Translations under genes and position numbers: made by a program
Part shown: in pieces, positions 1 to 64,000 of the stretch
How the letters are laid out: every line of letters starts with the position of its first letter
Position numbering within the stretch: the stretch's first letter is position 1
NCBI GenBank assembly: GCA_002069885.1
Contig: MWCD01000002.1
Location: forward strand, 62,001 to 126,000
Direction: 5' to 3'
Origin: a bacterium ADurb.Bin236
Lineage (GTDB): Bacteria; UBP15; UBA6099
Length of the DNA stretch: 64,000 nucleotides
The notes under the pieces: model-generated
Told to the model about the DNA's origin: nothing
The model's database searches: none
Seen by the model: only the letters and a program-made list of their open reading frames with translations

Positions 1-735
1 GGAACAAATTTAAAGAAGCTGACGGATAACAACTACTTTGACGGATGGCCAAAGTGGTCGCCGGACGGCGGGAAGATTCTGTACACAGCGAATCCGAGCG
101 ATGACGAACTGACATTTTATGTCGCCACCATGAATGCGGACGGAACAGGGATCAATGTGACTGACACCATGGGAAGAACGCGCGACTGGTCGCCGGACGG
201 CAGCCAGATATTGTACGAATGGAGCTATCTGGGCACGGATCAATTGTATCAATCCGCGCCTGACGCAACTGACAAGTCGCTTTTGACTACAACGCCGAGA
301 GACAAGTTTTTTGCCGCCTATTCTCCTGACGGGACAAAAATAATGTTCACTGTCCAAGTCAGTTACGACGGAATTGAGATAGTAGTGATGAATAGAGACG
401 GGAGCGATTACAGGCAACTTACAAACGAGAACAAAACGCATGGCTACATCAGTTGGACGCCAGACGGAAGGATACTGTACACCACCGCCGATTGCATCGG
501 ATGCAAATCAACGTTGCATGTGATGAACGCGGACGGAACAGGCAGGCAGGCGTGGCCTATGCCTGTCGGGGTGACCGATATTCTAAGTCCTATTATGACA
601 GATGATGGTAGATTCATATTTTATGACGATGGAGAATGGGGAAACAACCACATTTGTGTGATGTATTCGGATGGAAGCGCTTATACATGCCTTGGAACCA
701 CTGGGTCACAGCCCGACTACCACCCCGGGCCGTGA
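1..735 (+). CDS. TolB/PD40-type beta-propeller protein (5' end outside window)
   Basis: The frame is open from the first base, so the gene starts left of the window; 244 codons remain. The visible part is a series of PD40/TolB-like blades. WSPDG-type strand motifs occur at about residues 19-23 and again as DWSPDG, YSPDG and WTPDG. They alternate with MNADGTG (twice) and MNRDGSD turns. Such propellers are usually secreted or periplasmic protein-interaction modules, but the N-terminal targeting signal is not in view. Downstream lie remnants of dockerin-like and cohesin-like genes, which suggests a secreted or cell-surface protein region. The exact role is unknown; similarity to TolB does not by itself imply a Tol-Pal function. 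Confidence 0.8.
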   Translation, partial: GTNLKKLTDNNYFDGWPKWSPDGGKILYTANPSDDELTFYVATMNADGTGINVTDTMGRTRDWSPDGSQILYEWSYLGTDQLYQSAPDATDKSLLTTTPRDKFFAAYSPDGTKIMFTVQVSYDGIEIVVMNRDGSDYRQLTNENKTHGYISWTPDGRILYTTADCIGCKSTLHVMNADGTGRQAWPMPVGVTDILSPIMTDDGRFIFYDDGEWGNNHICVMYSDGSAYTCLGTTGSQPDYHPGP

Positions 736-799
736 GGGAGCGGGGGGAGATGGGGAAAGAATATGGTAAAAAAAACATAAGCATTAAGCGGACGCATGA

Positions 800-1069
800 C
801 GGGGTTTGTGGCAAAAAGGAGTTGAAGGCCAAGACGGCGATCAAGACGGCGATTAGGACGGAAAGGTGAGCGTTGCTGATCTTGGGCCGTTGAAGAGGAA
901 TTTCGGACTTGATTGCGGGCCGAGAGCCAAGAAAGACGTCTTGCGCGGCGTATTATTACCAGAAGAGATGCGCGGCATGGCCCGGCTGGACTTCAACGAA
1001 GACGGCGTCATCGACTTTAAGGACATGAATTTGATGGAACTCGGGAAAGATAGATGCGGGTTTTTATAA
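800..1069 (+). pseudogene. Decayed dockerin-like (paired EF-hand) module
   Basis: This frame encodes two calcium-loop repeats like those of type I dockerins. The first is DGKVSVADLGPLKRNFG; the second contains DFNEDGVIDFKDMN. The frame is cut by a TAG at 854-856, inside the first loop between DGDQDGD and DGKVS, and closed upstream by a TGA at 797-799. No signal peptide or catalytic domain is joined to it. I read it as the surviving 3' end of a longer secreted protein. A short functional ORF starting at the GTG at 866 is possible but would lack part of the first loop. Its nearness to a cohesin-like gene is notable. Confidence 0.45.
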
Positions 1070-1147
1070 GACATAACAGATGGTCATTTTAATTAAGGAT
1101 ATTTGATGGCGAAAATGTTGAACAATCAATAATGGATGGAGCTCAGG

Positions 1148-1793
1148 ATGAAAAACAGCAGATTACTGTCGAGCATGACTCTAATTGGAATACACGCAAT
1201 GATGGCTATGGCGCTATTATCGGCAAGGGCGGAAGCGTCTCCGCTGATCTATTTGCGCGGAGTTCCAGCGCATGTGACGGAAACTAGCGGATTCGATTCG
1301 GTTCAACACGAATTCACGGCAGAAATAGTCTTGGCTGGGGCCAGCAGGCTCAAAGGGATGAGCATAACGTTTATGTATGACTCGAGTGTGATGGAGGCAG
1401 TTGATGAGAACGGACAGACCGCTGATTCATCCCGGATTCGTCGATAGAGCTGACGAACGGGGGCGATTTTCATAGCGGCGAACTGCTTCGTTGCCGCCAC
1501 ATTTTTTTGTTCACGAACCCTATGTTCTATTCACTGCAAAAATGCGTCTTGCGCCTCGCATTTCATCCGCTCTGAACAATCGCTCCCGAATCCTAATGAC
1601 GGATTCGGGTTCATTGACTATATATCCGGGATTGTTTGACACAGAGATAAGCAACGAAGTGGAAGACACTAGGTCGGTGGTAATTGGGGATGAGGCAGAC
1701 ACAACGCTGCAAGGGATTATAAGATTGACGGGATTATCCACGGGAAGCGCGGTTGATGTAAGCGGGGAGGAAGTTATACGAAGAACTAAATGA
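1148..1793 (+). pseudogene. Secreted cohesin-like protein gene interrupted by a MITE-like insertion
   Basis: The start at 1148 follows GGAG by 6 nt and opens a signal peptide (basic NSR start, hydrophobic stretch, ARAEA cleavage-like end). The mature part has the strand pattern of a cohesin domain, including LKGMSITFMYDSSVMEA. The frame is broken at 1431 by a 179-bp element. Removing the element and one copy of its 5-bp target duplication (TTCAT) joins ...NGQTAD in frame with SLTIYPGLFDTEIS..., which then runs to the stop at 1793. The insertion therefore appears to be the single lesion within the visible gene. The C-terminus is short for a full cohesin fold, so a second truncation is possible. 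Confidence 0.6.
1431..1609. mobile_element. MITE-like non-coding element, copy 1 (179 bp)
   Basis: The element is bounded by imperfect terminal inverted repeats: CCCGGATTCGTC on the left and the complement of CCCGAATCCGTC on the right, 10 of 12 matching. It is flanked by the direct repeat TTCAT (1426-1430 and 1610-1614). The right end folds as a 9-bp hairpin (CCCGAATCC/GGATTCGGG). A copy of exactly the same length lies at 48981-49159. No ORF of transposase size is inside, so it would need a transposase supplied in trans. The insertion splits the cohesin-like gene. Confidence 0.75.
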
Positions 1794-1825
1794 AAGCTCC
1801 CATTAACTATTTTGTGAAAAGCATC

Positions 1826-1852
1826 ATGCGCAAAAGAAAAAGTTTTGCGCAT
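1826..1852 (-). terminator. Perfect 10-bp hairpin downstream of polA
   Basis: ATGCGCAAAA and TTTTGCGCAT form a perfect 10-bp stem around a 7-nt loop, 28 bp beyond the polA stop. It sits where a terminator would be expected. There is no long T tract on either side, so intrinsic termination is uncertain. Confidence 0.4.
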
Positions 1853-1879
1853 GGCACACTTGGTAGTGGGTAGAATCAT

Positions 1880-4681
1880 CTAATAGCATGTATAAACCGT
1901 TTCCATGTCGAGCCAGTTCGGCCCGGCTTTGACGTCTGCCGGAAGTTCGACGGATAGAGCGCCCCAATCGCGTCCCGCTGCTTCCATTGCTCTGCGGGTT
2001 TTCTCCGCCGTGTCCGCCACTTTTTCGGCAGGCGTTTCAAGCACGATTTCGTCGTGAACCTGAAGGAGCATTAGAGCGTCCATTTCGCCCGCGAGTATCA
2101 TCTTGTGAACGTCTATCATGGCGAGTTTCATAATGTCCGCCGCAGAGCCTTGAATGCGGGTGTTGAAAGCCGCGCGCAATCCCGCTTCGCGCTCCTGCCG
2201 GTTGGAAGACCTCAGTTCCGGCACGCGGCGTCGGCGTCCGAACAGCGTCTCTGCGAAACCGTCTTCAAGGAGTTTTTCGTTTGTTTTCTCTATGAAGTCG
2301 CGAACGCCGGGGAACCGCGAGAAATAAGTTTCGATGAAGTCGGCGGCTTGCTGCCGGGAGATGCCAAGCTCTTGCGAAAGCCTGAACTCGCGCATCCCGT
2401 ATATGAGGCCGAAGTTGATTGTCTTCGCGTATCTGCGCTGGTCCTGCGTCACTTCCGCGACGGGGACGCCGAACACCTGAGCGGCTACGGACGCGTGAAT
2501 GTCCTCCCGGTTGCGGAACGCTTCGAGCAGGGAAGGGTCGCCGGACATCTCGGCGAGGAGCCGTATCTCGATCTGGGAGTAGTCGGCGGAGACAAGGGCG
2601 AGGCCTTTGGAGCCGGGGATGAACGCGCGCCTGATTTCGCGCCCCTCCTCGGAGCGCACCGGGATGTTCTGCATATTTGGATTGCTGCTTGACAACCTGC
2701 CTGACGCGGCCAGCGTCTGGTTGAAGCTCGTGTGAACTCTGCCCGTGCGCGGGTTTATCAGCGCGGGCAGAGCGTCTATGTAAGTGCCGCGAAGCTTGCT
2801 CGCCTGCCGGAATTTTATTATCAGCGGCACGGCCGGGTGGTCGCATTTGAGTTGTTCGAGGACGGCTATGTCGGTGGATTCTTTTTTGACTTTTCTGAGG
2901 CCGAGTTTTACGAACAGCAACTCGGCCACCTGTTTCGGGGAATTCAGGTTGACATCCGCTCCGGAAAGCTCCGCCACCGCCGCGCTCAGCGCTCGCTCTC
3001 TTGCGGCGAAGTCTTCGGACATCCCCGCGAGCGCGGACGCGTCCAGCGCCACCCCGTTCCACTCCATCTCGGCCAGAACGGGGATGAGAGGCATTTCGAT
3101 TTTCCCGAACACCCTGTCGAGGCCGTCTGCGGCCAGCCGCCTCGAAAGCTCCGGCTCTATCCTCAACGCGGCGTCCACGTCCGCGCAGGCGTAATCCACC
3201 GCGTCCCTTATCTTGACCTCTGAGAATTTCTTCTGAGATTTTCCCTTGCCGACCATGTCCTCGTATGTTTTCAGGCCCGCTCCCAGCAGGTTCGCCGCGA
3301 CCGTTTTCAGCCCGTATCTGCGGCCGTCCGGGTCTATCAGGTATGCCGCGATGAAAGAGTCGTAAGCGATGTTGGCAAGAGACACGCCCGCCGCGCGAAG
3401 CATCTGCGCGTCGAATTTGAGGTTGTGGCCGATTTTTTCTATGTCGGGGTTTTCCAGATATGGTTTCAACAGGGCAATTGCGCGGTCCGGGTCTAACTGT
3501 TTTCCAGCGTCCGGGTCGGAGTCGTCTTCATCGTCCGAGCCGTCGCCGCCGCCGAAAAGGTCGCCGCCGCCGCGTTTCACGGTGGAGCCGTGTCGAATGG
3601 GGATGTAGATGGCGTCGCCGGCCTCGGAAGCCAGAGCGATGCCAACTATGGGGTCGGCGAAGGGGTCCAGCCCATCGGTTTCGAGGTCCACGCAAAGCCT
3701 GCCGCGCGCGGCGGCGCGCTCCAGCGCCTCGCGGATTTCGGCCTCGTCGAACACAGCCTTGTACACTGAGTCGAACTGAACGGCGGCGGGGCGGGGCGGG
3801 GCGGCCGCCTCCTCTTTCATTCCAAGCTCCGATATGAAACTTCTCATTTCATATTTCTCAAAGAACGCCGCAAGCTTTTCGTTGTCGACCGCCGGGAGTT
3901 TGTACGCGCCGATTTCAAATGGGAGCGGCGCGTTTTTCTCTATCGTGCCGAGCCTTCTGCTCAGTTCCGCAAGCTCCCTGTTCGCCGCCAGTTTTTCCCG
4001 CAACCCTTTCTTGTCGATTTGTTCAAGAGAGTCGAACACAGCGTCCAGATTTCCGAATTGTTCAAGCAGAGCCGTCGCTGTTTTCGGGCCTACGCCCGGC
4101 ACTCCGGGGATGTTGTCCGAACTGTCGCCCTCAAGCCCTTTGAGGTCGGGTATCCTCTCCGGGTAAACGCCCATTTTTTCTTTAACCGCCTCGCGGTCGA
4201 ACTTCTCAAGTTCCGAGGAGCCTTTCAGCGACATCAGGACTGATACGTTGTCGTTCACCAACTGGAACATATCTCTGTCGCCTGTAAGGATTTCGACCTC
4301 AAGGCCGTGTTCCGCGCCCGCCCGCGCCAGCGTGCCGATCACATCGTCAGCCTCGTAGCCGTCAAGCTTGGCGGGAGTTATTCCGAAAGCTGAAATAAGC
4401 TCGTTGATGGCCGGAATCTGTTCCCGCAACTCGTCCGGCATTCTGTCCCTGTGAGCTTTGTAGGCGGCATATTCGGCATGCCTGAAAGTGGGGGTCTCGG
4501 ACTCCATCGCCACCACCAGATAGTCGGGCTTATTATCTTTAAAAATCTTCAGCAGCGCGCGCGCCATGCCGAACACCGCCCCGGTGGGAATTCCCTCCGC
4601 TGTCTTCATCTTGGGCATGGTGTGATAAAACCTGTATATAAGGCCGAATGTGTCAATCAACAACAATTTGTCTTTGGTCAT
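1880..4681 (-). CDS. polA: DNA polymerase I
   Basis: A full-length 933-residue family A polymerase for gap filling and Okazaki-fragment processing. The 5' nuclease domain spans about residues 1-290. The 3'-5' exonuclease domain keeps its acidic residues (DLETD at 332-336, GHNLKFD at 418-424, YACAD at 497-501), so proofreading is probably active. Polymerase motif A holds D700 (SADYSQIEIR), motif B holds K753 and F757 (RRYAKTINFG), and motif C is VHDE at 875-878. Odd: a Gly/Asp-rich insert at about residues 371-395 (GGGDLFGGGDGSDDEDDSD) loops out of the exonuclease domain. The gene stands alone; an upstream TATAAT on the minus strand (4732-4737) may be its -10 box. Confidence 0.97.
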   Translation of the reverse strand: MTKDKLLLIDTFGLIYRFYHTMPKMKTAEGIPTGAVFGMARALLKIFKDNKPDYLVVAMESETPTFRHAEYAAYKAHRDRMPDELREQIPAINELISAFGITPAKLDGYEADDVIGTLARAGAEHGLEVEILTGDRDMFQLVNDNVSVLMSLKGSSELEKFDREAVKEKMGVYPERIPDLKGLEGDSSDNIPGVPGVGPKTATALLEQFGNLDAVFDSLEQIDKKGLREKLAANRELAELSRRLGTIEKNAPLPFEIGAYKLPAVDNEKLAAFFEKYEMRSFISELGMKEEAAAPPRPAAVQFDSVYKAVFDEAEIREALERAAARGRLCVDLETDGLDPFADPIVGIALASEAGDAIYIPIRHGSTVKRGGGDLFGGGDGSDDEDDSDPDAGKQLDPDRAIALLKPYLENPDIEKIGHNLKFDAQMLRAAGVSLANIAYDSFIAAYLIDPDGRRYGLKTVAANLLGAGLKTYEDMVGKGKSQKKFSEVKIRDAVDYACADVDAALRIEPELSRRLAADGLDRVFGKIEMPLIPVLAEMEWNGVALDASALAGMSEDFAARERALSAAVAELSGADVNLNSPKQVAELLFVKLGLRKVKKESTDIAVLEQLKCDHPAVPLIIKFRQASKLRGTYIDALPALINPRTGRVHTSFNQTLAASGRLSSSNPNMQNIPVRSEEGREIRRAFIPGSKGLALVSADYSQIEIRLLAEMSGDPSLLEAFRNREDIHASVAAQVFGVPVAEVTQDQRRYAKTINFGLIYGMREFRLSQELGISRQQAADFIETYFSRFPGVRDFIEKTNEKLLEDGFAETLFGRRRRVPELRSSNRQEREAGLRAAFNTRIQGSAADIMKLAMIDVHKMILAGEMDALMLLQVHDEIVLETPAEKVADTAEKTRRAMEAAGRDWGALSVELPADVKAGPNWLDMETVYTCY

Positions 4682-4802
4682 AATACTGCCGTCTCCCCGC
4701 GAGGCGCGGCCGCCCGCCGCCCGCGCTGAATATTATAGCGCAGGCGCGCCGCTCACGCGCGCGGAAGCGGCATGAGCGAAAGATTCTTGCGGGGAAGAAA
4801 AA

Positions 4803-5358
4803 GGGAAAACTTTTGAAAAAGTTTTCCCTTAAACCCTTTCAAAACTTTTCGCGCTAGCGCCGAAAGCGGAGCTTCGCTTCCGCCTTCGGCGCGTATCATG
4901 CGAAAAGATATTGGAAAAAGGGGTTTCATGAGGAATCTTCTTCTTAAACATTTCCACAGGAGCGTCGGTACGGGACGCGTCAGCGTCCCGTACCGACGCG
5001 CAAGGAAAAGTTTGAAGGATTTTCAAGGAAACTTTTCAAAGTTTCCTTGAACCGCCGGAGGCGCTTTAATGCGGTTAAGGGAAAACTTTTGAAAAAGTTT
5101 TCCCTTAAACCCTTTCAAAACTTTTCGCGCTAGCGCCGAAAGCGGAGCTTCGCTTCCGCCTTCGGCGCGTATCAAGTGAAAAGATATTGGGAAAGAGTAT
5201 AATGAGAATCTTCTTCTTAAATGATTTTACATGGGGCGTCGGGAGAAGAAGCGCGGCAGCGATTCATTCCCGACGACCAGTGAAACGTTTTGAAGAGATT
5301 CCAAGAAACTTTTTCAAAAGTTTCTCTTTTGCCGCCGGAGGCGCTTTAAAAGGCGGAT
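4803..5358. repeat. Tandem duplication of a ~276-bp intergenic unit
   Basis: Two units begin at 4803 and 5079. Their first 96 bp are identical (4803-4898 and 5079-5174); the rest diverges but keeps shared blocks such as AATCTTCTTCTTAAA and GCCGGAGGCGCTTTA. Each unit opens with an 11-bp A/T-rich hairpin (GGGAAAACTTT/AAAGTTTTCCC, loop TGAA), followed by a GC-rich imperfect palindrome ending GCCTTCGGCGC. No gene is visible in the 700-bp gap between polA and the aminotransferase gene. The hairpins could act as transcription terminators in either direction. Confidence 0.8.
4962..4999. repeat. Perfect 17-bp inverted repeat with 4-nt loop
   Basis: GCGTCGGTACGGGACGC at 4962-4978 pairs perfectly with 4983-4999 around the loop GTCA. 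It lies inside the first unit of the tandem duplication. The second unit has a weaker, different hairpin at the matching place (GCGTCGGGAG ... CCCGACG). Confidence 0.8.
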
Positions 5359-5385
5359 TTGCCGCGTCTATCGATTTCTCGAAGC

Positions 5386-6627
5386 TCAGTCGCTTCCGTA
5401 TTTGTCTTTAACTTTTTTGAAAGCGATGTCGGCCACTTCGAGCGATTTCTTGACATCTTCCTCCGTATGCGCGCAAGAGGTGAACCAGTTATGGTGCGGG
5501 TGGAAGATGACGCCACGGATGGCGGCCTCGCCGCTGAAGAGCTGTTTGAGCATGAAGTTCTTCTCGCGGGCGAACCGCATGAACGGTATGTCGTACGGGC
5601 CGGACATGATAATCTCGAACCCGTTGGATTTGCCTACGCTGACAAGGCCGTCGCAGAGCGCCTTGCCGATTTTCATCATGTAGTTTACTCCGTCCAGCCG
5701 TTTCAATTCCTTCACTGTGGCAATGGACGCCGCCATCGGAACCATGCTGCTGAAGAACGTTCCCGTGAACAGAACGTGTTCGGCGGTCTCTTTCAGCTTG
5801 CTCGTTCCCAGACCGGCGGAGATCGGATAGGTGTTGGCGATAGCCTTGGAGTAGCAGACCAGATCCGGCTCATATCCGAAGTAGGCGTGGCTGCCCGCCA
5901 TGTCGAGCCTGAATCCGGCGCGCACGTCGTCCGATATCAGAATCAAATCTTCCTGTTTGCAGACTTTGCCGATGGTTTCCCACCAACCGGGGGCGGGCAT
6001 CTGTTGATCCGCGTATATGCAGTGGTGGTACGGCGTCATCATCACGCCCGCGACCTGCCCTTTGTATGTGTTGATCAGTTCCATGAAGGAGTCTAGGTTA
6101 TTCCATTCGAAGAAGTGAACGTGCGTGCGGTCCTCGTCGATGATGCCGCCGTAGCTTGGGGTGGACCACGCCTGAGCGCCGTGATACGCGCCGCGCACAA
6201 TCAGGATTTTCTTTCTACCCGTGTATTCCCGCGCAAGCCTCATGCACCACGTGGTGATGTCCGCGCCGTTCTTTCCGTACACGCACCAGTCCATGCCCTT
6301 GGTGAGTTTGACCATCATCTCGGCGTACTCGATGCTGATCGGCCCCGGGTGGCTCATGCCGTCGCCCAGTTTCGCCTGTTCCTGCGCCGCCGCGTCCACC
6401 ACCGGGTTGTTGTATCCCAGCACCATCGGCCCGAACCCGCACATCCAGTCGATGAACTCGTTGCCGTCCGGGTCCCAGTAGTGGCTTCCCTCGCCGCGAG
6501 AAGCGAAATACGGATATGAGCCGGGGACGGTGAACGCGGGGTGTTTGTGCCCTATCACTCCGCCCGGAATGACTTTGCAAGCCCGCTCGAACCACTCGTA
6601 TGATTTATCGAATTTGTAAGTTTCCAT
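5386..6627 (-). CDS. Class III (glutamate-1-semialdehyde aminomutase-like) PLP aminotransferase
   Basis: A fold-type I PLP enzyme of 413 residues. The likely Schiff-base lysine is K261 in CYSKAIANTYP, and the cofactor-ring aspartate lies in LISDDVRAGFR (about 230-240). GCGFGP- and GAYHG-type motifs of class III enzymes are present. I chose the ATG at 6627 because GGAGGG precedes it by 8 nt; an earlier ATG at 6666 would overlap the upstream stop. It follows an SCP2-domain gene by 35 bp, probably in one operon. No heme-biosynthesis genes are near, so it is more likely an aminotransferase or aminomutase of unknown substrate than HemL. Confidence 0.85.
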   Translation of the reverse strand: METYKFDKSYEWFERACKVIPGGVIGHKHPAFTVPGSYPYFASRGEGSHYWDPDGNEFIDWMCGFGPMVLGYNNPVVDAAAQEQAKLGDGMSHPGPISIEYAEMMVKLTKGMDWCVYGKNGADITTWCMRLAREYTGRKKILIVRGAYHGAQAWSTPSYGGIIDEDRTHVHFFEWNNLDSFMELINTYKGQVAGVMMTPYHHCIYADQQMPAPGWWETIGKVCKQEDLILISDDVRAGFRLDMAGSHAYFGYEPDLVCYSKAIANTYPISAGLGTSKLKETAEHVLFTGTFFSSMVPMAASIATVKELKRLDGVNYMMKIGKALCDGLVSVGKSNGFEIIMSGPYDIPFMRFAREKNFMLKQLFSGEAAIRGVIFHPHHNWFTSCAHTEEDVKKSLEVADIAFKKVKDKYGSD

Positions 6628-6662
6628 TTTCAAGCCCTCCAGTTGGGTATAGTCATCCGGCG

Positions 6663-7436
6663 TCAACTGATATACAGGCCGATGCGCTCCATAACGACCG
6701 CGAGGCTTTCAGCCATTCCGACGTGCCCGCGCAACCTGATTCGGCACAGGCCCAGCTCTTCCATGAACTCCACATTCGCGTTAAGCATATCGTACGCCAG
6801 CTTGATGTCTTTTATCTCCATGACGACCATCGGGTCCGCCGCCGGCCCTTTGGCCACGGTGAACTTCCCGTTGTCCAGCACGATGTGCGCCACCGGCCCG
6901 TCCGGCAGCACCTTTATCTCCATCGGCCCGTTCGGCACTTTCGACACTATCCCTTTCACGTACGTGTCGTGCTCTCCGACAGCCTTCATCCCGTACACGG
7001 CCATCATCAGTTTCACGCGCGTGTGGAACTCGAAGAAGTCCTTGTTTTTGAGGTCTTCTTCCGACGGCCGCAGATATTTCTCCATGAGCTTCGTCAGCTT
7101 CATGAACTTTCCGAGTTTCCCGATGTTCCAGAAGCCCCATATCATGGGAATGACCGTGCCGGTGTTCTCAATCATCTTGTTGGCGGCTTCCGGCGTCGGA
7201 ATCCTCAGCGATATCGTGGGCATGCTCACAGCGCCCAGCTTCGCCTCGCATTTGCCGTCTTTGAAGACGAACCTTACTCCCGCCCCGCCGGGCACGTGCA
7301 TCTGGATCGTGCAGTTCCAGCCCTTCGTCAGCTCGCGCGCCTCCGCGTCATACGCGATTATCTCCTCAAGCTGAGGAAGGACGGCGTTAAGGTAAAGATA
7401 CGACTTTACTAATTCTTTTTCTTTTTCCTTATCCAT
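6663..7436 (-). CDS. SCP2 sterol-binding-domain-like protein
   Basis: A soluble 257-residue protein with no signal peptide. The central and C-terminal parts look like an SCP2-type lipid-binding fold: alternating short strands such as GAGVRFVFKDGKCEAKLG, and a later segment AHIVLDNGKFTVAKGPAADPMVVMEI. The ATG at 7436 is preceded by GGGAG at 8 nt, and the upstream in-frame ATG at 7499 has no such site. It is the first gene of a likely two-gene operon with the PLP aminotransferase. I infer that it binds or presents a hydrophobic ligand; the substrate is unknown. Confidence 0.7.
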   Translation of the reverse strand: MDKEKEKELVKSYLYLNAVLPQLEEIIAYDAEARELTKGWNCTIQMHVPGGAGVRFVFKDGKCEAKLGAVSMPTISLRIPTPEAANKMIENTGTVIPMIWGFWNIGKLGKFMKLTKLMEKYLRPSEEDLKNKDFFEFHTRVKLMMAVYGMKAVGEHDTYVKGIVSKVPNGPMEIKVLPDGPVAHIVLDNGKFTVAKGPAADPMVVMEIKDIKLAYDMLNANVEFMEELGLCRIRLRGHVGMAESLAVVMERIGLYIS

Positions 7437-7598
7437 CGCGGCACTCCCCTGATGAATTTTGACGTGCGCGCCGCCATTCTTTCCGCGACCCTCCGCCAAC
7501 AGGCATTATTATTGTTATTGAGATATATTTTTGCAACTTTATTTAAATCAAGTTAAAAACGGGTTGCCTGCCGCTGCAAACCGCGCTCCGCCGCGCCA

Positions 7599-8597
7599 TC
7601 AATCCCCGTCAGGCAAAGTTATCTCGCACAGCAACGCGAAATGGTCCGGCGCTTCCTGAATCGGAGCCCCCTTCGGATGCCCGTCCAGCCGTTCCGTTCC
7701 GGGGGCTTGTCCCAAAGTGACGCAAGAGCCGCGCGCCGCGTTCGTTATCACATGGTCCAGCGTGAACCCGGAGCACGTCCTGAACGGCGGGTCGTTTTCC
7801 GCAGGCCCGCTCAAGTAATAATATTCCTTTCCATCCCCCACATGCTTCCGCCAAACCGCCACATCGTCTTTTGCGGCGTCCCCTTGAAATGGGTCCATAT
7901 TCATATCGCCCATGATAATCGCAGGCCTGTCCGCCACAGCAAGCGCCGGGAACCCTTCGTATCCCTCGAACAACCTTCTCAACTCTTCGGCGCGGCATCC
8001 GGCGTCCGCCGCAGACGGATGCCCATTGACTATCCTCACCCTTTTTCCGCGAATTTCCGCATCCACCCCGAACACGACCGTCTTTGTCGAGCATCCTCCC
8101 GGCGTTTCGATTGTCAGCGGCCAGCCCGGAGCGCGGCACAGTTCCCCGCTCACGCAGCCTTCAACCGTTCCGGCGCTCTTTTTCACCCCTATGCACTCGT
8201 AGTTGGCGCGCCCGTCGCACACTATCGTGTAATCTTCCCCCAGCAGCCTCCGAACCTGATGCCTCTCTTTCCTGTCCTCGAACCGGAAGCACACATTCTT
8301 CTTGTTTTTCTCCACAGCCGCCGCCTCGCACCACTGGACGTCCAGCACTTCCTGCAGCGACACGATGTCCGGCGACAACTTGGCTATCCCGTCCGCCACC
8401 TTTTTCTCCCATTCGACGAGGCACAGTTTATAAAAATATTTATTTCCGCAGTTCAGTATGTCCGCGTTGCCGACGTTTGCCGTTAGAACCCTCAGCGGAG
8501 CGGGCGAGGGGGAGCCTCCTTTCGCAAGCGCGAGGGAGCCGCGCGCCGCGACCGCAGCAGCCGCTATCGCCAAAATCATTATTTTCGCCTTCATCAT
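7599..8597 (-). CDS. Secreted endonuclease/exonuclease/phosphatase (EEP) family protein
   Basis: A signal peptide (MMKAKIMILAIAAAAVAA...) leads a 332-residue EEP-fold protein. Family motifs in order are VSLQEV (metal-binding Glu), NGHPSAAD, GDMNMDP (GDxN), LDHVITN and the final PDHFAL (DH). All expected catalytic positions look intact, so a metal-dependent phosphodiesterase or nuclease activity outside the cytoplasm is likely. The mature part is rich in cysteines, which fits disulfide bonding. The start at 8597 follows GGAGG by 5 nt; the adjacent ATG at 8594 is equally possible. It stands alone between the SCP2 gene and moaC. Confidence 0.8.
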   Translation of the reverse strand: MMKAKIMILAIAAAAVAARGSLALAKGGSPSPAPLRVLTANVGNADILNCGNKYFYKLCLVEWEKKVADGIAKLSPDIVSLQEVLDVQWCEAAAVEKNKKNVCFRFEDRKERHQVRRLLGEDYTIVCDGRANYECIGVKKSAGTVEGCVSGELCRAPGWPLTIETPGGCSTKTVVFGVDAEIRGKRVRIVNGHPSAADAGCRAEELRRLFEGYEGFPALAVADRPAIIMGDMNMDPFQGDAAKDDVAVWRKHVGDGKEYYYLSGPAENDPPFRTCSGFTLDHVITNAARGSCVTLGQAPGTERLDGHPKGAPIQEAPDHFALLCEITLPDGD

Positions 8598-8676
8598 GAA
8601 CGCCTCCGCGCGCGGCAAGCCGTCGGCGGCTTTTCCGCTTGTTATCTTTCGGCAACTATTTTATTCGGGTTCGGAT

Positions 8677-9162
8677 TCAAGCTTCGTTTTTATAAGGGCC
8701 GCTTTTGCCGCCTTCTTTTTCCATAAGGCGGAACGGGCCGATGGAGATGTCCTTCTGGACAGCTTTGCACATGTCGTAGATAGTGAGGGCCGCCACTGTA
8801 GCCGCGGTGAGGGCTTCCATCTCCACTCCCGTTCTATCCATCGCTTTGGCTTCCGCCTCGATAACGATTATTCCCGCGTCTCTGTCGGCGCTGAACTCGA
8901 CGGAAACTTTCGTCAGGCTGAGAGGATGGCACAGTGGGATGAGGTCGGATGTTTTTTTCGCGGCGCACACGGCGGCGACGCGGGCGACTTGGAACACGTC
9001 TCCCTTGGAGATTCCGCCGGACAGTATTTTATCTATCACGTCGGGCCTGAGCCGCACTTCGCCCCGGACGGACGCGCGCCGCGCCGTCCGTTCCTTTTCC
9101 GACACGTCCACCATCGACGCGCGGCCTTTTTCGTCTATGTGGCTCAGTTCGCCGCCGCTCAT
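8677..9162 (-). CDS. moaC: Cyclic pyranopterin monophosphate synthase MoaC
   Basis: MoaC acts with MoaA to turn a GTP-derived intermediate into cyclic pyranopterin monophosphate, the first step of molybdenum/tungsten cofactor synthesis. The 161-residue length is normal. Family landmarks include LSHIDEKGRASMVDVSEK near the start, DLIPLCHPLSL (about 73-83), GVEMEALTAATVAALTIYDMCKA (112-134) and a C-terminal GGKSG. The ATG overlaps the galT stop by 4 bp (ATGA), so translation is probably coupled; GGAGA lies just upstream. The cofactor would serve the formate dehydrogenase further along the window. No other mo-cofactor gene is present here. Confidence 0.95.
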   Translation of the reverse strand: MSGGELSHIDEKGRASMVDVSEKERTARRASVRGEVRLRPDVIDKILSGGISKGDVFQVARVAAVCAAKKTSDLIPLCHPLSLTKVSVEFSADRDAGIIVIEAEAKAMDRTGVEMEALTAATVAALTIYDMCKAVQKDISIGPFRLMEKEGGKSGPYKNEA

Positions 9163-10166
9163 TGCGAGTCTCCGTTCGCCGAGCGCAGAATCTCCACCGC
9201 CTGTTCGGGCGGAACAGGATTGATGTAGAACCCTGTGCCCCACTCGAATCCCGCTATGTTGGTCAGGCGCGGTATTATCTCTATGTGCCAGTGGTAGGTG
9301 TACTGCCGGCTGGTGTTCACGGGGATGGTGTGGATGATGTAGTTGTAAGGCGGGAAGTCCAGCGCCTTGTCCAGATACTTCAGCGACTTCTGAAAACACT
9401 GCGCCAGCGCCGAGATGTCCGAATCCTCAAGGTCCGCAAAATTGGGGTCGTGATGTTTCGGCACAAGCCACATCTCGAAAGGGAACCGGGACGCGAACGG
9501 CGCGAAACTGATAAATCGGTCGTTCTCGCTGATGACCCTTCTCTGGTAGTCCCTCTCTTCGTCTATCATGTCGCAGAACACGCAGCGGTCTTTGAAGTTG
9601 AAGTATTCCTGAGCGCCGTTAAGCTCCTCGGTTATTCTCTTGGGGACTGTCGGCGTGGCGATGAGCTGGGAGTGAGGATGAGCCAGCGACGCCCCGGCGG
9701 ACTGACCCGCGTTCCGGAATATCAGTATGTATTTGAACCGTTCGTCGTTTTCGAGGTCTATCATCCTTTCCCTGTACATCCACATTAGCTGTTCCATGTT
9801 TTGCGGTTCTAGGGTGGATATGGTTTTGTCGTGGTCGGGCGTCTCGATGAAGACCTCGTGCGCGCCGATGCCGTTCATGATGTCGTAGATGCCGCGCGCC
9901 CGCTTGTTGAGGTCGCCCTCGATGGAGAGCGCGGGATACTTGTTCGACACCACGCGCACGCGCCAGCCGGGCTTGTTCGGCTCCGTGCACGAGTCCCTAA
10001 CCGCGTCTATCTCAGGCGGCGTCTTGTCTTCGTTCCCCGGACAGAACGGGCAGAAGCCCGTCTTCGGAAGAGGTTTCGCTGCGATGAAATCGCTCGGCCT
10101 GTCGCCGCGCTCGGAGGATATTATCACCCATCGACCCAACACGGGGTCGCGTCTTAATTCCGACAT
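9159..10166 (-). CDS. galT: Galactose-1-phosphate uridylyltransferase
   Basis: GalT exchanges UMP between UDP-glucose and galactose 1-phosphate (Leloir pathway). The 335-residue protein starts with the usual RRDPVLGRWVIIS block. It has a zinc-type CPFC pair at 39-42 and the nucleotidylated histidine region HPHSQ at 163-167. It is the first gene of a two-gene unit with moaC. No galK or galE neighbours are present, so it could also act on other sugar 1-phosphates, as some bacterial members of the family do. Confidence 0.9.
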   Translation of the reverse strand: MSELRRDPVLGRWVIISSERGDRPSDFIAAKPLPKTGFCPFCPGNEDKTPPEIDAVRDSCTEPNKPGWRVRVVSNKYPALSIEGDLNKRARGIYDIMNGIGAHEVFIETPDHDKTISTLEPQNMEQLMWMYRERMIDLENDERFKYILIFRNAGQSAGASLAHPHSQLIATPTVPKRITEELNGAQEYFNFKDRCVFCDMIDEERDYQRRVISENDRFISFAPFASRFPFEMWLVPKHHDPNFADLEDSDISALAQCFQKSLKYLDKALDFPPYNYIIHTIPVNTSRQYTYHWHIEIIPRLTNIAGFEWGTGFYINPVPPEQAVEILRSANGDSQ

Positions 10167-10281
10167 CCTTAATCGTCCCGCTTTCCTTGCCTCGTCTCAA
10201 TTATACGCATTTGCGCCCCGGTGTATACCCCGCGCCCGCAACCCGCAAAGTCCCGGCCGCCCCGCATAGGCGATAGCCCGG

Positions 10282-11421
10282 CTAATGCTTCCATTCGACC
10301 GGGAACAGCATGCGTATGTGCGTGACGTCTTTCAGAGCTTTGTCGTCCCGCCCGGACACCGACGGCATCCGCGTCCACTCCCCGCCGCCGATCCGCGCCT
10401 GAACTATGAATGCTCCCAGCGCCTGTTCGAGTGTTTTTCCCTGCGGCCCGCTTTTGAAATTCACCGGCCTGATGAAATGCCTGAACAGCGGAGCCACCCC
10501 TTCGAGCGACGGGTCCGCCGCCCCCGGCGGCCCGACCACCATCCACTGCGTCAGCAGCCTCGCGTTCTCCATCTCCGCGCTCATCGCGTGGTTTTCAGGG
10601 ATTATCTGAAAACCGCCTATCTCTCCCACCGGCGACGTCGAAACGCATACCACTCCCGTGTGGTTCGCCCTGATTCTCCCGACGTCCGTGTACAGCGAGC
10701 CTTCGAACCTTCCCACCCCCGCCACCGGTTTCAACACCTGCCCGATGAGTTTCGGTTCCTCTCCGGGATACTTTATAAGGATGAACCCGCCGAACCTGTT
10801 TTCGAAGACGATTTCCGACGGATATTTCACCGGCCGCTCCACGACTATCAGCAGAGAATCGCCCTCCGCCGGAACATAATCTTCTGCAATCGGGGAGTGA
10901 GCGGAACCGGCGCGGGCCGCCAGAACCCGCGAGCCTATGAACGGCGATTCGGCTCCTCCGAAAATGCTCCCTCCAGCCGGGATGTTCGTTATTATTGAGC
11001 TGTTCCGGGAATAGAAAGATTTGTAATCAGCAGGCGGCGTGAAAAAATCTTTCGGCAACAAGCTGAACACCGCGCCTCTGTCCTCGTTCTGTTTCACTTT
11101 TATATGGATGGCGTTTACGGCTGTCGCAGCGACAGCCCCCGAAGCCGCCCAGCCGCTGGCGGTGTACGCTCGCGGATTTATCGTCCCGGCGGCCAGCAGG
11201 ACTTTTCCGGCGGCCGTCCACGAAGCGCCTCCGTCTTCGCTCACTTCCACCGCGCCGCCTGCGGCGTTTTCCACCCGTATCCTTAATATCTCTTTCATCT
11301 CCGGCGAGTTCTCAGCGGCGACCGCCGCGTTTGGCCCCCGCGCGTCCGGAAGAACCGCCGACGCCGGAGCGCAGACCGCCGCCGCCAGAACTGCCGCTAT
11401 TATCGCCATTTTAACTTTCAT
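10282..11421 (-). CDS. Secreted protein of unknown function
   Basis: A signal peptide (MKVKMAIIAAVLAAAVCAPASA) leads a 379-residue exported protein I do not recognise. The mature part looks all-beta. It begins with a segment like a bacterial surface module (EVSEDGGASWTAAG) and continues with strand-rich stretches and few charged clusters. The ATG at 11421 follows AGGAAACAG closely; an earlier in-frame ATG at 11451 lacks a site. It lies 43 bp after the YfcE-like gene on the same strand and may share its transcript. Confidence 0.7.
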   Translation of the reverse strand: MKVKMAIIAAVLAAAVCAPASAVLPDARGPNAAVAAENSPEMKEILRIRVENAAGGAVEVSEDGGASWTAAGKVLLAAGTINPRAYTASGWAASGAVAATAVNAIHIKVKQNEDRGAVFSLLPKDFFTPPADYKSFYSRNSSIITNIPAGGSIFGGAESPFIGSRVLAARAGSAHSPIAEDYVPAEGDSLLIVVERPVKYPSEIVFENRFGGFILIKYPGEEPKLIGQVLKPVAGVGRFEGSLYTDVGRIRANHTGVVCVSTSPVGEIGGFQIIPENHAMSAEMENARLLTQWMVVGPPGAADPSLEGVAPLFRHFIRPVNFKSGPQGKTLEQALGAFIVQARIGGGEWTRMPSVSGRDDKALKDVTHIRMLFPVEWKH

Positions 11422-11464
11422 CTGTTTCCTCCGAAGGCTCGCGGCCTCCACGCGGCTTCCGCGC

Positions 11465-11947
11465 CTACAACTCGATAAGCTCTGCCTTCATTCCCGCCGT
11501 GTCAAAAACGGCGATAGTCGATTTGCCTGTCAGCCATCCGCAACACTCTCCGGGATTCACTATCACGGGTTTGCCGTCCTTGAGAACAGGCTGATGCGTG
11601 TGCCCGAACAGCACGGCGTCCACCGGCAGCGCTGCCATTGCGTCGTCCGGCATCGGCTCGTGAAGAACCGCAAACCTCGCCCCGCCCATCTCTATGAAAG
11701 CCGGCGGCTTCTCTATCCGCCCTATCTTCTTGAAGTTCTCCGTCAGGTACAGCCACTCCCCGTCGTTGTTGCCGAACACGCCGAAACACTCCTCGAACCC
11801 GGCTTCCGCGATAGCTTTCACAACGAACGGGGAAACGATATCGCCGCAATGAATAAGCCGCGCGGCGCCGCGGGATTTCAGCGTCGATATCGCCGCTCTT
11901 AACCGGTCAAGGTTGTCGTGAGTGTCGGATATAATGCCTATTAACAT
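11465..11947 (-). CDS. YfcE/MJ0936-type metallophosphoesterase
   Basis: A 160-residue cytoplasmic calcineurin-like phosphodiesterase. Metal ligands are visible in order: D8 and H10 (SDTH), D36 (HCGDI), N60 in GNND, H96 (LHE) and the final GHTH (115-118). The length and the GNND variant of the GNHE/GNCD motif match the small YfcE/MJ0936 group, which hydrolyses phosphodiesters in vitro; the natural substrate is usually unknown. The downstream secreted-protein gene follows at 43 bp. Confidence 0.9.
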   Translation of the reverse strand: MLIGIISDTHDNLDRLRAAISTLKSRGAARLIHCGDIVSPFVVKAIAEAGFEECFGVFGNNDGEWLYLTENFKKIGRIEKPPAFIEMGGARFAVLHEPMPDDAMAALPVDAVLFGHTHQPVLKDGKPVIVNPGECCGWLTGKSTIAVFDTAGMKAELIEL

Positions 11948-12161
11948 ACTCTCGCTCCTCGGCGTTCGCGCCCCGCATTCTCCGGTTCAACCCGCGAATC
12001 CGCGCAGGTTTCGCGGCGTCCCGCCGCAGCCGCCTCGAATCATTATATCAGCGATTAAATAAAATTAGCTATCGCAATAAAGCCGCGCTGAATGTCCCCA
12101 ATTTCCTTGTTTGTGTTTGTGAGAACCGGGTTGCCGGAAATAATGCATAAACAAGCCGTAG

Positions 12162-12182
12162 GGGCGACCCGGTGGGTCGCCC
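12162..12182. repeat. GGGCGACCC palindrome, copy 1
   Basis: GGGCGACCC and GGGTCGCCC form a perfect 9-bp stem around a 3-nt loop (GGT). The same stem with loop GCC occurs at 34294-34314, so this is a dispersed element. Confidence 0.65.
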
Positions 12183-12251
12183 GGATGAGATGTCGCCAAT
12201 CGATTATTACTATATAGGCCGCTGGCCATGATCTTATTCCGCAGCGCAGCG

Positions 12252-12300
12252 AAAAAGGGGACTTGCAGCGCGCGTCTCTGCGATGCCTGTGCCCGCTTTT
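12252..12300 (+). repeat. REP-like hairpin element, copy 1
   Basis: A ~49-bp imperfect inverted repeat: a left arm A4-5 GGGGACTTGCA and a right arm TGCCTGTGCCCGCTTTT, with a GC-rich loop. It closely matches copies at 15198-15247 and 24921-24970, all in the same orientation. Confidence 0.75.
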
Positions 12301-12319
12301 CCGTTGCGGGTGCTCTGAA

Positions 12320-12349
12320 TCGGCAAAACCAATTAAGAACTGATATAAT
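12320..12349 (+). promoter_or_regulatory. Putative extended -10 promoter for the M24-like gene
   Basis: TGATATAAT at 12341-12349 is a perfect extended -10. The best -35 match is TCGGCA, 18 bp upstream (4 of 6). The start codon is 51 bp downstream. Confidence 0.45.
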
Positions 12350-12400
12350 ATCCGAAATCGCGGCGGCGTCGCGACAAACAATAACCTGAGGGCCGGAACA

Positions 12401-13501
12401 ATGACCAGAGCGGAAGAATTCAGCATAAAGATAGACAGGATGCGGGAGAGAATGAAAGAGCGGGGCTGGGGCGCGCTCGCCCTGTCGCGGTCGGACAACT
12501 TTGCGTGGGCCGCTTGCGGAGCCAGTTGCCACGTGAACATGGCAGCCGAAGCGGGCGTCGCTTCCTTTGTTCTGCTTCCAGACCGATGCGCGGTCGTGAC
12601 CAACCGAATTGAGAGCGCGAGAATCAGAGACGAAGAACTCGCCGGGCTGGACGTGGAGCTTGTCGAGATTCCATGGGCCGACGACAGGAACGCGAAGATA
12701 GCGCGGATGTGCGCGGGGGCGGGCGCGGCGGCGGCGGACATGCCGGCCTCCGGGTTCGTCCCGGCGGGCGAGGATTTCTCCGACCTGATGATGGAACTGA
12801 CGGAAAGCGAGATAGACAGGTTCAGGGCGCTCGGAGCGGATGCCGGGGCCGCGCTCGAGTCCGCCGCGAGGGCTTTGCGTCCGGGAATGACCGAGAACTC
12901 CGCCGCCGCCTCTCTCGCCTCCGAATGCTGGACGCGGGACGCGCAACCGATTGTCATCCTCGTAGCGTCCGGAGGCAGGCTCCCCGCATACAGGCATCCG
13001 CTGCCGACACGGCAGCCCCTTGAGCGCGCCGCAATGCTTGTCCTCTGCGCGCGCCGCGCCGGACTCGTTGCCTCCGCCACTAGGATGGTCAGCTTCGGCC
13101 CCGCCGGGGACGACCTCCGCCGCAGACACGCCGCCTGCTGCCGCGTCGATGCGGCCTTCAACTTGCTCACCCGCCCCGGCGCGAAGATTTCCTCCGTTTT
13201 CCGCGACGCCGCCGCCGTTTACTCCAGCGAAGGCGTCGACCGCGAATGGCTTCTTCACCATCAAGGCGGCCCTTGCGGCTACAGGTCCAGATACTTCTGC
13301 GCCGGCCCCGACACCCCCGGCGAGGTCAAACCCAATTGCGCTTTCGCATGGAACCCCTCCATTACAGGCACAAAATCAGAAGACACCATAATCGCGTTTG
13401 ACGACCGCGCCGAATTCATCACCCGCACAGGCGAATGGCCCGAACTCGAAGTCGATTTCCAAGGCGCCCGCCTGTCCCGTCCCGACATCCTTGAGCTTTA
13501 G
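12401..13501 (+). CDS. M24-family (pita-bread) protein lacking most metal ligands
   Basis: A 366-residue protein with an N-terminal creatinase-like domain (about 1-130) and a C-terminal M24 fold. The C-terminal domain keeps H199 (YRHP), H287 (LHHQGG) and E327 (TGTKSEDTI). The two metal-binding aspartates of metallopeptidases are replaced (LVLC216 and ASA226TRMVSFG), and the first glutamate position reads WN318P. I therefore doubt it is an Xaa-Pro metallopeptidase. It may belong to a conserved non-metallo M24 subgroup, acting like creatinase by acid-base chemistry or as a binding protein. The motif context is well kept, so it does not look like random decay. It is a single gene with its own promoter. 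Confidence 0.75.
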   Translation: MTRAEEFSIKIDRMRERMKERGWGALALSRSDNFAWAACGASCHVNMAAEAGVASFVLLPDRCAVVTNRIESARIRDEELAGLDVELVEIPWADDRNAKIARMCAGAGAAAADMPASGFVPAGEDFSDLMMELTESEIDRFRALGADAGAALESAARALRPGMTENSAAASLASECWTRDAQPIVILVASGGRLPAYRHPLPTRQPLERAAMLVLCARRAGLVASATRMVSFGPAGDDLRRRHAACCRVDAAFNLLTRPGAKISSVFRDAAAVYSSEGVDREWLLHHQGGPCGYRSRYFCAGPDTPGEVKPNCAFAWNPSITGTKSEDTIIAFDDRAEFITRTGEWPELEVDFQGARLSRPDILEL

Positions 13502-13833
13502 CGCCCACACCTGCTTCGCTCTTGTCCCCCCGGCGCGCCCCCCAAACTAGTTTCTGCCTATGCCTAAGGATCAGCAAAAAAAATGTGGGACTTTGGAGTG
13601 CGGCAATTCATTGCCGCTTTGCCTTTCCGGGAATTTATTCCCGGTTCCAGCGTAGAGAAGTAACGCCGATTCCCTCCGTCCTCCACAACACATACGTCAC
13701 ACTCCCCCCCGTTGCCAAATCGTTCTCCTTCGTTCATAATTGCTTCATAACCGCCATGAAGCCACGACGAGCCTCAACACATTATCCGCGTTGTCTGAAT
13801 TACCACCCATATTCTTAGTTAGATGAAAGAGAA
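13502..13833. other. Intergenic region with two palindromes
   Basis: No gene is supported here. The segment holds hairpins at 13600-13617 and 13627-13644 and then becomes AT-rich ahead of the next gene. Confidence 0.6.
13600..13644. repeat. Paired palindromes (GCGGCAA and CCGGGAAT hairpins)
   Basis: GCGGCAA/TTGCCGC (loop TTCA, 13600-13617) is followed 9 bp later by CCGGGAAT/ATTCCCGG (loop TT, 13627-13644). Both stems are perfect. The pair looks like part of a dispersed non-coding element, though only one copy is in this window. Confidence 0.5.
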
Positions 13834-14382
13834 ATGTTTATGACAATAACATTGAACGAAGAAGATACAAGCAAACTGAATCAATACCAAAAAGTCATTT
13901 ACGAGCAAGTTATAGCTATTCTCGCGGCATCGACTGATTTGCCGGTAGATTATGAGAATTCTAGCGTTAAATTACTGAATGATGAAAATGGCTTTACGCT
14001 TGAGTATTATATCGAATTCACTATCAATAAATGCTCAATATATCTAATACTAGAAGAAACAAACTATATATTTTGGATATGCGGATGGCACGCAAATGAT
14101 TATTATGATGATGACGGAGCATTTTTCAAGCACGACGAAATACCCAACGTATTGAAATTGTTTATAGAAGGAGACGCAAAAATACTAGAATATCGATGCA
14201 ACGGCAAGCCCTATAAATGGAAATTGTGCGTTTATAAAAATGGCAAATGGGTGTGTGGCCAAACAACGGCCGATTCTTTGTTGCTTCGGATTGGTATTAG
14301 AACCAAACATGACTTCTATCTGAAAAAGCATTCTGAAAGAAAATACTTTATCGAAAAAACTAAGTCAGGCAAGAAAAGATGA
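13834..14382 (+). CDS. Hypothetical protein, AT-rich gene
   Basis: A soluble 182-residue protein with no signal peptide or recognisable domain. It is rich in aromatic residues and acids (ETNYIFWICGWHANDYYDDDG) and ends in a basic tail (KTKSGKKR). The gene is clearly more AT-rich than its neighbours, which suggests recent acquisition. Size, acidity and isolation fit an immunity- or accessory-type protein, but nothing in the sequence proves this. The start ATG at 13834 has GAGA about 7 nt upstream; a second ATG at 13840 is possible. Confidence 0.6.
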   Translation: MFMTITLNEEDTSKLNQYQKVIYEQVIAILAASTDLPVDYENSSVKLLNDENGFTLEYYIEFTINKCSIYLILEETNYIFWICGWHANDYYDDDGAFFKHDEIPNVLKLFIEGDAKILEYRCNGKPYKWKLCVYKNGKWVCGQTTADSLLLRIGIRTKHDFYLKKHSERKYFIEKTKSGKKR

Positions 14383-14648
14383 ACCAATCTTGTAGATGCA
14401 TGACAAGAAAGGCAAACTCCGGGCGTCGCTAAGCGTTCTTGAACAAGCGCCGGGGTTGATATTAAGTAGCAACGACGGCAATGTGCTTTAGTGTAGACCG
14501 AAATGATTCTTGTTTGTTGATATCGAAATTAAGCAATCTCTGGCAAGTCAGCTTAGATTCAGACAGTTTGCTTGGAGCGTAAATCGTAATCAGGCCGTGA
14601 CGGGCTGTTGAAAGTTCGAGCTAAAATTTATCTTTGTTGAATAATGAC

Positions 14649-15038
14649 ATGAACAAAAACATTAAAAAAACGGCGCTAATTTCAATCGTCGTCATATTCT
14701 GCGCTATCGCAGCCAAATTAATGCTATATGGTTTGCCGTATGTCACAAAATCACATACGGGACATTTTACGCTAACTAATCAAAGCGATGAAATGATAGC
14801 TCATGGCACAGTTTCCATCTGCGGCAAAACTTTTGCGTTTGAAAATGTTGAAAAAGACGACAGCATAGAAGAGACATACGAAGCGAAAGGCGATTCTCAT
14901 TACAGCATAACTGTGGTTTTTGCTTCAGGCGCAACGATTAAGGACGAAATCGGTTATGTCACAACAGGATTCAACTATGAAGATATTATTACAGTAGCGA
15001 AAACAAGCATCACAATAAACCGCTCCAATCTTCAATAG
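14649..15038 (+). CDS. Hypothetical membrane-anchored protein, AT-rich gene
   Basis: A 129-residue protein with a basic N-terminus (MNKNIKK) and one transmembrane helix at about residues 8-27 (ALISIVVIFCAIAAKLMLYG). It is followed by a ~95-residue extracytoplasmic beta-rich part (SHTGHFTLTNQSDEMIAHGTV...). No Shine-Dalgarno site is clear at the ATG; a TTG at 14634 would add five residues. It shares the AT-rich composition of the preceding hypothetical gene. The 260 bp between them contain no further ORF of note. I do not recognise the family. Confidence 0.55.
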   Translation: MNKNIKKTALISIVVIFCAIAAKLMLYGLPYVTKSHTGHFTLTNQSDEMIAHGTVSICGKTFAFENVEKDDSIEETYEAKGDSHYSITVVFASGATIKDEIGYVTTGFNYEDIITVAKTSITINRSNLQ

Positions 15039-15073
15039 GCGCTATTGGCAGACCGCGGGCGGGTGAAAATGGG

Positions 15074-15091
15074 TTCCCGCTTTCGCGGGAA
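15074..15091. repeat. TTCCCGC hairpin
   Basis: TTCCCGC and GCGGGAA form a perfect 7-bp stem around TTTC, followed by TGACGG. It resembles short palindromic repeats widely dispersed in bacterial genomes. Confidence 0.4.
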
Positions 15092-15197
15092 TGACGGCAA
15101 AAGGAAAAGGAATGACGGCGGGGGGATTGATTATCGTTTGCGTAATGTCTGTTTGTGTTCAATAAACATTCGTTGTTTCCAATGTGAACTCTGAGCG

Positions 15198-15247
15198 AAA
15201 AACGGGGATTGGCAGCGCGCGCCTCAGCGATGCCTGTGCCTGCTTTT
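15198..15247 (+). repeat. REP-like hairpin element, copy 2
   Basis: The arms AAAAACGGGGATTGGCA and TGCCTGTGCCTGCTTTT enclose a loop rich in GCGC. The match to the copy at 24921-24970 continues past the right arm (CGCCGCTC). Confidence 0.75.
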
Positions 15248-15290
15248 CGCCGCTCCGCCGTTGTTTCTACTATGAACTCAGGCGCGAATT

Positions 15291-15839
15291 CTATATCGTG
15301 TCGACAACTGAGGATATTTTTGAGATATCATCGTCGGCATTTTTGATATTGCCTGAAAACCGCACTATGCCTTTTCCGTCCACGACAAACGCGGCAATCC
15401 CTTTCTCGTCATACCCGTAGGTTGCCGCTATCTCGCCTTTCCAGTCCATGAGGAACGAAGGATAACGCGGCTCTTTCATGCGGTTTTTCACCATCTTCTT
15501 GACGAAACCGGGAACGCCTTTTAAGTTCGCCGCGCCGACTATGCGGATATCCTTGCCGGCTTTTTTTCCGTCTTCCCGCCCGCTATGTTTCTTGTCGAGT
15601 TTCTTGATGATTTCAGCCGCGTCGTCGAACCCGTTTCTGCCGGTGTAAATTATGACAACCGTCGATCCGCGCAGCTTGTCCAGTTCCACCAACTGCATGT
15701 GCTGGTCGTTCAGTTTGAAATTCTTCGCCTTAGCGCCTGTCGCGACATATCCCGAATCCGAAGCGAGCGCAACCGAAATAACGGAGGAAGCGGCGATAAT
15801 CAGACTCAGACAAGTTATCCGCGCAAACATAGTTTTCAT
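15291..15839 (-). CDS. Exported thioredoxin-fold protein (YtfJ-like), no redox cysteine
   Basis: A signal peptide (cleavage near VALASD) leads a ~158-residue redoxin-like domain. KNFKLNDQHMQLVELDKLRGSTVVIIYTG resembles the start of AhpC/TSA or YtfJ domains, and GIAAFVVDGKGIVRFSG resembles their C-terminal strands. The usual CxxC position reads YTGRNGFDD, with no cysteine, so it cannot be a classical disulfide oxidoreductase. It is periplasmic, with unknown function, and sits just before the tspO-like gene cluster on the same strand. Confidence 0.7.
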   Translation of the reverse strand: MKTMFARITCLSLIIAASSVISVALASDSGYVATGAKAKNFKLNDQHMQLVELDKLRGSTVVIIYTGRNGFDDAAEIIKKLDKKHSGREDGKKAGKDIRIVGAANLKGVPGFVKKMVKNRMKEPRYPSFLMDWKGEIAATYGYDEKGIAAFVVDGKGIVRFSGNIKNADDDISKISSVVDTI

Positions 15840-15858
15840 CTTGCGGGCGTCTCCTGTT

Positions 15859-16326
15859 TCACGTCTTATTCAAAGCGTATATGCAGTAATTAAGATATGT
15901 CGCGAACCCGACCCACAGCGCGTATGGCAGGAGGAGAACCGCCGCCGCGCGCGACTTCTTCCACAGAACCGGAATGAGCGCCAGCAGCGTGATTTCAATC
16001 GCAATGGAATCTATGACCGCCGGGCCTATCATGCGCCGGGCAAAAAATATGTAGCTCCATGCGAGGTTGAACGCCGCGTTCATCATGAACAGTCCGGCAA
16101 CAAGATAGAATCGGGAATCCCCCGTGAAAACTCTCCAAGCTATAATCGCCGATATCGCCGTCAGTATGTATATCGTCGTCCACACTATGCCGATGACGGA
16201 ACCCGGCGGGGTCCATTCCGGCAGTTGTATAGTCCGGTACCAGTCCATGCCGGACGACGTGAACTGTCCCCCGGCGAACGACAGAAGGAGAACGACTCCG
16301 ATGATAACGATTTGGTTCAGTTTCAT
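15859..16326 (-). CDS. tspO: TspO/MBR family membrane protein
   Basis: A 155-residue protein with five predicted membrane segments, normal for TspO, a tetrapyrrole- and sterol-binding membrane protein. Family landmarks include LPEWTPPGSVIGIVWTTIY near residues 35-53 and the C-terminal YALWVGFATYLNYCIYALN. It is the third gene of a tight minus-strand group with a DUF2177-like protein (7-bp gap) and a PNPOx-like protein. In other bacteria TspO is linked to porphyrin or stress responses; the ligand here is not shown. Confidence 0.9.
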   Translation of the reverse strand: MKLNQIVIIGVVLLLSFAGGQFTSSGMDWYRTIQLPEWTPPGSVIGIVWTTIYILTAISAIIAWRVFTGDSRFYLVAGLFMMNAAFNLAWSYIFFARRMIGPAVIDSIAIEITLLALIPVLWKKSRAAAVLLLPYALWVGFATYLNYCIYALNKT

Positions 16327-16333
16327 TTGACGC

Positions 16334-16750
16334 TCACTTTGCGGCGGCGGCGGCCGTCGCGGCGCTTGCCACGGAACACAGGAATGTCCCCCAAAGCATG
16401 TCCGCCACCGTCATTTCCCACGACCACCCCTTGAGCGTGGCCATGTTCGTAAGGTCGTAAATCCCATAGCTTATCAACCCGAATAACGCGCCCCTGATGA
16501 GCGACTTCCTTATGCGTCCGCCGCCGGACCCCGTATCCACCGCGAATATGTTCAGGCCCGCCGTCAGCGCAACGTAAACCAATATCACTGCGGTCCAATC
16601 CGGGGTCAGCCCGGCGTCGTTCCTTCTGGCCAGTTCTCCGAGATGTTCTTTGTAATAGTCGCTCATAATGACGCCCAGCCATACGGAGTCAAGCGCCGCC
16701 AGCGTCGCCGCGGTCGTCCCGATTCTTTTCACAATTTTCCATGCTTTCAT
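16334..16750 (-). CDS. DUF2177-like membrane protein
   Basis: A 138-residue protein with about four membrane segments. The motif run GALFGLISYGIYDLTNMATLKGW (about 87-109) and ADMLWGTFL match the DUF2177 family, whose function is unknown. The ATG at 16750 follows AGGAGG by about 9 nt; an ATG at 16768 overlapping the upstream stop is less likely. It sits between the PNPOx-like and tspO genes; DUF2177 and TspO genes often occur near each other. Confidence 0.75.
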   Translation of the reverse strand: MKAWKIVKRIGTTAATLAALDSVWLGVIMSDYYKEHLGELARRNDAGLTPDWTAVILVYVALTAGLNIFAVDTGSGGGRIRKSLIRGALFGLISYGIYDLTNMATLKGWSWEMTVADMLWGTFLCSVASAATAAAAAK

Positions 16751-16764
16751 TGCGGCCCGCCTCC

Positions 16765-17217
16765 TCATTTCATGCTTAATGTCATAACGCTCTGGAACTT
16801 GCTGACATAGCAGTACTCATTAACGCTCACCGCGACGACGGCGGTATCGTCCGCCCCCAAGAAATCCGCTAAATGAGGATGCCTTTCCGCGTATAGCTCA
16901 AAGTAAACGCTATCATTGACGCGGTCGATTTCCCTGACCGCTCCGAGAATGGTTACGGCTGCGGCGTCATGAATGTCGCCTTTGCTGTTGCTCCTGTTGT
17001 CAACCAGAAGCGAAACGCGCGGCTCTCCGACCAGATTGTCGAATTTTCTTGTGTTTCGGGGCGTCGCAAAAACAAGATGTTTGAGATCGTCCGTAGCCGC
17101 AAAACCGATTATGTTTGAATACGGACTGCCGTCGCTCTGCACCGAGGAAAGAACCGCAAAATACTGGCTGAGCAATAGATGTTTAACTTTTTCAAACAGG
17201 TCTTTGGAATCGTTCAC
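16765..17217 (-). CDS. Pyridoxamine 5'-phosphate oxidase-like flavin-binding protein
   Basis: A 150-residue split-barrel protein. FAVLSSVQSDGSPYSNIIGFA and FDNLVGEPRVSLLVDNRS are typical of the PNPOx-like family, which binds FMN, F420 or heme. I chose a GTG start at 17217 because GGAG lies 6 nt upstream; the only earlier start in frame is a TTG at 17259 with no site. It leads a three-gene unit with the DUF2177-like and tspO genes. The substrate is unknown. Confidence 0.75.
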   Translation of the reverse strand: MNDSKDLFEKVKHLLLSQYFAVLSSVQSDGSPYSNIIGFAATDDLKHLVFATPRNTRKFDNLVGEPRVSLLVDNRSNSKGDIHDAAAVTILGAVREIDRVNDSVYFELYAERHPHLADFLGADDTAVVAVSVNEYCYVSKFQSVMTLSMK

Positions 17218-17333
17218 AATATCTCCAGCCTCGCGGTGATGGATTTGTTTCACAATCAATAATAAAACAGAATAACGGCAATTTTGTTCCGGACGCCGAA
17301 ATTCCGGACGTTAATTCCATTAATTCTATTAGC

Positions 17334-18582
17334 CGGTTCACCCCCACACGCGTGGGGAAGACCTCGTGGACTATTCAATCTTCATTTCTTCAAACGGTTC
17401 ACCCCCACACGCGTGGGGAAGACGCGCACGCAGCGCACGCCCCGCACGCCGTTACCGGTTCACCCCCACACGCGTGGGGAAGACGTGTAATTTCAGCAAT
17501 ACGTCGCGATAATATTCGGTTCACCCCCACACGCGTGGGGAAGACGGATAGCTTATCTTCGCAAAGCCATCTCCGAACGGTTCACCCCCACACGCGTGGG
17601 GAAGACGGATTTTCGGACGCCGAGTATCCACTCGCCGTCGGTTCACCCCCACACGCGTGGGGAAGACTCGACAAGGCTCTGTGATTCGACGCCGGACACC
17701 GGTTCACCCCCACACGCGTGGGGAAGACGAGGCTGGGCGAGCGGTGTCGGGCTGCGGAGGCGGTTCACCCCCACACGCGTGGGGAAGACGATCCGCTTAC
17801 CGTCAATCAAGTGCTGATCCACGGTTCACCCCCACACGCGTGGGGAAGACACAACGTCAAGGCCATGTGTGCAACGAATACACGGTTCACCCCCACACGC
17901 GTGGGGAAGACGAGATAACCCCACAACAACAAAACGCGCTAAACGGTTCACCCCCACACGCGTGGGGAAGACATGTCGGCTATTTTGTTCATAGCTATTG
18001 CTCCCGGTTCACCCCCACACGCGTGGGGAAGACGATTAAAATTATTGTCGCCGATCCCCCCGCGACGGTTCACCCCCACACGCGTGGGGAAGACTGAACT
18101 GACAACGGCGGGGGACTGGGATTACACGGTTCACCCCCACACGCGTGGGGAAGACAACGCCGCCCGTATGTCCCGGTCCCGAGACGCCGGTTCACCCCCA
18201 CACGCGTGGGGAAGACAAACGCCGTCAACGCCACGAGCGCACACGTTACGGTTCACCCCCACACGCGTGGGGAAGACGCCGTCCATGTCGGCTCTGCGCC
18301 GCCCGACCACGGTTCACCCCCACACGCGTGGGGAAGACCATATTACACAATCCAGAAAAGCGACGTAACGCGGTTCACCCCCACACGCGTGGGGAAGACG
18401 GCATGGTGTTGGATAGCGCACCCTGAAATATCGGTTCACCCCCACACGCGTGGGGAAGACCTCGCTGACAACGATCCCGCAGTCAATCTGCACGGTTCAC
18501 CCCCACACGCGTGGGGAAGACTTTTTGACTTTCTCTTCCGTCGGTTCCTCTTCCGGTTCACCCCCACACGCGTGGGGAAGAC
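17334..18582 (-). CRISPR. Type I-E CRISPR array, 21 repeats and 20 spacers
   Basis: A 29-bp repeat recurs with an exact 61-bp period from 17334 to 18554, giving 21 repeats and 20 spacers of 32 bp. By eye all repeats are identical, including the last one at 17334. Read on the minus strand, the repeat begins GTCTTCCCCAC, folds as CCCCAC/GTGGGG around GCGT and ends GTGAACCG. That end would be the 8-nt 5' handle left by Cas6e. The array lies directly downstream of cas2, with the leader end at 18583, so new spacers should be added at the high-coordinate side. I saw no spacer matching this window. Confidence 0.99.
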
Positions 18583-18605
18583 TCCCGCATATTGTATGCC
18601 GGTTT

Positions 18606-18634
18606 TTTTAAAACACTTTTAGTAGTATTGTCAA
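18606..18634 (-). promoter_or_regulatory. CRISPR leader and putative array promoter
   Basis: On the minus strand a perfect TTGACA (18629-18634) is followed after 16-17 bp by TTTAAA/TTAAAA (18606-18612). Transcription would begin about 15 nt before the first repeat. The AT-rich leader (18583-18635) is only 53 bp long because the cas2 stop is at 18636. Confidence 0.55.
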
Positions 18635-18635
18635 A

Positions 18636-18977
18636 TCAATCATATTGTGAAGACTCCTTATTTTTTTGATTGATCAAAGTCTCGTCAGTCCTTTCGATTT
18701 TGTATGGAGAAAGAACAAGGGCAAGTCCATCGACATCGATCATTGGCCGGGCCGGTTTCCCACAGGAGCGGTAAAGATATCCTTGCGGAGAGCGGGTGTC
18801 GCTCCATATCTGAGTGACGCCGCCGTCGCGTATTTTCTTGACGGCTTTGTTCCACAGAATATCTCTAATCCTCGCGCTCGGATTGCCAAGGTAGAGTCCC
18901 GGTCGCGGCTCTATCATCCAGCGTGACAAGTCTCCCCTCAAGCTCGCCGGGGATTTCTCCAATATCATCACCAGCAT
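18636..18977 (-). CDS. cas2: CRISPR adaptation protein Cas2 (type I-E)
   Basis: Cas2e dimers bridge Cas1 dimers in the spacer-integration complex. The 113-residue protein aligns with E. coli Cas2e from its first residues (MLVMILEKSPASLRG, then WMIEPRPGLYLGN and the IDVDGLAL block) and adds about 20 polar residues at the C-terminus. The start is fixed by GGAGG 6 nt upstream of the ATG. That start lies 113 nt inside the 3' end of cas1, in another frame, an unusually long overlap. The gene ends 53 bp before the array. Confidence 0.95.
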   Translation of the reverse strand: MLVMILEKSPASLRGDLSRWMIEPRPGLYLGNPSARIRDILWNKAVKKIRDGGVTQIWSDTRSPQGYLYRSCGKPARPMIDVDGLALVLSPYKIERTDETLINQKNKESSQYD

Positions 18978-19797
18978 CTAATACCTCCGCGATATCCGGC
19001 AAGACGCGTTTCATCAGCTTTGTTTTATGAAAAACGTCCCGACAAGCCAATCTTACATTGCGCTCGACATCGACATCGCTTTCAGAGCAAGTTTGAAACG
19101 CGAGCGGAACTGCTATTTCCATCTTGTACAGGTCGGCGACGTCATAGACGAAGGAAAGCATCTTGCCGGTATGAATGAATCCGATGGCAGGAGAATATCC
19201 CGCCGAAAGTATTGCAGCGTGGCACAAGCCGTAAAGGCAGGCGAAAGCGGATGAGAGCGCCCGGTTGAGCGGGTCGGCCTGATCCCAGTTCTGCGGATTG
19301 TATATTCTGCCGCGCCACATCACGCCGTTCTCTTCCGCGAGCTTGCGGTATGCCTCCCTGACTCTGTGCCCTTCCATTCCTCTTACGGTGTCGAGAGAAA
19401 CGGAGTCGGGAAGTTTTTCCGGAAAGCGCATGTTGTACATCCGGCGAATGACGGCGGTGCGCGAATCCATGTTGACGTAAAGCCCCGCTTGTCGAAGCAA
19501 GCGTCTTGAGGAGTGAGAGCCTCCCGTGCTGTGCGCGTAAAGACGGACGCCTTGTTCGCCTGTCCAGCACACAAGCGTGTTGTTGTCGGCAAGAAAACGC
19601 ATTGCCGATTGAGTGACGGTCGTGCCGGGGCCTAGCAAAAGCAGTCCTAGCTGGTTAATCGGAATCTCGATAGACCCGTCGGTCCCGTGAAATAGCAAGG
19701 CTCCGGCCTTTTCGTCCAGCCTTCCGTGTTCGAGGAAAAGATGGCTCCATCTATCCTCGAATTTCGGCAGTTCACGCAAGTCCCTCATGGCGGTCAT
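18865..19797 (-). CDS. cas1: CRISPR integrase Cas1 (type I-E)
   Basis: Cas1e catalyses spacer integration. The 310-residue length is normal. Metal-site residues match E. coli: E142 (GMEGHRV), H209 (IGFIHTG) and the aspartates of FVYDVAD (219/222). RLACRDVFHKTKLMKRVLPDI is the conserved C-terminal helix. The ATG overlaps the cas6e stop by 4 bp. The last ~38 codons overlap cas2; this tail (RLVTLDDRAATGTLPWQSERED) is poorly conserved in the family and may be shaped by the cas2 frame. Confidence 0.97.
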   Translation of the reverse strand: MTAMRDLRELPKFEDRWSHLFLEHGRLDEKAGALLFHGTDGSIEIPINQLGLLLLGPGTTVTQSAMRFLADNNTLVCWTGEQGVRLYAHSTGGSHSSRRLLRQAGLYVNMDSRTAVIRRMYNMRFPEKLPDSVSLDTVRGMEGHRVREAYRKLAEENGVMWRGRIYNPQNWDQADPLNRALSSAFACLYGLCHAAILSAGYSPAIGFIHTGKMLSFVYDVADLYKMEIAVPLAFQTCSESDVDVERNVRLACRDVFHKTKLMKRVLPDIAEVLDAGDDIGEIPGELEGRLVTLDDRAATGTLPWQSERED

Positions 19798-20531
19798 ATC
19801 CGGGCGAGGCTGACAAGGCCGAAACCGAAGCCTTTGCCGCCGCCGATGCCGTTTGTCACTGCCTCTTTGAATAGATCCGCGTCCGTTATTGTAATAACGC
19901 CGTCGTACCGGACGGAACGAAGCTTTTGCCCTTTAAGGTTTTCGTTCCGCGCGCTCACATAGACATAAGACGGAGTTAAGGACAGAGAGTTTTTAACGAC
20001 GGAAAAACCCGCGCGTTCGGCTCGCGAATGTAGCCATTCTTCAAGTTTATCTGAGGCCACAGGCACACGCTTTCCGTTGCGTCTTTTGCCGTCTTCGCCG
20101 GTCTTGGTGCAGATTTTTCGAGTCGGGTTTGCAAGGAGCCTGAACCGGTATTGCATATCAAGGGAAAAGACAGGCTCGAAGGCTTTTACTTGCGGTTCGG
20201 CGGAGAGAAGAAACCCGGCGTTGTGGAACGCATATTGCCAATCGGGCATTGATGCGGACTGAACGATGATTGCGGCGCCGTTTCCCGCAAGAGGGTCGAC
20301 GCGGAACAGAAAACCGGAATCAGGTTTGCGAGGGACATGCACATGGCCTTTTGCGAAACCGTCAGGCTTGAATGGCAAAAGAAAATCCGGGTCGGCTAAC
20401 GATGCGGACGACGAAGGAAACGCCATGCACAAGCGCTGATGGACTCTGTAAAGATTGCGCAACCATATTCTTCCCGGTCTCGGACGGTCCGGGTTGTCTC
20501 CGGTGTTGATCAAAAGGCATGAAAGATACAT
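19794..20531 (-). CDS. cas6e: crRNA-processing endonuclease Cas6e
   Basis: Cas6e cuts the precursor crRNA at the base of each repeat hairpin and stays bound as the Cascade head. The 245-residue protein starts MYLSCLLIN like E. coli Cas6e. It has the catalytic-type Tyr28 and His31 in NLYRVHQRL, a YRFRLLANPTRK block (about 128-139), and the glycine-rich C-terminal loop GIGGGKGFGFGLVSL. An extra stretch near residues 10-20 is absent in E. coli. It follows cas5e by 5 bp and overlaps cas1 by 4 bp, so the genes are probably co-translated. Confidence 0.95.
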   Translation of the reverse strand: MYLSCLLINTGDNPDRPRPGRIWLRNLYRVHQRLCMAFPSSSASLADPDFLLPFKPDGFAKGHVHVPRKPDSGFLFRVDPLAGNGAAIIVQSASMPDWQYAFHNAGFLLSAEPQVKAFEPVFSLDMQYRFRLLANPTRKICTKTGEDGKRRNGKRVPVASDKLEEWLHSRAERAGFSVVKNSLSLTPSYVYVSARNENLKGQKLRSVRYDGVITITDADLFKEAVTNGIGGGKGFGFGLVSLARI

Positions 20532-20536
20532 GGCAG

Positions 20537-21646
20537 TTATTCCACCTCCTCTGCGCTCAGGCGTCTCCGTCGGGTTTCGAGAGACCGGTATCGGACTATT
20601 TCTTCTCGTTTCTTGATAATTTCATCGCGCCATTGAGGGTGTTCGGGGTTTATCCGGTCAAGCCCCATTCCGTGTCCGTACTCTATCATGGTGACTGCGT
20701 CGTGACAGAGACGGCAAAGAGAGCGCAAATCTTCTTGAGGTTCATTGCCGCCCGCGCGGCGATATGTCACATGCTGAACTGTTGTCGCGGGAGATTTGCA
20801 GAAAACGCAAAGTCCGTGGTCGGAGTTCAGCCGCTCGGCCCGCGCGTTCTTGTATGCGGTGTTTGAGTAGTCCGCGCGGGAACGTGGCGGATCGGGAACT
20901 CTGCTTTGCGCCGCGTCTTCCGCTATCCTGACATCTCCTTCTGTTCCAACTGAGAGGTTTTTCAGCATCACAAACCGAGGCTGATGGGATGGCGGCTCGA
21001 ACAGTATGGGGACATCGTGCCACACTAACGCGTCATCCGGCGCTTCCGGCTGTTCTTGCGTGGGCGTCCAGTCAATCAGGCAGTCGATTGACTGCGGCGC
21101 TTCATCTTCCTTGTTCCTTCTGCGCCAAGGAACAGATGACAACGCCGAGATCAGATCAGGATGCGATTCCGGAGGGCGCTCGCTCAATGGCCGCGAGGGA
21201 ACGCAGTTCTTCCTTCCCAGATAGAGCGTCCATTTCGGATTTTTAACGGCGGTTTCGATCTGGTCGATCACTGCTGAATCTCCCTGCAAAGCGACTAAAA
21301 AAGAAGCGTCGCAAAGATATTCTCGACGCGTGAGCAGCGCGCCTTTCTTTGTCTTGCCCTCGGCTTCCGCAATGCTCATCTGCATTTCTGCGCCCACAGT
21401 GTGGTAGTCCCACCAGCGGATTCCGGCCCTGTCAATTCTGACGCCCATAAGCAATGAGCGAAGCTTCGGCAGCCAGAATGAGGATGCTTCTGCTCGCGGA
21501 ACGCCAAGCGCGGCGCAAATAATCCCGGAAACGCCGGACTTCGTGGGGGCTTCGCAGGTTCTGCGGACGACAAACTTGGACTCATGTCCGCCCCACGCTT
21601 GCAATGGCCCTTCTAGACGGAGAAACATCGTGTTTTCGCCCATCAC
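20537..21646 (-). CDS. cas5e: Cas5e-HNH fusion subunit of a Cas3-less type I-E Cascade
   Basis: This gene encodes 369 residues; ordinary Cas5e has roughly 225-250. Residues 1 to ~250 are Cas5e: MFLRLEGPLQAWGG near the start, CEAPTKSGVSGIICAALG, then TRREYLCDASFLVAL and YLGRKNCVPSRPL. After a polar linker, residues ~262-345 form an HNH nuclease. It has zinc-type C280-x2-C283 and C311-x2-C314, and the catalytic set H292 (QHVTY), N301 (GGNEP) and H315 (CRLCHD). There is no internal stop, and no ribosome site before the internal ATG at residue 227. No cas3 lies in the operon or anywhere in the window. Related Cas5-HNH and Cas8-HNH effectors without Cas3 were reported in 2023. I infer that this subunit supplies target DNA cleavage. 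The start overlaps the cas7e stop (ATGA). Confidence 0.93.
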   Translation of the reverse strand: MMGENTMFLRLEGPLQAWGGHESKFVVRRTCEAPTKSGVSGIICAALGVPRAEASSFWLPKLRSLLMGVRIDRAGIRWWDYHTVGAEMQMSIAEAEGKTKKGALLTRREYLCDASFLVALQGDSAVIDQIETAVKNPKWTLYLGRKNCVPSRPLSERPPESHPDLISALSSVPWRRRNKEDEAPQSIDCLIDWTPTQEQPEAPDDALVWHDVPILFEPPSHQPRFVMLKNLSVGTEGDVRIAEDAAQSRVPDPPRSRADYSNTAYKNARAERLNSDHGLCVFCKSPATTVQHVTYRRAGGNEPQEDLRSLCRLCHDAVTMIEYGHGMGLDRINPEHPQWRDEIIKKREEIVRYRSLETRRRRLSAEEVE

Positions 21647-22767
21647 GCCACCTCTGAACTTAACGCGACTTCCTTAACTTTGTTCCAGTCGTAACCGATG
21701 GCGGCGACGATGGCGGGAATTAATTCATCAATCGATTTTAGATTGTTCTCCGCAAGTTCGTTTTCCTTGTTGTCTTCTATAACGCTCAACGGATATCTAA
21801 GGTTGGGTGAGAACCAGAACCTATTGTCGGGTTTGCCGTAACCAGTGTCCAGATCGAGGATGTATTGTCCGAGTTGAGCGACGCTCTGAGAAACGATGTC
21901 GCGCCCTCCGCCGATAGAGACCGGCCTTGCGAATGCATTGGCATAACTAACGGGCGATTTTTTGAGTTCAATCAAAATGCCGTCCGGAGGATTATGCGCG
22001 GCGAAGCTGTTTTGTTTTCCTGTGGGATTGACTGTCGCCGCGGCGCGGATGAAAGCTCCTACGGTGTGTGCGGCGAGTTCTTTGTTGCCTTTTAAGTTTT
22101 TTACTAAATCCTCAAAATCAATTGAGAAATATTTGTAGAAGCATGCGGACGAGAACAAAGCTTCATCAACATACCCGGCGCCCGTGTCGGCTCCCGGAAT
22201 GTCGTCTGCGGCAACGTAATAATCAACTTCCGGGCGGGCTTCGTGCGTTGATATGGCGTGAGCGACTTGAAGCGCGGCCTCGACTGTTGTGTCTTTAAGA
22301 ACACCGGTTTCAAGCATTCTTCCATTCAAGGCCATGTCGGGAACAGCGGTCAATTCAGAAATCAGCCCCCCGAATTCCGATGCAAGCTCATTGTCGGACT
22401 TGCCGGAACTGTTTTCCAGCAGGTCTGCCATTTTCGAGATCGCTTCTTTTGTGGTGTAGACCAACATATCGCTTTTCTCTTCGTCTTTAGGAGCGATGCC
22501 GCACTTTTTGAGTATTGCGACAGCTCTCTTTTTTGCGTCTGCCTTGCCTTGGATTCTTTCTGAAATCAGTTTTGCCAACTGTCTTGTGCGGACGCCGCCG
22601 CATAGAGATTTGAACTCCTCGCTCATCCTTATGCTTCGTTTGACGCATTGGCTGGAAATGCGCGAGCGGATGACTCCGCCGAAATAGCAAGTTTTCGGCG
22701 CGCCAAGGTCGTCTCTGTTCAAGTTGGCCGGACTGTGGTTCTGTATCATGTGGATTTCGATTAGCAT
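21643..22767 (-). CDS. cas7e: Cascade backbone protein Cas7e
   Basis: Cas7e forms the helical filament that coats the crRNA in Cascade. The 374-residue protein opens with the family block MIQNHSPANLNRDDLGAPKTCYFGG, then RSRISSQCVKRSIR. Later landmarks are EARPEVDYYVAADD and the conserved ATVNPTGKQNSFAAHNPPDGILIEL region. The length is close to E. coli Cas7e (363). It starts 1 bp after the cse2 stop and overlaps cas5e by 4 bp. Nothing in it looks degraded. Confidence 0.97.
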   Translation of the reverse strand: MLIEIHMIQNHSPANLNRDDLGAPKTCYFGGVIRSRISSQCVKRSIRMSEEFKSLCGGVRTRQLAKLISERIQGKADAKKRAVAILKKCGIAPKDEEKSDMLVYTTKEAISKMADLLENSSGKSDNELASEFGGLISELTAVPDMALNGRMLETGVLKDTTVEAALQVAHAISTHEARPEVDYYVAADDIPGADTGAGYVDEALFSSACFYKYFSIDFEDLVKNLKGNKELAAHTVGAFIRAAATVNPTGKQNSFAAHNPPDGILIELKKSPVSYANAFARPVSIGGGRDIVSQSVAQLGQYILDLDTGYGKPDNRFWFSPNLRYPLSVIEDNKENELAENNLKSIDELIPAIVAAIGYDWNKVKEVALSSEVA

Positions 22768-22768
22768 G

Positions 22769-23266
22769 TTATTCTCCTTTTCGGTTTAGAAATTCTTCCG
22801 CCCATCTTAGGCGGGTTGACTCGCGTTCCCAGATGGAAAGATCGTCGGTCAGCTTAACCCAATCGAGATTGAGTTTTTTTGACTCGATTCTGTCTAAAGC
22901 CCATTGTAAACTCGGCTCAATGTCGCTAAGGGATGCAAGAAGCAGGTTGTCGAAAATCAGCCGCAGGCGGTTTGACTCGTCGGAAGTCTGATTGCGAGGC
23001 ATAGAACTACCAAGTTGAGACGCGAGAGTCTTTCCTTGTTCGTTGGAAACGGCGGGACGAAAAGCGTAGAGTTTCGCTATCAGCCACGCCACTTCGCGAC
23101 GCGGCGCGCGTTGACTCCGTTGTCTTAACGGCCACCATATTCCTGTGAACAAATCAAATGCGGGGACGGACTCGTCAAGTTTTTGTCCTGAGTGAGCGCG
23201 CAACAGGCTTAACTCGCCGGATTTAAGGTTCGTCAGCGTGTCGATAAAGCGCTTCGTTTCACTCAT
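22769..23266 (-). CDS. cse2: Cascade small subunit Cse2 (Cas11e)
   Basis: Cse2 dimers line the belly of Cascade and stabilise the R-loop. The 165-residue, helix-rich protein has the usual pattern: LKSGELSLLRA near the start, REVAWLIAKLYAF in the middle, and LRLIFDNLLLASLSDIEPSLQWAL, then a C-terminal LRWAEEFL. It overlaps the end of cas8e by 8 bp and precedes cas7e by 1 bp. Family sequence conservation is low, so gene position contributes much to the call. Confidence 0.92.
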   Translation of the reverse strand: MSETKRFIDTLTNLKSGELSLLRAHSGQKLDESVPAFDLFTGIWWPLRQRSQRAPRREVAWLIAKLYAFRPAVSNEQGKTLASQLGSSMPRNQTSDESNRLRLIFDNLLLASLSDIEPSLQWALDRIESKKLNLDWVKLTDDLSIWERESTRLRWAEEFLNRKGE

Positions 23267-24656
23267 CCTTTTTTCCTCCTTTCTTCACTCGGGTTTTCCC
23301 GGTTGATTTTTTTTCGCGCATGTCCGGGGCGACGCTGGATATCTTTCTGCGTCTTTCGAGAGCCGAAGAAGTAAACCCCGGGGATAAAGCTCCGGCAACC
23401 GCGCTCATTAATGGTCGGTACTCGCGCGAGGCGTCGTCCCATGCGGCAGGTTCGCCGGTTAGCAATTCGTCAAGTCGTGACGAAACCACATGCTCAACAT
23501 GAGGACGTATGGTTGCGGCCATTGCTGATTTTTCTTTATCAGATCTCGAACCGATCCGCTGTTTTTCTATCAGCCAACTTTCTTTTTTCCATAATTCGAT
23601 AAGCGTGGCCGCCGTATCTGTGCTTGCAGGTTTTGACGGTATTCTTATCGTTCGTTCCCAGACATCTATATTTTTCGCTTTGTCTGTGGAGAAACCTATC
23701 ACGAGAATCATATTGTCCGTATTTGCGCCAATGAATCTGTTTGATTGGGATATTCGAGATGCCGTTTCCGGCCACTGTCTATCCATTCTGAATCTCCCAG
23801 TTGATGTGGGATCCGGCGCTTTTAATGATTTGCGAGGTTCTTTGTCTGTGTACAAAACATGAGGATCATTCCATAATTCATTTCGAAGTTCTCCGGCGCT
23901 CTGGAATTCACATGTTGTTATCAAAAAGTCCCGTTTGCCACATCCTATACAGTCTGACATTTCATCATCGGGATTGTGCAGAAAGACCTTTCTTGATAAG
24001 GTCGTCAATCCGTCAAGCAAAGGCGCGCATGAGCTAGAAATTTTGGTAATCGACGGCGCGACCCATGAGGGATTGCCTATACTATCAACATGCATCCAAT
24101 TTGAAACGAGGGTTTCCTTAAGATTAGGCCCGATGGCAAATATATATATTGGCGGAGTCCCGTTAATGCCTGCTTTTAGGTCGGGCAGACCGGACACGGA
24201 AAACAGAGGGAGCCTCAAAAGCCCCATTGCACAACATGCCTTGCACAATCCGTTGATATTATCTGTCGAATGACGGAAATGTCGAAAATTGTTGCCGGTA
24301 GGTATTTCTTGGAGCAATTCCGTTGTTGATTTCTTCCTATTCGCTGATTGATTTTGAAAAAATCTTTTTCCTTCTCCAAGAAGATTGAAACAGTCTTTTT
24401 CCGCTTCAAGTTTTTCAAACCATTCGGCAGGAAATGAATCTCCTTTCAATTCTGTTTCATCTCCTGTCGGATTGCCTTTGCACCAATAAAGCACGGCCAG
24501 CAAAAATCTCATGATGGCGAAACGGTCCATAGGGTTGCTCGCGGCTATCTGACGTATGCTTCCTGCTCGCGTGAGCGCTTCCTTAATCCCGATGGCGCTT
24601 ACTTGTCCGTTGTTCCATAGAACGGGAATCCATTTCTCATCTACTAAATTAAACAT
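23259..24656 (-). CDS. cas8e: Cascade large subunit Cas8e (Cse1)
   Basis: Cas8e reads the PAM and, in ordinary type I-E, recruits Cas3. The 465-residue protein starts MFNLVDEKWIPV, as Cse1 proteins do; AGGAGG lies 8 nt upstream, so an extra 22 codons to 24722 are excluded. A zinc-type cluster is visible (CKACCAMGLLRLP, and CIGCGKRD plus a later TTCEF). It is the first gene of the cas operon behind a clear promoter. With no cas3 here and a nuclease in Cas5, the Cas3-docking face may be altered; this cannot be judged by eye. E. coli Cse1 is slightly longer (502). Confidence 0.93.
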   Translation of the reverse strand: MFNLVDEKWIPVLWNNGQVSAIGIKEALTRAGSIRQIAASNPMDRFAIMRFLLAVLYWCKGNPTGDETELKGDSFPAEWFEKLEAEKDCFNLLGEGKRFFQNQSANRKKSTTELLQEIPTGNNFRHFRHSTDNINGLCKACCAMGLLRLPLFSVSGLPDLKAGINGTPPIYIFAIGPNLKETLVSNWMHVDSIGNPSWVAPSITKISSSCAPLLDGLTTLSRKVFLHNPDDEMSDCIGCGKRDFLITTCEFQSAGELRNELWNDPHVLYTDKEPRKSLKAPDPTSTGRFRMDRQWPETASRISQSNRFIGANTDNMILVIGFSTDKAKNIDVWERTIRIPSKPASTDTAATLIELWKKESWLIEKQRIGSRSDKEKSAMAATIRPHVEHVVSSRLDELLTGEPAAWDDASREYRPLMSAVAGALSPGFTSSALERRRKISSVAPDMREKKSTGKTRVKKGGKKDE

Positions 24657-24690
24657 AGCGTTGCCTCCTGTTATGTGATATGGCCGCCTT

Positions 24691-24722
24691 ATTATATCAG
24701 ATACATAGTCCCTTTTTGTCAA
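24691..24722 (-). promoter_or_regulatory. Putative promoter of the cas operon
   Basis: On the minus strand TGATATAAT (a perfect extended -10; hexamer at 24691-24696) lies 34 bp before the cas8e start. A perfect TTGACA is at 24717-24722, but the spacer is 20 bp, longer than ideal. The TG extension may compensate. Confidence 0.55.
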
Positions 24723-25128
24723 TCAATTAGAATGCGACAACCTTGTCATGCATTCTACTCGATGCCTGTGACATTATTGCGCGTCAAATTGCCATCTTTA
24801 AAAATATTTAATCGGACAGCAGAAAGGAATGTCGGCGGGGGGTGGGATTGTTTTTGTCGTAATTGTTCTGACCAGCGAGCGAAGGCGGGCAATATTCCAC
24901 CCGGCAAATATTTATATGAGAAAAATGGGGACTGGCAGCGCGCGCCCCAGCGATGCCTGTGCCCGCTTTTCGCCGCTCTGGGAATGAAAGGCAAATTCGG
25001 CGACTATGAAGCAATGCCAAGTATGGTCGGGCGAGAGTTTGTTTGGAAAAATGTCTCACCGCAAACTCTGGAATATTCATTTAAAAATCAATAAAGAAGT
25101 TATATGATCGCAATTTACGCTGGGCGAA
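24723..25128. other. Gene-free region upstream of the cas operon
   Basis: No cas3 or any credible gene is present between cas8e and the PhnD-like gene. The only structure is REP-like copy 3 at 24921-24970. Confidence 0.7.
24921..24970 (+). repeat. REP-like hairpin element, copy 3
   Basis: The arms AAAAATGGGGACTGGCA and TGCCTGTGCCCGCTTTT pair with mismatches around a GC-rich loop. This is the best-paired of the three copies. Confidence 0.75.
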
Positions 25129-26028
25129 CTATTTTTTAGCTGCGGCGAGCCATTTATTGTAGTCTTTGTCCCAACCGCTTTTGGCGGCGTCGGTGTATAG
25201 CTTAATGAGCGGGTCGAAGTCTTTTATGGTAACGGGGAAAAAGCGTATTTTCGTTGTTTTCATAAGGCTTCTGTAAGGCTTCAGGGTTTCGGACGTATGG
25301 GCGCTTTCCATCACGCTGGACAGCCTGTTGACGAGCAGCGTGGGAGCGTTCTTGTGTTTCATTATGCCCGGCTGGACGGTCGCCTCAGAGCACACAAGTT
25401 CGGTCAGCTTGCTGGTCATGGCGGGGTTAAACAGCTTGAGGGAGAACACGTTCATCTCGTGCACAAGGGCGAGGTCGACCTCTTTTTTCGCCAGCATGTC
25501 GAGCGAGGCCATGCCGTTGCTGTTCATCTTCACTTCCTTGAAAAGGCCGTCGAAAATCTTGTCGCCGAACATTTTGCGAAGAGGATAGTAGCCGTCGTGT
25601 TCCTTGTAGGTGGCTAGACGCAGGTCTTTCAGCTTGTCGATGCCGGTGATTTTTGTGTCCGAGCTTGAGTAGAGGCACATCCGGGCGGTTTTCTTGTCGA
25701 AAAGCGAAACGCCAAGTATCGGCTCGTATCCGAGCTTGGTGACCAGAAGAAAAAATGGATCGGTGTTTTTTGTGAACGCGAAATCGAGGGCGCCTTTCGC
25801 CGCGTCGTCCGTGAAAGCTTTTTCGTCGTCGTACCACTTGAGTTTCATATCGACTTTCTCAATGTCGGCGACGTATTTAACCACCGCGCCGAGAACGGTT
25901 TTAAGCTGCTGGTCCCGCTCGTCCGGCCCCATGTAAACGCCGAAGTTGTATGTTTCCGCCGCAAAGGTCGCGACCGTTGACACCGCTATCATCGCCGCCG
26001 CTATCGTCGCCGCCGCAATTTTTTTCAT
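25129..26028 (-). CDS. PhnD/SsuA-like periplasmic substrate-binding protein
   Basis: A signal peptide (cleavage near TFAAET) leads a ~275-residue two-lobed binding protein. Segments typical of PhnD-type proteins include a VVKYVADIEKVDMKLKWYDD region, GALDFAFTKNTDPFF, and LVHEMNVFS in the second lobe. The usual role is to deliver phosphonate, phosphite or another oxyanion to an ABC transporter, or to sense ligands. No permease or ATPase gene is beside it, so it may be an orphan receptor. GGAG lies about 10 nt before the ATG. Confidence 0.8.
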   Translation of the reverse strand: MKKIAAATIAAAMIAVSTVATFAAETYNFGVYMGPDERDQQLKTVLGAVVKYVADIEKVDMKLKWYDDEKAFTDDAAKGALDFAFTKNTDPFFLLVTKLGYEPILGVSLFDKKTARMCLYSSSDTKITGIDKLKDLRLATYKEHDGYYPLRKMFGDKIFDGLFKEVKMNSNGMASLDMLAKKEVDLALVHEMNVFSLKLFNPAMTSKLTELVCSEATVQPGIMKHKNAPTLLVNRLSSVMESAHTSETLKPYRSLMKTTKIRFFPVTIKDFDPLIKLYTDAAKSGWDKDYNKWLAAAKK

Positions 26029-26291
26029 AGCCGCCGTCTCCGTTCCGAGGGAAAACTCTCTTGTAGCATTTTATCCGGTGTTTTATCCCTCATTACTATA
26101 TTACCGAAATTCCTCAGGGTTTACACGAAACCGCGAAATATTTAACAGAGCCGCTTGAGTAATAAACGAAGAAAACAGGAGTAATAAAGAGGTTTAGAGG
26201 GGTATATCTGCCGACAAGCGATATATGGCGGAATTTCGCAGTTTATGTTCAATGCCATATAAAAAACCGTTTGTTCGGATGAAATAATTGG

Positions 26292-26297
26292 TATAAT
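26292..26297 (+). promoter_or_regulatory. Extended -10 box immediately upstream of a start codon
   Basis: TGGTATAAT ends at 26297, and the ATG of the next gene begins at 26304. Transcription would start at or next to the A of ATG, and there is no Shine-Dalgarno site. This suggests a leaderless mRNA. Confidence 0.4.
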
Positions 26298-26303
26298 TCA
26301 ACA

Positions 26304-28670
26304 ATGGACAATCTGAGCGACATCGCGAAGCTGTTCGCGCTGAATCTGCCCGCAGCGGCGGCGGCGTGGGTGGCGTCGGGGTTGCTGACGGGGAATCGGC
26401 GCGGGACTGAGCGATTGCTTGCCGCCTGCGTCGTTTTTGTCTCCACGGTCACTTTTACCCTGCTGCTGTTGTCTATGGCGGGTGCGATACGGTTTTCAAA
26501 CGCGTTCGCGGCGCAGATTGTGATTCTGGCGGTTGTTGTTGCGGCGGCGCGCATCAATGCGAAATCTTCGCGGGCGGTTTACTCCCCGGACATTCTTTCT
26601 TTTGGCGAAGCGCCGCATACGGAGCCTGACGCGATGGCGGGCGCGGCGATGGCCGCCGTAAAAGTCATATCCGCTGTCCTTTTCTTGATGATGTGCTCGT
26701 TTGCGCTGACCATGCCTCCGGCGCCGACGGACGCTTTTCTGGATCATCTTGTTTTTCCGGCGGAGTGGCTGCGCGCAGGCAAGATAGTTTTTGTCCAGAC
26801 GCTAAGCCCGGAACAGGCGACTACGTATTATCCGGGGAACGGCGAACTGATGTATATGTGGCTGATGCTGCCGCTGAACGACGACTTGCTGAGCGGGCTG
26901 ATGGAGTCGGCGAGCCTGCTGACGGCGTCGCTGGCGGCGTGCGTGATCGGGATGAGGGCGGGTATGCCGCCAAAGAGCGCGGCGACGGCTGCGGCGGCGG
27001 GAGCCGCGGTCCCGATTGTTCTCGCGCAAACACTCCAATTTGGAATCGACCTTTATTTTACGGCATTTTTCTTGGCCGCAGTCGCGTTTTTGATCCCGAG
27101 GGCGGACGGCGCGCGCGCGAAAGGCGACATGCTGATGGCAGGACTAGCGGCGGGATTGGCTGTCGGCTCGAAGTATTTCGGGGCGGTGATGCTGGCGATT
27201 CTGGTTCCGTTGGTGGCTGCGCGCGCGCGCGGCGAGACATGGAAAAAAGTTCTGTCCAGAGCGGACGTGTTTTTCGCCGCCGCCGCCGCCGCAGGCATAT
27301 TCTGGTACGCGCGCAACCTTTCGTTGACAGGCAGCCCGTTCTACCCGATGGGGCTGGACATATTCGGATGGAAAATATTCGAGGGGGCTTTTGACCGGGC
27401 GGCGATGTTCCGCTCATACCTGCACATGCACGTGTCGGACATGGGGACGCTCGGGAAGATAGTGGTGGGACGGGCGCTCGGCGGCGGAGCGGCTGCGGTT
27501 TTATTCAGCGCGGCTCTGATTGCGGGGGCGCTGAAAGCGGCTCCCGGCAGGGCGACTGCGGCGCGCGCGGTGGCGTTCGCGTCGGCAGCGGGGGCGATTG
27601 CGGCGCAGGCGCGTTACCCCGGTTTTTTGCCGGCGTCGGCGTCGGCGGCGCTTCCGCTGATATCGGGAATCCTGTTTTTTTCGCTGATGTCCACAGCGTT
27701 GAAAACCCGCCGCGCGCCGCATATCCGCTTGGTTATCGCGCTAGTCCCGGCGGTCTTTCTCCTGTTCTGGCATGTGAACCCTTACAACATCGAGAACAAC
27801 GCGAGGTTCCTGGCTCCGGGCCTGATGCTTGCCGCGGTAGGGATAGGGATTGCGATGTGGAAGGGGAAGTGGGAAAGGGGATGGTGGGCGGTCGCGGTCG
27901 CGTTGCTGTTGGGCAACATAGGGGCCGCGTCGCGTTTCGGCGTGTTCGCGCGGGACGCGTTTTTCGGCGGGGCCGGGATTCCGGAATGGGTCTCAAACGC
28001 GGCTCCGGCGCTTGCGCTGTTCGCTGTGGCGGCGCTCGCGGGGTCGGCGGCGTTTTTCGCCCCGGCGGGACGAAAACCCGCGCGCGCGATTGTCCCCGCG
28101 TTGGTGGCCGCCGCGGCTCTGCATTTCGCGCTCCCTTACAAATCCGGCCACATGGAACGATTCAGATACGATTGGTACGGCGCGCACTATCTGGCGTCAG
28201 GATGGCGGGCGCTGAATTCCATCGACTCGGCTTTGACGGTCGCGTATTCAGGCAACTGTTCGCCGTACGGACTGTACGGGCATAAGCTGAAAAACAGAGT
28301 GATATACGCGAATGTGGACGGCAGGCAGGGCGCTGTTTTTCACCACTATGAAAAAGAACTCCGCTCGTTTCCCGGCTACAAGCCGCCCTTGGAATCGGTA
28401 TGGCTCAATCACATCTTCAGGGGATATCCCGATTTCGACGCATGGCTCGCTGTATTGATAAAGGAAGATGTGGACGTTCTTTTCCTCACGCGGGAGTTTG
28501 CGCGCGGGAGAGTGGAAACGCCGGTGGAAGCATATTGGGCGGCGGAAAATCCAGACTTGTTTCATCCCTATTTCATTCAGGGAGACACATTCATATTCGT
28601 AATCAACAAATCAAGGTTCAAACCGGATTCCCCTGAGCCGTTCGAACAAGAAACAGAAACGCCGGAATAA
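26304..28670 (+). CDS. Polytopic GT-C-type glycosyltransferase-like membrane protein
   Basis: A 788-residue protein with more than ten predicted membrane segments and a soluble C-terminal domain (from about residue 620). After the third or fourth helix, MPPAPTDAFLDHLVFPAEWL looks like the acidic first-loop motif of GT-C enzymes (GT39/ArnT-like), which use polyprenyl-phosphate sugars. The C-terminal part (YDWYGAHYLASGWRALNSID...) resembles the extracytoplasmic domain seen in such proteins. I infer transfer of a lipid-linked sugar on the outer face of the inner membrane; donor and acceptor are unknown. The next gene begins 123 bp later. Confidence 0.7.
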   Translation: MDNLSDIAKLFALNLPAAAAAWVASGLLTGNRRGTERLLAACVVFVSTVTFTLLLLSMAGAIRFSNAFAAQIVILAVVVAAARINAKSSRAVYSPDILSFGEAPHTEPDAMAGAAMAAVKVISAVLFLMMCSFALTMPPAPTDAFLDHLVFPAEWLRAGKIVFVQTLSPEQATTYYPGNGELMYMWLMLPLNDDLLSGLMESASLLTASLAACVIGMRAGMPPKSAATAAAAGAAVPIVLAQTLQFGIDLYFTAFFLAAVAFLIPRADGARAKGDMLMAGLAAGLAVGSKYFGAVMLAILVPLVAARARGETWKKVLSRADVFFAAAAAAGIFWYARNLSLTGSPFYPMGLDIFGWKIFEGAFDRAAMFRSYLHMHVSDMGTLGKIVVGRALGGGAAAVLFSAALIAGALKAAPGRATAARAVAFASAAGAIAAQARYPGFLPASASAALPLISGILFFSLMSTALKTRRAPHIRLVIALVPAVFLLFWHVNPYNIENNARFLAPGLMLAAVGIGIAMWKGKWERGWWAVAVALLLGNIGAASRFGVFARDAFFGGAGIPEWVSNAAPALALFAVAALAGSAAFFAPAGRKPARAIVPALVAAAALHFALPYKSGHMERFRYDWYGAHYLASGWRALNSIDSALTVAYSGNCSPYGLYGHKLKNRVIYANVDGRQGAVFHHYEKELRSFPGYKPPLESVWLNHIFRGYPDFDAWLAVLIKEDVDVLFLTREFARGRVETPVEAYWAAENPDLFHPYFIQGDTFIFVINKSRFKPDSPEPFEQETETPE

Positions 28671-28793
28671 AAGAAGTTGCGCGCGACGGCTGAAGATGGA
28701 ATTTCGCTTGAAACGAGTCAAAAAGATGTTCATTGATTGTCGCGTCGGCATCGCGGAACCGGAAGCTTTTCTGACGAAAAACGGGAGAGCGGA

Positions 28794-30170
28794 ATGAAAG
28801 AAATGACGAGGCGGGAGTTTTTGAAGGGGATGGCCGCGGCGGGAGCGGGTGTGGCGGCGGGGATGGCGGCATGGCCGTTCGGCGGCGCCCGCGCGAGCGA
28901 GGAACTTAGGATATCCGCGCGGGGAGCGTTCGTGCGTCAGCGCGGAGAGGGTTTCGCCCGCGTGCGCGCCATATCGCTGGAGCCGGGGTTCAGGATTCAG
29001 GGGGGAGCGGCGGCGACGGACGCATTTAAAATCGAACTGACGAATGTCCGGGCGGGCAGGCTGTCGTTTTCCGGAAAGGGCGTAGAGACGGCGGATATCC
29101 GGGAGTCGGAAGGAACGGTGGTTCTGAGGGCGAACGCGGCTCAGCCGGGAGGCGCCGTTCTGGAAACCGCATACAACCCGGCGACCGGCGAGCGGCTGAA
29201 CTTCATTGCTTTCAGCGACACGCATCTAGGGGCGGACGGGGCGACGGAGCAGTTCGCGCGCGTGCGCCGTCAGGTCAACTTGCGCAAACCGGTTTTCGTG
29301 GTGAACGCGGGGGACAACGTGGATGTCGATGAACCCGCGCAATGGAATGTCTTTGAAACCGAGACGGCGAAGCTGGAAGCGCCTCTGTTTACGACAATCG
29401 GCAACCACGACAGCTACCTGTCGACCAAACTGTACCGGGAGCGGATGGGCAATCTTTATTACGCGGTCAACTGCGGGAACACGCAGTTTCTGATGCTCGA
29501 CAACGCGCAGAAACACAACGACGCAACGTTGAGGATGGACGGGCCGAAACCGGACGAACAATGGGAGTGGCTTGAGGAGCAGCTTGCGCGGCCCTCCGCG
29601 CACAGGTTCGTTTTTTTTCATTTCCCGGTCTATGGAAACCGAAGCATGCTTGACCCCATGTATGTAAGGAACACAACATTTGAGGAAAGAGAAAAGGAAG
29701 TTGAGAGAATGATAGGAATGTTCCGGAAGGCCGGGGTGGAGTATGTCTGTTACGGGCACAAGCACAGCGCGCGTCGAGAAGAAATAGAAGGAATTATATA
29801 TATACAATTAGGAGGCGGGGGCGCGCCGCCGGACAGGACGGGGGAGCGGGACTTGAACTTCGTCCATTTCTTTGTGGACGAAAAAGGCGCGCGGGATTAC
29901 ACCGTGCATATCCATTCCGAACCTGGAGAGATTGAAAGCATAGAGTTCTGCGAATTGAGGGAGACGCTCCCGGTCGGAGCGAAAGAGCCGATAATCGTCC
30001 ACGGAGTCGCAGGAGACAGGCTCGTGGCGGTGGAGCCGGAACTGAAAATACTTTCCGGCCCGGGGACGCTGGAAGCTGGCGGAGTGTTCTCGGCGGACGC
30101 GCCGGGCAGGACGCTCATAGGGTGTTCGCATGGCGGGCTATACATCGAAGCTATGGCAACCATAGAATAA
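28794..30170 (+). CDS. Tat-exported calcineurin-like phosphoesterase
   Basis: A Tat signal (TRREFLKGMAAAG) starts this 458-residue protein. The phosphoesterase core spans about residues 130-340 with metal motifs in order: FSDTHLG, NAGDNVD, IGNHDSY, FFHFPVYG and CYGHKHS. All expected ligands are present, so it is probably an active periplasmic phosphatase or phosphodiesterase. A beta-rich domain precedes the core and an Ig-like one follows it (GTLEAGGVFSADAPGRTLIG). I chose the ATG at 28794 because the Tat motif starts there and a purine-rich GGGAGAGCGGA precedes it. Confidence 0.85.
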   Translation: MKEMTRREFLKGMAAAGAGVAAGMAAWPFGGARASEELRISARGAFVRQRGEGFARVRAISLEPGFRIQGGAAATDAFKIELTNVRAGRLSFSGKGVETADIRESEGTVVLRANAAQPGGAVLETAYNPATGERLNFIAFSDTHLGADGATEQFARVRRQVNLRKPVFVVNAGDNVDVDEPAQWNVFETETAKLEAPLFTTIGNHDSYLSTKLYRERMGNLYYAVNCGNTQFLMLDNAQKHNDATLRMDGPKPDEQWEWLEEQLARPSAHRFVFFHFPVYGNRSMLDPMYVRNTTFEEREKEVERMIGMFRKAGVEYVCYGHKHSARREEIEGIIYIQLGGGGAPPDRTGERDLNFVHFFVDEKGARDYTVHIHSEPGEIESIEFCELRETLPVGAKEPIIVHGVAGDRLVAVEPELKILSGPGTLEAGGVFSADAPGRTLIGCSHGGLYIEAMATIE

Positions 30171-30204
30171 ATAAATATCCAAACCAACAAAGACGTTTTT
30201 TGCA

Positions 30205-30238
30205 GATATGCCACTATTGACATAATAAACATGGCATA
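30205..30238. promoter_or_regulatory. Operator-like inverted repeat upstream of the formate dehydrogenase
   Basis: ATATGCCA (30205-30212) and TGGCATAT (30231-30238) form a perfect 8-bp inverted repeat with an 18-bp spacer. The symmetry fits binding by a dimeric regulator. It lies just upstream of the putative -35 box at 30251. Confidence 0.35.
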
Positions 30239-30250
30239 TTCGATAAGATA

Positions 30251-30278
30251 TTGACATGGCGTTTTAAATGGGTATCTT
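30251..30278 (+). promoter_or_regulatory. Putative fdhAB promoter
   Basis: TTGACA at 30251-30256 is followed after 16 bp by TATCTT (4 of 6). The fdhA start is 87 bp downstream, after GAGAGGGG. Confidence 0.4.
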
Positions 30279-30365
30279 GGAAAAGATTGTGCCGTATTTA
30301 TGTAAGTCTGAGAGTTCTAGTGTGATTAAAAATAAAACTTTTAAGAGAGGGGTGAGTTCACACAC

Positions 30366-33300
30366 ATGAAGCTGACCAGAAGAACGTTTCTGAAAGTTTC
30401 GGGCGCGACGGTGGCCGGACTGTCGCTCAGCGGAATCGGTTTCGGGTTCAAGAGTTCCCGAGCCTACGCCGCAGAGCTGCGCACAAAAGGCGCGACGGTA
30501 ACAACCACCATCTGCCCGTACTGTTCGGTCAGTTGCAGCATCTTGGTGCACGCTGTTGACGGGAAGATAATCAACACCGAAGGCGATCCGGATGCTCCGA
30601 TCAACCGAGGCGCGCTATGCAGCAAAGGCGCGTCGCTGTATCACCTCGCGGTGAACGACGACAGGGTGACCAAGCCGTTGTATCGCGAGCCGTACGGCAA
30701 GGAATGGAAAGAAGTGTCGTGGGACTGGGCGCTCGACGAGATCGCAAAGCGGATAAAGAAGAGCCGCGACGCGAGCTTCGCAGAGAAGAACGCCAAAGGC
30801 GAGACGGTGAACCGGACGGAGGGAATCGCGTCCGTCGGGAGCGCCGCGCTGGACAATGAGGAATGTTACATTTATCAAAAATTCCTAAGAGGTTTGGGTT
30901 TGGTGTATATAGAACACCAAGCCCGCATATGACACTCGGCTACTGTAGCGGCTCTGGGAGAGTCGTTCGGCCGAGGAGCAATGACCAATCACTGGATCGA
31001 TTTCGCCAACAGCGATGTCGTGCTGGTGATGGGAAGCAACGCAGCGGAAAACCACCCGATATCATTTAAATGGGTAACGAAGGCGATGGAGAAAGGCGGC
31101 AAGCTTATTAGCGTCGACCCGCGTTTCACCAAGACTTCCGCCAAGGCGGACATCTACGCGCGCCTTCGCTCCGGGACGGACATTCCGTTCTTGGGCGGCA
31201 TGATTAAGTATATTCTGGACAACGATCTGATCGACAAGTTCTATGTCCAGAATTACACGAACGCTTCGTTCCTCATCAACAAGGACTTCAAGTTCGAGGA
31301 CGGGCTGTTCTCCGGGTATAACGAGGAGAAACGCAGTTACGACAAGGCGACATGGGCGTATCAGAAGGACGCCAACGGCGTGATAATGAAGGATCCCTCG
31401 ATGCAGGATCCGAACTGCGTATATCAGCTTCTGAAAAAGCATTATTCCCGCTATGACATCGACAAGGTTGTGGAAGTGACTGGAACGACCAAGGACGAGT
31501 TGTTGAAGGTCTATAAGACGTACACTTCCACCTCCGGTCCCGCGAAGTCTGGAACCATTCTGTACGCGATGGGCTGGACGCAGCACACGGTGGGGACGCA
31601 GAACATTCGCACTATGTCGATGATTCAGACGCTATTGGGCAACATGGGAGTGGCTGGCGGCGGCGTGAACGCGTTGCGCGGCGAGTCGAATGTGCAAGGC
31701 TCGACAGACTACGGTCTGCTCTTCCACATACTGCCCGGCTACCTGAAGTTCCCCCTCGGCTCACAAGCCACGCTGGCGGACTTCCTGAAGGCCACCACGC
31801 CGACGACGGCGGAGCCTCAGAGCCTCAACTGGTGGAGCAACACCCCGAAGTACATGGTCAGCCTGCTGAAGGCTTTCTACGGCGAAGCCGCGACGAAGGA
31901 AAACGATTTCGGATACGGCTGGTTGCCGAAGGGCGACGTGGGAGCCAACTACTCTTGGCTCAATCTGTTCGATCAGATGAGCAAGGGGAAATTCACCGGA
32001 TTCTTCGCGTGGGGTATGAACCCGGCGTGCAGCAGCGCGAACGCCGGAAAAGTGCGCAAGGCTCTCGGCGAACTCGACTGGCTTGTGAACGTGAACCTGT
32101 TCCCGAACGAGACGGGACAGTTCTGGAAAGGCCCGGGGATGGACCCGAGCAAGATAAAGACGGCCGTGTTCATGCTCCCGTGCGCGGCGTCGGTGGAAAA
32201 AGAAGGCAGCGTCAGCAACAGCGGACGCTGGGCGCAGTGGCGCTACAAAGCCGCCAATCCTCCGGGAGAGGCGATGCCGGACGCCGAGATTATAGAAGGT
32301 CTCGTCCACCGCGTGAAAGAGCTTTACAAGAAGGAAGGCGGAGCGTTCCCGGCCCCGATACTGAGCCTTGCGTGGGATTACGAGGAAAACGGCCATCTGA
32401 GCGTTCGCAAGATAGCCCGCGAGATTAACGGCTACTACACGCAGGATGTGCCCGGAGCGGACGGAGCGGTGTTCAAGAAGGGGTCGCAGTTGGCGAACTT
32501 CGTCGGCCTGAAAGACGACGGGACGACCGCATGCGGCAACTGGCTGTATAGCGGAAGCTACCCCGAAGCCGGAAACATGATGATGCGCCGGGACAACAAC
32601 GACGCGTCGGGCATCGGGCTTTACTCCAACTGGTCGTGGTGCTGGCCGTTGAACCGCCGCATCATATACAACCGCGCGTCGGTAGACCTCGACGGAAACC
32701 CGCGCCGCCCCGAACTGCCCGTCATCAAGTGGGACGGAGCCAAGTGGGTCGGAGACATCGCGGACAACGCGGCTCCCCCGATGTCGGACAAGGAAAAAGG
32801 AAAGCTTCCTTTCATCATGACATCCGAAGGAGTCGCCAAGCTGTTCGGTCCCGGACTGGCCGAAGGCCCGTTCCCGGAACACTACGAACCGCTGGAATGC
32901 CCGGTGGAGAACAACGCGTTCAGTTCTCAGAGAATCAACCCGACCGTCAAACTGTTCAACGAGAAGGGCGAGGGAGAAGGCAAGGACGTGTATCTGACTT
33001 GCGACCCGCGCTATCCGTTCGTGTGCTCCACGTACAGAGTGGTGGAACACTGGCAGACGGGGCTTATGACCCGCTGGAACAAGCAGCTTGTCGAATTGGC
33101 TCCGCAGAACTTTGTTGAGATGAGCAAAGAGCTTGCGGCTCTCAAGGGAATAAAGAACGGCGAGATGGTGACGATCAAATCGCCGCGCGGACAGATCGAC
33201 GCCGTCGCGATGGTGACATCGAGATTCAAACCGTTCACAGTCAAGGGGCAGACCGTCCATCAAGTGGGAACGACGTGGCACTTCGGCTGGTGCGCGCCTG

Positions 33301-33407
33301 TAAACGGCGGAGACACCGCGAACCTGCTCACGCCCACCGTGGGCGACGCCAACACCATGATCCCGGAATCAAAGGCGTTCATGGTTAATATTGAAAGGAA
33401 GGGGTGA
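30366..33407 (+). CDS. fdhA: Selenocysteine formate dehydrogenase, catalytic alpha subunit (in-frame UGA)
   Basis: The catalytic subunit oxidises formate to CO2 at a molybdo- or tungstopterin centre; reversal is possible. It is 1013 residues if the TGA at 30930-30932 is read as selenocysteine 189. The flanks (YIEHQARI-U-HSATVAAL and then AMTNHWIDFANSDVVLVMGSN) match FdnG-type enzymes exactly where their Sec lies, and the frame is unbroken on both sides. A Tat signal (TRRTFLK) sends it to the periplasm. The [4Fe-4S] ligands are C50, C53, C57 and C85. fdhB follows after 6 bp. No membrane gamma subunit is present, so it is probably a soluble periplasmic FdhAB as in Desulfovibrio. Confidence 0.96.
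30933..30975 (+). promoter_or_regulatory. Bacterial SECIS element for selenocysteine insertion
   Basis: Immediately after the UGA, an outer 6-bp stem (CTCGGC 30935-30940 with GCCGAG 30970-30975) encloses an inner 7-bp stem (CGGCTCT 30949-30955 with AGAGTCG 30959-30965, one G-T pair). The inner stem is capped by the loop GGG. The apical loop lies 24 nt from the UGA and begins with G, as expected for SelB-recognised bSECIS hairpins. Confidence 0.85.
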
Positions 33408-33413
33408 TCGGGA

Positions 33414-34136
33414 ATGGCTTACGCAAAACTGTTTGACTCGTCGAAATGCATCGCCTGCCGCGGTTGCCAGAAAGCTTGCAAGAACTGGAATCAGGATCCC
33501 GCGGAAAAGACGACCAACCGAGGAACCCACCAGAACCCGCCCGACCTTTCACACCAGACCCGCACAGTGGTCCGCTTCAAGGAACAGGAAGGCGGAGACC
33601 TCGGAATCATCTGGACGTTCTTCAAGGACTCCTGCCGCCACTGCATAGAGCCGGCCTGCAAGATGATCGCCGACGGCACGGATGAACAGGCCGTCGTCAT
33701 CACCGACACTGGCGCCGTGATCTACAATGAGCGGACAGCTAAGGTTGAAGGGATGAACTGCGGATACAACATCCCGAAGCAGGAAAAAGACGGAGCGCCG
33801 TACGTGAAGTGCACGCTCTGTTTCGACCGGATCACGAACGGCCTGCAGCCGGCGTGCGTCACCACATGCCCGACCGGCGCGCTCGAATTCGGCAAGCGCG
33901 AGGATATCGTTAAACTCGCCCTCCAGCGCGTTGAAGAGGCCAAGAAACGCTACCCGGACGCTCACATATCGAGCGATTATAAGGAAGTCAACTACATTCA
34001 GGTCTTCCACTATAAGGAAGATATGTTCGAAATGTACGCTGACAGAGAGAAACAGCAGAAGATCAAAATGGCTTCCCGCCGCGATCTTCTCAATCCGAAG
34101 AAAGCAGCCGGAATGATCTCGAAGCTGCTGGGCTGA
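33414..34136 (+). CDS. fdhB: Formate dehydrogenase iron-sulfur beta subunit
   Basis: This electron-transfer subunit would carry electrons from the catalytic subunit to a cytochrome or ferredoxin. The 240-residue protein has the four-cluster cysteine layout of FdnH/HybA-like subunits: CIACRGCQKACKNW, CRHCIEPACKM, CTLCFDR and CVTTCPTGAL. It has no signal peptide, so it is probably carried through Tat with the alpha subunit, and no C-terminal membrane helix, unlike E. coli FdnH. It follows fdhA by 6 bp and is followed by a strong terminator. Confidence 0.95.
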   Translation: MAYAKLFDSSKCIACRGCQKACKNWNQDPAEKTTNRGTHQNPPDLSHQTRTVVRFKEQEGGDLGIIWTFFKDSCRHCIEPACKMIADGTDEQAVVITDTGAVIYNERTAKVEGMNCGYNIPKQEKDGAPYVKCTLCFDRITNGLQPACVTTCPTGALEFGKREDIVKLALQRVEEAKKRYPDAHISSDYKEVNYIQVFHYKEDMFEMYADREKQQKIKMASRRDLLNPKKAAGMISKLLG

Positions 34137-34162
34137 CATTTTAAGAAGCACAAGCGAAACGC

Positions 34163-34192
34163 AAGGGGCGGCTTTCGGGCCGCCCCTTTTTT
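34163..34192 (+). terminator. Intrinsic terminator of fdhAB
   Basis: AAGGGGCGGC and GCCGCCCCTT form a 10-bp GC-rich stem around a 6-nt loop, followed by a run of six T (34187-34192). It lies 26 bp after the fdhB stop. Confidence 0.9.
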
Positions 34193-34293
34193 ATTATATC
34201 AAAAGCATCCGAGGCGAATGGCGTCACAATGCTGATTGTCATACATGCGTTTGCGCATATGGCTTAATGGCAAACGTCAATGATCGCAAAACC

Positions 34294-34314
34294 GGGCGAC
34301 CCGCCGGGTCGCCC
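34294..34314. repeat. GGGCGACCC palindrome, copy 2
   Basis: The same 9-bp stem as at 12162-12182, here with loop GCC. It lies in the gene-free stretch between the fdhAB terminator and the PfkB gene. Confidence 0.6.
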
Positions 34315-34432
34315 ATACGGGCCGCTTGCGTGTGGCGGGCGGCGTTCCGGTTGGCATGTTGGCGATTCGTGAAACGCCCTTGCGGGAGCATGGTGGGTAT
34401 ATTATTGGCAATAGAGAAAACGGCGGCGCGCG

Positions 34433-35581
34433 TCACATTTTGCCGAAGGGGTCGTCGCGCCAGTCGGACATGAACGACAACAGCTTGTCCATGTCGGGAG
34501 TCTCGCCGGTCATCACGTAGTGGCCGGAGCAGCAGACGCCCATGAGAAGAGCGGTCTGAGGGTCGGCTCCGAGGGAGAGGGCGAGGGAGAAAGCCGCGTT
34601 GAAATGGTCTCCGGCCCCTGTGGTGATTACGGGGCGTTTCGTGTGCGGGCCGTCCTGATGGTAGGTTTTTCCGCCGACGACGGTTACGGCGAATTCCACT
34701 GGATGAACGACGACGGAAAAGACGCCGAGGGCACGGGAGATTTCCTCGCAGGCGCGGGCGGCGGCGTCCGGCCCGGAAGCGTCTGCCGCTAAGCCTAGCG
34801 CGGACGCTATCTGTCCGGCCTCGCGTCCGTTCAGGCCGAGTATGACTTTATAGAGCCTTGAAAACTTCGGAACTATGCTCAACATGCGTTTGATATCGGA
34901 CAATTCCCGTTTCTGCGGGTCGGCAAGGTCGATGAAGAAAAAGCGGTCAGCGGTTGTTGAAAGTTTCGGGAATATTTCTGAGATTATATTTTCCCAGATG
35001 TCGGACATGAAGGGGAGCATGCTCCAGTTGACGAGGGCGAGAAGGCGGGCCTCGTCCAGAAGGTTGACAAAACGCTCTTTGCCGACATCCTCCAGAATTC
35101 TGTCCCAAGTGACGTGTGAGACGGGGGCCATCTTTCCGACCATGATTTTTCCGTCGAGGAATTCCACGGCGTCCGTATGGCAAGGTTCCGCGATGGATAT
35201 GACGTTTGCGGCGTCTTTGAGGGGGCGGAAGACGGGATGGATGTCCGGCCTGCCGAGAGTTCCTATGTAAGTGGTTGAGACTCCGAGGGAGGCGATGGCG
35301 TTTGCCATAATGGGGCCGTTGCCGCCTATCTTCACCCGCTGCGGCACATACTCTATGTTGCCGCTTTTTCCAGCGTAGCTTTTTATCCTCTCGGCGTAGT
35401 CCGACATCATTTCGAGCCGCGCGTATTCGGAGTTGTTTTTGCGGGTGTCCACCACGTGGACTATCTCGTCGATGAAGCCGTCCAGCCCGACGACGCAACG
35501 CATTTTTCCGGGCGCGTTGGCATTTGAGGATATGTTGTTTTTGAGCCGGGCGACAAGCTCTCGTTCTGTTTGTTGTGACAT
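34433..35581 (-). CDS. PfkB-family (ribokinase-like) carbohydrate kinase
   Basis: A 382-residue cytoplasmic kinase. The N-terminal sugar-binding motif reads KIGGNGPIMANAIASLG, and the C-terminal anion-hole motif with the catalytic Asp is ITTGAGDHFNAAF (about 315-327). The protein is longer than ribokinase (about 310), with an extended N-terminal part (KMRCVVGLDGFIDEIVHVVDTRK). The substrate cannot be told from sequence. It is divergently transcribed from the D-aminoacylase-like gene 101 bp away. Confidence 0.85.
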   Translation of the reverse strand: MSQQTERELVARLKNNISSNANAPGKMRCVVGLDGFIDEIVHVVDTRKNNSEYARLEMMSDYAERIKSYAGKSGNIEYVPQRVKIGGNGPIMANAIASLGVSTTYIGTLGRPDIHPVFRPLKDAANVISIAEPCHTDAVEFLDGKIMVGKMAPVSHVTWDRILEDVGKERFVNLLDEARLLALVNWSMLPFMSDIWENIISEIFPKLSTTADRFFFIDLADPQKRELSDIKRMLSIVPKFSRLYKVILGLNGREAGQIASALGLAADASGPDAAARACEEISRALGVFSVVVHPVEFAVTVVGGKTYHQDGPHTKRPVITTGAGDHFNAAFSLALSLGADPQTALLMGVCCSGHYVMTGETPDMDKLLSFMSDWRDDPFGKM

Positions 35582-35682
35582 TTTATCTCTCCGCGCGCAG
35601 TCTTGATAAAATCGGATATAGTATATAACGGCGTCGCGGCGAAGTGAAGGAACCGGCGTCTGAAAGAGCGGGGGATCGGCGA

Positions 35683-37173
35683 ATGGAAAGAAAGATATTC
35701 ATCAAAGGCGGAACGGTTTACGACGGGGCCGGGGGGCCGGGCGTCAACAGCGACGTCTACATCGAAGGAGACAAGATAAAGGCAGTGGGAGAAGAGGCTA
35801 GCGCGATGGCCCGCGCGGACGATCCCGCTCTTTCATCCATCGACGCCGCCGGCAAGATGGTGTGTCCGGGATTCATAGATATGCACGCGCATTCGGATTA
35901 CAAGATAGCGGTGAACGGCTCGATGGAGGCGAAGTTGCGGCAGGGGGTGACGACCGCGGTGGTGGGGTCGTGCGGGTTTTCGGGAGCGCCTATGAACGAC
36001 AGGCTGAGGCGCGATTTCAAGGGCTATCTGTCCGGCATGTTCGGAACGGAGTGTCAGTTTGAATGGGATTCCACCGCCGGGTATATCGAACACATTAAAA
36101 GGATTGGAATCGGGGCAAACGTGTTTCTGCAGACCGGGTTCGGCAATTTGAGGCAGATGACGATGGGGCGGTCGCCGTTGAAAGCGAACGCGGGGCAGAT
36201 AGCCGAAATGAAAAAGTTGCTGGATAAGTCGCTGGAAGAAGGTTCGAGGGGGTTTTCCGCGGGGCTGGCTTACCCGATGCAGATGTTCTCGTCTACAGAA
36301 GAAGTGAAGGCTCTCTGCGGGACGGCGGCGAAGCGTGGCGCGCTGTTCAGCGTTCACGTGAGGAACGAGATAGACAAGCTGGAGGAGGCGAACCGGGAGG
36401 TAATCGGGATAGCGGAGGAGACCGGAGTGTCGCTGCAGATATCGCACCACAAGGCGATATTGAGCCGCAACTGGGGCAAGCCGCGGCAGACGATGAAGAT
36501 GATGGAGGAGGCGCGCGCGCGCGGCGTGGATGTCGAGGCGGACGTGTATCCGTTCACGGCGTTTTCCAACATACTCGCCACGACGATGCTGCTGAACGAG
36601 CCGGGGATGGAGGAAAAGGTGATTTTCCTCGAACTGAAAAAATTGAAGCAGTACGAGGGCAAATCGCTTGCGGACGTGATGAAGGACACCGGGAAGGGAG
36701 CGAAGGCTGCCGCGCTGCATATCCTTTTCAAAGAGGGTTTCAGCAACGCCCCGGTCGCGGGCGAGTTTATTTCGGAAGACGACCTTCGGTTCATCATGTC
36801 GCATCCCCTCAGCAGCATAGGGTCGGACGGAGTGGAGACGGACGAGGGGGCGAAGGCGCATCCCCGGCTGTTTTCCACCTCGGTCAGGTTTCTGAAACAT
36901 TACGTCCTTGGCGAAAAGCTGATGCCGATGGGAGAGGCGGTCAGGAAGATGACGTCGATGCCGGCAAGGAAAATCGGGGCTGCTCGCCGGGGATTGATTA
37001 AGGAAGGTTATTTTGCGGACATCGCGGTGTTCGACCCGGACGCGCTCAGGGACAATTCTACGTATGATGACCCTGTCAGGTATCCGAGCGGGTTTGACGC
37101 GGTGATTGTAAACGGCGAAATAGCGGTTATGAAGGATGAAATTACAGGCGTTCGCGCGGGGACCGTGCTTTGA
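35683..37173 (+). CDS. D-aminoacylase / N-acyl-D-amino-acid deacylase family amidohydrolase
   Basis: A 496-residue metal-dependent hydrolase of the amidohydrolase superfamily. Landmarks are PGFIDMHAHSDYK (metal HxH), VVGSCGFSGAP (the cysteine ligand of D-aminoacylases), FSVHVRNE, SLQISHHKA and SSIGSDGVETD (catalytic Asp region). The last ~60 residues return to the small beta domain (ADIAVFDPDALRD). I chose the ATG at 35683 because GGGGG lies about 8 nt upstream. The likely reaction removes N-acyl groups from D-amino acids, or a related dihydropyrimidinase-like ring opening. The protein is cytoplasmic; no substrate-specific neighbour is visible. Confidence 0.85.
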   Translation: MERKIFIKGGTVYDGAGGPGVNSDVYIEGDKIKAVGEEASAMARADDPALSSIDAAGKMVCPGFIDMHAHSDYKIAVNGSMEAKLRQGVTTAVVGSCGFSGAPMNDRLRRDFKGYLSGMFGTECQFEWDSTAGYIEHIKRIGIGANVFLQTGFGNLRQMTMGRSPLKANAGQIAEMKKLLDKSLEEGSRGFSAGLAYPMQMFSSTEEVKALCGTAAKRGALFSVHVRNEIDKLEEANREVIGIAEETGVSLQISHHKAILSRNWGKPRQTMKMMEEARARGVDVEADVYPFTAFSNILATTMLLNEPGMEEKVIFLELKKLKQYEGKSLADVMKDTGKGAKAAALHILFKEGFSNAPVAGEFISEDDLRFIMSHPLSSIGSDGVETDEGAKAHPRLFSTSVRFLKHYVLGEKLMPMGEAVRKMTSMPARKIGAARRGLIKEGYFADIAVFDPDALRDNSTYDDPVRYPSGFDAVIVNGEIAVMKDEITGVRAGTVL

Positions 37174-37337
37174 GACTAATAGAAGAAAATAATAGTTCTT
37201 TTATATACTAGATAAAATATATAAATATGTTATATTATACGGATTCGCGCGTATGTTCGACGGGCAGACGCGCTTGTCAAGGCTGGGTTTTTCTTGTGAA
37301 AAATCCTAGTTAGGCGCGCAACCGACCGGAGAGAGAA

Positions 37338-37901
37338 TTGAGGGTAATCGGCGGCGATTTGAAGAGGTCCAAGCTGTTCGGCCCGGAGGATGGAGACGAC
37401 AGCATAAGAGTGACGTACGACCGGGTCAGGGAGAGCATATTCAACTTGACAGGGCCGATGGACGGAGCGAGGTTTCTGGATCTGTTCGCGGGGGCGGGGA
37501 GCGTAGGGATAGAGGCGTTGAGCCGGGGGGCGGCGAAAGTGACGTTCGTGGACCACGCGCCGAAAGCTATCCGGCTGGTGGAGAGCAACGTAGGGAAATT
37601 CGGGCTTGAGGACAGGGTTGAAATAATCAGGATGGACTTTAGGGAATACGTCGCCGGAGGGGCGGCGCGGGGAGTTTTTGATCTGATATTCCTCGACCCG
37701 CCGTATGCGGGGAGCCTTTTCGAGGCGGCGATGGACTCGCCGGGGATCGCCGATATGCTGGCGGACGGCGGAAAAGTCGTCGGGCAGCACGGAGCGGAGC
37801 CGGAACGCGCGAAATTCGGGGCGCTGATCATGGCGGATGTCAGGAGATACGGCTCAAGTTGGGTCTCTATCTGGAAAAAAAATAAGGACAGCGAAAAATG
37901 A
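37338..37901 (+). CDS. rsmD: 16S rRNA (guanine966-N2)-methyltransferase RsmD
   Basis: A 187-residue SAM-dependent methyltransferase. MRVIGGDLKRSKL is the typical start, FLDLFAGAGSVGIEALSRGA is the SAM motif and DLIFLDPPY is the catalytic DPPY motif. It starts with TTG at 37338, 6 nt after GGAG. It overlaps coaD by 4 bp and opens the housekeeping run that ends with ftsY. The AT-rich stretch at 37190-37245 upstream is the probable promoter region. Confidence 0.95.
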   Translation: MRVIGGDLKRSKLFGPEDGDDSIRVTYDRVRESIFNLTGPMDGARFLDLFAGAGSVGIEALSRGAAKVTFVDHAPKAIRLVESNVGKFGLEDRVEIIRMDFREYVAGGAARGVFDLIFLDPPYAGSLFEAAMDSPGIADMLADGGKVVGQHGAEPERAKFGALIMADVRRYGSSWVSIWKKNKDSEK

Positions 37902-38380
37902 ACATTGCTGCTTATCCGGGGAGTTTCGACCCGATTACCAACGGCCACATGGATATAGTTCAGCGCTCGGCCTCGGTGTTCGACGAGCTTATTGTCGCGA
38001 TTTCCAACAACCCGTCGAAAAAGCATCTTTTCTCTATTCAGGAGAGGTTGGAGATTGCCAAGGAACTGACGAAGGGCATCGCCAATGTGAAGGTGGAAAG
38101 CTTCGACACTCTGCTTGTGGATTATGTGAAGGCGTGCGGGGCGAAAGCGGTTGTGCGCGGGCTGCGCGCGGTGACGGACTTTGAAATGGAGTTTCAGATG
38201 GCGCTGGTGAACAAAAGGCTGGCTCCGAACGTCGAGACGGTGTTTCTGGTGACGAGCACGGAGCATTCTTTCATCAGTTCCTCGATAATAAAGGAAGTGG
38301 CGTCGTTCGGCGGGGACGTGAGTTCTCTGGTGTCGCCGCTGGTGGACGCGAAACTGAAGGAAAGATTTTCTAAGAAGTGA
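37898..38380 (+). CDS. coaD: Phosphopantetheine adenylyltransferase
   Basis: CoaD makes dephospho-CoA from 4'-phosphopantetheine and ATP. The 160-residue length is normal. Motifs: YPGSFDPITNGHMDIV (nucleotidyl-transferase T/HxGH), VVRGLRAVTDFEMEFQMA, and ISSSIIKEVASFGGDVSSLV. It overlaps the rsmD stop by 4 bp; this pairing is common in bacteria. Confidence 0.98.
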   Translation: MNIAAYPGSFDPITNGHMDIVQRSASVFDELIVAISNNPSKKHLFSIQERLEIAKELTKGIANVKVESFDTLLVDYVKACGAKAVVRGLRAVTDFEMEFQMALVNKRLAPNVETVFLVTSTEHSFISSSIIKEVASFGGDVSSLVSPLVDAKLKERFSKK

Positions 38381-38393
38381 GTGGGAGAGGAAA

Positions 38394-38810
38394 ATGGCGG
38401 CAGGGGAAGGCGGGAAGGGATTGAAGAAGGAAAAACTGGCAAGGTTTCAGAAGTTGCTGGACGCGCTGGAATCGCATCTGGACGGCGGTTTTTTCCTTTC
38501 ATTTATTGGAAAAATCGTTGTGGATGAGAAGAAGATATACTCTGTCCTCAATGAAATGAGGTCTATGAGGATAGAGATGGAGGCCGAGGCGGAAGAGGAA
38601 ACGGCGCGGGCGGCGGCGGAAAAAATGGCGTCGCCTGAGGGGGCCGGCAAAGGTGATGTCGGGGCCGGAGCTGAGATGTATGCCCTCCAGACGCTTGACA
38701 ATCTGGAGCAAACATTGCACAAAGTTATGAGCACGGTTAAGGAAGGCAGAAAGTATTTAGAGAGAAAAATGGAGCGGGAGGTGAAAGAAGATGGCGCTTC
38801 CGAAATATAA
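38394..38810 (+). CDS. Coiled-coil protein of the coaD-rpmF interval
   Basis: A 138-residue, highly charged, helical protein. KIVVDEKKIYSVLNEMRSMRIEMEAEAEEE resembles small proteins found between coaD and rpmF in Firmicutes and relatives, usually annotated ATPase-like but without a known role. An Ala/Glu-rich middle and a C-terminal coiled coil (LQTLDNLEQTLHKVMSTVKEGRKYLERK) follow. Its end overlaps rpmF by 20 bp, so the two are co-expressed. It has no signal peptide and no nucleotide-binding motif, so an ATPase function is not supported. Confidence 0.75.
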   Translation: MAAGEGGKGLKKEKLARFQKLLDALESHLDGGFFLSFIGKIVVDEKKIYSVLNEMRSMRIEMEAEAEEETARAAAEKMASPEGAGKGDVGAGAEMYALQTLDNLEQTLHKVMSTVKEGRKYLERKMEREVKEDGASEI

Positions 38811-38982
38811 GAAATCGCGTTCAAGCACAAGAAGCCAGAAGGCGCAGTGGAAAAGAGGCTTGAAGACGCCGACGCTGACGGAATGTCCGCAGTGCCACGA
38901 AGTGAAGATGACGCATCGCGCTTGCGCGAAATGCGGCTACTACAAGGGCAAGACGGTTCTTGTGACCAAAGTCGAGGGATAA
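38791..38982 (+). CDS. rpmF: 50S ribosomal protein L32
   Basis: The 63-residue protein starts MALPKYKKSRSSTRSQKAQW and has a zinc ribbon of four cysteines (CPQC ... CAKC). All four are kept, so this is the zinc-containing form. It overlaps the preceding gene by 20 bp; GGGAGGTGAAAG precedes the ATG. Confidence 0.97.
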   Translation: MALPKYKKSRSSTRSQKAQWKRGLKTPTLTECPQCHEVKMTHRACAKCGYYKGKTVLVTKVEG

Positions 38983-38999
38983 CGGAGGCAGGACGCTAA

Positions 39000-39236
39000 A
39001 TGTCAGACATGATAGAACGCCTGAAGAAAGTGGTCATGGCGGAGCTTGGCGTGTCGGAGGACAAGATAGTGATGGAGGCGTCGTTCAGGGACGACCTCGG
39101 AGCCGACTCGCGCAAGATATTCGACTTGATAATGGCCGTAGAGGACGAGTTCGGGATAGAAGTGCCGGACGAGGACGCGGTGATGATAGTCACGGTGGGA
39201 GACGCCGCCGATTATCTGAAAAAACGGCAGGTGTGA
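39000..39236 (+). CDS. acpP: Acyl carrier protein
   Basis: A 78-residue four-helix carrier protein. The phosphopantetheine serine is S37 in GADSRKIFDLIMAVEDEFGIEVPDED. The residue after the serine is Arg rather than the usual Leu (DSR instead of DSL), a notable change at the site read by partner enzymes. Otherwise it is a standard fatty-acid type ACP, and its place between rpmF and rnc is the usual one. No fab genes are here. Confidence 0.93.
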   Translation: MSDMIERLKKVVMAELGVSEDKIVMEASFRDDLGADSRKIFDLIMAVEDEFGIEVPDEDAVMIVTVGDAADYLKKRQV

Positions 39237-39240
39237 CCCG

Positions 39241-39987
39241 TTGAAACTTTCCCCCCTCGAAGTTCGGGACAGAGAAGGATTCCCGAGGCCGCTCGAGGAC
39301 TTGCTGGGAATCATCGGCGTGGAATTCAACGACCAATCGGCGTTGAGGGCGGCTCTTACGCACCCGTCATACTGGGGCTCGTGCGTGCTGCCCGAAATTG
39401 AGCGGCTGGAACGCAGTTACGAACGGCTGGAGTTCCTCGGCGACTCTGTTCTGGCGCTCTCCATCTGCGAACGCCTGTTCAAATCTTTTCCGGAAGACAA
39501 TCAGGGAGCGATGAGCAAGGCAAAGGCGCACCTTGTGAGCAAGGGCGTGCTGCTGAAGGCCGCTCGCAGGATCGAGCTTGGGGATTTCATCAGGGTCGGC
39601 AAGGGCGTCGAGGAGTCGGCGGGCAGAGACCACACGGCTTTCGTGGTGGATTGTTTTGAAGCGCTGATCGGGGCCGTCTTCATCGACCAAGGGTTCGAGA
39701 GGGCGCGCGACTTCGTCATCGAACGGATGTCCGAGTTTCTTGAGGAGGCGGGCGGCGAGGCCGCTCGCGACTTCAAAACGGAACTTCAGGAATACGCTCA
39801 AAAACGCCACAAGAATCTCCCTCGATATGTTATGATATCCGAGAACGGCCCGGACCACTGCAAGGTGTTCAGGGTGGAGGTGTTCGTGAACGGGGAGTCT
39901 CTCGCAACCGGAGAGGGACGAAGCAAAAAAGAAGCGGAGACGGAGGCGGCGCGCTCGGCGATATTGGGCATAAGCTCCGGCTCCTGA
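39241..39987 (+). CDS. rnc: Ribonuclease III
   Basis: RNase III cuts double-stranded RNA during rRNA and mRNA processing. In the 248-residue protein the catalytic signature is LERLEFLGDSVLALSICERLF (E64, D68 region), with the second acidic site in DCFEALIGAVFIDQGF. The dsRNA-binding domain begins at about residue 178 (DFKTELQEYAQKR) and ends with GRSKKEAETEAARSAI. The start is TTG at 39241, with AGGTG 7 nt upstream inside the end of acpP. Confidence 0.97.
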   Translation: MKLSPLEVRDREGFPRPLEDLLGIIGVEFNDQSALRAALTHPSYWGSCVLPEIERLERSYERLEFLGDSVLALSICERLFKSFPEDNQGAMSKAKAHLVSKGVLLKAARRIELGDFIRVGKGVEESAGRDHTAFVVDCFEALIGAVFIDQGFERARDFVIERMSEFLEEAGGEAARDFKTELQEYAQKRHKNLPRYVMISENGPDHCKVFRVEVFVNGESLATGEGRSKKEAETEAARSAILGISSGS

Positions 39988-40013
39988 GTCGATAATAAAC
40001 AATAAGGCCCGCA

Positions 40014-43000
40014 ATGTATCTGAAATCGGTGTCAATGTTCGGATTCAAGACGTTCGCCCGCCGGACGGTCTTTGAGTTCCGCGAGGGCGTTACTGCGGTG
40101 GTCGGCCCGAACGGAAGCGGAAAAAGCAATCTGGTGGACGCGATAACGTGGGCGCTCGGCGAACAGAGCATGCGCTCGATCCGGGGCCGCAAACTCGAAG
40201 AGGTCGTCTACCACGGCAGCGCCAGCCGCAAGCCCCTCGGCTTCGCCGAGGTCGTCCTAACTTTCGACAACGACGACGGCTATTTCCCGCTCCCTCAGAG
40301 CGAAATATCCATAACCAGAAGGTACTTCAAATCCGGCGAGAGCGAGTTTGCCATCAACAACGAGCCTTGCAGGCTCAAGGATATTCAGGAACTTCTCATC
40401 GACACCGGACTGTCCACCACCAACTATTCGATTATCAATCAGGGCGACGTCGAATACGTCATCGACCTGTCTCCATCGCAGAGGCGCGAGATATTCGACG
40501 AGGCCGCCGGAATAAATAAATATAAAATCGAAAAAACGAAAACGCTGTCGAAAATCAAAGACACGAATATCAACATCTCCCGACTGAAAGACATACTGAC
40601 CGAGATCGCCGAATCGCTGGGGCCGTTGAAAGAGCAGGCGGAAAAGGCGAAACGGTATGACGAGATAGTGGAGGAGATGGAACAGCTGAAGCTGGGCGTC
40701 TTCGCGTCCGAAATAAGGCGTCTGAAGAGCCGGTTGGAACAGCTTGCCACAGAGGGAGAGGGGCTAAAGGCGAAGAGGGCGGAAGGGCTGAAGAAAGTCG
40801 GCGAGCTGAGGCAGTCGCGGGAGAACGTCGGAGCGGGGATAGACGGAGCGCGGGCGGAAATCGACTCGGCGCTGCGCGAATTGGCGGACATCGGCTCGAA
40901 GCTGGCGCGCGCGGAGGAATCCGCGAGGTTGCTGGCCCGCGCGGTGGAAGACGCGGACAGAAGGGCCGCCGCCGCCGACGTTGAAAAGACTGACACCTTA
41001 AAACAGGAGCAAACTCTAGAAAAAGATATCAAAGACCTTCGAGCTAAAGCGGAACAGAAAAAACGCCGGCTCGAAGAAGCCGCCGCAGAGCTTGAAAGCG
41101 CGACGAAACAGTCCTCCGACGACCTGAAACTGAATCGGAAAGATCTGACGGAGAAGCGTGACGGGTTGCTGCCGGAAGCGGAGGAATTGAAGAAGATAGA
41201 GGCGCGGCTGGCGGGCGAACTGGCGGTAGCCAAAGACAGGCTTGCGGGGATGTCCGCGCGAGTGAAGGCTCTGACCTCCGCCCGGGATTCGGCGCGGGAA
41301 AGGCTGGCTTCGGCGCGCGAACGGGGCAAGTCCGAGAGCGAAAAAGTTTCGCTATTTGAAAAGCAAATTCGCGAAAAAGAATCGCAGGCGGAAAAGCTTC
41401 GCGCTGGCATCGAGGAAACTTCCGCCGGGCGGGATAAAGCGCGGGCGGCGCTTGATGCGGTCGTCGCGGAGCGCAACGCTTTGTCTGCGCGGGTCGAAGC
41501 TATCGAACGCGTAGCGGGCCTGATGGCCGTGAGCGAAAAAGGAAAACAAACCGCCCGGCTTGCTGACGAGATTGAGATCAAAACCGGGTTCGAGCCTGCC
41601 GCGCGCCGCGCTCTGAATGAGCTTTTTAACGCTTCAATTTCGACTTCCGCAGACATAGGGAAAGCGCTCGAAGAGGCCGCCGACAGCGGGGCCGCGAGGC
41701 TGATTCTCGACTGGTTTGCCGGGGCCGGAGCGGCGGCGGCGGAGGCTCTCACAAAGAAAAAATGGGCGAAACGGCTCCTGTCGGACGCGGTGTCGGTCAA
41801 ACCGGGCGCGCCGAAGGAGTTGCTGAATGTATTCTCAATGTTCGCGCTCGCGGACACCGATGCGGAGATGAAAGAGGCGATTTCGGAACTGCCTCCGGGG
41901 GCCGGGGTTGTGAGGGCGGATGGAGCGGCGTGTTTTATCAACGGGACGTTGTTCACGGGCGAGGCTCTGCCTACCAGCGAGGCTGCAAGAGAGCGCGTGG
42001 CCGAGCTTAAGTCCGAACTCGAAAAGAAGAACGCGGAAGTCAAAGCGGGCCGCGCCGCGCGCGAAGAAGCTGAAAAGAAATACGCGGCCATGAGGACGTC
42101 GTCCGAAGCGGCTGGAAAAGAATTTAACAAATTGAATATCGAACTGGCTGCGTCGCGCGAGCGCGCGGCGGCGGCTGTGGAGCGCGTCGAGATTCTGACG
42201 AAAGACCTAGAATCGGCGGAAAAAGCGCTGGCCGATTTCGCGTCGTCCGGGGGCGGCTCCGAGTCGGATGTCGCAAAACTGGAATCCGAATTCCGGAATG
42301 TTTCTGAAAAGAGAAAAAGCCTCGAAGCCGATTTAAAGTCGGCGCAGTGCGGGCTGGACGAGATTGCGGACGCTTTCAGGAAACGGGAGATGCGCGAGGT
42401 GGACTTGCGCGTCGAGATGGGGGAGCTGAGGCGGGAGATAGAGGCGGCGGGCGACGCGGAGAAGTACAGGCAGGCGGAGTTGGAGCGGGCGCGCAGGAGA
42501 AGCGGGGACATAGACGCGGAGAAGTCAAAACTGTCTGCGGACAGGCAGCGCACATCCGAAGAGATGAAGGCCGGCGAGGCGCTTGCGAAAGAGCTTGGGG
42601 CGGCGCGCGCGGCGGCGGAATCAGCGCTCGCGCAAAAACGGGCCGCGCTCAAGGGCATGGAAGACGAAAGCCTGAGGCTGCGCGGAGAGATACACGCCGT
42701 CGAAACCCGGCTTGAAGAGTTGAAAGAGGCGATGCTCGACAGCGAGATGAAGTGCGCGCGCGCTGAAACGCAACTCGAAGAGATAAGAAGACAGTTCTCG
42801 GAGGAGTTCGACGATGTCTCCGAGGAGCGGGCGCTCGAAGAGACTGCCGACGGCGGCCCAGCGGGAAAAGGACGCTACCTCGCTCTGAAAAAAGAGCTTG
42901 AGACGCTTCAGCCGGTGAACATGCTGGCTATCGGCGAATATGAGGAGAAGTCAAACAGATTCGACCTGCTGAGCGAACAGATAGGCGACCTCGAAGACGC

Positions 43001-43502
43001 GCGCGCGACTCTGCTCGACATCGTGAACGAGTATGACGACCGCAGCAGGTCGCAGTTCATGGAGACGTTCGAGCGGGTGCGTGAAAAATTTCAGGAGACG
43101 TTCGTCGAGATGTTCGGCGGCGGCGAGGCGGAGCTGATGCTTGTCGGCGACGGCGATCCGCTCGAATCGGGCGTGGATGTTTCCGTGCAGGTGCCCGGCA
43201 AGAGGATGAGGGCGATAACCCTTCTGTCCGGCGGCGAAAAAGCCCTTTGCGCGCTGGTTCTGATTTTCTCCATACTCAAGGTGAAACCCAGCCCGTTCTA
43301 CGTGCTCGACGAGGTTGACGCCGGGCTTGACGAAAGCAATATTGTGCGGTTCCGCGAAATGCTGAAAAAACATTCGACCAACAGCCAGTTTCTGGTCGTC
43401 ACCCACAACAAGGGAACGCTGGTGGGAGCCGACCAATTGTTCGGCATAACAATGGACAAACAGGAAGGATACTCGAAGCTCCTTACGGTATCCATGGAAT
43501 AA
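40014..43502 (+). CDS. smc: Chromosome segregation protein SMC
   Basis: A 1162-residue condensin ATPase. The head is split between the ends: Walker A GPNGSGKSNLVDAI (about 32-45), the C-terminal signature LLSGGEKALCALVL, and Walker B FYVLDEVDAGLDESN. Two long charged coiled coils (about 170-480 and 680-980) flank a hinge near 500-650. The hinge (AVSEKGKQTARLADEIEIKTGFEPAARRALNELF) is recognisable but divergent. Many G+C-rich alanine/glutamate codons explain the long open frames seen antisense to this gene; none has support. ftsY follows at 5 bp. Confidence 0.98.
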   Translation: MYLKSVSMFGFKTFARRTVFEFREGVTAVVGPNGSGKSNLVDAITWALGEQSMRSIRGRKLEEVVYHGSASRKPLGFAEVVLTFDNDDGYFPLPQSEISITRRYFKSGESEFAINNEPCRLKDIQELLIDTGLSTTNYSIINQGDVEYVIDLSPSQRREIFDEAAGINKYKIEKTKTLSKIKDTNINISRLKDILTEIAESLGPLKEQAEKAKRYDEIVEEMEQLKLGVFASEIRRLKSRLEQLATEGEGLKAKRAEGLKKVGELRQSRENVGAGIDGARAEIDSALRELADIGSKLARAEESARLLARAVEDADRRAAAADVEKTDTLKQEQTLEKDIKDLRAKAEQKKRRLEEAAAELESATKQSSDDLKLNRKDLTEKRDGLLPEAEELKKIEARLAGELAVAKDRLAGMSARVKALTSARDSARERLASARERGKSESEKVSLFEKQIREKESQAEKLRAGIEETSAGRDKARAALDAVVAERNALSARVEAIERVAGLMAVSEKGKQTARLADEIEIKTGFEPAARRALNELFNASISTSADIGKALEEAADSGAARLILDWFAGAGAAAAEALTKKKWAKRLLSDAVSVKPGAPKELLNVFSMFALADTDAEMKEAISELPPGAGVVRADGAACFINGTLFTGEALPTSEAARERVAELKSELEKKNAEVKAGRAAREEAEKKYAAMRTSSEAAGKEFNKLNIELAASRERAAAAVERVEILTKDLESAEKALADFASSGGGSESDVAKLESEFRNVSEKRKSLEADLKSAQCGLDEIADAFRKREMREVDLRVEMGELRREIEAAGDAEKYRQAELERARRRSGDIDAEKSKLSADRQRTSEEMKAGEALAKELGAARAAAESALAQKRAALKGMEDESLRLRGEIHAVETRLEELKEAMLDSEMKCARAETQLEEIRRQFSEEFDDVSEERALEETADGGPAGKGRYLALKKELETLQPVNMLAIGEYEEKSNRFDLLSEQIGDLEDARATLLDIVNEYDDRSRSQFMETFERVREKFQETFVEMFGGGEAELMLVGDGDPLESGVDVSVQVPGKRMRAITLLSGGEKALCALVLIFSILKVKPSPFYVLDEVDAGLDESNIVRFREMLKKHSTNSQFLVVTHNKGTLVGADQLFGITMDKQEGYSKLLTVSME

Positions 43503-43507
43503 CAACC

Positions 43508-44428
43508 ATGTTCGACAGATTGAAGAAGGGTCTGAAAAAGACCAGCGACAGCATACGGCACAAAATATCAGCCGCCATAGGGCGGGCTGTGAAGATAGAC
43601 GACGAATTCTGCGAGAGGCTGGAAGAGGCGCTGTTGCTGTCGGACGTTGGCGCGTCCACCGCCGCGCTGATCGTGGATGAAATTAAGAGCAAGGCGATGG
43701 AAAAGCGCCCGGCGGACGCGGAGGCGCTCAACGCGCTCGTCGTGGACGTTCTCGCCGAGATACTCGAATCGGGAGCGGCCGCCGAACCGCTGGCCCCCGG
43801 CCTGAACGTCGTCATGATGATGGGAGTGAACGGCTCCGGCAAAACCACGACGATAGGCAAGTTGGCGATGCGCTACAAAGCCGAAGGGCGCAAGGTGATG
43901 CTGGCGGCGTGCGACACGTTCCGCGCGGCGGCTTCCGAGCAGCTTGAGATATGGGCGAAGCGCGCGGATGTGCCGATAATCAGGCAGAGGGAAGGCGCGG
44001 ACCCGTCGGCGGTCATGTACGACGCGGTACAGGCGGCGCGCGCGCGCGGCGCAGACCTGCTTATCGCCGACACCGCCGGACGCCTTCACACCCAGTCCAA
44101 CCTCATGCGCGAACTGCAGAAAATCCAGCGCGTGGCTGTGGAAAAAGCCGGTGTCGAGAACTTCAGAGCGTGGCTCGTCCTCGACTCGACCATCGGAAGA
44201 AACTCGTACAATCAGGTTCAGCAGTTCGGGCAGGCCGTCCCTGTGGACGCGTTGGTGCTGACCAAGATGGATGGAACCGCGCGCGGCGGCGTCGTGTTCT
44301 CCATACTCAAGGAATGGCGCATGCCGATAATGTTCGTCGGCGTCGGAGAAAAGATGGAAGACCTGCTCCCGTTTAACGCCTCGGAATTTTCCCGCGCTCT
44401 GCTCGGCGACGCGGTTGACCCGGCCTGA
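43508..44428 (+). CDS. ftsY: Signal recognition particle receptor FtsY
   Basis: FtsY docks ribosome-SRP complexes at the membrane. The 306-residue protein is the short form without the long acidic N-terminal domain. NG-domain motifs: GVNGSGKTTTIGKLA (G1), DTFRAAASEQLEIW, DTAGRLHTQSNLMRELQKI (G3), TKMDGTARGGVVFSI (G4) and the closing GVGEKMEDLLPF. It follows smc by 5 bp and ends the housekeeping run. Confidence 0.98.
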   Translation: MFDRLKKGLKKTSDSIRHKISAAIGRAVKIDDEFCERLEEALLLSDVGASTAALIVDEIKSKAMEKRPADAEALNALVVDVLAEILESGAAAEPLAPGLNVVMMMGVNGSGKTTTIGKLAMRYKAEGRKVMLAACDTFRAAASEQLEIWAKRADVPIIRQREGADPSAVMYDAVQAARARGADLLIADTAGRLHTQSNLMRELQKIQRVAVEKAGVENFRAWLVLDSTIGRNSYNQVQQFGQAVPVDALVLTKMDGTARGGVVFSILKEWRMPIMFVGVGEKMEDLLPFNASEFSRALLGDAVDPA

Positions 44429-44520
44429 ACCTGAAAACCTTCTAAGCCTGAATAGCGAACAAACCCGAAAAACGCGCAAAAAGCCCGTCGCCTTCGGCGA
44501 TTGGGGAAAAACCCTTTGAA

Positions 44521-44545
44521 CCCGAATCCTTCATTAGGATTCGGG
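44521..44545 (+). terminator. Hairpin terminator after ftsY
   Basis: CCCGAATCCT and AGGATTCGGG form a perfect 10-bp stem around TCATT, followed by ATTATTAT. The stem is nearly the same as the right-end hairpin of the 179-bp MITE-like element. Confidence 0.6.
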
Positions 44546-44575
44546 ATTATTATCAACCCAAAGAGCGACAGACGA

Positions 44576-44606
44576 TTGACAACAAGACCGCTCGATATGA
44601 TATAGT
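44576..44606 (+). promoter_or_regulatory. Putative promoter for the NfeD-flotillin unit
   Basis: TTGACA at 44576-44581 is followed after 19 bp by TATAGT (44601-44606), with TG one base before the hexamer. It would transcribe the short ORF at 44653 and the downstream NfeD-like and flotillin genes. Confidence 0.5.
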
Positions 44607-44652
44607 ATCTTCAAGCGAGAACAGCACGAATAACGGAGGCGTAAATAGGCGG

Positions 44653-44832
44653 CTGACTCTTCCTGTATTATCAATAGTGTTATTTGGTTATTCTAGTTGT
44701 TCAGTTTTGATACGATTCATATCGCGGTATCAGATGGAAACAGTGAATAAAAAGAATCGCTTTATCACTACAGACGCCACATCAAGGAAAATGACGCTAT
44801 CATTTATTGACTTTTTAGATATTTACGAATAA
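44653..44832 (+). CDS. Possible small lipoprotein with a non-canonical start
   Basis: A 59-codon open frame begins RRLTLPVLSIVLFGYSSCS, which looks like a lipoprotein signal with cysteine at the end of YSSC. A GGAGG at 44635-44639 precedes the frame, but no ATG, GTG or TTG is placed to use it; CTG at 44653 is the best candidate. It lies just downstream of a good promoter. It may be a real small gene, or a remnant that lost its start codon. Confidence 0.3.
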   Translation: MTLPVLSIVLFGYSSCSVLIRFISRYQMETVNKKNRFITTDATSRKMTLSFIDFLDIYE

Positions 44833-44867
44833 CGTTAAGCAATATTCTTGTTTATGAAGGTGAAAAA

Positions 44868-45437
44868 ATGGAAGCATGGTGGGGTGCGTTAAGCTCTTTT
44901 GAAAAGGTGTTTTGGGCTGTTGCTGTCGTATTCTCGGTGTTCTTCTTGCTCCAACTCATATTCACTTTCGCAGGGGGCGACGACATCGACTCCGGGGACG
45001 TAGATCCGAGTAGCGACACGCATAGCGATTTATTTCTTGGTTTTTTCACCATCAGAAACATGGTGGCGTTTTTTCTCGGTTTCTCTTGGTTTGGTTTGGC
45101 CTGCTTGGAGAAAGGCTTGTCGAAGTCGCTCACGGTAATCATCGCAGGTGTTTGTGGCGTTGGAACCGTAGCGCTGGTGATGCTGCTTATGAAAGGGCTT
45201 TCTTCCATGAAAAGCAGCGGAACTTTGTCGCTGAAAAACGCCATCGGAAAAGAAGGCTCTGTAACAATAGCAGTGCCAGAAAATATGAATGGAAGAGGTA
45301 AGATAAATATTGTCCTTCAGGGAAGGTTGGTAGAGCTTGATGCGGCAACAAAGGGAGCTAGGCTAAATAAGGGAGAACAGGTAAAAGTAACAGAGACAAT
45401 CGGGGATCAAACCTTGGTGATTGAAAAAATCAAATAA
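44868..45437 (+). CDS. NfeD-like membrane protein (flotillin partner)
   Basis: A 189-residue protein with three membrane segments (about 10-35, 58-80 and 86-107) followed by a C-terminal OB-fold domain (GKEGSVTIAVPENMNGRGKINIVLQG ... GEQVKVTETIGDQTLVIEKI). This is the layout of YuaF/YqiJ-type NfeD proteins, which work with flotillins in membrane domains. It precedes the flotillin gene by 23 bp. A Ser protease domain of long NfeD forms is absent. Confidence 0.85.
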   Translation: MEAWWGALSSFEKVFWAVAVVFSVFFLLQLIFTFAGGDDIDSGDVDPSSDTHSDLFLGFFTIRNMVAFFLGFSWFGLACLEKGLSKSLTVIIAGVCGVGTVALVMLLMKGLSSMKSSGTLSLKNAIGKEGSVTIAVPENMNGRGKINIVLQGRLVELDAATKGARLNKGEQVKVTETIGDQTLVIEKIK

Positions 45438-45460
45438 AGATATTGGCGGGGGAATATTAA

Positions 45461-47038
45461 ATGTACATGCTTATCGGTCTTGTTGTAGTGGCAGTTGTGC
45501 TTTTCGCGACTTTGCTCGCCGCGATGACAAGGTACCGGCGGTGTCCGTCGGACCAGATCATGGTCGTTTATGGGAAAGTGGCGAAGGGTCAAACATCGAA
45601 GTGCATACACGGTGGCGCGTCGTTCGTCTGGCCGCTTTTTCAGGCTTGCGAGTATCTTGACCTCACCCCTATGACAATCGACATCGGCCTGAAAAACGCG
45701 CTGTCGAATCAGAATATAAGGGTGGATGTCCCATCTCGATTCACCATAGGGATTTCCACCAACCCATCGGTTATGACTGTAGCAGCCGAACGCCTTCTCA
45801 GCATGAGCAGGGAGCAAATTGAGGAGAACGCCAAAGACATTATTTTCGGGCAACTCCGCGCGACTATAGCAACAATGAGCATTGAAGAGATCAATGCGAA
45901 ACGTGAAAAGTTCGAAGAAGAAGTGATGAAAAATGTCGAGACGGAGCTAGAGAAGCTCGGCCTCAAGTTAATAAATGTGAATATCACCGATATTTCCGAT
46001 GAATCTGGATACATAGAGGCGTTAGGGAAAAAAGCGGCTGCCGAGGCCATAAACAAAGCCAAGGTGGAAGTGGCCCAGCAGGAAAGAGACGGAAAAACCG
46101 GCGAAGCGAACGCGCAACAGCAGATGCGCGTCAATATCGCCAATGCCGAAAAAGACGGATTGACCGGCGAGGCGAACGCGCAACAGCAGATGCGCGTAAA
46201 TATTGCCAATGCCGAAAGAGACGGAAAAACCGGCGAAGCGAACGCGCAACAGCAGATGCGAGTTAACATTGCCGATGCTGAAAGAGACGGCAAAACCGGC
46301 GAGGCGAACGCGCAACAGCAGATGCGAGTTAACGTTGCAAAAGCCAACGCCGAAGCCATTAAAGGAGAGAACACCGCTAAAGTAGTCGAGGCCAACTCGC
46401 ACGCTGACAGACGAGAAGCGGAAGCCGAAGCGGAGAGAAAAGCCGTTGCCGCGGAAAAAACAAAAGCCGCCGAGGCCGCCACCCTAGCCTACATAGCCGA
46501 GAAAAAGGCGGAGGAAGCAAGGGCGGATAGAGAGAAGTCCACTCGAAAAGCCGATGTGATTGTGCCGGCTGAGATAGAGAAAGAAAAATTAATCATAGAA
46601 GCGGAAGCGGCAAAGGAACAACAGACGCTCAAAGGACAGGGAGAAGGAGCGGAAATAAGAGAGCGGCTAAGCGGAGAAGCGGCTGGCATTCAGGAAATAC
46701 TCAAAAAGAAAGCCGAGGGTTTCGCGGAGATGGTAAAAGCCGCGAACGGCGACGCGGAAAAAGCCGCCATGTTGCTCATAGTGGAGCAGTTGCCGGAAAT
46801 CGTGAGAGCGCAGGCTGAGGCTATCAGCAAAATTAAATTCGACAAGATCGTAGTGTGGGACAGCGGCAGCGGCAATGGCGGCGGCTCGACCGCGTCCAAC
46901 TGGTTGGGCAGTTTCACGAAAATGTTGCCCGCGATGCACGATGTCTGCGAGATGGCCGGAGTCAGTCTTCCCGAATTTCTTGGAAAAATTAAAGAGCAGG
47001 AAAATTCGGAAAACAATCCGGACGCCCCTAAAGCATAA
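45461..47038 (+). CDS. floT: Flotillin (FloT/YqiK family)
   Basis: A 525-residue flotillin organising membrane microdomains. An N-terminal membrane anchor (MYMLIGLVVVAVVLFATLLAAM) is followed by the SPFH domain (about 30-200: GGASFVWPLFQACEYLDLTPMTIDI ... LGLKLINVNITDISDESGYIEALG). A long Glu/Ala coiled coil runs to about 460. Odd: residues 208-295 are four near-identical 22-residue units inserted where other flotillins have imperfect EA repeats. A glycine/serine stretch (SGSGNGGGS) and a short tail finish it. It is paired with the NfeD-like gene, which is the typical partner. Confidence 0.93.
   Translation: MYMLIGLVVVAVVLFATLLAAMTRYRRCPSDQIMVVYGKVAKGQTSKCIHGGASFVWPLFQACEYLDLTPMTIDIGLKNALSNQNIRVDVPSRFTIGISTNPSVMTVAAERLLSMSREQIEENAKDIIFGQLRATIATMSIEEINAKREKFEEEVMKNVETELEKLGLKLINVNITDISDESGYIEALGKKAAAEAINKAKVEVAQQERDGKTGEANAQQQMRVNIANAEKDGLTGEANAQQQMRVNIANAERDGKTGEANAQQQMRVNIADAERDGKTGEANAQQQMRVNVAKANAEAIKGENTAKVVEANSHADRREAEAEAERKAVAAEKTKAAEAATLAYIAEKKAEEARADREKSTRKADVIVPAEIEKEKLIIEAEAAKEQQTLKGQGEGAEIRERLSGEAAGIQEILKKKAEGFAEMVKAANGDAEKAAMLLIVEQLPEIVRAQAEAISKIKFDKIVVWDSGSGNGGGSTASNWLGSFTKMLPAMHDVCEMAGVSLPEFLGKIKEQENSENNPDAPKA
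46082..46345 (+). repeat. Four tandem 66-bp repeats inside the flotillin gene
   Basis: Units start at 46082, 46148, 46214 and 46280. Each encodes a version of ERDGKTGEANAQQQMRVNI plus three residues. Differences between units are few (for example K for R and L for K in unit 2), which points to recent duplication or ongoing homogenisation. Confidence 0.95.
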
Positions 47039-47108
47039 CCAAGTCTCGCTCTGAAAAATGGGTGAATGACAGATTATGCCTATTTATGATTTGTTTTTAC
47101 CCATCTCA

Positions 47109-47131
47109 CACCCGCAACGGGGTTGTGGGTG
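47109..47131 (+). terminator. Hairpin downstream of flotillin
   Basis: CACCCGCAAC and GTTGTGGGTG form a 10-bp stem (one G-T pair) around GGG, 70 bp after the flotillin stop. There is no T tract, so termination is uncertain. It lies between two convergent genes. Confidence 0.4.
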
Positions 47132-47198
47132 GCGCCCAGCGCAATGGGTAGAATCAAATAATACACCTTATTATTGAACAGTATTGTGCAATTCCGGC

Positions 47199-48956
47199 TT
47201 AGTAATTTGATGTGAAGTCGATCATGAAGTCGTTGGTGTCTGCGAACCAGCGGGTGTTGATGCGCGTGCCGTAGAGGTCGTAGTCGACGTTGAAGTTTTT
47301 GGTGGAGAAATGGTTGTTTTTCAGATTGTAGATAAAGTCCGTGCGGAGTCTACATTTTTTGTTGACGGTGTAATCAAGACCTGAGGACAGGCTGCTGATG
47401 GTGGCTTCGCGTATGTCGTAAGTCGCCGACAGGGCGGAATTCCATTTAAGACCTTTGGACTTCGACACGTACAACATAAGCTGTCGTTTGACGGTGGAGT
47501 TGCCGGTGTATCTGCTGTCAGTGAAATTATATCTGGCCTGAATCAACATACCCTGCCGGGGTCTGTGGCCTATGCGGGCGGAGGCGGACAGGCGGGCGCT
47601 GGGCCTGCCTTCGGTGTCGCCGCCAAGCCCGGTGGCTGTGTTCCAATCGATGCTGGTCTTTTTTGACAGCGCGATTGAAGGGCTGACGGCGGTGAGGGTG
47701 GTGTAAGCCGCCGTAACGGCGTCGGTATAATCGTAGTTGTCCATTTTTATGTGAGAGCTTACGGAATAGCCGATGCCCCGCGTGTTTCCGTTGACGAACT
47801 TTCTGTTGCCGTCGAAGCTTACGAGGGCGTTCATAGTGGACTGGCCGTAGTCGCCGTCTCCGGTTCTGCGGCCTGAGAGGTAGCCGTTAATTCTGGTTTT
47901 CTTGATGCCGCCCGCTGCTCCGAGCCGGAAACCTTTCGCCCCGGAAAGGTCGTAGTCCATCTGAAGGGTCTGCGACCTCATGCCGGCGGCGTAGCGCGAC
48001 ATGGACATTGTGTAGCCCCTGTCGCCGCCGAACAGGTTGCGCATGTTGAACTGGCCGCTTGTCTGGGTGTTCATGCGGAACGACTGTCGCAGGTCCGCGG
48101 AATATGTTTTTGAGTTGTCCCCGTGGTAATTCAAATCGACGAAGCCTTTGAAGTCGCGGGCTTCCTTGTATCGGACGTTGGCGCCGACTTTCCAGTCCGC
48201 GTTTGAGCCGTAGCTGACGTTCCGGATGCGCCATTTGCCGGTGGTGTATTTTTTGCTGGTGTTGGTCCAGAAAGGGAGGGACATTACTTTGTTGCCTTTT
48301 ACCCACATGGTGGCGCGCCACGCTTCGTACTGGTCGCCGGGATAGATGCGCATGCGGGCGGCGGTCACGGCGTTCGCGGTGAGGTAAGGCTCTTCGTAGA
48401 TGTAGAACGCCTGTCCCATTGGCGGCTCTTGGGCCGTCTCGTTGAGTTCTTCGCCGACCAGATAAAAAGTTCTTACGCCGCTTTGGGTTTGGGTGAGGAT
48501 GCCCGCCGCGCGGTCCAAGTCGAACCTGAGTTGGTCGCCAGAGAAAGAAGCGCCGTCCATGCCAGTGACCTGAGCTTCGACACGCTGGTCGAGCAGGTCG
48601 CCTGTTTCTTCAATGTCCGTCAATATCGGGTTGGTGGATGGAGTCCCAGCGTTGCTAGTTGTTGTGTCGGCGGATTTTTTCATAGTCGAGGCGATGATGC
48701 CGCCTTCTGCGTAGAAGATGTGCGATTTTACGTCCACGCGTATCGAGTCGGCTTGAAAGCGAAGGTTGCCGTGAAGAAGCTCGACCTGTCCGTCGCAGTA
48801 AATCACTTTTCGGTCTATGTCGAACATTATGTAGTTTGCGGTGATTGTGTAGTGGAGGTTGAGAGCGCGCGCGGGCACGGCGGCGGACACAACCGCAAGC
48901 GCGGCCAGCGCCGCTGCGACCGCGAGCAATGTTTTTCTTTTCAGCAAATCAAGCAC
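47199..48956 (-). CDS. LptD/OstA-like outer-membrane protein
   Basis: A 585-residue exported protein. After a signal peptide (cleavage near ARALN), residues ~35-170 form an OstA/LptA-like jellyroll (ANYIMFDIDRKVIYCDGQVELLHGNLRFQADSIRVD). The remaining ~400 residues look like a beta-barrel of alternating aromatic and polar strands ending ...FMIDFTSNY. This fits an LPS-transport or related outer-membrane barrel, though it is shorter than E. coli LptD (784) and lacks clear cysteine pairs. The start is a GTG; no strong ribosome site is seen. A MITE copy lies 24 bp upstream and may have replaced or moved its promoter. Confidence 0.75.
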   Translation of the reverse strand: MLDLLKRKTLLAVAAALAALAVVSAAVPARALNLHYTITANYIMFDIDRKVIYCDGQVELLHGNLRFQADSIRVDVKSHIFYAEGGIIASTMKKSADTTTSNAGTPSTNPILTDIEETGDLLDQRVEAQVTGMDGASFSGDQLRFDLDRAAGILTQTQSGVRTFYLVGEELNETAQEPPMGQAFYIYEEPYLTANAVTAARMRIYPGDQYEAWRATMWVKGNKVMSLPFWTNTSKKYTTGKWRIRNVSYGSNADWKVGANVRYKEARDFKGFVDLNYHGDNSKTYSADLRQSFRMNTQTSGQFNMRNLFGGDRGYTMSMSRYAAGMRSQTLQMDYDLSGAKGFRLGAAGGIKKTRINGYLSGRRTGDGDYGQSTMNALVSFDGNRKFVNGNTRGIGYSVSSHIKMDNYDYTDAVTAAYTTLTAVSPSIALSKKTSIDWNTATGLGGDTEGRPSARLSASARIGHRPRQGMLIQARYNFTDSRYTGNSTVKRQLMLYVSKSKGLKWNSALSATYDIREATISSLSSGLDYTVNKKCRLRTDFIYNLKNNHFSTKNFNVDYDLYGTRINTRWFADTNDFMIDFTSNY

Positions 48957-48980
48957 TATATGACAACCTGCCGCATTAGA

Positions 48981-49159
48981 CCCGGATTCGTCGATAGAGC
49001 CGACGAACCGGGGCGATTTTCATAGCGGCGAACTGCTTTGTTGCCGACGCATTTTTTTGTTCATGAACCATAAGTTCTATTCACTGCAAAAATGCGTCTT
49101 GCGCCTCGCATTTCATCCGCTCTGAACAATCGCTCCCGAATCCTAGTGACGGATTCGGG
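48981..49159. mobile_element. MITE-like non-coding element, copy 2 (179 bp)
   Basis: It has the same length and almost the same sequence as the copy at 1431-1609, with the same terminal inverted repeats. The flanks TTAGA (48976-48980) and TTAAA (49160-49164) match at 4 of 5 positions, a probable decayed target duplication. It lies directly upstream of the LptD-like gene. Confidence 0.75.
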
Positions 49160-49445
49160 TTAAAACATACCCGAAAATAATCCGGGTACGCCAATATAAC
49201 GCGCGGATTCCTCCGCAACCGTATTGTATCATTATTAAAAACCAATGTCAGCGAGGAAAAAATAATATATGGATAATAGATTTTTGGGGATTTGCGGTGA
49301 AACCATTTTTTTGCAAAAAACAGGTTTCCCCGCGCCCCTTCCGAAAAAAACTCTTGATCGCCGATTTTGCTGAACTTCGTTCTTGCAAAATCGGCTTTTT
49401 TCTTAGATTTATGAAAACCAGAAGTATGGCGACGTTGACACAAAC
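49160..49445. other. Gene-free region between wecB and the MITE copy
   Basis: No gene is supported. The segment is AT-rich and holds one strong hairpin (49360-49401). Confidence 0.6.
49360..49401. terminator. Hairpin with T tract downstream of wecB
   Basis: GCCGATTTTGC and GCAAAATCGGC form a perfect 11-bp stem around a 14-nt loop. TTTTTT follows on the plus strand, and an A-run precedes it, giving T-rich sequence on the minus strand further on. It could terminate wecB transcription. Confidence 0.5.
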
Positions 49446-50579
49446 TTAATATAACAGAGATTCCAGTTTTGAGACGATGCGGGGGGCGGCATGGCCGTCC
49501 CAGAGTTCGGGTATGCGCCCCTGTTTCCAGTCGCCGCGCAGTGCGGCGGCAGCGGCGGCGGAGATTTTTCCGGCGTCTGAGCCGACAAGGATGTTTGTGC
49601 CGATGTCAACAGTGACGGGGCGCTCGGTGTTTTCGCGGATTGTGGCGCACGGGACGCCCAGCCAAGTGGTCTCCTCCTGAATGCCGCCGGAATCGGTGAG
49701 GACGATTTTTGCGTTCATGGTGAGGGAGAGGAATTCCAGATATCCGAGAGGTTCCATGATGAAGATTTTTCCGGCGGGCGTGGAAGCGCCGTCCCAAGCG
49801 GCGAAATGGTCGTCCAGCCCGAACCGGCGTATGTTGTTGACGGTTCTGGGGTGAGCCGGGAAAAAGACGGGGGCTTCGGCGGCGGCGGCTTCGAGAGCGG
49901 AGATGATGCGGGAGAATGTGGCGGGGTCATCCACGTTGGAGGGTCTGTGTAGGGTGAGGGCGGCGTAATCGCCGGAGAAATCGCCGAGAGGTCGGGCCGA
50001 TTCGCCGTTGCGCACGCGGCGCGCGTTTTCCGCCAGAGTGTCAATCATGACGTTGCCGACGAAGAAAATGTTGTCTTCCGCGACGCCTTCTCGCAGGAGG
50101 TTGTCGCGCCCGCTAGGCTCTGTGACGAAGAGGAAAGAGGAGATCGAGTCTGTGAGGACGCGGTTGATTTCTTCTGGCATGGAGCGGTCGAAGCTGCGGA
50201 GGCCGGCTTCCACGTGGGCGACCGGGATCATGAGTTTTGCGGAGACGAGAGAGCAGGCTAGGGTGGAGTTGACGTCGCCGACCACTAGAACGAGGTCGGG
50301 TTTTAATTCGAGGACGGCTTTTTCGAAGGCGACCATGACGGCGGCGGTCTGGGCCGCGTGGCTTCCGGAGCCGACTTCTAGGAAAACGTCGGGCCGGGGG
50401 ATGTTCAACTCGTCGAAGAAGCTTTGGGACATGTTGTGGTCGTAGTGCTGTCCGGTGTGGACGAGGATGGGCCGCAGGGAGGGGCTTTCTGCCATTGCGC
50501 GCATAATCGGGGCCACTTTCACAAAGTTCGGCCTTGCGCCCGCGACTATGAAGACTTTCTTTTTTCCGATGTCGGACAT
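49446..50579 (-). CDS. wecB: UDP-N-acetylglucosamine 2-epimerase (non-hydrolysing)
   Basis: WecB interconverts UDP-GlcNAc and UDP-ManNAc for surface polysaccharides. In the 377-residue protein the family blocks are VAGARPNFVKVAPIMRA, VHTGQHYD, VVGDVNSTLACSLVSAK, VAHVEAGLRSFDRSMPEEINR and LTDSGGIQEETTWLGVPC. The catalytic Asp/Glu positions in VGDVNS and HVEAG are kept. It is a single minus-strand gene, divergent from the S55 peptidase gene 171 bp away. Confidence 0.97.
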   Translation of the reverse strand: MSDIGKKKVFIVAGARPNFVKVAPIMRAMAESPSLRPILVHTGQHYDHNMSQSFFDELNIPRPDVFLEVGSGSHAAQTAAVMVAFEKAVLELKPDLVLVVGDVNSTLACSLVSAKLMIPVAHVEAGLRSFDRSMPEEINRVLTDSISSFLFVTEPSGRDNLLREGVAEDNIFFVGNVMIDTLAENARRVRNGESARPLGDFSGDYAALTLHRPSNVDDPATFSRIISALEAAAAEAPVFFPAHPRTVNNIRRFGLDDHFAAWDGASTPAGKIFIMEPLGYLEFLSLTMNAKIVLTDSGGIQEETTWLGVPCATIRENTERPVTVDIGTNILVGSDAGKISAAAAAALRGDWKQGRIPELWDGHAAPRIVSKLESLLY

Positions 50580-50750
50580 TTCCCTGCTCCTTTATGTATG
50601 TGAATTTTACATGTTTCCGATGGATAGCGCTATTGGAGGGGAAAAAGAGGGAGCGGAGCGCGATTGAGCCTTACAGGGTTTTAATTTGATTTGATAATAA
50701 GATATAATATCAAACTTAACCGCGCGCCGGGAGCAAGGCGCGAGGTATTG

Positions 50751-52865
50751 ATGTGGAGATTGTTGCCGCGCCGCCACGCGGATTTTAATAGGCGCGCGGT
50801 CGCGGCGGAACTAATAATTATGAAATCAAGAGCAAGGATAATAATCGGAATTCTAGCGGTTTTTGCGCTGGTCGTTTCCCGGGGGGCTACGCGCTGTGCC
50901 GGGGCGGCTCCTGCTGTTTCGTATATGTCCGCATCAGAGGTCAAGCCCGGAATGGAAGGATACGGGCTGACGGTGTTCGAGGGGCTTGAGATATCGAGAT
51001 TTCCAGTGAAGGTAAAAGGCGTTATACCGGGAGCCGGGGTCAGCGGGGGGCCTCTGATACTGATAGAGTTGACCGGGCCGGAGCGGGAGAAATACGGCGG
51101 GGTGTCGATGGGGATGAGCGGCTCTCCGATATATGTCGGGGGCAAGCTCATCGGAGCATTGTCCATGACGTTTCCGATGACGGATCATCATCTGGGCGGG
51201 GTGACGGATATCGCGTCCATGTTGAAGGCCGCAGAATATGACGCGCCGAGGGCCGGGACGGTCGAGTTCGACGCGCCTTTCGAGCATGGCGGAAAGGTTT
51301 TTACGAGAATAAGTTATGAAACCGGCAGAGACGAGATAGAGGGGACATTATTTGCGAATGCGGCGGCGGCTCCGGCGATGGTTCGCGGGGTGACGGCGCG
51401 GACGATGCCGTTTGCGAAGAGGATATTTGAAGGAACGGGGATAGAAGTGACGGATGCGGGCGGCGCGTGGGCAGGGGCGAGAACGGGACAGGCGGTAATT
51501 GGTCCCGGCTCGGAGATAAAGCCCGGCAGTTCGGTGGCTGTGTTGTTGTTGACGGGAGACATGGAAGTGTCGGCGGCTGGAACGGTGACGCATGTGGAGG
51601 GCAAGCGGGCGCTGATGTTCGGGCATCCGCTGTTCAGGAAGGGCGATGTCCGGTATCTGTTGGCGGACGCGCCGGTGCTCGCGGTGGCGCGAGGCACTGA
51701 CATGTCGTTCAAAGCCGCCGCGACCGGGGCGCTTCGAGGAGAGATAACTCAGGACCGCGGCCCCGCTCTTGTGGGACGGCTGGACAGTTTTCCTCTGCTG
51801 ATACCGTTCGACATTACTGTCACTGACGGCGATATCGGCAAGACAGAGAGGTATTCGTTCAAGGTGGCGCGGGACGAGGATTTGTTGAGCAATCTTGCGG
51901 CGATGGCCGCGCTGCAAAGTCTCGACAACACCATCGACAGGCTCGGCAAAGGAACCTCCAGAGTGTCGTTTTCCATAGGATGCTCGGCCTGCGAAAAACC
52001 TGTAGAAAGGGAAAACATGTTTTACGACGGGGACGACATCGCGGCGTTGTCTCTGGTGGAGTTCGTGACGGCTCTTCAACTGCTCAAGGACAACAAATAC
52101 GCGGACGCGGAAGCGCGCAAGCTGAACCTGAACGTAGAGATAGATTCAAGGAACTCTTACGCGCTTATAGAGAAAGTGGAGATAGACGGCGGGGACGAAG
52201 GGAAGCCGGAAGCGGAAGAAACGAAGACGGGCGAAAATGCGGCATCCGCCGCCGAAACGGAAGCAAAAGCCGAAGAAAAAGAGCCGAGCGCGGCTGGAGA
52301 AAAGGGAAGCAAGGAAAAGGAAAAGCCGCCGGTGGTGAAGCGTGGGCAGAAGCTGGGGCTGAAGGTGTCTGTGAGGCCGTACCGGAGCGAGACGGTCGAG
52401 GAAAAAATATGGTTGAAAGTGCCAGCCGACATAGCGCCCGGACGCGCGGTGATAAGCGTCTTCTCCGGAGCAAGAGAGCTTCCGTCGGCGGCTCCGGAAA
52501 TGTTGCTGATAAAAATCCAAGTCGAGGGACAGGAAAGACAGGACGAAAAAGACCCTCATTTCCTTCGCGAAAGAAAGAAGGAGAAAAGTCTGGACGAAGT
52601 GTTGAAGGAGTTTTCGAGTCGTCCGATGAACAACGAGCTTGTGGCGAACATCGAGTCATTAGGGTTCTCCGGGCCGGACGACGAAGACGAAGAAGAGTAT
52701 GAAGACGAGGATCGGAACAGGGATGGAAGAGCGGGCAAGCTGACGGGCTGGGCTTTGGACGGCGTGGCGTCGATAAGGGTGGAGGTGGAGGACGAGTTGC
52801 CGAAGGTTTCTCCGAAAAGAAATATCAGAAAATCCAGAATAAATACTCTCAAGGGAGAAAAATGA
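50751..52865 (+). CDS. Exported S55 (SpoIVB-type) serine peptidase family protein
   Basis: The protein has 704 residues from the ATG at 50751, which follows GAGG by 5 nt and a TATAAT box (50703-50708) by 42 bp. An ATG at 50820 would give a neater signal peptide (MKSRARIIIGILAVFALVV). The N-terminal ~250 residues are an S55 domain: VKPGMEGYGLTVFEGLEISRFPV, then the active-site type GMSGSPIYVGGKLIGALS (121-138). The middle is beta-rich; a charged linker (about 490-540) and a very acidic stretch (DDEDEEEYEDEDRNRDGRAG) follow. SpoIVB acts in sporulation signalling, but no sporulation genes are here. An envelope-processing role is more likely. Confidence 0.75.
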   Translation: MWRLLPRRHADFNRRAVAAELIIMKSRARIIIGILAVFALVVSRGATRCAGAAPAVSYMSASEVKPGMEGYGLTVFEGLEISRFPVKVKGVIPGAGVSGGPLILIELTGPEREKYGGVSMGMSGSPIYVGGKLIGALSMTFPMTDHHLGGVTDIASMLKAAEYDAPRAGTVEFDAPFEHGGKVFTRISYETGRDEIEGTLFANAAAAPAMVRGVTARTMPFAKRIFEGTGIEVTDAGGAWAGARTGQAVIGPGSEIKPGSSVAVLLLTGDMEVSAAGTVTHVEGKRALMFGHPLFRKGDVRYLLADAPVLAVARGTDMSFKAAATGALRGEITQDRGPALVGRLDSFPLLIPFDITVTDGDIGKTERYSFKVARDEDLLSNLAAMAALQSLDNTIDRLGKGTSRVSFSIGCSACEKPVERENMFYDGDDIAALSLVEFVTALQLLKDNKYADAEARKLNLNVEIDSRNSYALIEKVEIDGGDEGKPEAEETKTGENAASAAETEAKAEEKEPSAAGEKGSKEKEKPPVVKRGQKLGLKVSVRPYRSETVEEKIWLKVPADIAPGRAVISVFSGARELPSAAPEMLLIKIQVEGQERQDEKDPHFLRERKKEKSLDEVLKEFSSRPMNNELVANIESLGFSGPDDEDEEEYEDEDRNRDGRAGKLTGWALDGVASIRVEVEDELPKVSPKRNIRKSRINTLKGEK

Positions 52866-52868
52866 TAA

Positions 52869-53435
52869 ATGGAAAAGAAGAAAAAGGCCGCCGCTAGGCA
52901 GAAGAGGGCGCAGGCTCCGGATGTGGCGGTTCTGATGGGAAGCGATTCCGACCTTAAAAGCATGACGGCGTGTTTTGAGACGCTGGACAGTTTCGGCGTG
53001 TCGTACGAGGCGCATATCGCGTCTGCGCACCGCACGCATGATTACGTGAAGAGGATAGTGACGACGTTTGACAACAATGGCGGAAAAGTGATGATAGCGG
53101 CGGCGGGGGCGGCGGCGCACCTGCCGGGAGTGGTCGCGGCGCTTACGAACCTGCCGGTGATAGGGGTTCCGATGGAGTCGAAGATGCTGGGGTTGGACTC
53201 GCTGTTGTCGATAGCTCAGATGCCCGCCGGGATGCCTGTGGCGACGGTGGCTGTGGGCGGATGCAAGAACGCGGCTCTGCTTGCGGTTCAGATACTGGCG
53301 CTGGGCAGGCCGGAGCTTGCCTCGCGCTACGGCAGGTTCAGGGCGCAGCAGGCGGAAGCTGTAATAAAGAAATCCGAGCGCCTGAGGACTTCGGGCTACA
53401 GGAACTACTTTTCGGAGGGCGGTTCGACGAGATGA
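52869..53435 (+). CDS. purE: N5-carboxyaminoimidazole ribonucleotide mutase PurE
   Basis: PurE makes CAIR in purine synthesis. The 188-residue protein carries VLMGSDSDLKSM, ASAHRTHD and AAGAAAHLPGVVAALT, the standard class I signature, plus a basic N-terminal extension (MEKKKKAAARQKRAQ). It opens the purE-purB-purC run; its stop overlaps the purB start by 4 bp (ATGA). Class I PurE normally works with PurK, which is not in the window. Confidence 0.97.
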   Translation: MEKKKKAAARQKRAQAPDVAVLMGSDSDLKSMTACFETLDSFGVSYEAHIASAHRTHDYVKRIVTTFDNNGGKVMIAAAGAAAHLPGVVAALTNLPVIGVPMESKMLGLDSLLSIAQMPAGMPVATVAVGGCKNAALLAVQILALGRPELASRYGRFRAQQAEAVIKKSERLRTSGYRNYFSEGGSTR

Positions 53436-54757
53436 TAGACAGGTACACATACGAGCCGATGCGCTCGATCTGGTCGGAAGAGAACAAGTTCAGGAAGTGG
53501 CTGGACGTGGAGATAGCGGCATGCGAGGCGTGGCATGCGAAGGGGAAAATTCCCGCGCGCGCGCTGTCGACGATCAAAAAGAAAGCCGCGTTCACGATTC
53601 AGCGCATAGACGAGATAGAGAAAGAGACGGACCACGACGTGATAGCGTTTCTGACGAACGTGGCGGAGAATGTCGGGCCGGATTCGAGATTCATACACGT
53701 GGGTATGACGTCGTCTGACGTGCTGGACACGGCGCAGGCGCTGCGAATGCGCGAGTCTGCGGACGCTCTTATCGCGGAAGTCAAGGAAATCCGCGTCATA
53801 TTAGAGCGCCGAGCGATAGAGCACAAGTTCACCGTCATGGTGGGCCGAACGCACGGTATACACGCCGAGCCTATGACTTTCGGAATGAAGATGCTGCTGT
53901 GGCTGGCCGAGATGGGGCGCAACCTCGAAAGACTCGAAAGGGCGCGGGAGACGATATCTGTCGGAAAGATTTCAGGCGCGGTGGGAACATACTCGAACCT
54001 GCCACCCGATGTCGAAGAAGACACCTGCCGCAGGCTTGGGCTTAAGGCCGCGCCTATCGCCACGCAGGTGATTCAGAGGGACAGGCACGCGGAGTTCATG
54101 TCGACTCTGGCGGTGGTCGGCGGCACTATTGAGAAGATTGCCACCGAAGTTCGCGGGCTTCAGCGAACGGACATTCGAGAGGCGGAGGAGTTCTTCGCGA
54201 AGGGCCAGAAAGGCTCGTCGGCGATGCCGCACAAGAGGAACCCGATCACAGCCGAGCGTCTGGCCGGGCTTGCCCGCGTGTTGCGCGCGAACGCCCACGC
54301 CGCCATGGAAAACATGGCTCTCTGGCACGAGCGGGACATAACTCATTCGTCTGTGGAAAGAGTGATAATCCCGGACAGTTGCATACTGCTTCACTATATG
54401 CTGGTCAGGCTGAAACGTCTTCTGGACAAGCTGTTGGTGTATCCGGACGCGATGCTTGAAAACCTCAACAAGACGAGGGGATTGATATTCTCGCAGCGGG
54501 TGATGCTGGCGCTGGTGGGCAAGGGCGCGACGAGGGAGCAAGCGTACCACATCGTGCAGCGAAACGCGATGAGGGTGTGGGCGGAGAAGGCGGAGTTTAA
54601 GTCGCTGCTGTCGGCTGACGCCGAAGTGGCGGCGCTGCTGAAACCCGCCGAGTTGGAAGAGTGTTTTGAAGTGGAGTATTTCATAAGGCACGTGGACGAA
54701 ATATACGAGAGATTTTTCCCGAAGAAGAAAGCGCGGGCGGGCAAGGCGAAGAAATAG
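53432..54757 (+). CDS. purB: Adenylosuccinate lyase
   Basis: PurB acts twice in purine synthesis, splitting SAICAR and adenylosuccinate. In the 441-residue protein the landmarks are MIDRYTYEPMRSIWSEENKF at the start, HVGMTSSDVLDTAQA, MVGRTHGIHAEPMTFGMK and the signature KGSSAMPHKRNPI. The start overlaps the purE stop, and an upstream in-frame extension to 53261 is excluded by the N-terminal match. A lysine-rich tail (KKKARAGKAKK) ends it. Confidence 0.98.
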   Translation: MIDRYTYEPMRSIWSEENKFRKWLDVEIAACEAWHAKGKIPARALSTIKKKAAFTIQRIDEIEKETDHDVIAFLTNVAENVGPDSRFIHVGMTSSDVLDTAQALRMRESADALIAEVKEIRVILERRAIEHKFTVMVGRTHGIHAEPMTFGMKMLLWLAEMGRNLERLERARETISVGKISGAVGTYSNLPPDVEEDTCRRLGLKAAPIATQVIQRDRHAEFMSTLAVVGGTIEKIATEVRGLQRTDIREAEEFFAKGQKGSSAMPHKRNPITAERLAGLARVLRANAHAAMENMALWHERDITHSSVERVIIPDSCILLHYMLVRLKRLLDKLLVYPDAMLENLNKTRGLIFSQRVMLALVGKGATREQAYHIVQRNAMRVWAEKAEFKSLLSADAEVAALLKPAELEECFEVEYFIRHVDEIYERFFPKKKARAGKAKK

Positions 54758-54775
54758 CCCGCGCGGGGTAAAGAC

Positions 54776-55483
54776 ATGGGAAAAGGCGCTTTAATAAGAG
54801 AGACGCCGGGGATGCGGGTGTATCAGTCGGACGCGTCCGCCGACCGGTTCGCGGTCGAGTTCACGAACGACGCGGTTGAATGCGGCGCTGAGAAGTCGCC
54901 CATGTTTCCGGGAAAGGGAGCGCTGAACATGAAGATTGCAGCCGCGCTCTTCAAGAGGCTGGAAGATTGCGGAGTGGCGACACATTTCGCGCGCGAGGCG
55001 GGCGGATCCGAGATGGAGACCGTCGCGGCGCGGATAATCCCGGCCCGCGTGGCGGTGCGCAACATGGTTTCAGATGAATTCGCCGCCCGCACTCGCCTCG
55101 CCGCAGGCTCGATACTCCCGGTGACCATCATCGAGTTCAACGTGAAGATGGACGCGGGCAAGGAGTTTCAGCCGGGGATGCGAGCGCGCGTCTACACGGA
55201 AGTGACGGACGGCGACGTGAAGACGATGAGAACGAGGGCGGCTCAAGTCAACAAGGCTCTGCAGCCGTTCCTCTACAAGCGCGGGATCGCTCTGGCGGAT
55301 TACTATCTCGAATTTGGGAAGGACTCGAACGACTTTTTCCGAGTATGCGGGGCGCTCACGCCGGACACTTGCTCGTTCTGGAGCAGGGACACGCTGGAGA
55401 AGCTGGACAAGGACAGATATCTGCGGCCGATGAGAGGCTCGGAGACGGCGGCCGGCATCGTGTTGAAGGCGCTGACAGCGTAA
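54776..55483 (+). CDS. purC: SAICAR synthetase PurC, divergent
   Basis: PurC joins aspartate to CAIR. The 235-residue protein has the family layout: FPGKGALNMKIAAALFKRLEDCGVATHF, IIPARVAVRNMVS, LALADYYLEFG-type strand and LTPDTCSFWSRDTLEKLDKDRY. Several usual residues differ: the DE pair before SPDTCR is GA here, R of DTCR is S, and the VEF-YYK region reads IEFNVK. Its place after purE-purB supports the call. It may have altered kinetics, or may have drifted to a related substrate. It starts 18 bp after purB. Confidence 0.85.
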   Translation: MGKGALIRETPGMRVYQSDASADRFAVEFTNDAVECGAEKSPMFPGKGALNMKIAAALFKRLEDCGVATHFAREAGGSEMETVAARIIPARVAVRNMVSDEFAARTRLAAGSILPVTIIEFNVKMDAGKEFQPGMRARVYTEVTDGDVKTMRTRAAQVNKALQPFLYKRGIALADYYLEFGKDSNDFFRVCGALTPDTCSFWSRDTLEKLDKDRYLRPMRGSETAAGIVLKALTA

Positions 55484-55571
55484 GCCTGTCGGCCGGACGA
55501 TTTTTGAAATAACCGCCGAAGGCGGCGCGAGACGCGCCCGGCGGAAGCGCAGAATTTGAGGCCATAGAAAA

Positions 55572-56714
55572 ATGTCGATGCAAAGACCGCAACCGCAACA
55601 GCAGAAACCGCAGCCGGTTTTGCCTTCGCTCGAAGAGAACATGGAGCCGAAAGAAAGGCTGAACGCATACCTGAGGTATCTGGCCGAGCACAACGGCTCC
55701 GACGTCCATTTCAAAGGGAACAGCCCGGTATTCTTCAGAATTGATGGAAGACTGCGACCGGGCGACCCGCGCTCTGTTGTTCCTCCGCAACTTGTGGACG
55801 AGATGGCGAAATCAATAATGAACGAGAGACAGTTGCGCGAGTTCGTGGAGACGAACGAGTGCGACATGTCATACAGTCTGCCGGGAGTGTCGAGGTTCCG
55901 CGTAAACGTATTCAAGCAGAGCGGGCTTACCGGGGCGGTGCTGAGAACGATTCCGCTGAAAATATTGACTATCAAAGAGTTGGCGCTGCCGGACACGCTA
56001 GAAGAGCTTTCGGACAGGCCGAAAGGGCTGATACTTGTAACCGGCCCGACGGGCAGCGGCAAGTCCACAACCCTTGCTGCGATGATAGACCACATAAATC
56101 AGACTCGGCGAGAGCATATCCTGACAATCGAGGATCCTATCGAATTTTTGCACAGAGACAAGAACTGCAGCGTATGCCAGAGGGAGGTCGGGCAGGACAC
56201 CAAGTCGTTCGACCGCGCTCTGCGCTCGGCGCTTCGCGAAGACCCGGACGTGATACTCGTCGGCGAGCTTCGCACTCTGGAGACGATATCGATGGCTATC
56301 ACCGCGGCTGAAACCGGGCACCTCGTGTTCGCCACTCTGCACACGACGGGCGCGGTTCAGACCATAAACAGGGTTATCGACGTGTTCCCGCCGCACCAAC
56401 AGCAGCAGATAAGGATGCAGCTTTCGGTGACGTTGCAGAGCGTGGTGTCTCAGACGCTTGTGCCCGCGGCGACAGGGAAAGGCCGCGTCGTCGCTCATGA
56501 AATTATGGTCATCAACTCGGCCATATCGAGTCTTATTCGAGAGAACAAAGTGTTCATGATTCATCAGGCGATTCAAGCCGGCAAGGAGCAGGGCATGCAC
56601 ACGCTGGATCAGCACTTGGCCGAACTGATGAAACGCCGGCTCGTCAAGTTCGAAGACGCGGTGGCGAAATGCCAGAACGTCCCTGAATTCTCCAAACTAG
56701 TGGGCAGAGGATAA
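55572..56714 (+). CDS. PilT/PilU-type twitching ATPase, paralogue 1
   Basis: A 380-residue secretion-type ATPase. After a Gln/Pro-rich N-terminus come a PAS-like N-domain (about 30-130), Walker A GPTGSGKST (158-166), the Asp box IEDPIEF, Walker B DPDVILVGELR and the His box TGHLVFATLHT. The PilT motif AIRNLIRE reads AISSLIRE here, and an extra Cys pair (CSVC) is in the variable loop. It lies 6 bp before a second paralogue, an arrangement like pilT-pilU. No other pilus genes are in view. Confidence 0.88.
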   Translation: MSMQRPQPQQQKPQPVLPSLEENMEPKERLNAYLRYLAEHNGSDVHFKGNSPVFFRIDGRLRPGDPRSVVPPQLVDEMAKSIMNERQLREFVETNECDMSYSLPGVSRFRVNVFKQSGLTGAVLRTIPLKILTIKELALPDTLEELSDRPKGLILVTGPTGSGKSTTLAAMIDHINQTRREHILTIEDPIEFLHRDKNCSVCQREVGQDTKSFDRALRSALREDPDVILVGELRTLETISMAITAAETGHLVFATLHTTGAVQTINRVIDVFPPHQQQQIRMQLSVTLQSVVSQTLVPAATGKGRVVAHEIMVINSAISSLIRENKVFMIHQAIQAGKEQGMHTLDQHLAELMKRRLVKFEDAVAKCQNVPEFSKLVGRG

Positions 56715-56720
56715 CAGCAG

Positions 56721-57809
56721 ATGCATATAAGAGAGCTTCTGGATGTAATGCTCCAATCAGACGCGTCCGACCTTCACATGAAAGTCGGCAACCACCCGAT
56801 GCTGAGGATTGACGGGAAAATCGCTCTTCAGACGAATCTGGCGAAACTTACCCCCCAGACGATGGACGAGCTGATAAACAGCATGCTCGACGAGGAGCAC
56901 GCGAAGGAATACCGGGACACATGGGAGTCGGACTTCGCGTACGACTATCCGGGCAAGGCGAGGTTCCGCGTCAATGTGTTCCATCAGAGAGGGACGAAGG
57001 CCGCCGTGCTCAGAGTCATCCCGACAAAAGTTCGGTCTATAGAGGACTTGAGCCTGCCGCCGGTGGTGAAGAAGTTCTGCGAGCGCCCGCGCGGGCTTAT
57101 ACTCGTGACCGGCCCGACCGGGAGCGGCAAGTCCACCACTCTGGCGGCAATGATAGACCACATAAACGCGACCCGCGAAGAACACATAATAACAATCGAG
57201 GATCCGATAGAGTTCGTCCACCAGAACAAGAAGAGCTTAGTCAATCAGCGCGAGGTCGGACGGGACACCGGGTCGTTCTCGGCGGCGTTGAAGAGCGCGC
57301 TCAGGCAGGACCCGGACGTGGTGCTTATCGGCGAAATGAGAGACCTAGAGACCATCTCCACCGCGATCACCACCGCCGAGACGGGGCACCTCGTGCTCGG
57401 CACGCTTCACACTACGGGCGCGGCCCAGACGGTCGACCGCATCATCGACGTTTTCCCTCCCGAACAGCAGTCGCAGATAAGGATGCAGGTGTCGCAGAAC
57501 ATTGAGGGGATAATCTCGCAGACGCTTGTCCGCAGGGCGGCAGGGCGCGGGCGCGTCGCAGCATTCGAGATAATGGTTCCCACAGGGGCCTTGCGCAACC
57601 TCATTCGCGACGGAAAAACATACCAGCTTCCCGCTTCCATTCAAACGGGAAAGAACATCGGCATGCTCTCTCTCGAACAAGCCCTTTATGAGTTGATGAA
57701 GAAAAACATCATCACCAAAGAGGACGCGATGAACAAGTCTATGGACAGGGACTATCTGTTGGAGCTGATGACGGGCATACAGAAACAGCCGCAGAGAAGA
57801 ACAACCTGA
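56721..57809 (+). CDS. pilT: Type IV pilus retraction ATPase PilT, paralogue 2
   Basis: A 362-residue PilT. It has an N-domain starting HIRELLDVMLQSDASDLHMK, Walker A GPTGSGKSTT, IEDPIEFVHQNK, VLIGEMRDLETIS (Walker B region), TGHLVLGTLHT and the motif ALRNLIRD. The match to PilT is closer than for paralogue 1. The two genes are translated together (6-bp gap). The product would power pilus retraction at the inner membrane. Confidence 0.95.
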   Translation: MHIRELLDVMLQSDASDLHMKVGNHPMLRIDGKIALQTNLAKLTPQTMDELINSMLDEEHAKEYRDTWESDFAYDYPGKARFRVNVFHQRGTKAAVLRVIPTKVRSIEDLSLPPVVKKFCERPRGLILVTGPTGSGKSTTLAAMIDHINATREEHIITIEDPIEFVHQNKKSLVNQREVGRDTGSFSAALKSALRQDPDVVLIGEMRDLETISTAITTAETGHLVLGTLHTTGAAQTVDRIIDVFPPEQQSQIRMQVSQNIEGIISQTLVRRAAGRGRVAAFEIMVPTGALRNLIRDGKTYQLPASIQTGKNIGMLSLEQALYELMKKNIITKEDAMNKSMDRDYLLELMTGIQKQPQRRTT

Positions 57810-57862
57810 ACGCGGCAGGCAAGGGCGGCGGAACGCCCGCGCCGCGCCGGAGCGCGAACTCG

Positions 57863-58852
57863 ATGGACAACCCGCAACGCGTCACAGTCGTCATCCCGAA
57901 CTGGAACGGAGAGAAATATATCGGCGAATGTCTCGGCGCGCTTGAGCGCCAGACCCTGGGCGGGCAGCGAGTTATTGTGATAGACAACGCGTCGCGGGAC
58001 GGCTCTCGCGAAATAATAAAAAACAATCATCCGGAAGTGGAATTGATAGAATCGAGCGCGAACGAGGGATTCGCGCGCGCTGTGAACAAGGGTATACGCG
58101 CGGCGGACACCGAGTTCGTGGCGCTGCTGAACAACGACGCGGTTGCCGACCCGGATTGGCTCGAAAAAGTGGTCGCGGCGCTGGATTCTAATCCCGGCTT
58201 CGATTCGGTAGCGTGCAAGATAGTTTTTTACGATGATCCTAATACGATCGACTCGGCGGGGGATGAGTACTCGCCGTGGGGAGCCGTATCCAACAGGGGG
58301 CATGGACTGAGAGACGGCGGGGATTACGACCTTCCGGCTCGCGTGTTCGGGCCGTGCGCGGCGGCGGCGCTATACAGGAAATCGCTGTTCGACGAGATAG
58401 GGCTGTTCGACGAGAATTTTTTTGCCTATTACGAGGACACGGATTTGAATCTACGGGCGGCTATTGCGGGCCGCAAGTGTTTCTACGCGCCCGGCGCGAG
58501 GGTTAGACATCGCTATTCGGCAAGTTCGAGCGGCAAGACCCGGAAGCTGGGCGTTGAAGAAGTATATATACATCTGACCGGCGTGGCCGTGAAGGGGTTG
58601 CCTGCTGCGGCCTCCGCGCCTCTGAAGGCCGCCGTTTTTCACGGAGCGATATTTTTCTTTTTCGTTCTTGCTCGCCTGCGCAAACGCAACAGGCTGCCTT
58701 CGGTTCCGCTCATAAAATTCATGTCCGTCATGTTTGCGCAGCGGCGCGCGACGGCGGGAGCGGCGAAGGTGACATCCGCCGAGTTGAGGCGTCTATTCCG
58801 GGCGGAGCTTTTGACGGCGGACGCGGTCGCGCGCGGAGACGGCGATGTTTGA
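57863..58852 (+). CDS. Family 2 glycosyltransferase
   Basis: A 329-residue GT2 enzyme (rhamnosyltransferase-like RfbF/WbbL group). VTVVIPNWNGEKYIGECLGAL starts the nucleotide-sugar domain; FVALLNNDAVADPDW has the metal-binding DxD-type NND; and GLFDENFFAYYEDTDLNLRAAIAG contains the likely catalytic ED. A C-terminal hydrophobic segment (AAVFHGAIFFFFVLARL) may attach it to the membrane. It follows pilT by 53 bp. The sugar is unknown. Confidence 0.92.
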   Translation: MDNPQRVTVVIPNWNGEKYIGECLGALERQTLGGQRVIVIDNASRDGSREIIKNNHPEVELIESSANEGFARAVNKGIRAADTEFVALLNNDAVADPDWLEKVVAALDSNPGFDSVACKIVFYDDPNTIDSAGDEYSPWGAVSNRGHGLRDGGDYDLPARVFGPCAAAALYRKSLFDEIGLFDENFFAYYEDTDLNLRAAIAGRKCFYAPGARVRHRYSASSSGKTRKLGVEEVYIHLTGVAVKGLPAAASAPLKAAVFHGAIFFFFVLARLRKRNRLPSVPLIKFMSVMFAQRRATAGAAKVTSAELRRLFRAELLTADAVARGDGDV

Positions 58853-58894
58853 CATTGATTTTTTGATATTCTAATATGACGCTGGGAGAAGATA

Positions 58895-60193
58895 ATGACA
58901 TTTCTTACAATAGTCTTGTTTTTGCTTCTTATAGCGAGCTATCTGTTTTCTGCGGTTGAGACAGCGTTAGTCGCTCTAAGCAGACATCGGCTCAACGCGC
59001 TCAAGGAAAGGCGTCCGACTCATTCCGGAGCGATTGATTATTGGCTGAAAAGCCCCAATAACATGCTTACAACTATCCTAATCGGATTAAACGCGGTTAA
59101 CATGCTCGCGGCGATTCTAATGGAAAATCTAATTAGCTCATTGTTTGAGGCGCGCGGATGGCCGGAGTGGAGCGCCTCGATGGTCAGCTTCGGCATTATC
59201 ACTTTTCTAGTGATCGAATTTTGCGAAATATTGCCAAAAATGGTTGGATATAATAATTCTGACAACGTAGTCCTGAAATTCATCAAGCCTGTCGCTTTCT
59301 TTCACAGGATAGTATTGCCTATAGGAAAAATTGCGGTTAAGCTGGCCAATGTCACTCTAAAGATATTCACTGGCAAATCCGGACCTTTGGAAGGCCCGTT
59401 CATCACCCAGTCGGAGATTCTAGGGATTGTGGATGACGCGGGAGAGCAGGGGGTCATTGACAAGTCAGAGAGGGAAATGATACGCAGCGTGGTGGAATTT
59501 GGGGACACGCAGGTGAGGGAAGTGATGACGCCGAGACCGGACATGCGGATGGCTCCGGCGGACACCACGGTGGACCGGATGGCGGTCCTCATGGAAGAGC
59601 AGAAGCATTCCCGCATACCGATTTACGAAGGCGGGGAGGACAACGTCATCGGCGTGGTGAATTCGAGAACGCTGCTGCGCGCGCTGAAAGACGGACGCGA
59701 CTCGGACCCGGTGAAGAACTATGTGCACAAAGCATACTTCGTGCCGGAGTCAAAGATGGTGGACGACCTGCTGCACGATTTTCAGAAGAAGCGGACACAT
59801 CTGGCGATAGTCATCGACGAATATGGATGCACGGCGGGGCTGGTGACGATAGAAGACCTGCTCGAGGAAATCGTGGGCGAGATATGGGACGAGTACGACA
59901 CCGAAGAGCCTCTTTACAGATGGGTGGACGCGGACACTTTGAGAGTGGACGCTAGGATTGACATCGCGGAACTGAACGATATTCTCGACGCGGAGTTCAA
60001 CGACGACGAAGAGTTTGAGACGCTAGGCGGATTGATTTTTCATACGATGGGCAAAGTTCCCAAACAAGAAGAGATAGTCGATATCGACGGTTACGAGATG
60101 AAAGTGGAGCGGATGGTCGGGCGGAGGATAGCGTCGGTGATTATCAAAAGGCCGTCTTATCCGGGGCCGGAATCCGAGAACGGCGAGAAATGA
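58895..60193 (+). CDS. CNNM/CBS-domain membrane protein (HlyC/CorC family)
   Basis: A 432-residue protein with a CNNM (DUF21) membrane domain of about four helices (residues 1-190; landmarks [16 protein letters not shown] and [14 protein letters not shown]). Two CBS domains follow (about 200-330; [44 protein letters not shown]), then a CorC_HlyC transporter-associated domain. Relatives are linked to magnesium or cobalt efflux. GGGAGA precedes the ATG by 5 nt. Confidence 0.93.
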
Positions 60194-60247
60194 GACTCGC
60201 CGCCCCGCGAAGTCGCGGAATAGACTAATCAACAAAGGTGAACGCGA

Positions 60248-61636
60248 ATGGAAATGGCGGTAGGACTTGCTCTTTTCGGAGTGTTTCTGGCTTTCGCGGC
60301 TCTGATGTATCTGGGAAAACTGCCCGCGCTGATAGCGTTGCCGCTGATGGCAGCCACGCTGTACATCGTGGGCGGAGCTTTCTACCACGGTCTTTCATTC
60401 AGCTATCCCGGCTCGAACGCCGTTGTTCTAGCGCGGGAATTTTTCAGAGTGGTGATAGAAGAGGGAATGCCGAGGCTGTGGCCGGTCGTGATTACGGTCG
60501 TACTCGGAGCGGCGCTCGCCGAACTGCTCAAATCGAGCGGAGCGACCACGACCATAATCAGGTGGGCGTCCGAACTGGGCGGCGACAACAAGATTGTTTC
60601 ATGCGTGTTGCTGACCGGCGTGACGGCGCTTTTGTTCTCGTCATTGGTGGGACTTGGAGCGGTCATTATGGTGGCGTCGATAATGCTGCCGATTCTCATG
60701 AGCATAGGCGTGACTCCCGCAGTCGCAGGCTCTCTGTTCCTGTTCGGAATGAGCCTCGGCGGAGCGTTGAACCCGGTCAACTGGAAGTTTTACACAGAGA
60801 TAATGACGGCAAGCTCGACAGTGAGCGCGATCGACGCTCAGAATCAGTTGATAGGTTTTATTCTGCCTTTCATGATCCCGTTCACGCTGGTTGTTCTGGG
60901 ATTTATAATTCTGCACGGAAGGAAAGGCCACACGTCGTTCTGGGCGGTTCCGCCGGGAGGAGGCGCGGCGGCGGCTGGGGACGCGGGGCGGGCCGGGATT
61001 CTGGCGGTTCTAACGCCGCTTGTTCCTCTCTCTCTCGTTCTGGGATTCAACATTGCCAGCCGGTTGAGAGGCGGCGCAGGATACGCGTTCCCGATAAACA
61101 CGGCGCTGCTTGCGGGAATGCTGTACTGCCTGATCGTGTCCGGCAGAGGTCCGAACGGAAGGATTCAGAGGCTGACGAAAGCGGTGTTCGACGGGATAAC
61201 GGGCGTCGCTCCCGTGGTGGCGCTGATCATCGGGATAGGCATGGTGATACGTGTTGTGTGGGACCCGGCGGTAGGCACATACATGGAGCCTGTGATGAGG
61301 CGGATAGCGCCGAGCGCGCCGGTTCTATACGTGATTGTTTTCACCGCGCTCGCGCCGTTGGCTTTGTACAGGGGGCCTTTGAACGTGTGGGGCATGGGAA
61401 TAGGGATAGCGGCGATAATGATTTCCACCGGCGCTCTGCCGGCGATGGCGGTGGTCGCGGCGTTCTATTCGGTGGGGATGATTCAGGGCGTGAGCGACCC
61501 GACCAACACTCACAATGTCTGGATCGCGGGTTTTCTGGGAGAGGACGTTCAGGTCTTCACCCGGAAAACGCTGGCATGGACATGGGGGTTGGCCGTGGCG
61601 GGCCTTGCCATTTCGGCGTTTATGTTCCTGAGATAG
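60248..61636 (+). CDS. Ion-transporter superfamily permease (GntP/DcuC-like)
   Basis: A 462-residue protein with about eleven or twelve membrane segments. Two related halves are each marked by a hydrophobic entry loop (LLFSSLVGLGAVIMVASIMLPILMSIG, and MISTGALPAMAVVAAFYSVGMIQGVSDPTNTHN). This fits the IT superfamily, whose members move carboxylates or gluconate-type anions. The GGALNPVNWKFY and SDPTNTHN loops could be substrate sites. It follows the CNNM gene by 54 bp. The substrate cannot be named. Confidence 0.75.
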   Translation: MEMAVGLALFGVFLAFAALMYLGKLPALIALPLMAATLYIVGGAFYHGLSFSYPGSNAVVLAREFFRVVIEEGMPRLWPVVITVVLGAALAELLKSSGATTTIIRWASELGGDNKIVSCVLLTGVTALLFSSLVGLGAVIMVASIMLPILMSIGVTPAVAGSLFLFGMSLGGALNPVNWKFYTEIMTASSTVSAIDAQNQLIGFILPFMIPFTLVVLGFIILHGRKGHTSFWAVPPGGGAAAAGDAGRAGILAVLTPLVPLSLVLGFNIASRLRGGAGYAFPINTALLAGMLYCLIVSGRGPNGRIQRLTKAVFDGITGVAPVVALIIGIGMVIRVVWDPAVGTYMEPVMRRIAPSAPVLYVIVFTALAPLALYRGPLNVWGMGIGIAAIMISTGALPAMAVVAAFYSVGMIQGVSDPTNTHNVWIAGFLGEDVQVFTRKTLAWTWGLAVAGLAISAFMFLR

Positions 61637-61694
61637 CGCGCGATATTTGAGGCCGCGCGCGCGGTACGGAAGCCGGAAAGAATATAATAAGAAT

Positions 61695-64000
61695 ATGCCT
61701 GATAAGAAGCCCACATACGAAGAGTTGGAGCGGCAGGTCGTCGAGTTGCGCGCGCGGCTTGAGTCGTCCGGCGAAAACGCTTCATACACGCTTCCGACGA
61801 GTATGTCAGGGCGAATCGACTCGGCTGCTTTTCGCGAAATCGCTGAAAACATCCCCGTCCTCATGATTGAAATAGACATGCAGGGAAAAGTCGCATACGC
61901 AAACACCGCCGTTCTTGAGATGTACGGTTACACAAGAGCGGATTTAGGCAAACACGTGACAGAATTTGTGCCTGTTGCGGATGTGAAAATGGAGCTTGAC
62001 ACTCTCGCAAGAGGGATGGCGGGAAAGCAGGACATAATCGTTTCAAGAATCAAGACGGCCTCCGGAGAAATCAGGCATGTGATCAACAATTCGTTCCCGA
62101 TATATGAAAACGGAGAGCAGTCCGGAATCACGGTGTTCGGAATAGATATAACAAGGCAGAAAGAAGCGGTGGAGGCGCTTAGGGAGAGCGAGGACAGATA
62201 CAAGGCGCTGTTCGAACAGTCTCTGGACGCTGTGTATGTTTCATCCAAGGAAGGCATCGTGTTGGAGGCCAATCAGGCGGCGTTTTCGATGCTGGGTTAT
62301 CAAAAAGAAGAAATTATCAATAAGAGCGTCCTGAAAACGTATGTGGATGAAAGGGATCGGGAGCCGTTTCAGAAACTTCTTGAAACTCGCGGTTCGGTCA
62401 GGAATTACGACATCAAACTGAAGCATAAGAGCGGGCGCGAAATAGACTGCAAAGTGACGGCGACCGCGCGCAGGGGGCCTGACGGTTCGGTCATCGGGTA
62501 TCAGGGAATAATCAGGGACATGACCGAACAGATAAAGATGGAAAACGCTCTCAGGGAGAGAGAGGAATATTTCAGGCTTATAGTCGAGACGATGTACGAC
62601 GGCATAACAGTGATAGACGAAAAGGGCGCCATGACGTACGCGAACAACCGCGCGCTGGAAATGCTCGGATACGAGCGCGGCGAGGTCATGGGAAAGCCTA
62701 TAACCAATTTTCTAGACTCGAAAAACGTGGCCCTGTTCAAAAACCAGTTCTCAAGGAGAAAACTCGGCGAGGGCGGGAAATACGAGTTGACGTTCACTAG
62801 GTCTGACGGGTTGCCTCTGCATTCGCTCGTGTCGGCCAACCCTCTTTTCGACGCTCAAGGCGGTTTCTCCGGAAGCTTCGCAGTCATCACCGATATAACC
62901 GAGCGAAGAAGAGCAGAGGAACAACTGCTCAGCCATCACGAAAGGCTTGAGGAGACGGTGAAGGAACGCACGGCGGAATTCAGCGAAGTAATAGAGGAGT
63001 TGAGAAAGGAAATATCGAACCGGCGGCGCATGGAGGAAGATCTGAGGGATTCAAGGGATCGCCTCGAGACCACCCTGAAAGCGATGCCGGATATATTGTT
63101 CGAAGTGAATCTCGAAGGGCGAATAGTCGGATACCACGCCGCTAGCGCGGACAGGCTCTACGCGCCGCCCGAGGCTTTTATCGGAAAAAAAACAACAGAC
63201 GTGCTGCCTCCGGAAGCCGCAGAGGCGCTGAACAAGGCGGTCAACAAAACATTCGAGACGGGCGAGAAATCAGCCGCGACGTATTCTCTTCCTTATCCAG
63301 ACGGGGAAATGTATTTCGAAGCTATACACTCGCTGAAAGGCGATTTGAAATCGCCGAACAGGACGGTCATATCAGTTGTGCGCGATATTACGCAGCGCCG
63401 CCGCGCCGAGCAGTCGCTTAGGGAGTCAGAACTTAGGTACAGGCTCACGATGGACTCTATGGCCGACGCGATTCATGTCGTAGACAGAAATTTCAACATC
63501 GTTCTTTTTAACAAAACCATGAAGGAATGGAACGCGCGAAGCGGTTTGCCGACGGACATCGCGGGCCGGAGCATTTTTGATGTTTTCTCTTTCCTTGATG
63601 ACTCCGTCCGGGAGGAATACGAATCGGTTTTCACCGTCGGCAATATGATGCTTTCCGAAGAGATAAACGAAATCGGCGGGGAAACTATTATAACGGAGAC
63701 TCGCAAGATACCCATATTTGAAAAGGACGCCGTCGCCAGAGTTGTGACGGTAATGAGAGACGTGACGACGCGGAGGCGGGCGGAAGAGGCTTTGCGATAT
63801 AATTTCGACTTCCAGAGCGTCGTGATGGACATATCGGCAGGCTTTGTGGGAGTGGGCGCGGACAATCTGGACGCCGCTCTGAACGACGCGCTGAAGAGGC
63901 TTGGCGAGTTTCTGCAGGTCGACCGCAGTTACTTGTTCCGCGTTTCAGAGGACGGATTGTTTGTCGACAACACACATGAATGGTGCGCGGAGGGAATCAG
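61695..64000 (+). CDS. Multi-PAS sensor protein, probably histidine kinase (3' end outside window)
   Basis: The frame is open from the ATG at 61695 to the window end (768 codons), so the kinase part, if any, lies outside. A short coiled coil (TYEELERQVVELRARLES) is followed by five PAS units at about 45-155, 165-275, 285-405, 460-565 and 575-690, each closing with a DITERRRAEE-type linker. A coiled coil (LEETVKERTAEFSEVIEELRKE) separates units 3 and 4. The last ~60 residues (FQSVVMDISAGFVGVGADNLDAAL...LGEFLQVDRSYLFR) begin a GAF-type domain. No membrane helix is seen, so sensing is probably cytoplasmic. Confidence 0.88.
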   Translation, partial: MPDKKPTYEELERQVVELRARLESSGENASYTLPTSMSGRIDSAAFREIAENIPVLMIEIDMQGKVAYANTAVLEMYGYTRADLGKHVTEFVPVADVKMELDTLARGMAGKQDIIVSRIKTASGEIRHVINNSFPIYENGEQSGITVFGIDITRQKEAVEALRESEDRYKALFEQSLDAVYVSSKEGIVLEANQAAFSMLGYQKEEIINKSVLKTYVDERDREPFQKLLETRGSVRNYDIKLKHKSGREIDCKVTATARRGPDGSVIGYQGIIRDMTEQIKMENALREREEYFRLIVETMYDGITVIDEKGAMTYANNRALEMLGYERGEVMGKPITNFLDSKNVALFKNQFSRRKLGEGGKYELTFTRSDGLPLHSLVSANPLFDAQGGFSGSFAVITDITERRRAEEQLLSHHERLEETVKERTAEFSEVIEELRKEISNRRRMEEDLRDSRDRLETTLKAMPDILFEVNLEGRIVGYHAASADRLYAPPEAFIGKKTTDVLPPEAAEALNKAVNKTFETGEKSAATYSLPYPDGEMYFEAIHSLKGDLKSPNRTVISVVRDITQRRRAEQSLRESELRYRLTMDSMADAIHVVDRNFNIVLFNKTMKEWNARSGLPTDIAGRSIFDVFSFLDDSVREEYESVFTVGNMMLSEEINEIGGETIITETRKIPIFEKDAVARVVTVMRDVTTRRRAEEALRYNFDFQSVVMDISAGFVGVGADNLDAALNDALKRLGEFLQVDRSYLFRVSEDGLFVDNTHEWCAEGI

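Follow-up and report, generated by a model that had tools for sequence, protein, structure and literature searches.

An intact I-E2 (Cas5-HNH) CRISPR-Cas locus in bacterium ADurb.Bin236

Introduction

A variant of the type I-E CRISPR-Cas system, in which the Cas5 subunit of Cascade carries an HNH nuclease domain, was described and tested in 2023 (PMC10910872). For the Cas5-HNH system of Candidatus Cloacimonetes, crRNA-guided, PAM-dependent and HNH-dependent cutting of double-stranded DNA was shown without Cas3 (PMC10910872). The structure of the Cas5-HNH Cascade was solved in 2024, as summarised in PMC11822464, and the variant was named I-E2 in the 2025 classification (PMC12669027).

Two other class 1 effectors are comparable. 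The type I-F Cas8-HNH system of Selenomonas (I-F4) likewise uses a Cascade-built HNH in place of Cas3, but there the domain belongs to Cas8f and not Cas5, the backbone is of type I-F and the middle residue of the catalytic triad is asparagine. In the type IV-A DinG-HNH system (IV-A2) an HNH with an H-D-H triad is also found, although it resides on a helicase, cuts processively and belongs to an unrelated backbone.

The locus described here lies in a window of 64,000 nucleotides (contig MWCD01000002.1, positions 62,001 to 126,000, assembly GCA_002069885.1). An earlier note, made from the letters of the window alone, proposed a type I-E Cascade that cuts DNA itself through an HNH on Cas5 and assigned it to the class known since 2023 (PMC10910872), of which it is indeed a further example. 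With the Candidatus Cloacimonetes I-E2 system (PDB 8yb6, 8yha, 8zlu, 8zp7, 9jxs) the locus shares the same C-terminal HNH on Cas5e (55% identity across the entire protein), the same Cascade genes, the lack of cas3 in the operon, 32-nt spacers and the H-D-H triad. It differs in its host, which belongs to another, little-sampled lineage, and in a genome that also encodes a type I-C system and, elsewhere, a type I-E cas3 with a partial cas8e. With canonical type I-E it has in common the Cascade subunits, cas1e, cas2e and the repeat type; however, in canonical loci cas3 adjoins cas8e and Cas5e (about 215-268 aa) has no HNH, whereas here the operon has no cas3.

Organisation of the locus

The operon occupies 17.3-24.7 kb of the window on the minus strand and runs in the order cas8e, cse2, cas7e, cas5e-HNH, cas6e, cas1e, cas2e, followed by a CRISPR array. 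Its features are as follows.

23259..24656, minus strand: cas8e (Cse1), 465 aa from the ATG at 24656; TIGR02547, E 1.8e-20, and PF09481, E 8e-41
22769..23266, minus strand: cse2 (cas11e), 165 aa; TIGR02548, E 6e-13
21643..22767, minus strand: cas7e, 374 aa; TIGR01869, E 1.9e-77
20537..21646, minus strand: cas5e-HNH fusion, 369 aa; TIGR01868, E 4.6e-46, and PDB 8yb6, E 4e-129, full length
20612..20881, minus strand: HNH domain of Cas5, residues 256-345; conservation in 49 relatives, and PF01844
19794..20531, minus strand: cas6e (Cse3), 245 aa; TIGR01907, E 6e-26
18865..19797, minus strand: cas1e, 310 aa; TIGR03638, E 4e-109
18636..18977, minus strand: cas2e, 113 aa; TIGR01873, E 4.2e-16
18583..18635, minus strand: short A+T-rich segment that separates cas2e from the first repeat, a probable leader by its position
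17334..18582, minus strand: CRISPR array, 21 repeats and 20 spacers

All seven cas genes are intact, and profile searches of the window place cas8e, cse2, cas7e, cas5e and cas6e in a single operon. The presence of the other Cascade genes and of both adaptation genes, which the earlier note had claimed, was thereby borne out by profile for cas8e, cse2, cas7e, cas6e, cas1e and cas2e. A TTG at 24722 offers an alternative start for the cas8e frame. The last 113 nt of cas1e (18865-18977) also encode, in another frame, the start of cas2e, and a similar overlap occurs in the nearest relative (L013) and in several, though not all, of the other I-E2 loci.

The array, the only one of its kind in the assembly, consists of 21 identical copies of a 29-nt repeat, GTCTTCCCCACGCGTGTGGGGGTGAACCG, and all 20 spacers are 32 nt long, giving a period of 61. 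Four spacers were compared with IMG/VR and gave no protospacer match, hence no PAM.

Upstream of cas8e, the neighbouring gene encodes a phosphonate-type substrate-binding protein (25129-26028); the gap between them holds no gene, as the earlier note had read it, and a search of the window for cas3 found none. A dispersed repeat flanks the CRISPR locus on both sides (15197-15255 and 24920-24978, 93% identical), and about 20 copies of its core occur across the genome; it is possibly a small mobile or repetitive element.

The Cas5-HNH fusion protein

The cas5e-HNH frame (20537-21646, minus strand) is intact over 369 codons; translation more probably begins at the ATG at 21643, which overlaps the stop codon of cas7e, and this gives 368 aa. 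The canonical Cas5e proteins fetched for comparison are 215-268 aa long, in agreement with the earlier estimate that this one exceeds the usual length by about 120 residues. Residues 6-213 match the Cas5e profile TIGR01868 (E 4.6e-46), and residues 280-318 match the HNH profile PF01844 with an E-value of 6e-4 and 20.3 bits, just missing the cut-off of 21.4 bits. In a phmmer search of PDB sequences the first match is the Cas5-HNH subunit of the Candidatus Cloacimonetes Cascade (8yb6, E 4e-129, full length, 55% identity over 359 residues), with canonical Cas5e chains ranking behind it at 1e-18 to 1e-27. Homology of this kind, extending over the whole length of Cas5-HNH chains of known structure, leaves no doubt about the fusion.

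An AlphaFold2 model, built from 21 relatives, has a mean pLDDT of 76. Its top Foldseek matches are Cas5-HNH Cascade structures, with a whole-chain TM-score of about 0.56, from which nothing beyond the Foldseek ranking was taken as evidence. The low score probably arises because the model positions the two domains poorly with respect to each other, and the structural match therefore adds little to the sequence.

Distribution of I-E2 loci

A scan of a genome collection recovered 48 additional Cas5-HNH loci, all full-length (L013-L060), together with a single related Cas5e without HNH (L061), and IMG/VR yielded one more HNH locus (L062), its sole I-E2 match. Judged by record titles, the hosts of the 48 genomes span about 14 phyla, including Planctomycetota, Armatimonadota, Chloroflexota, Nitrospirota, Nitrospinota, Myxococcota, Thermodesulfobacteriota, Acidobacteriota, Hydrogenedentota, Sumerlaeota, Kapabacteria, Cloacimonadota, Bacillota and Pseudomonadota. 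The gene order is common to these loci where the contig permits, and most of those with sufficient flank have an array with a period of about 61 nt and a nearly identical repeat.

No convincing cas3 was found in any of the 49 HNH loci, 33 of which extend 3 kb or more upstream of cas8e and have unrelated genes in that region; the HNH-less relative does have cas3. One weak Cas3-like match of 48 codons (L028:178-321, E 5e-4) was inspected and not counted. At the level of whole genomes, half of the hosts (24 of 48) have no match to the Cas3 HD domain at E 0.001, and a strong one (below E 1e-20) is present in only four. These genomes are mostly incomplete MAGs, so that absence from any single one is weak, although the pattern is clear. 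Since no convincing cas3 is present in the loci and half of the genomes show no Cas3 HD domain, the HNH very probably replaces Cas3 in I-E2.

The Cas5-HNH tree that the earlier note had called for was built, and the rows nearest to the window outside its genus belong to other phyla. Within the genus, two of four genomes carry I-E2. Taken together, these two observations point to horizontal spread. The tree is no proof of a single origin of the HNH fusion, its HNH-less rows being very long branches; L061 is placed among the HNH-bearing rows, with a branch length of 4.9.

The IMG/VR locus (IMGVR_UViG_3300005916_000376, L062:1-8259) contains an I-E2 operon, truncated by the end of the contig, with cas8e through cas6e. 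The operon begins roughly 0.5 kb away from a phage portal gene in divergent orientation (phrog_21, E 1.6e-68; PF05136). Possible explanations are the edge of a prophage, an I-E2 system carried by a virus, or a contig that is chimeric.

Active site of the HNH domain

The zinc cysteines C280, C283, C311 and C314 and the histidines H292 and H315, which the earlier note had named correctly, are invariant in all 49 HNH-bearing relatives, as are D276, D316, T319, M320, E322, Y323, G324, R331, P334 and R340. The asparagine that it had placed at N301 has to be replaced: asparagine occupies position 301 in 18 relatives and aspartate in 16, and 8yb6 has lysine there, so this variable position is not catalytic. 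Position 306 is acidic in 48 of the 49 (D in 37, E in 11, A in one), and the predicted triad is H292, D306 and H315. D306 lies 14 residues after H292 and nine before H315, exactly the spacing of the proven His304/Asn318/His327 triad of the Selenomonas I-F Cas8-HNH (PMC11459484). The identical H-D-H triad is present in 8yb6, and in the PDB variant 9jxs the residue that aligns with H315 is changed from His to Ala.

An aspartate in the middle of the triad, where asparagine is usual, would suit an HNH that is a degenerate passenger on a Cas3-less Cascade which merely binds, and so silences, its targets. The evidence argues strongly against this explanation, which is regarded as extremely improbable: the metal-binding positions and both histidines are invariant and the middle position is nearly always acidic, the 8yb6 system cuts with the same H-D-H residues, and DinG-HNH is active with H497/D514/H523, so that H-D-H is a working triad (PMC10910872). 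Moreover, comparison of the window with its nearest relative gives a dN/dS of 0.06 for the HNH part and 0.10 for the Cas5 part, ratios that are rough at the high dS of 1.4-1.5. On this comparison the HNH is under purifying selection, being kept and constrained at least as much as the Cas5 part.

cas3 genes elsewhere in the genome

The assembly, which totals 3.87 Mb in 169 contigs with a completeness of 92.6%, encodes two Cas3 proteins, both on contigs other than that of the window and neither with the I-E2 operon. Thus, the absence of cas3 reported earlier stands for the locus but not for the genome, and the occurrence elsewhere of a cas3 co-expressed with the locus, named in advance as an observation that would count against a self-cutting effector, is matched only nominally: both genes belong to other CRISPR operons, and 24 of the 48 other I-E2 host genomes show no Cas3 HD domain.

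One of them (contig C77) is part of a type I-C operon with cas3, cas5c, cas8c, cas7c, cas4, cas1, cas2 and an array, in which cas3 and cas8c were identified by profile and the remaining genes were read from ORFs. This locus (C77:418-12317, L004) thus includes a dedicated cas3, and its long array has a period of about 67 nt.

The other (C59:14530-18230, L003) is a type I-E cas3 of 874 aa; the cas8e that comes after it is incomplete because the contig ends there. A search of the assembly for a second cas7e or cas5e found none, so the remainder of this operon is missing or lost. Three relatives from the genus share a chromosomal neighbour gene of C59 at 94-97% identity, which makes bin contamination an unlikely source; the contig is probably genuinely of the genus. 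The same contig carries three tandem flagellin-like genes (C59:9259-12166, L003; 275-276 aa), with matched 300-nt blocks 81-94% identical between the copies.

A type I-E Cas3 in the same genome might serve the window's Cascade in trans, leaving an ordinary type I-E system with the HNH tail as an accessory. We consider this highly improbable. The C59 cas3 precedes a cas8e of its own, which gives no BLASTP alignment with the window Cas8e at E<1 and has a different best PADLOC model. Three genus relatives show only weak matches to this Cas3, among them one that carries Cas5-HNH (G019). The 24 I-E2 genomes with no Cas3 HD match, and cleavage by the Cloacimonetes homologue without Cas3 (PMC10910872), also speak against dependence on a Cas3 in trans. 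It is likewise very doubtful that the HNH-Cascade and the Cas3-bearing operon of C59 cooperate in a two-nuclease type I-E response, in which the HNH would make a defined cut and the trans Cas3 would degrade the target or fuel primed spacer acquisition.

Proposed function

Judged from its sequence, the locus displays every testable feature of I-E2, and it is very likely an intact I-E2 (Cas5-HNH) system acting as an HNH-Cascade, for which assembly, cleavage and cut position are expected by analogy with the Cloacimonetes homologue. The proposal that such an effector would cut DNA itself is supported by 55% full-length identity to a homologue with proven cleavage, the same operon set, the retention of metal-binding and catalytic positions under purifying selection, and the Cas3-less loci of 48 other hosts. 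The array transcript would be processed by Cas6e into crRNAs with 32-nt spacers; a crRNA would assemble with Cas8e, Cse2, Cas7e, Cas5-HNH and Cas6e into Cascade; and the Cas5 HNH would make a programmed double-strand cut near the PAM-distal end, without Cas3; going by the Cloacimonetes system, the cuts would fall 3-8 bp past that end and leave 3' overhangs. New spacers would be added by Cas1e and Cas2e.

Conclusions

The locus is a good, clean instance, in an obscure and poorly sampled lineage, of a known class that is rare and only recently described, and it introduces no new principle. HNH-Cascades make one defined double-strand cut, as opposed to long-range shredding, and genome editing with them has been demonstrated. 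A further intact I-E2 member with adaptation genes and a uniform array adds to their natural diversity, and this locus also offers a corrected active site (D306) and a genome context with other cas3 genes. The comparison shows I-E2 thinly spread over many phyla, often in genomes without detectable Cas3. Primed adaptation normally depends on Cas3; how it proceeds in the absence of Cas3 therefore becomes a question that can be asked.
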